From IMG/VR virus record IMGVR_UViG_3300025853_000850, positions 1 through 20,523 of that record: a DNA stretch of 20,523 nt. One strand, given 5' to 3'. A program made the position numbers and the translations under genes. Each line of letters begins with the position of its first letter. Within the stretch, counting starts at the first letter, position 1. Below are positions 1 to 20,523 of the stretch, one piece after another. This stretch comes from a virus. Under the pieces are notes generated by a model. The model was not told where the DNA came from, did no database searches, and worked only from the letters and a program-made list of their open reading frames with translations.

Positions 1-1
1 A

Positions 2-1711
2 TCATCAACTAGAGCTAAGGCGCCACTTTGGTTTTCTGGTAGCAAGAAACAGATTGCTGAATTTTTAACCCAGTTCGATTGGGACAACTCTATTGCGCTC
101 GCGCACAACGCCATGTTCGACATGGCAATTCTCAACTGGCACTTCGATATTAGACCCAGATACATAGCTGATACGCTAGCTATGGCACGTGCTATACATT
201 CTATAGAAGTAGGGGGGAGTCTCGCTGCCCTGTCTGAATACTATAGTTTGGGTAAGAAAGGCACTGAGGTACACAATGCTATAGGCAAGAAGCGTCTGGA
301 CTTCACCGAGGAAGAGATGCAAGCCTACGGTGGTTACTGCGTGCAGGACGTTGAGCTTACCTACAAGTTATTCAACGTGTTGAAAAAAGACTTCCCAAAC
401 TTTGAACTGGCCCTGATTGATCTCACGATCCGCATGTTTAGTGAGCCACAGCTACGCTTGGATTTGAATGTACTCAACGCGCACCTTGAGGATGTTGTGA
501 ACAAAAAAGAACAACTGCTGTCTAAGGTCAACCACGACAAGAAAAAACTAACAAGTAATCCCCAGTTTGCCGAATTACTACGGGAATACGGCATCGAGCC
601 TCCTACTAAAATAAGTCCTACAACGGGCAAGGAGACCTACGCATTTGCCAAAAGTGATGAAGCCTTCAAAAAACTTCAAGAACACGACGACCCAGAGGTT
701 CAAGCTATTGTAGTTGCTAGACTAGGTGTAAGGTCTACCATCGAAGAGACACGCACCCAGAGGTTCATCGACATAGCTGGTAGGGGTACACTGCCTATCC
801 CGTTACGTTATTACGCGGCCCACACAGGGCGCTGGGGAGGTGACGACAAGATCAATATGCAGAACCTACCCCGTGGATCGCAGCTCAAAAAGGCTATGCG
901 CGCCCCTGCTGGGTACAAGTTTGTGGACTGTGACCTGTCTCAGATAGAAGCACGGACACTGGCGTGGTTGGCCGAGGAGGACGACCTAGTTGAAGCGTTC
1001 GACAGAGGGGACGATGTATACAAGATAATGGCTTCTGCCATTTACGATAAGCCTGAAGATGAGATAAACAAAGAAGAAAGATTCGTAGGTAAGACTACTA
1101 TACTAGGTGCAGGGTACGGCATGGGTGCCGTCAAGTTTAAAGCCCAACTCAAGAACTTCGGGGTGGAGCTAGAACAGGAAGAATGTGACCGCATCATAAA
1201 GGTATACAGAGACACATACCCAGAGATACCCAAGCTATGGCGCAAGGCAGGAAAGATGCTAGACGTGGTTATGGGCGATCAGAGTAGCTCCTTTGGGCGC
1301 GATGGCATACTGGAGGTGGAAGGCAAGAAAGGGATCAAGCTACCCAACGGACTGTATATAAAGTATCCAGAACTGCGGAAAGAGACTGACGAAGACGGTA
1401 AAACCGAGTTATTGTACAAGACCCGGAAGGGTAGAACGCTTATAGATACTAGAATATATGGAGGTAAAGTAATCGAGAACGTGTGTCAGGCACTGGCACG
1501 GATCGTCATCGGTGAGCAACTCCTGCGTGTATCACAAAAATACAAGGTCGTGATGACTGTACATGATGCAATCGGGTGCATTGTCCCAGAGGATGAGGTA
1601 GAACAGGGTATGCGCCTAGTAGAAAAGGTTATGAAGATACGGCCCAAATGGGCACCAGACCTGCCCCTCGACTGTGAGGGAGGGTTTGGTGATTCCTACG
1701 GAGCCTGTTAG
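2..1711 (+). CDS. Family A DNA polymerase with 3'-5' exonuclease domain, 5' end cut off
   Basis: Replicative DNA polymerase. The frame is open from base 2, so the first ATG (113) is not the start: the upstream codons encode LAHNAMFD, the Exo II motif, and the gene begins outside the window. Counting from the Met at 113: Exo III is Y75-CVQ-D79; polymerase motif A is DLSQIEAR (274-281, catalytic D274); motif B is R323-x3-K327-x3-L331-G-x2-YG; motif C is VHDA (483-486, catalytic D485). Against E. coli Pol I, the Phe762 site is Leu331 and the Glu after the motif C Asp is Ala486. The Exo I Asp/Glu pair lies upstream and cannot be checked. No Cys-rich DnaJ-like insert is seen between the two domains. 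The gene heads the + strand replication block, and a non-coding gap follows it. Family assignment is secure; host and lineage are not. Confidence 0.96.
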   Translation, partial: SSTRAKAPLWFSGSKKQIAEFLTQFDWDNSIALAHNAMFDMAILNWHFDIRPRYIADTLAMARAIHSIEVGGSLAALSEYYSLGKKGTEVHNAIGKKRLDFTEEEMQAYGGYCVQDVELTYKLFNVLKKDFPNFELALIDLTIRMFSEPQLRLDLNVLNAHLEDVVNKKEQLLSKVNHDKKKLTSNPQFAELLREYGIEPPTKISPTTGKETYAFAKSDEAFKKLQEHDDPEVQAIVVARLGVRSTIEETRTQRFIDIAGRGTLPIPLRYYAAHTGRWGGDDKINMQNLPRGSQLKKAMRAPAGYKFVDCDLSQIEARTLAWLAEEDDLVEAFDRGDDVYKIMASAIYDKPEDEINKEERFVGKTTILGAGYGMGAVKFKAQLKNFGVELEQEECDRIIKVYRDTYPEIPKLWRKAGKMLDVVMGDQSSSFGRDGILEVEGKKGIKLPNGLYIKYPELRKETDEDGKTELLYKTRKGRTLIDTRIYGGKVIENVCQALARIVIGEQLLRVSQKYKVVMTVHDAIGCIVPEDEVEQGMRLVEKVMKIRPKWAPDLPLDCEGGFGDSYGAC

Positions 1712-1739
1712 CCCCAGTGGGCGGTGGGCAGAGGTTTTT
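1711..1739 (+). terminator. Possible weak terminator after the polymerase gene
   Basis: GCCC at 1711-1714 can pair with GGGC at 1719-1722 or 1726-1729, and a run of five T follows at 1735-1739. The stem is only four pairs and has competing partners, so this is a weak candidate. Its position right after the polymerase stop and before a gene-free gap is what makes it plausible. Confidence 0.22.
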
Positions 1740-1925
1740 ATCATTCGTTTTGCCTCGAAAACACCCACAGTATATGACATGGATCACGTTACTCCCCAGT
1801 TCAGGTTTTCTATCGAGGGGCCTGAACAAAGGCGTTCTCTTTCCTCCGTGTGCATATGCCGACTAAGCCGCGCTAAGGTTAGCCGTGCCTTTATCCTTGG
1901 GGGCACGCATTGAATTGAGGAGCTT
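1712..1925 (+). other. Gene-free gap with two inverted repeats (possible structured leader RNA)
   Basis: This is the longest stretch on the + strand side without a convincing gene, in a region where other genes overlap or abut. It holds two perfect inverted repeats: a 7-bp stem GTTCAGG (1799-1805) with CCTGAAC (1821-1827), loop 15, and a 6-bp stem CGTGCC (1884-1889) with GGCACG (1902-1907), loop 12. Neither has a T-run after it, so they are not classical terminators. The second ends about 10 bases before the ribosome binding site of the 44-aa gene, which fits a leader element. An open frame crosses the gap (GTG at 1674, end at 1913), but it has no ribosome binding site and its product looks like no phage protein I know. 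Confidence 0.4.
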
Positions 1926-2060
1926 ATGAAAGTACGAATAGAGTTGGAACAACAAGACGTAGAAGAAGCCATATTGTTGATTAAAAGGCTTACTGATGCC
2001 TTAGAAAGAGTAGAAGAATTTATAGAGGAACAAGACGGAGATGGCGAAGAAGGGACATAA
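1926..2060 (+). CDS. Small acidic protein, 44 aa, function unknown
   Basis: The ATG at 1926 follows a clear Shine-Dalgarno (TTGAGGAG, ending near 1921). The 44-residue product is strongly acidic and predicted helical: KVRIELEQQDVEEAILLIK, then an amphipathic helix and a tail rich in Glu and Asp (EEQDGDGEEG). No family recognised. Its last 20 bases overlap the start of the HTH gene at 2041, so the two are probably translated together. Small acidic phage proteins of this kind are often DNA mimics or inhibitors of host enzymes, but nothing here shows that. The good ribosome binding site and the overlap pattern are the main reasons to call it real. Confidence 0.6.
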   Translation: MKVRIELEQQDVEEAILLIKRLTDALERVEEFIEEQDGDGEEGT

Positions 2061-2313
2061 AGATTTGCACCCAACAATTATTGACATGGCAAAGAAAGGC
2101 ATGAAGGGTGTTGATATAGCTGCTGAACTAGGGCTAAGTCCCAACAGCGTCAGGACAATACTCTTTAATCACGGGGTTAAGTTAAAGACCCCGATAGGCA
2201 GACCTATGGTGGACAACCCTGTCCGCAACAGGTTCAGAGTGCCGAAGGTACACGAAGGGCCGGAGCAGGTGATGTCAGACCCGTTCATGCGAGTTTTAAA
2301 TAAAGATGTATAA
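2041..2313 (+). CDS. Small helix-turn-helix DNA-binding protein, 90 aa
   Basis: Residues about 11-46 form a convincing helix-turn-helix: IIDMAKKGMKGVDIAAELG, a turn, then a recognition helix around SPNSVRTILFNHG. This resembles the resolvase/sigma-region-4 style HTH in small phage regulators. The rest is basic and Pro-rich (TPIGRPMVDNPVRNRF) and may be a flexible tail. The start overlaps the upstream 44-aa gene by 20 bases with a short CGGAG just before the ATG. The end overlaps the next gene by eight bases, since that ATG is at 2306. It could regulate this operon or recruit another protein to DNA; neither target nor effect can be read from the sequence. Confidence 0.75.
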   Translation: MAKKGHKDLHPTIIDMAKKGMKGVDIAAELGLSPNSVRTILFNHGVKLKTPIGRPMVDNPVRNRFRVPKVHEGPEQVMSDPFMRVLNKDV

Positions 2314-2485
2314 AGAGTTGGAACAGAAGTGCAAGTGCGGCCAGAAGATGCTTGAGGTGCTTGGCTATATAGAAAAGCAAGACGGTGATGGATGCTCGCA
2401 AGCATACCGCAAAGGTTGGTACTGCCCGTGGTGTAAAAATTGGGAAGACGCAATACTTAGAGAGAAGATTGTAGAGGAAAAATAA
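2306..2485 (+). CDS. Cys-rich zinc-ribbon-like small protein, 59 aa
   Basis: A 59-codon frame that starts inside the end of the HTH gene and stops in a TAATG that shares one base with the nuclease start at 2485. The product has Cys9 and Cys11 (CKCG), Cys30, and Cys40-x2-Cys43 (WYCPWC), spaced like a zinc ribbon. The N-terminal part is helical and charged and the C-terminus is a Lys/Glu-rich helix. No family recognised. Small zinc-ribbon proteins of phages commonly bind nucleic acid or a host polymerase, which is inference here. Tight coupling on both sides and the paired Cys support a real gene. Confidence 0.65.
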   Translation: MYKELEQKCKCGQKMLEVLGYIEKQDGDGCSQAYRKGWYCPWCKNWEDAILREKIVEEK

Positions 2486-2889
2486 TGTACGAATACAAAG
2501 CAACAATAATTAGAGTAGTCGATGGAGATACAGTAGATGTTGATATTGATCTTGGTTTTGATTGTTGGGTTCGTAATCAGCGTATCCGTCTTTTCGGAAT
2601 TGATACTCCGGAATGTCGCACTAGAAATAAACAGGAGAAAGCACATGGACTACTCGCAAAAGCCTACGCCCAAAAGGCTCTCAAGTTGGGAGGAGTTTAT
2701 GCGCTCCGAACAAGGGAGAAGGGAAAGTTTGGAAGGTACTTGGGTGAAATCAAAGTTGGACGGACGACCATTAATAAACTACTCATCAAAGAAAAGCTGG
2801 CTGTCGCGTACACCGGCCAAAATAAAAAAGACATAGCTGCTGCACAAGAGGCTAACCGTTTAGCATTGATAGAAGAAGGAAAGCTATGA
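2485..2889 (+). CDS. Staphylococcal nuclease-like (thermonuclease) enzyme, 134 aa
   Basis: Predicted calcium-dependent nuclease of the SNase fold, cutting DNA or RNA. Family motifs are complete: VVDGDTVDVDID (residues 11-22, metal-site Asp), RLFGIDTPE (35-43, giving Arg35, Asp40, Thr41 and Glu43 as in the staphylococcal enzyme), and KFGRYLGEI (81-89, with Arg84 matching the second catalytic Arg). The length is that of a bare SNase domain. No signal peptide is seen, so it should act inside the cell. It overlaps its upstream neighbour by one base and its downstream neighbour by four (ATGA), placing it in a coupled nuclease cassette. Likely roles are host DNA breakdown for nucleotide recycling or processing of phage DNA; the choice is inference. 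Confidence 0.93.
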   Translation: MYEYKATIIRVVDGDTVDVDIDLGFDCWVRNQRIRLFGIDTPECRTRNKQEKAHGLLAKAYAQKALKLGGVYALRTREKGKFGRYLGEIKVGRTTINKLLIKEKLAVAYTGQNKKDIAAAQEANRLALIEEGKL

Positions 2890-3548
2890 CAGCTTGGTCT
2901 TACAGTAAAGTTAATACCTTTAAGCAGTGCCCTAAGAAGTATTACCATCTTAACGTCAAGAAAGACGTAAAAGACCGAGGTAGCCCTGCTACTGTATACG
3001 GTAATAAAGTACATAAAGCGGCTGAAAAATATATAAAAGACGGCAAGCCTTTAGAAAAAGAATATGGCTTCTTACGAAAAACACTGGATGCTTTTAACCG
3101 GATAGAAGGTGAGAAGCACTGCGAGATTAGGCTTGGTGTAGCCAAAGAAGATGATGAATTTAAGCCGACGAAATTTATGGCTCCTGATGTTTGGTACCGA
3201 GGTATAGCTGACCTACTTATAGTCAACGGAGAGAAAGCTTATCTGATTGACTACAAGACTAGTAAGACCGCGAACTATGCGGACACTAAACAGTTGGACT
3301 TACTTGCAGGTGCTGTATTTATAAACTTCCCTGAAGTTAAGAAGATTAAATCTGCATTGTCATTTGTTATATGTGATGGCTTCGTAACTAAAGAGCATAC
3401 CGCAGACATGTATAAGTCCTACATTGGTGTGTTTGATGAAATACTTGAGCGTATTGAAGTAGCAGGTAATGAAGGTGTTTGGAATCCAGTAGACGGCCCC
3501 TTATGTGGGTTTTGTCCAGTTATTAGCTGCGAACATAATAGGAAATGA
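2886..3548 (+). CDS. Cas4/RecB-like PD-(D/E)XK nuclease with iron-sulphur-type cysteines, 220 aa
   Basis: Predicted DNA exonuclease. It opens with SKVNTFKQCPKKYY (residues 7-20), the usual N-terminal signature of Cas4/AddB-type nucleases carrying the first Cys (Cys15). Then come His44 (KVHKAAEKYI), Asp109 (GIADLL), the IDYKT core (121-125, Asp122 and Lys124), and Gln136. Cys207, Cys210 and Cys215 lie near the C-terminus (LCGFCPVISC). One N-terminal plus three C-terminal Cys is the 4Fe-4S arrangement of Cas4 and AddB. No CRISPR array or other cas gene is present, so this is a phage replication or recombination nuclease, not a CRISPR component. It starts in an ATGA overlap with the SNase gene. 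Confidence 0.92.
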   Translation: MTAWSYSKVNTFKQCPKKYYHLNVKKDVKDRGSPATVYGNKVHKAAEKYIKDGKPLEKEYGFLRKTLDAFNRIEGEKHCEIRLGVAKEDDEFKPTKFMAPDVWYRGIADLLIVNGEKAYLIDYKTSKTANYADTKQLDLLAGAVFINFPEVKKIKSALSFVICDGFVTKEHTADMYKSYIGVFDEILERIEVAGNEGVWNPVDGPLCGFCPVISCEHNRK

Positions 3549-3549
3549 T

Positions 3550-4266
3550 ATGCGTATAGTCTGTGCACCACAACAAGTAAATCTTTTTGACGAAGATATT
3601 AGAAGAGATGCCCCACGCTGTAATGTAGTGTGGTGGACTGATGATAAAGACCATAATGAGTGGCATATCTATAACAGTATGAGGACATATCTTAATAAAC
3701 CTTTGTTAGATACGTTAAAAAATTTTGGTTCTCCGCAATATTCAGAGATAAATTTACACCTACTAAAAGATTTGTATCGTGCACTGCTCCGCGAAGAACC
3801 TACAAAAGGATTCACTGACAGGTTAAAAAAGTGTGGTAGGCATATAGAGTATTGGCAGTGGGACATTTTTGAGCAGATAAGATGGCGTGCTAGTAAAGGT
3901 GTACGTCCTAAAGTAGCATTAGAAGATATGCTTAAACTTCACTATCGTAGAATAGAACGTGAAGATGTTTATGAAAGATGGGATAGCCAAGAAATAAAAC
4001 AAGAATGGCGTGAAGTAAGAATGCAAGTGTTAGAGGCATATAAAGCACAATGTGCTATATGCAACCGTACCCCGCAACAACACGGAGTGGTGGTACATGT
4101 AGATCACATAATACCTAAATCACACAAACCGAATCTGGCCTTGTGCTTTTCTAATTTGCAAGTGCTTTGTGAAGATTGCAACATGGGCAAGGGTAATAAA
4201 TTTGACACAGATTGGCGTCCTGTAGTGACTAACCACATATCAGTACATAAGCATCTGCAATACTGA
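3550..4266 (+). CDS. HNH endonuclease, 238 aa
   Basis: The C-terminal ~75 residues are a standard HNH domain with two zinc-knuckle pairs: CAIC (168-171), HVDHIIPKS (183-191), NLQVLC (202-207), CEDCN (207-211) and GKGNK. The N-terminal ~155 residues match no domain I recognise; they are charged and partly helical. I chose ATG 3550 because it follows the nuclease stop by one base and has AGGAA about six bases upstream; an in-frame ATG at 3505 lies within the previous gene. The gene looks more A+T-rich than the polymerase. It may be a free-standing homing-type enzyme or part of the nuclease cassette. No intron or interrupted gene is visible beside it, which argues mildly against a homing intron. 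Confidence 0.9.
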   Translation: MRIVCAPQQVNLFDEDIRRDAPRCNVVWWTDDKDHNEWHIYNSMRTYLNKPLLDTLKNFGSPQYSEINLHLLKDLYRALLREEPTKGFTDRLKKCGRHIEYWQWDIFEQIRWRASKGVRPKVALEDMLKLHYRRIEREDVYERWDSQEIKQEWREVRMQVLEAYKAQCAICNRTPQQHGVVVHVDHIIPKSHKPNLALCFSNLQVLCEDCNMGKGNKFDTDWRPVVTNHISVHKHLQY

Positions 4267-4272
4267 AGGAGG
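4266..4272 (+). promoter_or_regulatory. Strong ribosome binding site for the basic 96-aa gene
   Basis: AAGGAGG lies five bases before ATG 4278 and overlaps the stop codon of the HNH gene. It is among the strongest Shine-Dalgarno matches in the window, suggesting the small basic protein is made in quantity. Confidence 0.75.
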
Positions 4273-4277
4273 TAGAA

Positions 4278-4568
4278 ATGCCAACCAAGAAACGTAACTA
4301 CAAGAAAGAATACGAGAACTACCAAGGCACAGAGGATCAGAAAAAGAAACGTGCTAAACGCAACGCTGCTCGACGTAAGGCAATGCGCGAAGGCAAAGTT
4401 AAAAAAGGTGACGGTAAGGATGTAGCCCACAAGAAAGCCTTAGATAAAGGCGGAAAGAACTCTGACGGTACTAAAGTAGAGAGTAAATCACGGAACCGAT
4501 CCTTCAAACGGGACTCTAAAGGTAATCTAGTGTCTGAAACCAGTAAAAGAGAGCGAAAGAAAAAGTGA
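4278..4568 (+). CDS. Highly basic small protein with degenerate HNH-like core, 96 aa
   Basis: About a third of the residues are Lys or Arg, so it should bind nucleic acid. Residues 41-79 (GDGKDVAHKKALDKGG, then NS and RNRSFKR) resemble the beta-beta-alpha core of HNH proteins: His51, Asn61 and Asn73 sit where H, N and H/N are expected. However, the Asp usually before the first His is Ala50, and there are no zinc Cys. It may be a catalytically dead or minimal HNH protein, or a DNA-packing protein. Related-looking basic proteins are frequent in phages and usually unnamed. It has a near-perfect ribosome binding site and its stop overlaps the GTG start of the helicase gene. Confidence 0.75.
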   Translation: MPTKKRNYKKEYENYQGTEDQKKKRAKRNAARRKAMREGKVKKGDGKDVAHKKALDKGGKNSDGTKVESKSRNRSFKRDSKGNLVSETSKRERKKK

Positions 4569-6115
4569 AAGTAGTCCACGATAGGGCTGTCATACTAAAT
4601 ACAAGGCAGCCCCATTTAATTACGGAAAGAGTAAGTAACTATAAGATTCTGAAAGAAGAGAACGGTATATACAAGATCGTAATACCGTGGGGTCTGGAAG
4701 AATCACAGGTGCTAGCTGACTTAAAAGTTAAGAAAGTGCCTTCTCCTATGATGCGCGACTATGAATTTACTGGTCGCTACGAGCCGTTTGACCACCAGAA
4801 AGAGACAGCTTCTTTTCTTACCCTGCACAAGAAGGGTTTCTGTTTTAACGAGCAAGGCACCGGAAAGACTGCATCTGTAATATGGGCGACTGATTATCTT
4901 ATGCAGCAGGGTTTAGTAGATCGCGTGTTGGTTATATGCCCTCTGTCTATTATGAAATCAGCATGGCAAGAAGACTTGTTTAAGTTTGCTATGCACCGTA
5001 GCTGTTCAATTGCCCACGGTACTTCTACTAGAAGGAAAAAAATAATAGAGGCAGGGTCTGAGTTCGTGATTATAAACTTTGACGGGGTAGCTGTGGTCAA
5101 AGACGAGATCATGAACGGTGGCTTTGACATGGTTGTCGTAGACGAAGCCAACGCCTACAAGAACGCACAAACAAATAGGTGGAAAGTATTACGAGATATC
5201 GTTGCAGATATTCCGTGGCTTTGGATGCTTACTGGTACTCCCGCAGCCCAATCACCCGTTGATGCGTTTGGTCTGGCAAAACTAGTTAACCCCAATGCCC
5301 CTAAATACTTCGGGCAGTTTAGAGACAGAGTGATGTACAAGGCTACACAGTTTACGTGGAGGCCAAAACGAGACGCAGACAAGATCGTGCATGAAGTTCT
5401 ACAACCTGCGATTAGGTTTGAGAAAAGTCAATGCCTCGACTTGCCCCCTGTTACTTACGTAGAACGAGAAGCACCTCTGACCAAACAGCAGGCAGCATAC
5501 TACAAGCTGCTGAAAGAACGGATGATGATGGAAGCTGATGGAGAGCAAGTTACTTCTGTAAATGCAGCGACTAACCTCAACAAACTTCTACAGATATCAG
5601 GCGGTGCTGTTTACTCAGATGACAAAGAAGTCATTGAGTTTGATGTAAGCAACAGATTGAACATCGTGAAAGAAGCGATAGACGAGTCATCTAACAAGGT
5701 TCTGGTGTTTGTGCCTTTTACTCACACTATTGAATTGCTAAGAGACTTCTTGTTGTCTAACAAAATATCTTGCGATGTAATATCAGGAAAGGTTTCTGTT
5801 AACAAAAGAAACAAAGTAATCAAAGACTTTCAAGAAAACGAAAAACCTAGAGTGCTTATTATTCAGCCACAAGCAGCTTCACATGGTCTTACTCTTACTG
5901 CTGCTAACACAGTCATATGGTATGCACCTGTTACTAGCGTGGAGACATACTTACAAGCTAATGCGCGTATAGATAGGCCGGGTCAACACAACCCAATGAC
6001 TATTGTTCACATACGCGGTAGTGAAGTTGAGACACGCCTATACAAAATGTTGCGGTCTAACATCGACCACCACCACAAGATAGTCGATTTATATAAACAA
6101 GAAATAAATACTTGA
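4565..6115 (+). CDS. SNF2-family (superfamily 2) DNA helicase/translocase, 516 aa
   Basis: ATP-driven DNA translocase. Motifs in order: Q-motif-like FDHQ (75-78); Walker A NEQGTGKT (95-102); Ia-like VLVICPLSIM (121-130); Walker B VVDEAN (191-196), the DEA[HN] form of SNF2 proteins; motif III MLTGTP (221-226); motif V QPQAASHGLTL (434-444); motif VI QANARIDRPGQ (464-474) with Arg468 and Arg471. Both RecA-like lobes are therefore present, with no extra N- or C-terminal domain. The start is GTG at 4565 in a GTGA overlap with the previous stop; the next in-frame Met is about 60 codons later, inside conserved sequence. It sits just after the nuclease genes and may remodel DNA for replication or recombination. 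The stop codon lies inside the downstream promoter's -35 box. Confidence 0.93.
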   Translation: MKVVHDRAVILNTRQPHLITERVSNYKILKEENGIYKIVIPWGLEESQVLADLKVKKVPSPMMRDYEFTGRYEPFDHQKETASFLTLHKKGFCFNEQGTGKTASVIWATDYLMQQGLVDRVLVICPLSIMKSAWQEDLFKFAMHRSCSIAHGTSTRRKKIIEAGSEFVIINFDGVAVVKDEIMNGGFDMVVVDEANAYKNAQTNRWKVLRDIVADIPWLWMLTGTPAAQSPVDAFGLAKLVNPNAPKYFGQFRDRVMYKATQFTWRPKRDADKIVHEVLQPAIRFEKSQCLDLPPVTYVEREAPLTKQQAAYYKLLKERMMMEADGEQVTSVNAATNLNKLLQISGGAVYSDDKEVIEFDVSNRLNIVKEAIDESSNKVLVFVPFTHTIELLRDFLLSNKISCDVISGKVSVNKRNKVIKDFQENEKPRVLIIQPQAASHGLTLTAANTVIWYAPVTSVETYLQANARIDRPGQHNPMTIVHIRGSEVETRLYKMLRSNIDHHHKIVDLYKQEINT

Positions 6116-6139
6116 CACTGTAAAGCGTAGCAGTACACT
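6112..6139 (+). promoter_or_regulatory. Sigma70-type promoter for the second replication block
   Basis: TTGACA (6112-6117, perfect -35) is separated by 16 bases from TACACT (6134-6139, four of six matches to the -10 consensus). Transcription would start near 6146, about 20 bases before ATG 6167. The -35 contains the stop codon of the helicase gene. It is the only good sigma70-like promoter I see in the window and would drive the genes from 6167 to 11027 by host RNA polymerase. Confidence 0.7.
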
Positions 6140-6166
6140 ACTTGTCCCGATTGAAAAGGAGTAGTG
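6136..6166 (+). promoter_or_regulatory. Inverted repeat enclosing the ribosome binding site of the 129-aa gene
   Basis: CACTACT (6136-6142) is perfectly complementary to AGTAGTG (6160-6166), with a 17-base loop. The right arm abuts ATG 6167 and takes in the last two bases of AAGGAG (6156-6161), so folding would hide the translation start. The left arm overlaps the -10 box and lies upstream of the predicted transcription start (~6146). Only transcripts read through from upstream genes could therefore form this hairpin. Confidence 0.45.
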
Positions 6167-6556
6167 ATGAACGCAACAGACAAGGCAGATAAACTAACGG
6201 CTGTGTATCTCAGTATGAGAGACGCCATTAGAGAAAAAGAAGAAGAGATAAAAGAAATAAAAGTACAACAAGATAAAGTAGCTAAGAAACTTGATTCTTT
6301 TTTTGGTGAAAAAGGTGAGTCTCTTAAATTAGCATCCGGCACTGTATCTCGAAGGTTACAGACTACATTTCAGATAAGTAACTGGGACGAGATGCACATC
6401 TTTATAAAAGAGAACGATGCTATGCACCTGCTTGAGAAGCGAGTGCACAGTACAAACATGAAGGAATTTCTGGAAGCTAACCCAGATGTAGTACCACCAA
6501 GCCTTCAGGTTATACGAAAAAACATTATCTCTGTTCGTAAACCCTCTAAAAAATGA
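6167..6556 (+). CDS. Conserved-looking phage protein of unknown function, 129 aa
   Basis: The first ~45 residues form a charged predicted coiled coil (MNATDKADKLTAVYLSMRD, then a Glu/Lys/Gln-rich helix). The C-terminal half carries ISNWDEMHIFIKENDAMHLL, EKRVHSTNMKEFLEANPD and a final ISVRKPSKK. This layout is familiar from unnamed proteins that sit beside SSB genes in many tailed phages. I cannot name a function; a nuclease-inhibitor or SSB-partner role is only a guess. ATG 6167 is preferred over GTG 6164 because AAGGAG lies five bases before it and only two before the GTG. The gene is first after the promoter and its end overlaps the next start by four bases (ATGA). Confidence 0.8.
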   Translation: MNATDKADKLTAVYLSMRDAIREKEEEIKEIKVQQDKVAKKLDSFFGEKGESLKLASGTVSRRLQTTFQISNWDEMHIFIKENDAMHLLEKRVHSTNMKEFLEANPDVVPPSLQVIRKNIISVRKPSKK

Positions 6557-7824
6557 ACCGACTTCGGGTAAAGGATGGGTGTTTCATACACCCTGATACT
6601 TACGAGCCTCTGCGCTCTATAGAAGTTGTAATTACAGATAGAGGAGTATTATCAAGAAACTATTACAAGGACGACAACCTTGTTTGTTGGTCTGTAGGGT
6701 GCGACTTTCCGCACGAAGATGTAGCTAACAAACAAGCACCCAGATGCTTAGATTGCGACCAAAGCATAAAAGTAGGATGGGGAACAGCGGGAGCGCCTTG
6801 TAAATACTTTACTTTAATTAAGGTAGCGTTTCTTGATTCTAAGTATCTTCATGAAATTAGGCTTGGAGCTTTAAGTTTATTTTCAAAAGAAGATAACAGG
6901 ATGAGCCTTTATAAATATGAGGATCATCTAAAGCGTAACCGAGAGGAAATCGGTAACGTGTTAACTGAAATATATTTTGTAGAACATGGAAATACCTACA
7001 AAATGTTATTCAAACCAGTTCGACCTTTAACAGAGGAAGAACTAGAAAATATACAGCAGCTTGAAGAAGCTGTACAACCAACCCCTTTTACGGAGCAGCA
7101 CATGGCTAGTAAGAAATTTAAATCGCATGTTATACGTGGAGTAACTGCAATGTATCCACGCATCAATCAGCCCTACCACTGGAGCGAATCACAAAACAAA
7201 AGTGTTCCTTGTGGTGCTACACAAGATGGAGCCGCTTACGAGATGAGCTTCACAATGAACAAAGATCAGGCAGCGGAACTGTATGCTTTGATGAAAGAAG
7301 CATATATGGAAGGACGTGAAAAATCTTGGCCGGAAGAATTTCCTAAAGCTAAAAAGATTTTTAACAAGCAAGAAGACGGCACTTATCTAGCTAAGACTAG
7401 TATAAAAGCCCAGTACAACGGTAAGTTAACTAACCCACCCAAGCAGTACGACTCACAAGAAAAATTACTTGGTGAAGACTTCATGCTCACTACTGGTAGT
7501 ACAGTAAACATAGCCGTTGATTTTTTCCCACACAAAATGAACGGCGGTAATGTGGCACTCTGGCTACGAATGGTGCAGGTAATTAAGTATGTGCCATACG
7601 AAGCACCTTCTCCGTTTGGTAAAGAAGAAGGTTTTAGTGTGGACGATGGAGCTGCCACTCCTTTTGGTGTTGATAACTCAGGTGATGGGTTTGAAGCTGA
7701 TGATGACAACGATGACGATGATGTTGAAGAAGTCAAAACGCCTTCTAAGCGTAAAAACCAAAAGCCTCAAGCCGACGATGACGATGACGACATCGAAGAC
7801 CTTATTTCAGACTGGAGTAAATAA
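6553..7824 (+). CDS. Two-part protein: Cys-rich phage domain fused to T7 gp2.5-like single-strand DNA-binding protein, 423 aa
   Basis: Residues 1-~175 form one module: Cys50-x14-Cys65-x2-Cys68-x14-Cys83 looks like a metal site, followed by a mixed alpha/beta region ending in FKPVRPLTEEELE. In my recollection this is usually a separate phage protein of unknown role. Residues 184-423 look like a complete phage SSB: MASKKFKSHVIRGVTAMYPR, an OB-fold-like body with YLAKTSIKAQYNG and MNGGNVALWLRMVQVI, then SPFGKEEGF and a long Asp/Glu tail (379-420) ending DLISDWSK. Acidic tails of this kind dock polymerase and helicase in gp2.5-type SSBs. The frame has no break, so the fusion is real at DNA level, but an internal start at 7102 could also give a free SSB. 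It overlaps the previous gene by four bases. Confidence 0.85.
   Translation: MNRLRVKDGCFIHPDTYEPLRSIEVVITDRGVLSRNYYKDDNLVCWSVGCDFPHEDVANKQAPRCLDCDQSIKVGWGTAGAPCKYFTLIKVAFLDSKYLHEIRLGALSLFSKEDNRMSLYKYEDHLKRNREEIGNVLTEIYFVEHGNTYKMLFKPVRPLTEEELENIQQLEEAVQPTPFTEQHMASKKFKSHVIRGVTAMYPRINQPYHWSESQNKSVPCGATQDGAAYEMSFTMNKDQAAELYALMKEAYMEGREKSWPEEFPKAKKIFNKQEDGTYLAKTSIKAQYNGKLTNPPKQYDSQEKLLGEDFMLTTGSTVNIAVDFFPHKMNGGNVALWLRMVQVIKYVPYEAPSPFGKEEGFSVDDGAATPFGVDNSGDGFEADDDNDDDDVEEVKTPSKRKNQKPQADDDDDDIEDLISDWSK
7092..7104 (+). promoter_or_regulatory. Possible internal ribosome binding site and start for a free SSB
   Basis: GGAG at 7092-7095 lies six bases before an in-frame ATG (7102-7104, Met184 of the fusion). 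The sequence from this Met reads like the natural N-terminus of a stand-alone phage SSB. Initiation here would give a 240-aa SSB alongside the 423-aa form. Confidence 0.45.
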
Positions 7825-7829
7825 TACTC

Positions 7830-8060
7830 ATGAGCTACGGCTATACGACACGTATAGGTAGTCTGAACAAAGAAGCTGACCAATCTCTTCTGGGTGTTCG
7901 CCTTGGCCGAGTGTGCATTGATTATGATGTACCCGTTGCCGAGGTTTCATCCCAGTTGGGAGTCAGCAGGCAGACTGTTTACAACTGGTTTACAGGTGTT
8001 CATGAACCCAATCAAGAACTTACGGAACTGATAGAAGAAATAATAGCTGAATACGACTAA
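7830..8060 (+). CDS. Small Cro/CI-type helix-turn-helix protein, 76 aa
   Basis: A short DNA-binding protein. Residues 23-58 carry the HTH: VRLGRVCIDYDVPVAEVSSQ, a turn, then GVSRQTVYNWFTGVHEPNQE. The 'SRQTVYNWFTG' recognition helix and following turn are typical of Cro/CI-XRE proteins. No other domain is present. Proteins like this commonly sit between SSB and primase-helicase genes in lytic phages, so it is more likely a local regulator or replication accessory than a lysogeny repressor. The ribosome binding site is poor (TGGAG, 12 bases upstream), so translation may depend on the gene before it. Its stop shares one base with the next ATG (TAATG). Confidence 0.82.
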   Translation: MSYGYTTRIGSLNKEADQSLLGVRLGRVCIDYDVPVAEVSSQLGVSRQTVYNWFTGVHEPNQELTELIEEIIAEYD

Positions 8061-10879
8061 TGAAAAAATTCGATCTCATAGACCATGTTGTCCCAAGAGG
8101 CGGCGTATACAATGTGATCGGCATGAAGGAGGGTAAGCTTCTACCAAAGTTTACACATAGCTTAGAAAAAGCATACAAGATAGCTAACAAGTTTACTGAG
8201 CAAGGCATGGATGTGTACTTTGCTTTGGGTAAGCTGAAAGAAAAAGGCAGTAGGAAGGTTGAAAATGTAGAGTCCCTTGGAGCCATATGGCTCGATATAG
8301 ACTGCGGCGGGGACAAAGCAGAAGAGATAGAACCCTCTACAGGATTACCAAAAGGCTATGCTAGTCAGAAGGAAGGACTGAAAGCTCTCAAGAAGTTTTG
8401 TAACACCGTTGATCTCCCTGAACCTGTAATAGTTAGTTCAGGTTACGGTCTACATATTTACTGGGCGTTTACGGAAGAAGTGCCTACTGAGAGATGGCTG
8501 CCTATTGCCAAGCGGTTAGAGCAAGTATGTATTACTAAGAAATTTTGTGCTGATCCAAATGTGTTCGACGCTGCTCGCATACTACGAGTACCGGACACCT
8601 ACAACCAGAAGAAGGATACTCCTAAGCTAGTAGAGGTACTTAACTCTACAGCCGACCGGTATGCACCCAATGATATCCGTGCGTTGCTTGGAGTAGACCC
8701 TGATGAAGTCGCGGTAGCCAAGAAGAAAAGCAGTAAACCTGTGCCAGACTTCTTGCAAAAGCTGCTTGAGCAAAACGAGAACTATAAGTTTTCTAAAATA
8801 ATAGCAAGAGAAGACCCTTGCCTACAGCTTAAAGACAGTTTGATAAACCGTGAAACTCTGTCGGAACCTCGATGGTTTAACGCACTGTCTCAGGCTAAGT
8901 TCTGCATTGACGGCAGTAAGGCCATACACTCCATATCCAGAGGTCACCCTGACTACGACCACAATGCGGTAGAGCGGAAAATAGTCAGCATAAAAGGGCC
9001 GCATAGTTGTGAGGAGTTTGAGAAAAACAACCCCGGCGGTTGTAAAGGTTGCGTACACAAAGGAAAGATAAAAAACCCGTACACACTGGGTAAGATTATA
9101 AAGAAAGCCCCTGCTAGCCCTGTAAACAGGTTTGAACCTTACTTCAGGGGGGAGAAAGGGGGTGTATACAAGATGGACGGTGACGATCCTGTATTTGTAT
9201 ACGAGCACGATTTCTACATAAAGAAACACATGTGGGACAGTGAAGAAGGCTACGTAGCTGTAGCTGTGTTTCACTCACCTCACGATGGTGTGAGGGAGTT
9301 TAATATCCCCACTGAAAACCTAGAGAAGAGAATATTGTTACGTCTGTTATCTAAGAACGGCGTGATTTCAGAGACCGGTAATTCAGCACTGCTACACGAA
9401 TACGTAACTAGGTCTATTAAATTTATACAAGCGAAGGAAAAGTCAGAGATCATGAGATTACAGTTTGGATGGGCTGACAACGATACAAAATTTATCGTTG
9501 GGGAAAGAGAAATAACTGCTGATGGGGTATACCACACCCCTGCTTCTTCAGTAACCAAAACATACGCACCCTACTTTGAACCTAGAGGCACTCTGGATAA
9601 ATGGAAGGAAGTGTTCAACATATATAGCAGGGAGGGCATGGAGATTCACGCTTTTGCCGCACTAGCAGGGTTTGGTTCTCCTCTACTGAAACTAACAGGA
9701 CAGAAAGGCGCAATCATAAACTTGGTGCACAGGAACGCGGGTACAGGCAAGACAACTATACTGCGTATGGCAAACAGTATATGTGGTGACCCTGAAGCAC
9801 TGCTCGGTAACCCAAAAGACACGGCAGTGGCTCGCGTAAATAAGCAAGGGATACTAAACAATATAGTAAACACTGTAGATGAAATGAGTAACATGGACTC
9901 AAAGCAGATTAGTGATTTTACTTATGAAGTATCTCAAGGAAAAGGTAAGGACAAGGGCACTCCTACAGCCAATGCGAACCGCAAGAATGACACTACATGG
10001 CGTGGTATGACTCTTAGTTCTTCTAACTCTCCTTTCGCTCAGAAACTGTTTGCAGAGAAAAGCCTGCCAGATGGTGAGCTAATGCGGCTGATGGAGTTCT
10101 ACATAGAGTATTCAGACGAGGGCACTATATCTGTAGAAGAAGGCAAGCGAATGTTTGACCATCAACTGAACGAGAACTACGGCCATGCTATCGTGCCTTT
10201 TATACAGTATGTAATAGCTAATGCCGAGGGTGTCAAACAGGATGTATTGAAGATACAAGCTAAGATAGACAAAGAAATGCGCCTTACTTCACGAGAGCGT
10301 AACTGGTCAGCGATTATTGCAGCTAACATAACAGCAGGGGTTATTGCTTGTAGACTAGGTTTGATAGACTTTGATATGGGTCGCATATACAGAGCAGCGA
10401 TCCCATTGATATCGCAACTCAGAAAGGACACTATTGCTCCACTGGATACTTACGTATCAATACTCGGCTCTTTTGTAGCAAACAACCTGAACAACATGCT
10501 TGTTGTTGATGATGGTGTGGATCAGCGTGCCTCCAAGCCAAAAGCACCTATCCTTGAACCTAAGTATGGCAAACTGCTTATGCGGCACGAGCCAGACACG
10601 GAGAAGTTATTCGTGCCTGTAAAGGAGCTACGCAACGAGCTTAACAGAGATAGCACGGACTATAACTCTTTTATAGGTGATCTCAAGAACCGTGGGATAT
10701 ATTTGGACACCGTAAACAAACGTATGTCTAAGGGTATGCTTATATCTTCCCCCGCCCAGAGGTGTGCAATGTTCGATACATCACACCCTGAGTTCTTGGA
10801 TATGTCCAAACTAGTGGAAAAGACTAAAGAAGATGCAGATAGAGAAGGTGAAATACCAGATCAACTGGAAGAAGTTTAA
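8060..10879 (+). CDS. Primase-helicase fusion (AEP-type primase plus DUF927-like helicase), 939 aa
   Basis: Two enzymes in one chain. Residues 1-~210 look like an archaeo-eukaryotic-type primase: WLDIDCG (77-83, metal Asp79 and Asp81), SSGYGLHIYW (126-135, His132) and FDAARILRVPDTYN (169-182). A Cys cluster at 317-331 (C317, C328-x2-C331) may bind metal. Residues ~530-740 are a RecA/AAA-type helicase core: HRNAGTGKTT (557-566, Walker A), NTVDEM (604-609, Walker B), and TLSSSN (651-656, sensor-like), followed by Arg676 as a possible arginine finger. This matches phage and plasmid primase-helicases of the DUF927/P4-like group. It should unwind and prime DNA at the fork with the SSB and polymerase encoded nearby. 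It starts in a TAATG overlap with the HTH gene. Exact family needs a profile search. Confidence 0.88.
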   Translation: MKKFDLIDHVVPRGGVYNVIGMKEGKLLPKFTHSLEKAYKIANKFTEQGMDVYFALGKLKEKGSRKVENVESLGAIWLDIDCGGDKAEEIEPSTGLPKGYASQKEGLKALKKFCNTVDLPEPVIVSSGYGLHIYWAFTEEVPTERWLPIAKRLEQVCITKKFCADPNVFDAARILRVPDTYNQKKDTPKLVEVLNSTADRYAPNDIRALLGVDPDEVAVAKKKSSKPVPDFLQKLLEQNENYKFSKIIAREDPCLQLKDSLINRETLSEPRWFNALSQAKFCIDGSKAIHSISRGHPDYDHNAVERKIVSIKGPHSCEEFEKNNPGGCKGCVHKGKIKNPYTLGKIIKKAPASPVNRFEPYFRGEKGGVYKMDGDDPVFVYEHDFYIKKHMWDSEEGYVAVAVFHSPHDGVREFNIPTENLEKRILLRLLSKNGVISETGNSALLHEYVTRSIKFIQAKEKSEIMRLQFGWADNDTKFIVGEREITADGVYHTPASSVTKTYAPYFEPRGTLDKWKEVFNIYSREGMEIHAFAALAGFGSPLLKLTGQKGAIINLVHRNAGTGKTTILRMANSICGDPEALLGNPKDTAVARVNKQGILNNIVNTVDEMSNMDSKQISDFTYEVSQGKGKDKGTPTANANRKNDTTWRGMTLSSSNSPFAQKLFAEKSLPDGELMRLMEFYIEYSDEGTISVEEGKRMFDHQLNENYGHAIVPFIQYVIANAEGVKQDVLKIQAKIDKEMRLTSRERNWSAIIAANITAGVIACRLGLIDFDMGRIYRAAIPLISQLRKDTIAPLDTYVSILGSFVANNLNNMLVVDDGVDQRASKPKAPILEPKYGKLLMRHEPDTEKLFVPVKELRNELNRDSTDYNSFIGDLKNRGIYLDTVNKRMSKGMLISSPAQRCAMFDTSHPEFLDMSKLVEKTKEDADREGEIPDQLEEV

Positions 10880-11027
10880 GAAAGGTTGGTCATTCTTTAT
10901 ACCGTGTCTTGACTCTGGTGAAGCCAAGAAAATATTACTGGCGGAAACCAAGCGTCTTAAATACAAAGTGGTTACTAAAGTAACCATAGAAGACGAGGTG
11001 CGGGGCATCCGTATATGGAGAGTTTAG
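10833..11027 (+). CDS. Small phage protein, 64 aa, function unknown
   Basis: The 64-residue product is basic, with the core KKGWSFFIPCLDSGEAKKIL and a C-terminal IEDEVRGIRIWRV. The 'SFFIPCLD' pattern recalls small unnamed proteins that follow primase-helicase genes in phages; I cannot assign a role. Its first 47 bases overlap the end of the primase-helicase gene in another frame. The start is uncertain: ATG 10833 has only AAAGAAG nearby, and GTG 10848 is an alternative. Its stop (11025-11027) overlaps the stop of the 2314-aa gene on the other strand. Confidence 0.65.
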   Translation: MQIEKVKYQINWKKFKKGWSFFIPCLDSGEAKKILLAETKRLKYKVVTKVTIEDEVRGIRIWRV

Positions 11028-11034
11028 GTTAAAC
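11022..11034. other. Convergent gene junction with overlapping stop codons
   Basis: The + strand TAG (11025-11027) and the - strand TAA (11026-11024) overlap, inside a short inverted repeat GTTTA (11022-11026) / TAAAC (11030-11034). A five-pair, A+T-rich stem with a three-base loop is too weak to be called a terminator. No other stem with a T-run is visible nearby on either strand. Confidence 0.6.
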
Positions 11035-14000
11035 CGCCGTAGTAGGTTACGTTATCTAGCCTACGGAACAGAGGATCAAGTTCTCTTCTAAAGTTACGGC
11101 TGTAACGTATACCTGATATGTACTCTCTTTCGGCTGCCCTGCGTGACTTGTAAGACCGCTCCAGAGTGTCTGCTGTTATTAGACGGGGGTACAGTGCTCT
11201 GAAGTTTCTTATACGCTCATCTACACGCCTACGTAATTCAGCATCACCAGTAGTTATCGCTAGATACCTGTCTTGCAGTAGTTCAGAACGTCTTTCCATG
11301 ACTTGGTTTTCGTACTGTTTAGCAAGGGCGCGAGTCTCATATAGGCTAGTAGCATCAGCAGGGGTAAAACCTAGAGCTTGCATGTACAAGTTCCAAGCAT
11401 TTATGTCTGTGTCTATTGGGCGACCGTCTTTAGTTCTGGCACCTTCTTGTAAGAAGCGGTTAGTTTTTATGCCATTACGTAAGAAACTAGGAGACAATCT
11501 TTCTACACCTCTACTTAACTCACCGTTAACAATTTCATTAAAAGCTAATGGTACGTTTTCGGGGGCGTCTAAAAGATAACTACCCATAGGGCCAAGAAGC
11601 TGTAGAGCCATAGCAGTGGTGTAACCAAATTTTTCTATCTCATAGGGTTCTTCTCTAAACCCTATACCATTCGCAATACTTGCACGGTTAGATATTTCTA
11701 TATTCAGGTATTCGTTCATTGGCCCTTTGAGTATTAACTCGGAAAGACCCATAGACCTAAGTTCTCTACGCGCATTGAATGGCGCATCTTCATCATCGTC
11801 AAAATACTTATACAGGTTTGCAACCATAGTAACTAACGTAGATATTGCTCCAAACAAAGGTAAGCCAAACATGCCCCCCACTGCATAGCTCATGCCATAC
11901 ATATACACTAGCTGTCTGAAAGCCTGTCTTTTTATCTCTTTAGTTTGACCACTCGTAGCTTGCACAAAAGCTCTGGCTGTGACGTATGTGCTTTGCCATA
12001 TGAAACCTTTAAAAGTCCACGCGATACGCCCTATGTCACTCTGCATCCATTTAGGTGCAGTTGTTGCCATACCCGAAGTGTTTACATCTTTTACTATTTT
12101 TAATGCGTACTCAGCGGCTTCTTCTTCAGACATACCATCGGAGCGTGCTAAGTCGTATGCCATTATTCCAGTAGTGGCACGGTTAAGCCTTTCTGTTGCA
12201 GATATGGGCGTGGATAGAAAGCTAAGAGCTTTAGCTGTAAAAGTGTTGTAATCCGTTGTAGTTTGCCGAGCGCCTTCTAATACTTCTCTTTCTAAAGTAT
12301 GTCGTAGTTGCGCGTGGTCACTTAACTTGTCATACAGCACTTTGTATTCTGGGTTTGTGCTCCAATCATTTACGGCTATGCGCCCTGCTTTTGCCAAAGC
12401 GTTTGCTGTTTTTACCCCGCCGAATCTACCGGAAAGAATAGGAAATGATAGTAGTGGTACAGAGCTTAGGTTTACAACAGCCGAAGATATGTTCCCTGCC
12501 ATAAACAACGTATAACTACCACTGGTAGCTAGGCTTGCCCAATACCCATAAGTAGGATTAAGAGTAAAAGCTTCTCTCGCTGCTATGTTTGATGCAGCAG
12601 CTCTAATGGTTGCCTCAGAAGGATCAGAAGCTGACTTACGTACATAGTTTGCACCCTCGCTTCTTACCTTGTTAAAGCCCTCTTGTATCTTGCCGTTGTA
12701 TTCTATGTCTGCCAGCTTACGTGACCACTTGACCATTGTGTCTCCATAGACACGTACTACATCTTCAGATGGCCCGAGTATGTCGTCAGAAGTTCTAAAG
12801 CTTTGAGCAAGAGAAGATTCAGGGAACAAATCAATATATGCTTCATATATACTGTTAGCCAAACGATCCGTTTGGTACTCGCTTAACCCCTGACCTGCAC
12901 CGCTTTGCTTAACAGCATTCATAGCGTCTGATATAAAACCCTCTGGGGGTAGGGTTTTTTGTGACAAGTCTTTTATGCTGTCTATTGTAAAATATTCGTT
13001 TTCGTTTAAGTCTGCATCCCGTTTCTTCTTACGTAACGCTTCTTTCTCTTCGTCTGTATTTGCTGCATCAAGCTCACTCTGTATGTCAAACCTCTGGTTC
13101 AACCCAAGAGTTGCTACTTCTGTATCTCTTTGAGTTCTTGACTCAAACGCACGAACAATTTTCTTACCTGTATCTTTATCTTTGTAAACTAATACGAACT
13201 CACCGTACCTACGTGCAGGTATGTAGCCAGCTACAGGGGGATTATCATCAAAATCTTTACTTATTTTCTTTCTTAGCTCTTCATCGCTTATTGACGACAA
13301 AATTACGTCTTTATAGCTTTCATACGTGTTGTCAAAGTCACCGCGCATAACTCTGTACATGTCCTGCATGGATTTACCACCCTGCATTTTTCCTAACCTT
13401 TCAAAAGCAGCTTTGCCCTCTTTGTAGGCTTTAAGTTTTTCCTCTTCAGCAGCTTTTGCTTTTTTGCTGTTTATTTTAGAGCTTAGTGGATCAGGTGGTG
13501 CTTTAAAAATATCTACGCGTGCAAGCCTCATTTCTATAGCAAACTTACCCATAGCTTCATATGCAGGTTTATACTTCCGTGCTAATACATTAAAAGCGTT
13601 GTACTTTTTGTTTATCTTTTCTATGTCTCGTTCTTGTTGTGCCTGCCGTTTTTCTACATTATCAATTATTTGTTTTATGCCTTTCAGCACGCTCCCATAC
13701 ATGTCATATATGTTATCAAGACGTAGAGCGCCGAAACTGGCTTCTAGGGCGTTATCTCCGAGACCAGACTTTTCTATGGCTTCTTTTACACGGCGTGGTC
13801 TAAACGGAGGAAAAGTATCTAACACCTCTTTTAGTGCTTCGTCTGGGTTCTCGTTAGCGTAGAACACGTCTTCCAAAGAAGTAGGCTCTATCTCAGGACG
13901 TGCAGTGATAATGTCATTTAAGAACTTAAACGACGCGTCGTAAGCACCTTGCCCCTTACGAATGTTAAAAAATTCTAAAATAGTATTAAGTATGTTTTCC

Positions 14001-17000
14001 CAAAAGGTTTCACTTTTAGGTGCTTTAATTTTCTTCAGTAAGTTTTGAAACTCTGAATTACCTACTAGTTCAGCTACAAACTCGTACAAGTCTGTGCCAC
14101 CGTGGGCATCCCCCATCTGTGTCTTTATAGAAGAGTAGAAATTAAATAATTTTTTTACTTCTTTAGAATTAGGGTCAGCTAAGATGCGATCCAGAGCGGC
14201 ATGAGAAAGTTCATGCAACAGGGTCTCTTTGTTTAGTCCACCCTCTGGGTCAAGAGCTATTACTCTTTCGTCGTAGTAATAACGACCTACATCTTCAGGA
14301 TCATTGAAAGATTCCAGACGTATAGTTACACCAGCAGCCATGCTACGCATCTTGCGTATCAACGGACGTACTTCTTTCGGCACCTCGTTTATTATTGATT
14401 CTATTGCGCTATTTAGGTTCCCACTGCGAGCTGCTGCTTCTATTGTAGTATCTACGCTAGTATCAGGTAGAGCCTTTCTAGGGCGCCAATCTCGTTCGCT
14501 TTTTCCATCTGCTGTAAGACCTCTGGAGAATTTTTCAGGCGGGTATACCTCTATCCTGCCTTTGTTAGCTAAAAATTCTTCTACTTCTTTAGCCCTTTCC
14601 TCTGGAGTTTTGTTTTTAAACTTAGCCTCGTCGTCATCGCGCAGTTTCTTTGTTTCTTCTTGTACTCGCCTATCAAATTCTTCAGCTCTGTTGCTGGGGT
14701 ATTTACTCAGAGGCTTGTCTTTGTACTTCTCTTGCATTTCTTTAGATACAGTCTCTATAGCTTGCTCTTTAAAGCTTTGCTCTCTAGCTGTATCTAAGGC
14801 ATCAATTTCTTCTGCTACTTTTTGCAGGTCAGGGTCTTCCCCTACTACTAACTCTTCTTCTTCAAGAGCGATAGATTCTTCTTTGGCGTCTTCCAAAGTT
14901 AGTTCATTGTTCAGCATACGAAGCACACGGTCGTCATTTAGCCGTACAAAAACTTTTTTACCTGCTATCGCGGATAGTTCTTCACTCAGTTGATCTCTGA
15001 TTTCTCTTTGTCTATCTTTCCGTGCTTCTGTTTCCTGAGTATCTTCTTCAAACCTCTGAGCATCAATTTCTTTCTGTCTCTCAGCCCGTTCTGCCAGTTT
15101 AGTTTCTAACTGTTTAGATCGCACAGAGCGTATTATGTTTTGCCTATACTGGTCTCTAAATTCTTTTACTAAATCTAAAAAGTTATTTTTTATTCTTGGA
15201 GATAGATTTGAGCTATACAAAAGCCAGTTGACTGCACTTTGCACGTCTTTGCTTTCGGCTTTTTTCCTTTGTTTTTCTCCTCTAAATACCCCAGCAGAAA
15301 CTTCTCCTAGAGCTTCTCTTACTTCTTTTTCTTCTATGGCACCAAGAGTAAAACCAGTAGTGCTAGTAGTGGGAGGTGGAGGATTGTCTAACAATTCCCT
15401 AGCAACTGTCTTCGGTTGTGTAGCTGCTATTTTTTGGTCTAAAGACAAAGAACCCGTAGTATTTTTCTCTAGCTCTAATATAGTATCAGGGTCACTAGCG
15501 TAGTCATAAGCCAGCTCAAATATTGCACGCTCAGGATTTTTGTCTACTTGAGGTAGTTTAAAATACTTACTAGCTTTTTTAGCTATTTTTGGAGGTCTTG
15601 CCTTCTGTACTTCTTTTATTGCATTACGGTCAACAGTAGTAAAATTTGCTAGTCTGTCAGCAACTCTGTCATAGCTTTCTTCTAAAAATTCTTGTTCTGC
15701 TCGTATTTGTGTTAACCCGCTGGGATCAGTACCTTCGTCTACACTAGTTATACCCCGAGAAACACCGTAAGTAATAGCTGCGTCTCTTATTACTTGTTCA
15801 CGCGTTCTTTTATCTTCCCCTTCCACTGCTTTTCTACGTGCAGGGGGAGCAGCGCGCATTTCAAAAACTGCGGCATAAGCTTGGTCTTTTGCTTGCCTAG
15901 CCCGCGCTATTTCTTCTAAAGCAGTTGCAGATATTTTAGGAAAGGTTTTTTGTAATGCTGTTCGATCACCTTCAAACAATAGTTTTTGTTCGGCATCTAA
16001 AAACTTACCGTAGTCTTTTCTTCTATAGCCTCCAGCCTCCAAAGCTCTAAATATAGTTTCTTGGTACTGGTTATATGCTTCAGTTATACCTTGCTGTTGT
16101 TTCGCTGCTAAATCTCTAAATTCTCTATTTACAACAGGTCTAACGGCAAGTAAGTCATCTTTTTCAATTTCTGTGACTTTCTCCAGATACTTATCTACAA
16201 GAGTTTCTTTTTTCTCTGGGTTTTCTTCTACTATTTCTTTCAGAGAAGCTACGAAATCATTGACCGTATCTAGTTCTTCACTAGTTAAGTCATCACCCAA
16301 AGTTATTACTTCTTCTGGTTGCTGTTGTGCTTCCCTTTCTTGTTGTCTTTGTTGTGCACGTTGTTGTGCTTCTGGGCCTAACTGACCAACAAGCGCATCT
16401 TCTCTGCCTTGTCGTCGGCCTTCTATAAAATTCTTTGTATCAGCGTCAAGTATAGACTCAGCAAGTCTTTGCAAGGTTTTACCCTGCATACCTTCCAAAA
16501 CGTCTTCTATAAACTCTTCTTCTTGTAGAGTTGCCTCTGGCCCGGCAGCTTTTCTAATTGCTTTTTCTTGGGCTTCTACACTTGTGCGCTCTGTGTACGA
16601 CTCTGGATCGACAAATTCTGGCCTAAGCCCAAGCTCCCTTTCTCTCGCTGCTTGCTGTCTACGAAAGAGTTCTTCTCCCACTACAGGGTCATCTATGCCA
16701 CGTCTTAGCTCTTTAGCTAACGCACGTCTGGCTTTTTCTTCTCTGGCTGCTTCTTCTTCAAGCGGGCCTAGGAACTCTTGCATTTTTGCTTCGTCAACTT
16801 CTCTTACTTTAGCTGTAGCTTCTCGTTCTTCTGTTTCTTTCCTAGCCTCTGCTGCTAACTCATTCAGAAATTTTTCAGCCGCTGGCGCAGTAGCGCGATC
16901 ACGCACGCGTTGTATAGCCTCTGGTGCAACCTCACCTAACGCCCCAACCGGCGCACCGACTGCACCTTCTAACGTAGCTCCTGCTGTAACACCACGGAAA

Positions 17001-17968
17001 GTAGGCACGTTAAAGCCTTCTCTTTGTAGTGCTACGTTCTGTGCAAACTGTTCTTGTCCACCCTGTAGTGCTTCAGGTATGGCTTCTTCCAGTGCTTTGC
17101 GGCTAGCTTCTTTTATTAAGCCGCTCTTAGCAGCCTGTTCTACGCCTTCTTTAGATACACCACCCGCCAGTTTTTGTCCTACACGAGACAACAACGTGTC
17201 TTCCAAACCGAACCTAGCAGCCACAGCCCCTAGCACACCGCCTAACGCTATGTTATCTAGGTTCTCTCCTCCGTAAGCCTGTGCTTCTTTTGCTGCTTCT
17301 TTGGCTTGTCCTTCTGGTACACCGGCGTTTGTCAGTTCTTCAAGCACAGCACTGTAAACAGCATCTTTAGTAACACCAACTCCGGTCAATGCACCTACGC
17401 CAGTAGCCACAGCTTTAGCACCCAGACCTACTGCACGCCCCGCAAGACCCGCAGCTAGAGTAGGCACAGCCGTACCAAAAGCGTTTGCTATTAAATCTAC
17501 AGGAGCAGTTGCCAGAGCACTTAGACCAGCCGCAACTTGTGCGCCCATGCCTTTGTCTTCAGCTTCTTTTAGTATTCGGGATATTTCTTGTTGATCGCGT
17601 TTGGCTTGGGCGGAAAGAAGGTTGTCCAAGACATCTTCTGTGCCCTTTAATGCGCGAGATATTGGGTTGTCTGCACCTAGGGTATCTGTAATAAAACGAG
17701 TGCCTGTAACAGCGCCCTTTAAAACCTGCGTAGGTACGTCTAAGGTTTCTCTAAACAGACTTCTTTCGCGTGCATCAGGAAGTGCCCTAGACGGAGTAGG
17801 GGTAACGGGAGTAGTAGGGGTAACGGGAGTAGCAGGGCTAACAGGGGCACCCGACCTTAATTGTTTGTAGGCATTCGCTACCGTATCAAACTCAGGTGTA
17901 CCCTGCTTATCCTGATTTTCAACTATCCAAGACGCATAACGACTAAGACGATCCACATTAAATACCAA
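11024..17968 (-). CDS. Giant internal virion/ejection-type polyvalent protein with zincin motif, 2314 aa
   Basis: Probably a DNA-ejection protein carried in the capsid, comparable in role to T7 gp16. The N-terminus (WIVENQDKQGTPEFDTVANA) looks like the short motif that opens many such proteins. Then follow a Pro/Thr linker (42-60), a Gly/Ala-rich hydrophobic stretch (~147-260) and a very long charged, coiled-coil-rich middle. Residues 1249-1303 hold LLHELSHAALDRIL, the HExxH zinc site (His1252, Glu1253, His1256), with Glu1296/Glu1300 in YEFVAELVG as a possible third ligand. The C-terminal ~500 residues have hydrophobic segments near 1816-1842 and 2016-2055 and resemble LPD38-like regions of polyvalent phage proteins. 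The start is uncertain: TTG 17968 gives an 11-base overlap with the previous gene; GTG 17956, one base after that gene's stop, is equally possible. Confidence 0.85.
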   Translation of the reverse strand: MVFNVDRLSRYASWIVENQDKQGTPEFDTVANAYKQLRSGAPVSPATPVTPTTPVTPTPSRALPDARERSLFRETLDVPTQVLKGAVTGTRFITDTLGADNPISRALKGTEDVLDNLLSAQAKRDQQEISRILKEAEDKGMGAQVAAGLSALATAPVDLIANAFGTAVPTLAAGLAGRAVGLGAKAVATGVGALTGVGVTKDAVYSAVLEELTNAGVPEGQAKEAAKEAQAYGGENLDNIALGGVLGAVAARFGLEDTLLSRVGQKLAGGVSKEGVEQAAKSGLIKEASRKALEEAIPEALQGGQEQFAQNVALQREGFNVPTFRGVTAGATLEGAVGAPVGALGEVAPEAIQRVRDRATAPAAEKFLNELAAEARKETEEREATAKVREVDEAKMQEFLGPLEEEAAREEKARRALAKELRRGIDDPVVGEELFRRQQAARERELGLRPEFVDPESYTERTSVEAQEKAIRKAAGPEATLQEEEFIEDVLEGMQGKTLQRLAESILDADTKNFIEGRRQGREDALVGQLGPEAQQRAQQRQQEREAQQQPEEVITLGDDLTSEELDTVNDFVASLKEIVEENPEKKETLVDKYLEKVTEIEKDDLLAVRPVVNREFRDLAAKQQQGITEAYNQYQETIFRALEAGGYRRKDYGKFLDAEQKLLFEGDRTALQKTFPKISATALEEIARARQAKDQAYAAVFEMRAAPPARRKAVEGEDKRTREQVIRDAAITYGVSRGITSVDEGTDPSGLTQIRAEQEFLEESYDRVADRLANFTTVDRNAIKEVQKARPPKIAKKASKYFKLPQVDKNPERAIFELAYDYASDPDTILELEKNTTGSLSLDQKIAATQPKTVARELLDNPPPPTTSTTGFTLGAIEEKEVREALGEVSAGVFRGEKQRKKAESKDVQSAVNWLLYSSNLSPRIKNNFLDLVKEFRDQYRQNIIRSVRSKQLETKLAERAERQKEIDAQRFEEDTQETEARKDRQREIRDQLSEELSAIAGKKVFVRLNDDRVLRMLNNELTLEDAKEESIALEEEELVVGEDPDLQKVAEEIDALDTAREQSFKEQAIETVSKEMQEKYKDKPLSKYPSNRAEEFDRRVQEETKKLRDDDEAKFKNKTPEERAKEVEEFLANKGRIEVYPPEKFSRGLTADGKSERDWRPRKALPDTSVDTTIEAAARSGNLNSAIESIINEVPKEVRPLIRKMRSMAAGVTIRLESFNDPEDVGRYYYDERVIALDPEGGLNKETLLHELSHAALDRILADPNSKEVKKLFNFYSSIKTQMGDAHGGTDLYEFVAELVGNSEFQNLLKKIKAPKSETFWENILNTILEFFNIRKGQGAYDASFKFLNDIITARPEIEPTSLEDVFYANENPDEALKEVLDTFPPFRPRRVKEAIEKSGLGDNALEASFGALRLDNIYDMYGSVLKGIKQIIDNVEKRQAQQERDIEKINKKYNAFNVLARKYKPAYEAMGKFAIEMRLARVDIFKAPPDPLSSKINSKKAKAAEEEKLKAYKEGKAAFERLGKMQGGKSMQDMYRVMRGDFDNTYESYKDVILSSISDEELRKKISKDFDDNPPVAGYIPARRYGEFVLVYKDKDTGKKIVRAFESRTQRDTEVATLGLNQRFDIQSELDAANTDEEKEALRKKKRDADLNENEYFTIDSIKDLSQKTLPPEGFISDAMNAVKQSGAGQGLSEYQTDRLANSIYEAYIDLFPESSLAQSFRTSDDILGPSEDVVRVYGDTMVKWSRKLADIEYNGKIQEGFNKVRSEGANYVRKSASDPSEATIRAAASNIAAREAFTLNPTYGYWASLATSGSYTLFMAGNISSAVVNLSSVPLLSFPILSGRFGGVKTANALAKAGRIAVNDWSTNPEYKVLYDKLSDHAQLRHTLEREVLEGARQTTTDYNTFTAKALSFLSTPISATERLNRATTGIMAYDLARSDGMSEEEAAEYALKIVKDVNTSGMATTAPKWMQSDIGRIAWTFKGFIWQSTYVTARAFVQATSGQTKEIKRQAFRQLVYMYGMSYAVGGMFGLPLFGAISTLVTMVANLYKYFDDDEDAPFNARRELRSMGLSELILKGPMNEYLNIEISNRASIANGIGFREEPYEIEKFGYTTAMALQLLGPMGSYLLDAPENVPLAFNEIVNGELSRGVERLSPSFLRNGIKTNRFLQEGARTKDGRPIDTDINAWNLYMQALGFTPADATSLYETRALAKQYENQVMERRSELLQDRYLAITTGDAELRRRVDERIRNFRALYPRLITADTLERSYKSRRAAEREYISGIRYSRNFRRELDPLFRRLDNVTYYGGLT
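17798..17833 (-). repeat. 18-bp tandem repeat coding for the Pro/Thr linker
   Basis: Two adjacent 18-bp units (17798-17815 and 17816-17833) differ only at the last base, and a partial copy flanks each side. They encode a repeating Pro-Val-Thr-Pro-type linker near residue 50 of the giant protein. Such repeats change copy number easily by slippage without shifting the frame. Confidence 0.8.
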
Positions 17969-20462
17969 CTATACTATCGGCGGCTGCGGTAAAACCACTT
18001 ACACCAGAAATAGCACCCATAAGTCTTTTAAGGGTTTCGTTCAGCACTTCTGACGAGTCAATTGGCAAATCCATTTCTTCACCTACACCTTGTCGCACTA
18101 TGTCAAAACTTGGGGAGTTTATCAGGTTCTCAATAAGTTCTGTCTGAGCTACATCCCTAGTAAGCTGTAATTGCTGCTGGTCTATATCCAAGGCTCTGTC
18201 TCTAGCAGCGGCTTCTTGTTGTGCAAGGTCTCTTTGCGTCAGAGCAGATGTAAGTTGTGCACCTTCAAAACCTCTTGAAGCACCGCCAGCAAGTCCTAAA
18301 TCTCGGAACGCACTGTATAACTGTTGCGCCTTGTCAGAAGTAAGAGTAGAACCAAGACGGCTAGCTATACCTTGACCTCCACCGCGACTATCTTGTCTAC
18401 GCTGTGTATTAGTGTCACCTGCTCTAAACATAGTTGCAGGAGCATCTTCACGTTGGAAAACAGCACTACCAAGCATTTCTTGTGGAGTAGGTTGTCTCGC
18501 TGCTTCTACTTCGTCTTCACCACCGCCCATTAGTGCAGCTATTCCTAAACCAGCACCTGCGGTTTGTGCGACACGTCCGGGGCTAAACTCACGCTTTAGA
18601 GGAAGTCCCAACCTACGAGCTTCTTCACCTGACATCTGTGCTCGTTTATATGGCCCCGGTCTAGTACCGCCAACCGAGCCTGTTACTCTGCTATATGGGC
18701 CTGTTGCACGCTCTCTACTATATAAACTTTGAGCAAATCGACCTAAACGTCCCGCAGCGGGTTGTCGCACTGACTCCCGTGTTAAAAAAGAACGTGCCGC
18801 AGGTGCTGCGGCCCTTAAAGCAGCAATCCCTCTTGCTCCCATACCAAGAGCTGGCCCTATACCCGGCACAAACATAAGCCCTATAGAAGCTGCTTCTACT
18901 GGGTTGTCTTTTATAAGTTGTACAGCTTTTTCAACAACATTAGGCTCATCAGTTACACTACTTAGAGGTATAACCTGTTCGCCGTCTGCTTCGACCAGAT
19001 CGCCTTCTTGGAAGTTTTTGATCTGTCCACCTTCTTGGAACCCAAGCACGCGCTGTAGATAGCTACCTATCTCACCTAGGTCAGAACGCAGGTTAACCAG
19101 TGGGTTGTTGCTTCTGGCAGCTTCTGGTGCACGATCACTCAACGCGGTTAATCCCGCTGCCTTATCCATTGCATAACGCCCAGCAGCTTCTCGTGCGCCG
19201 GGAAATGCTTCTTCCATACGCTGTGCAGGGCTCTTCATGCTGCGTTCTGTACTGAAGTCTTGTCTAGTATCTATACCAGCGAGGCCAGTAGCAGGGTTTG
19301 CTCTGCTTATCATATCCTCTTGTCCCTGCATCATGCGCAAGTAACGGGCCGCAGCGTTAGCTTCCCGTTCTTTTTCCTCTCGCTGCTGTTCCTGCTTTCT
19401 GCCGATCTCTTGCAGGTACTCGATAGGGCTACTAGGCTCTGTCGATGCTGCTTGTACAGCAGCTATCTCGTCCTCTACTGCTTGTACAGCAGCGGCGGGG
19501 TCTTCCCCAGCACGTATCGCATCATTTCTGGCTCGTACTTTACGGTTAAACTCTTCTTGTTCACGGCGTCTCTCTCGTGTTGCTTCGGTCTCATCAAACA
19601 GACCGCTGATAAAATCTCCAGCACCACTAAAAAAGTCACGCGCTTTACGTGCAGTCTGCCTAGACGCTATAAGTCCGGGGCTAGGTTCTTGTACACCTCT
19701 GTCTAATTGACTCATAATTTTGTCCACATACGGTTGTGTCTGCATCGTTTGGGGGAGCACATCGTAGTCTCTACCTGCTGCTACAAATTTATCGGCGTTA
19801 CCAGCACCAGCGTTATACGCAATAAGCGCAGCTTCAATGTCGCCGTCATAACGGTCAATCATTGCCTGAAGGTAGTCTCTGGCAAACTTCCGACTAGCCT
19901 CTGGATCAAACCTGCTGCCCTCCATAGGAGAAACTCCAAATCCGGGGTCTTCTGCGGTTGAAGGCATTATTTGATACGCACCCTCTGCACCTGCTGCACT
20001 AACTGCACGGGGGTCACCACCACTTTCTGCAACCATAAGCGCAGTAAGCAGGTCTTCCATATTTATGTCATCTGCTGTTACTCGACCGCCCGGCGCGTAT
20101 CCCACAACACCGCCCTCTGCCATACGCATGGGTTGTGCTTGAGGTGCCATTGCTTTACGCATTTGAGCTGCTTGCATTTGCTGCCCACGCATTTGTAAGC
20201 CCGGCGCTGCCGTAGCCATAGCTTGCTGTTGACCCAGACCTACACCTGCGCCCGCCAGACCCATAAGCTTTTTGTCTATTACAGTAGGGCCAACGGCACC
20301 AGATGCCATCTGCTTCGCACGTTGCTGTTCCTGCATATCTTTTTGCAGATTCTCAAGCGCAATACCTACCAGCAGCTTAGGGTTTTTCTGCTGCATATTT
20401 TGTAGCGCACCCAAACCCATAGTTTCATAGGCGTCTACTTGCTGTTGTACGTTATAAGCCAT
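17958..20462 (-). CDS. Virion-associated lytic transglycosylase (SLT domain), 834 aa
   Basis: Predicted peptidoglycan-cleaving virion protein. Residues ~130-255 are an SLT/Slt70-type domain: LLTALMVAESGGDP (138-150, catalytic Glu146), SAAGAEGAYQIMPSTA (155-170) and AYNAGAGN (215-222). Before it is a Gln/Met/Ala-rich segment and a MAEGGVVGYAPGG linker (114-126); after it a long Glu/Arg-rich helical region, a second EGGQ/EGD linker (~474-496), a hydrophobic Gly/Ala-rich stretch (~519-559) that could insert in a membrane, and a helical tail. This layout fits an internal protein that opens the cell wall during genome entry. ATG 20462 follows AAAGGTG at six bases. Its end overlaps the possible TTG start of the giant protein, so the two are probably co-expressed. 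Confidence 0.9.
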   Translation of the reverse strand: MAYNVQQQVDAYETMGLGALQNMQQKNPKLLVGIALENLQKDMQEQQRAKQMASGAVGPTVIDKKLMGLAGAGVGLGQQQAMATAAPGLQMRGQQMQAAQMRKAMAPQAQPMRMAEGGVVGYAPGGRVTADDINMEDLLTALMVAESGGDPRAVSAAGAEGAYQIMPSTAEDPGFGVSPMEGSRFDPEASRKFARDYLQAMIDRYDGDIEAALIAYNAGAGNADKFVAAGRDYDVLPQTMQTQPYVDKIMSQLDRGVQEPSPGLIASRQTARKARDFFSGAGDFISGLFDETEATRERRREQEEFNRKVRARNDAIRAGEDPAAAVQAVEDEIAAVQAASTEPSSPIEYLQEIGRKQEQQREEKEREANAAARYLRMMQGQEDMISRANPATGLAGIDTRQDFSTERSMKSPAQRMEEAFPGAREAAGRYAMDKAAGLTALSDRAPEAARSNNPLVNLRSDLGEIGSYLQRVLGFQEGGQIKNFQEGDLVEADGEQVIPLSSVTDEPNVVEKAVQLIKDNPVEAASIGLMFVPGIGPALGMGARGIAALRAAAPAARSFLTRESVRQPAAGRLGRFAQSLYSRERATGPYSRVTGSVGGTRPGPYKRAQMSGEEARRLGLPLKREFSPGRVAQTAGAGLGIAALMGGGEDEVEAARQPTPQEMLGSAVFQREDAPATMFRAGDTNTQRRQDSRGGGQGIASRLGSTLTSDKAQQLYSAFRDLGLAGGASRGFEGAQLTSALTQRDLAQQEAAARDRALDIDQQQLQLTRDVAQTELIENLINSPSFDIVRQGVGEEMDLPIDSSEVLNETLKRLMGAISGVSGFTAAADSIVGI

Positions 20463-20465
20463 TGT

Positions 20466-20523
20466 TTACACCTTTGAATAATCTACGCGTAAGTAGCCAT
20501 CGCTATCTGTTGTCACAGCATCG
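20466..20523 (-). CDS. 3' end of an upstream structural gene (18 codons)
   Basis: On the - strand the frame is open from the window edge to TAA at 20468-20466 and reads DAVTTDSDGYLRVDYSKV. It ends three bases before the ATG of the transglycosylase gene, and that gene's ribosome binding site lies within its last codons, as expected for a co-transcribed virion gene. Too little remains to name the product. Confidence 0.6.
   Translation of the reverse strand, partial: DAVTTDSDGYLRVDYSKV

Follow-up and report, generated by a model that had tools for sequence, protein, structure and literature searches.

A conserved gene of marine bacterial viruses with two probable products, a fused and a free gp2.5-like SSB

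In this study, we describe a gene that is real and conserved in marine bacterial viruses and that is, as judged from comparative sequence evidence, probably dual-product. It lies on the + strand of the window, which is the whole 20,523-nucleotide stretch of DNA analysed here (IMG/VR record IMGVR_UViG_3300025853_000850), and joins a Cys-rich module to a complete T7 gp2.5-like SSB, with a further ATG at the start of the SSB. The dual product is supported because this ATG is invariant among fused relatives, a Shine-Dalgarno (SD) sequence precedes it in most lineages and the SSB gene of relatives with separate genes starts at the same place. The SSB genes of phages are generally regarded as giving one product each. 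No description of a two-form gp2.5-type SSB was found in the literature searched, the coverage of which was incomplete.

Results

The frame at 6553-7824 (+ strand) was open over 423 codons with no internal stop, and the initial annotation, which had read it as running unbroken from a Cys-rich module into an SSB, was confirmed on this point. In this single gene the module has no stop codon of its own, so any translated module is fused to the SSB. The features of the locus are listed below with the evidence used for each.

6164..6556, + strand: upstream ORF of 130 aa, stop overlapping the fusion start (ORF; syntenic in relatives)
6553..6556, + strand: ATGA overlap of fusion start and upstream stop (RTGA in 39/39 representatives)
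6553..7824, + strand: fusion gene, 423 aa, ~48 kDa (ORF and translation)
6553..7032, + strand: N-terminal module, residues 1-160, predicted OB fold, phrog_27714 family (AlphaFold2, hhalign, structure comparison)
6685..6801, + strand: Cys loop with invariant C45, C65, C68 and C83, putative zinc site (alignment)
7033..7101, + strand: linker of residues 161-183, differing in length and sequence between relatives (alignment of relatives)
7092..7095, + strand: Shine-Dalgarno-like GGAG, six bases upstream of the internal ATG (sequence, SD energies)
7102..7104, + strand: internal ATG coding for Met184, kept in all 82 distinct fused relatives (alignments)
7102..7824, + strand: gp2.5-like SSB, 240 aa, ~27 kDa if begun at the internal ATG (phrog_112, 1je5, fold)
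7609..7635, + strand: SPFxxxEGF motif (also ends separate-gene module proteins)
7693..7821, + strand: acidic SSB tail, predicted disordered, with a conserved Trp near the end (alignments, AlphaFold2)

Relatives of the module were collected by scans of IMG/VR, the last of which gave 580 encoding stretches, with 80 loci kept from these. Module and SSB shared one open frame in 185 records among 223 loci, many of these records being overlapping stretches of the same contigs, and the gene order common to the relatives was SNF2 helicase, 130-aa ORF, fusion, HTH and primase. The comparison of separate with fused genes proposed in the initial annotation revealed both states: separate adjacent module and SSB genes were present at the same locus in 30 locus records, from a search begun with the SSB. 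Their SSB ATG was located −14 to +22 nt from the module stop, mostly with an SD of its own, and the separate SSB begins where the internal ATG lies in the fused genes. One relative (L063) carried the SSB alone at this locus (SD −9.2), and no module was found in its 17.8 kb contig. In the maximum-likelihood module tree the fused form made one clade (SH-aLRT 100), and in the SSB tree the fused rows together with L063 made one clade (SH-aLRT 97), neither tree being independently rooted. Separate genes are probably ancestral, because the more distant homologues from cultured phages are stand-alone. In each of nine long fused records, which are possibly incomplete, a single gp2.5-type SSB gene was present and a bacterial-type SSB was absent, so that free SSB, if made in them, would come from an internal start or from proteolysis.

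The initial annotation had placed GGAG six bases upstream of an in-frame ATG at 7102, exactly at the natural SSB N-terminus; the GGAG is present as described and the ATG aligned with the start of stand-alone SSB homologues. Met occurred at the SSB start in all of the 82 distinct fused proteins examined (51 + 31), at codon offsets of 180 to 192 because the linker varies. Of the 39 representatives, 29 had an SD energy of −5.4 kcal/mol or better at the internal ATG, a strength reached by only 7.7% of other in-frame ATGs and by 10% of all codon positions. Three deep fused lineages (L104, L105, L155, L159, L161, L162, L164, L185, L220 and L221) kept the internal ATG with a weak SD (−2.5 to −3.3); initiation in them may depend on a different signal, or the yield of free SSB may be lower. 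Linker synonymous change was low in these weak-SD lineages, as measured in the L104/L105/L161/L164 and L185/L221 pairs. Over the relatives, the lowest synonymous change was in the five codons before the internal ATG (0.17 per site versus 0.25-0.54 in the other bins, shared descent being ignored), and Glu was encoded by GAG in 33 of 49 codons there versus 421 of 1351 elsewhere, counts that likewise ignore shared descent. A dual start of the T7 gene 4A/4B type is marked by an internal ATG that is in frame, has an SD to itself and is kept in relatives, and such an ATG was found here.

When the window gene was recoded synonymously, its SD strength was expected in ~3% of recodings (p 0.03), so it is the relatives that carry the argument beyond chance. 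Over these, SD-like codons were fairly likely given the amino acids (median p 0.22), which favors the explanation that only the fusion protein is made and that the internal ATG and GGAG are relics of a separate SSB gene or by-products of a Glu/Lys-rich linker; the weak SDs of the three deep lineages point the same way. However, the ATG is kept in 82/82 proteins though the length and sequence of the linker vary, synonymous change is reduced at the site, and a relic would be expected to decay unevenly over such divergence, and we therefore regard a fusion-only gene as unlikely. Proteolysis within the linker, which is of low confidence in the AlphaFold2 model and probably flexible, could release free SSB with no internal start, but it would leave the invariant ATG and the SD in 29/39 representatives unexplained and is quite improbable. 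A sequencing or assembly artefact, against which the initial annotation had proposed a check, was refuted by the relatives and has almost no probability left, for the in-frame fusion recurs with an identical open junction in many independent contigs, down to 41-48% identity, and the one frameshifted relative (L040) has its shift within the SSB. That frameshift (L040 2541-2918) is probably a sequencing error, because the near-identical L041 is intact.

RNA structure was also considered for the internal start. In 34 of 35 cases the internal site was less structured than the gene average, and the window's own site was no more open than that average; accessibility was dropped as evidence, since amino-acid content explains it in synonymous shuffles (median p 0.41).

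We consider it likely that the gene is a dual-product replication gene, giving a fusion by translational coupling and a free SSB from the internal site. The suggestion of the initial annotation that one gene makes both forms is thus probable on comparative evidence (ATG, SD and separate genes), with both products still predicted.

The fusion start at 6553 has no SD (median SD over the representatives, −0.1). In each of the 39 representatives the start codon, ATG or GTG, shares bases with the upstream stop in the form RTGA ([A/G]TGA), an overlap that is the usual signature of stop-restart coupling, and translation of the 130-aa ORF may drive that of the fusion in this way. The 6164-6556 ORF matched phrog_13900 ('minor head protein') despite its position in a replication operon; it also had weak matches to Mu Gam and DUF7307, so the head label may be wrong. 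Further upstream, an HNH endonuclease ORF (3505-4266) is located between a Cas4-like exonuclease and the ORF 4278-4568. In L010 the exonuclease is separated by 6 bases from the counterpart of the latter ORF, which suggests that the HNH gene is a mobile insertion.

Residues 184-423 matched the gp2.5-like SSB family phrog_112 (E 1.6e-15), and the family profile matched the T7 gp2.5 structure 1je5 in the PDB (E 3.9e-8). In the AlphaFold2 model of the whole protein, the SSB half matched 1je5 (T7 gp2.5, Z 14.9) and 5odl (Enc34 SSB, Z 14.1). The C-terminus reads DDDDDDIEDLISDWSK, and the acidic tail is kept in relatives. Having the sequence match, the gp2.5-type OB fold (AlphaFold2) and the acidic C-terminal tail of that family, this half is a gp2.5-like SSB by sequence and predicted fold, with ssDNA binding predicted, and the whole gp2.5-like SSB of the initial annotation was upheld. 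The SPFxxxEGF motif lies within the SSB and also at the C-termini of the separate module proteins in L180-L223, and NPF alone is retained in many fused linkers; SPFxxxEGF is possibly a shared docking motif. That module and SSB are tandem duplicates was rejected, as hhalign gave no similarity between them (E 0.14, 10 columns).

Four cysteines of the module, C45, C65, C68 and C83, were invariant in a 14-sequence alignment of fused, separate and cultured-phage homologues. The initial annotation had named C50, C65, C68 and C83 in a Cys-rich module of ~175 residues; the module is present, with ~160 residues here, and the last three cysteines are conserved, whereas C50 is not and the fourth conserved cysteine is C45. 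Two AlphaFold2 models of the module gave an OB-like barrel with the Cys loop, of low confidence in both, between the third and fourth long strands. Its structural neighbours were phiC31 gp3 (Z 8.6 over 137 residues, the best), the OB folds of BRCA2 (Z 7.8) and, with the reservation that the modelled Cys loop is of low confidence, the core of RB69 gp32 (Z 7.1 over 141 residues). Because these Z scores are moderate and hhalign found no sequence link to gp3 or gp32, we claim only a fold resembling the gp3, gp32 and BRCA2 OB folds. The module family gave no alignment with T4 gp32 in hhalign, a single-sequence comparison of limited power, and the module gave no match with phiC31 gp3. The Pfam Gp3-like domain (PF18897) was detected in phiC31 gp3 and not in the module or its homologues. 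Membership of the gp32 or phiC31 gp3 families was set aside, as hhalign gave no sequence support.

No match for the module was found in Pfam or NCBIfam, and PDB sequence searches with it returned chance matches only. The matches obtained were to phrog_27714, a family with no annotation: weak for the window module (E 4.4e-4), E 1e-32 for a separate-gene homologue, and E 8.6e-6 for the module against Pseudomonas phage KPP25 ORF069 (phrog_27714) in hhalign. The members of phrog_27714 share the four cysteines of the module, which belongs with this family by sequence.

In the cultured phages Rollin, Xp15, Effie, RHph_TM3_14A and KPP25, the module family is stand-alone and located in the replication region, and the first four have an SNF2-type helicase nearby. 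A tblastn search of cultured phages with the window module itself as query gave nothing convincing, whereas a separate-gene homologue as query did find these relatives; one weak match to an Amylibacter assembly was obtained in a search of genome contigs. Several of the cultured-phage homologues end in a long low-complexity tail, the tip of which is acidic or contains Trp. The long proteins of Rollin and RHph_TM3_14A were rejected as further fusions, their C-terminal halves being low-complexity tails and not SSBs. No match to phrog_112 or PF00436 (gp2.5-type and bacterial SSB) was found in the five genomes, while the same phrog_112 search recovered the SSB of the window as a control; for the two SSB types covered, this agrees with the idea that the module family is an SSB. 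PF10991 gave no match in the five phages nor in any control, so its absence is uninformative.

The models point to a second, SSB-like OB-fold domain in the Cys-rich module and not to a mere tether. It is probably zinc-binding, it may itself be an SSB that binds ssDNA, and the phrog_27714 family can likely be assigned to an SSB-like OB fold. More tentatively, phrog_27714 could be an unrecognised SSB family with a zinc-bearing OB, fused in these marine phages before an unrelated gp2.5-type SSB, and one gene would then give an RPA-like two-OB and a one-OB SSB in a ratio set translationally. The module might instead lack ssDNA binding and serve as a docking adaptor that brings the SSB to another protein, comparable to the action of phiC31 gp3 on integrase. 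Although gp3 is the top structural match, the gp32 and BRCA2 OB folds match as well, and the five cultured phages have the family with no gp2.5-type or bacterial-type SSB detected, which fits an SSB role; we find a docking adaptor rather doubtful. The role at the replication fork hinted at in the initial annotation is plausible for the module in unspecific terms.

Discussion

We infer that both forms are translated. Ribosomes finishing the upstream ORF would restart at the ATGA (6553) and give some of the 423-aa fusion, made up of the Cys-rich, probably zinc-binding OB module and the gp2.5-like SSB, while other ribosomes would enter at the internal SD/ATG (7092-7104) and give the free 240-aa SSB. 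The free SSB would probably be the more abundant form and coat ssDNA, and the fusion the minor one. The fusion would add a second, different OB domain to part of the SSB coat and likely alter the footprint, the affinity or the partners recruited at forks and ends. By analogy with T7 gene 4, these phages may need a coat in which one-OB and two-OB SSB are mixed.

If true, this would be an SSB that occurs naturally in two forms and has living relatives with separate genes, with the fusion and with the SSB alone, so that what the fusion is for can be tested. The analysis also indicates which fold and role an unannotated phage protein family is likely to have. In addition, phiC31 gp3, a protein in wide use as a recombination tool, might possibly derive from an SSB-like replication protein.

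Among known systems, T7 gp2.5 and the Enc34 SSB are like the SSB half in fold (Z 14.9 and 14.1) and acidic tail; unlike the fusion, they are stand-alone and have no N-terminal module. The phrog_27714 proteins of cultured phages (KPP25 ORF069 and others) are sequence homologues of the module with the same four cysteines, but they are stand-alone and unannotated, with no gp2.5-type SSB fused. T4/RB69 gp32 may resemble the module in its OB core and in a loop that contains Cys (Z 7.1 over 141 residues for the RB69 core); it has no sequence similarity to it, and a Z so low may mean merely a common arrangement. The recombination directionality factor phiC31 gp3 is the top structural match of the module (Z 8.6, 137 residues), but it shares no sequence similarity and its known function is integrase control. 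In phiC31 (L231 1821-9001), gp3 is located in a replication block between exonuclease and primase/polymerase genes. T7 gene 4 gives the 63 and 56 kDa primase-helicase forms 4A and 4B from one frame, and unwinding is better coupled to synthesis by a mixture of the two than by the long form on its own (PMC12593628). It encodes a primase-helicase whereas the window gene encodes an SSB, for which the two products are predicted from sequence alone. T7 gene 4 resembles the window gene in its single frame, in an internal start that has a separate ribosome-binding site, and in a Cys/zinc module at the N-terminus of the long form only (PMC12593628).
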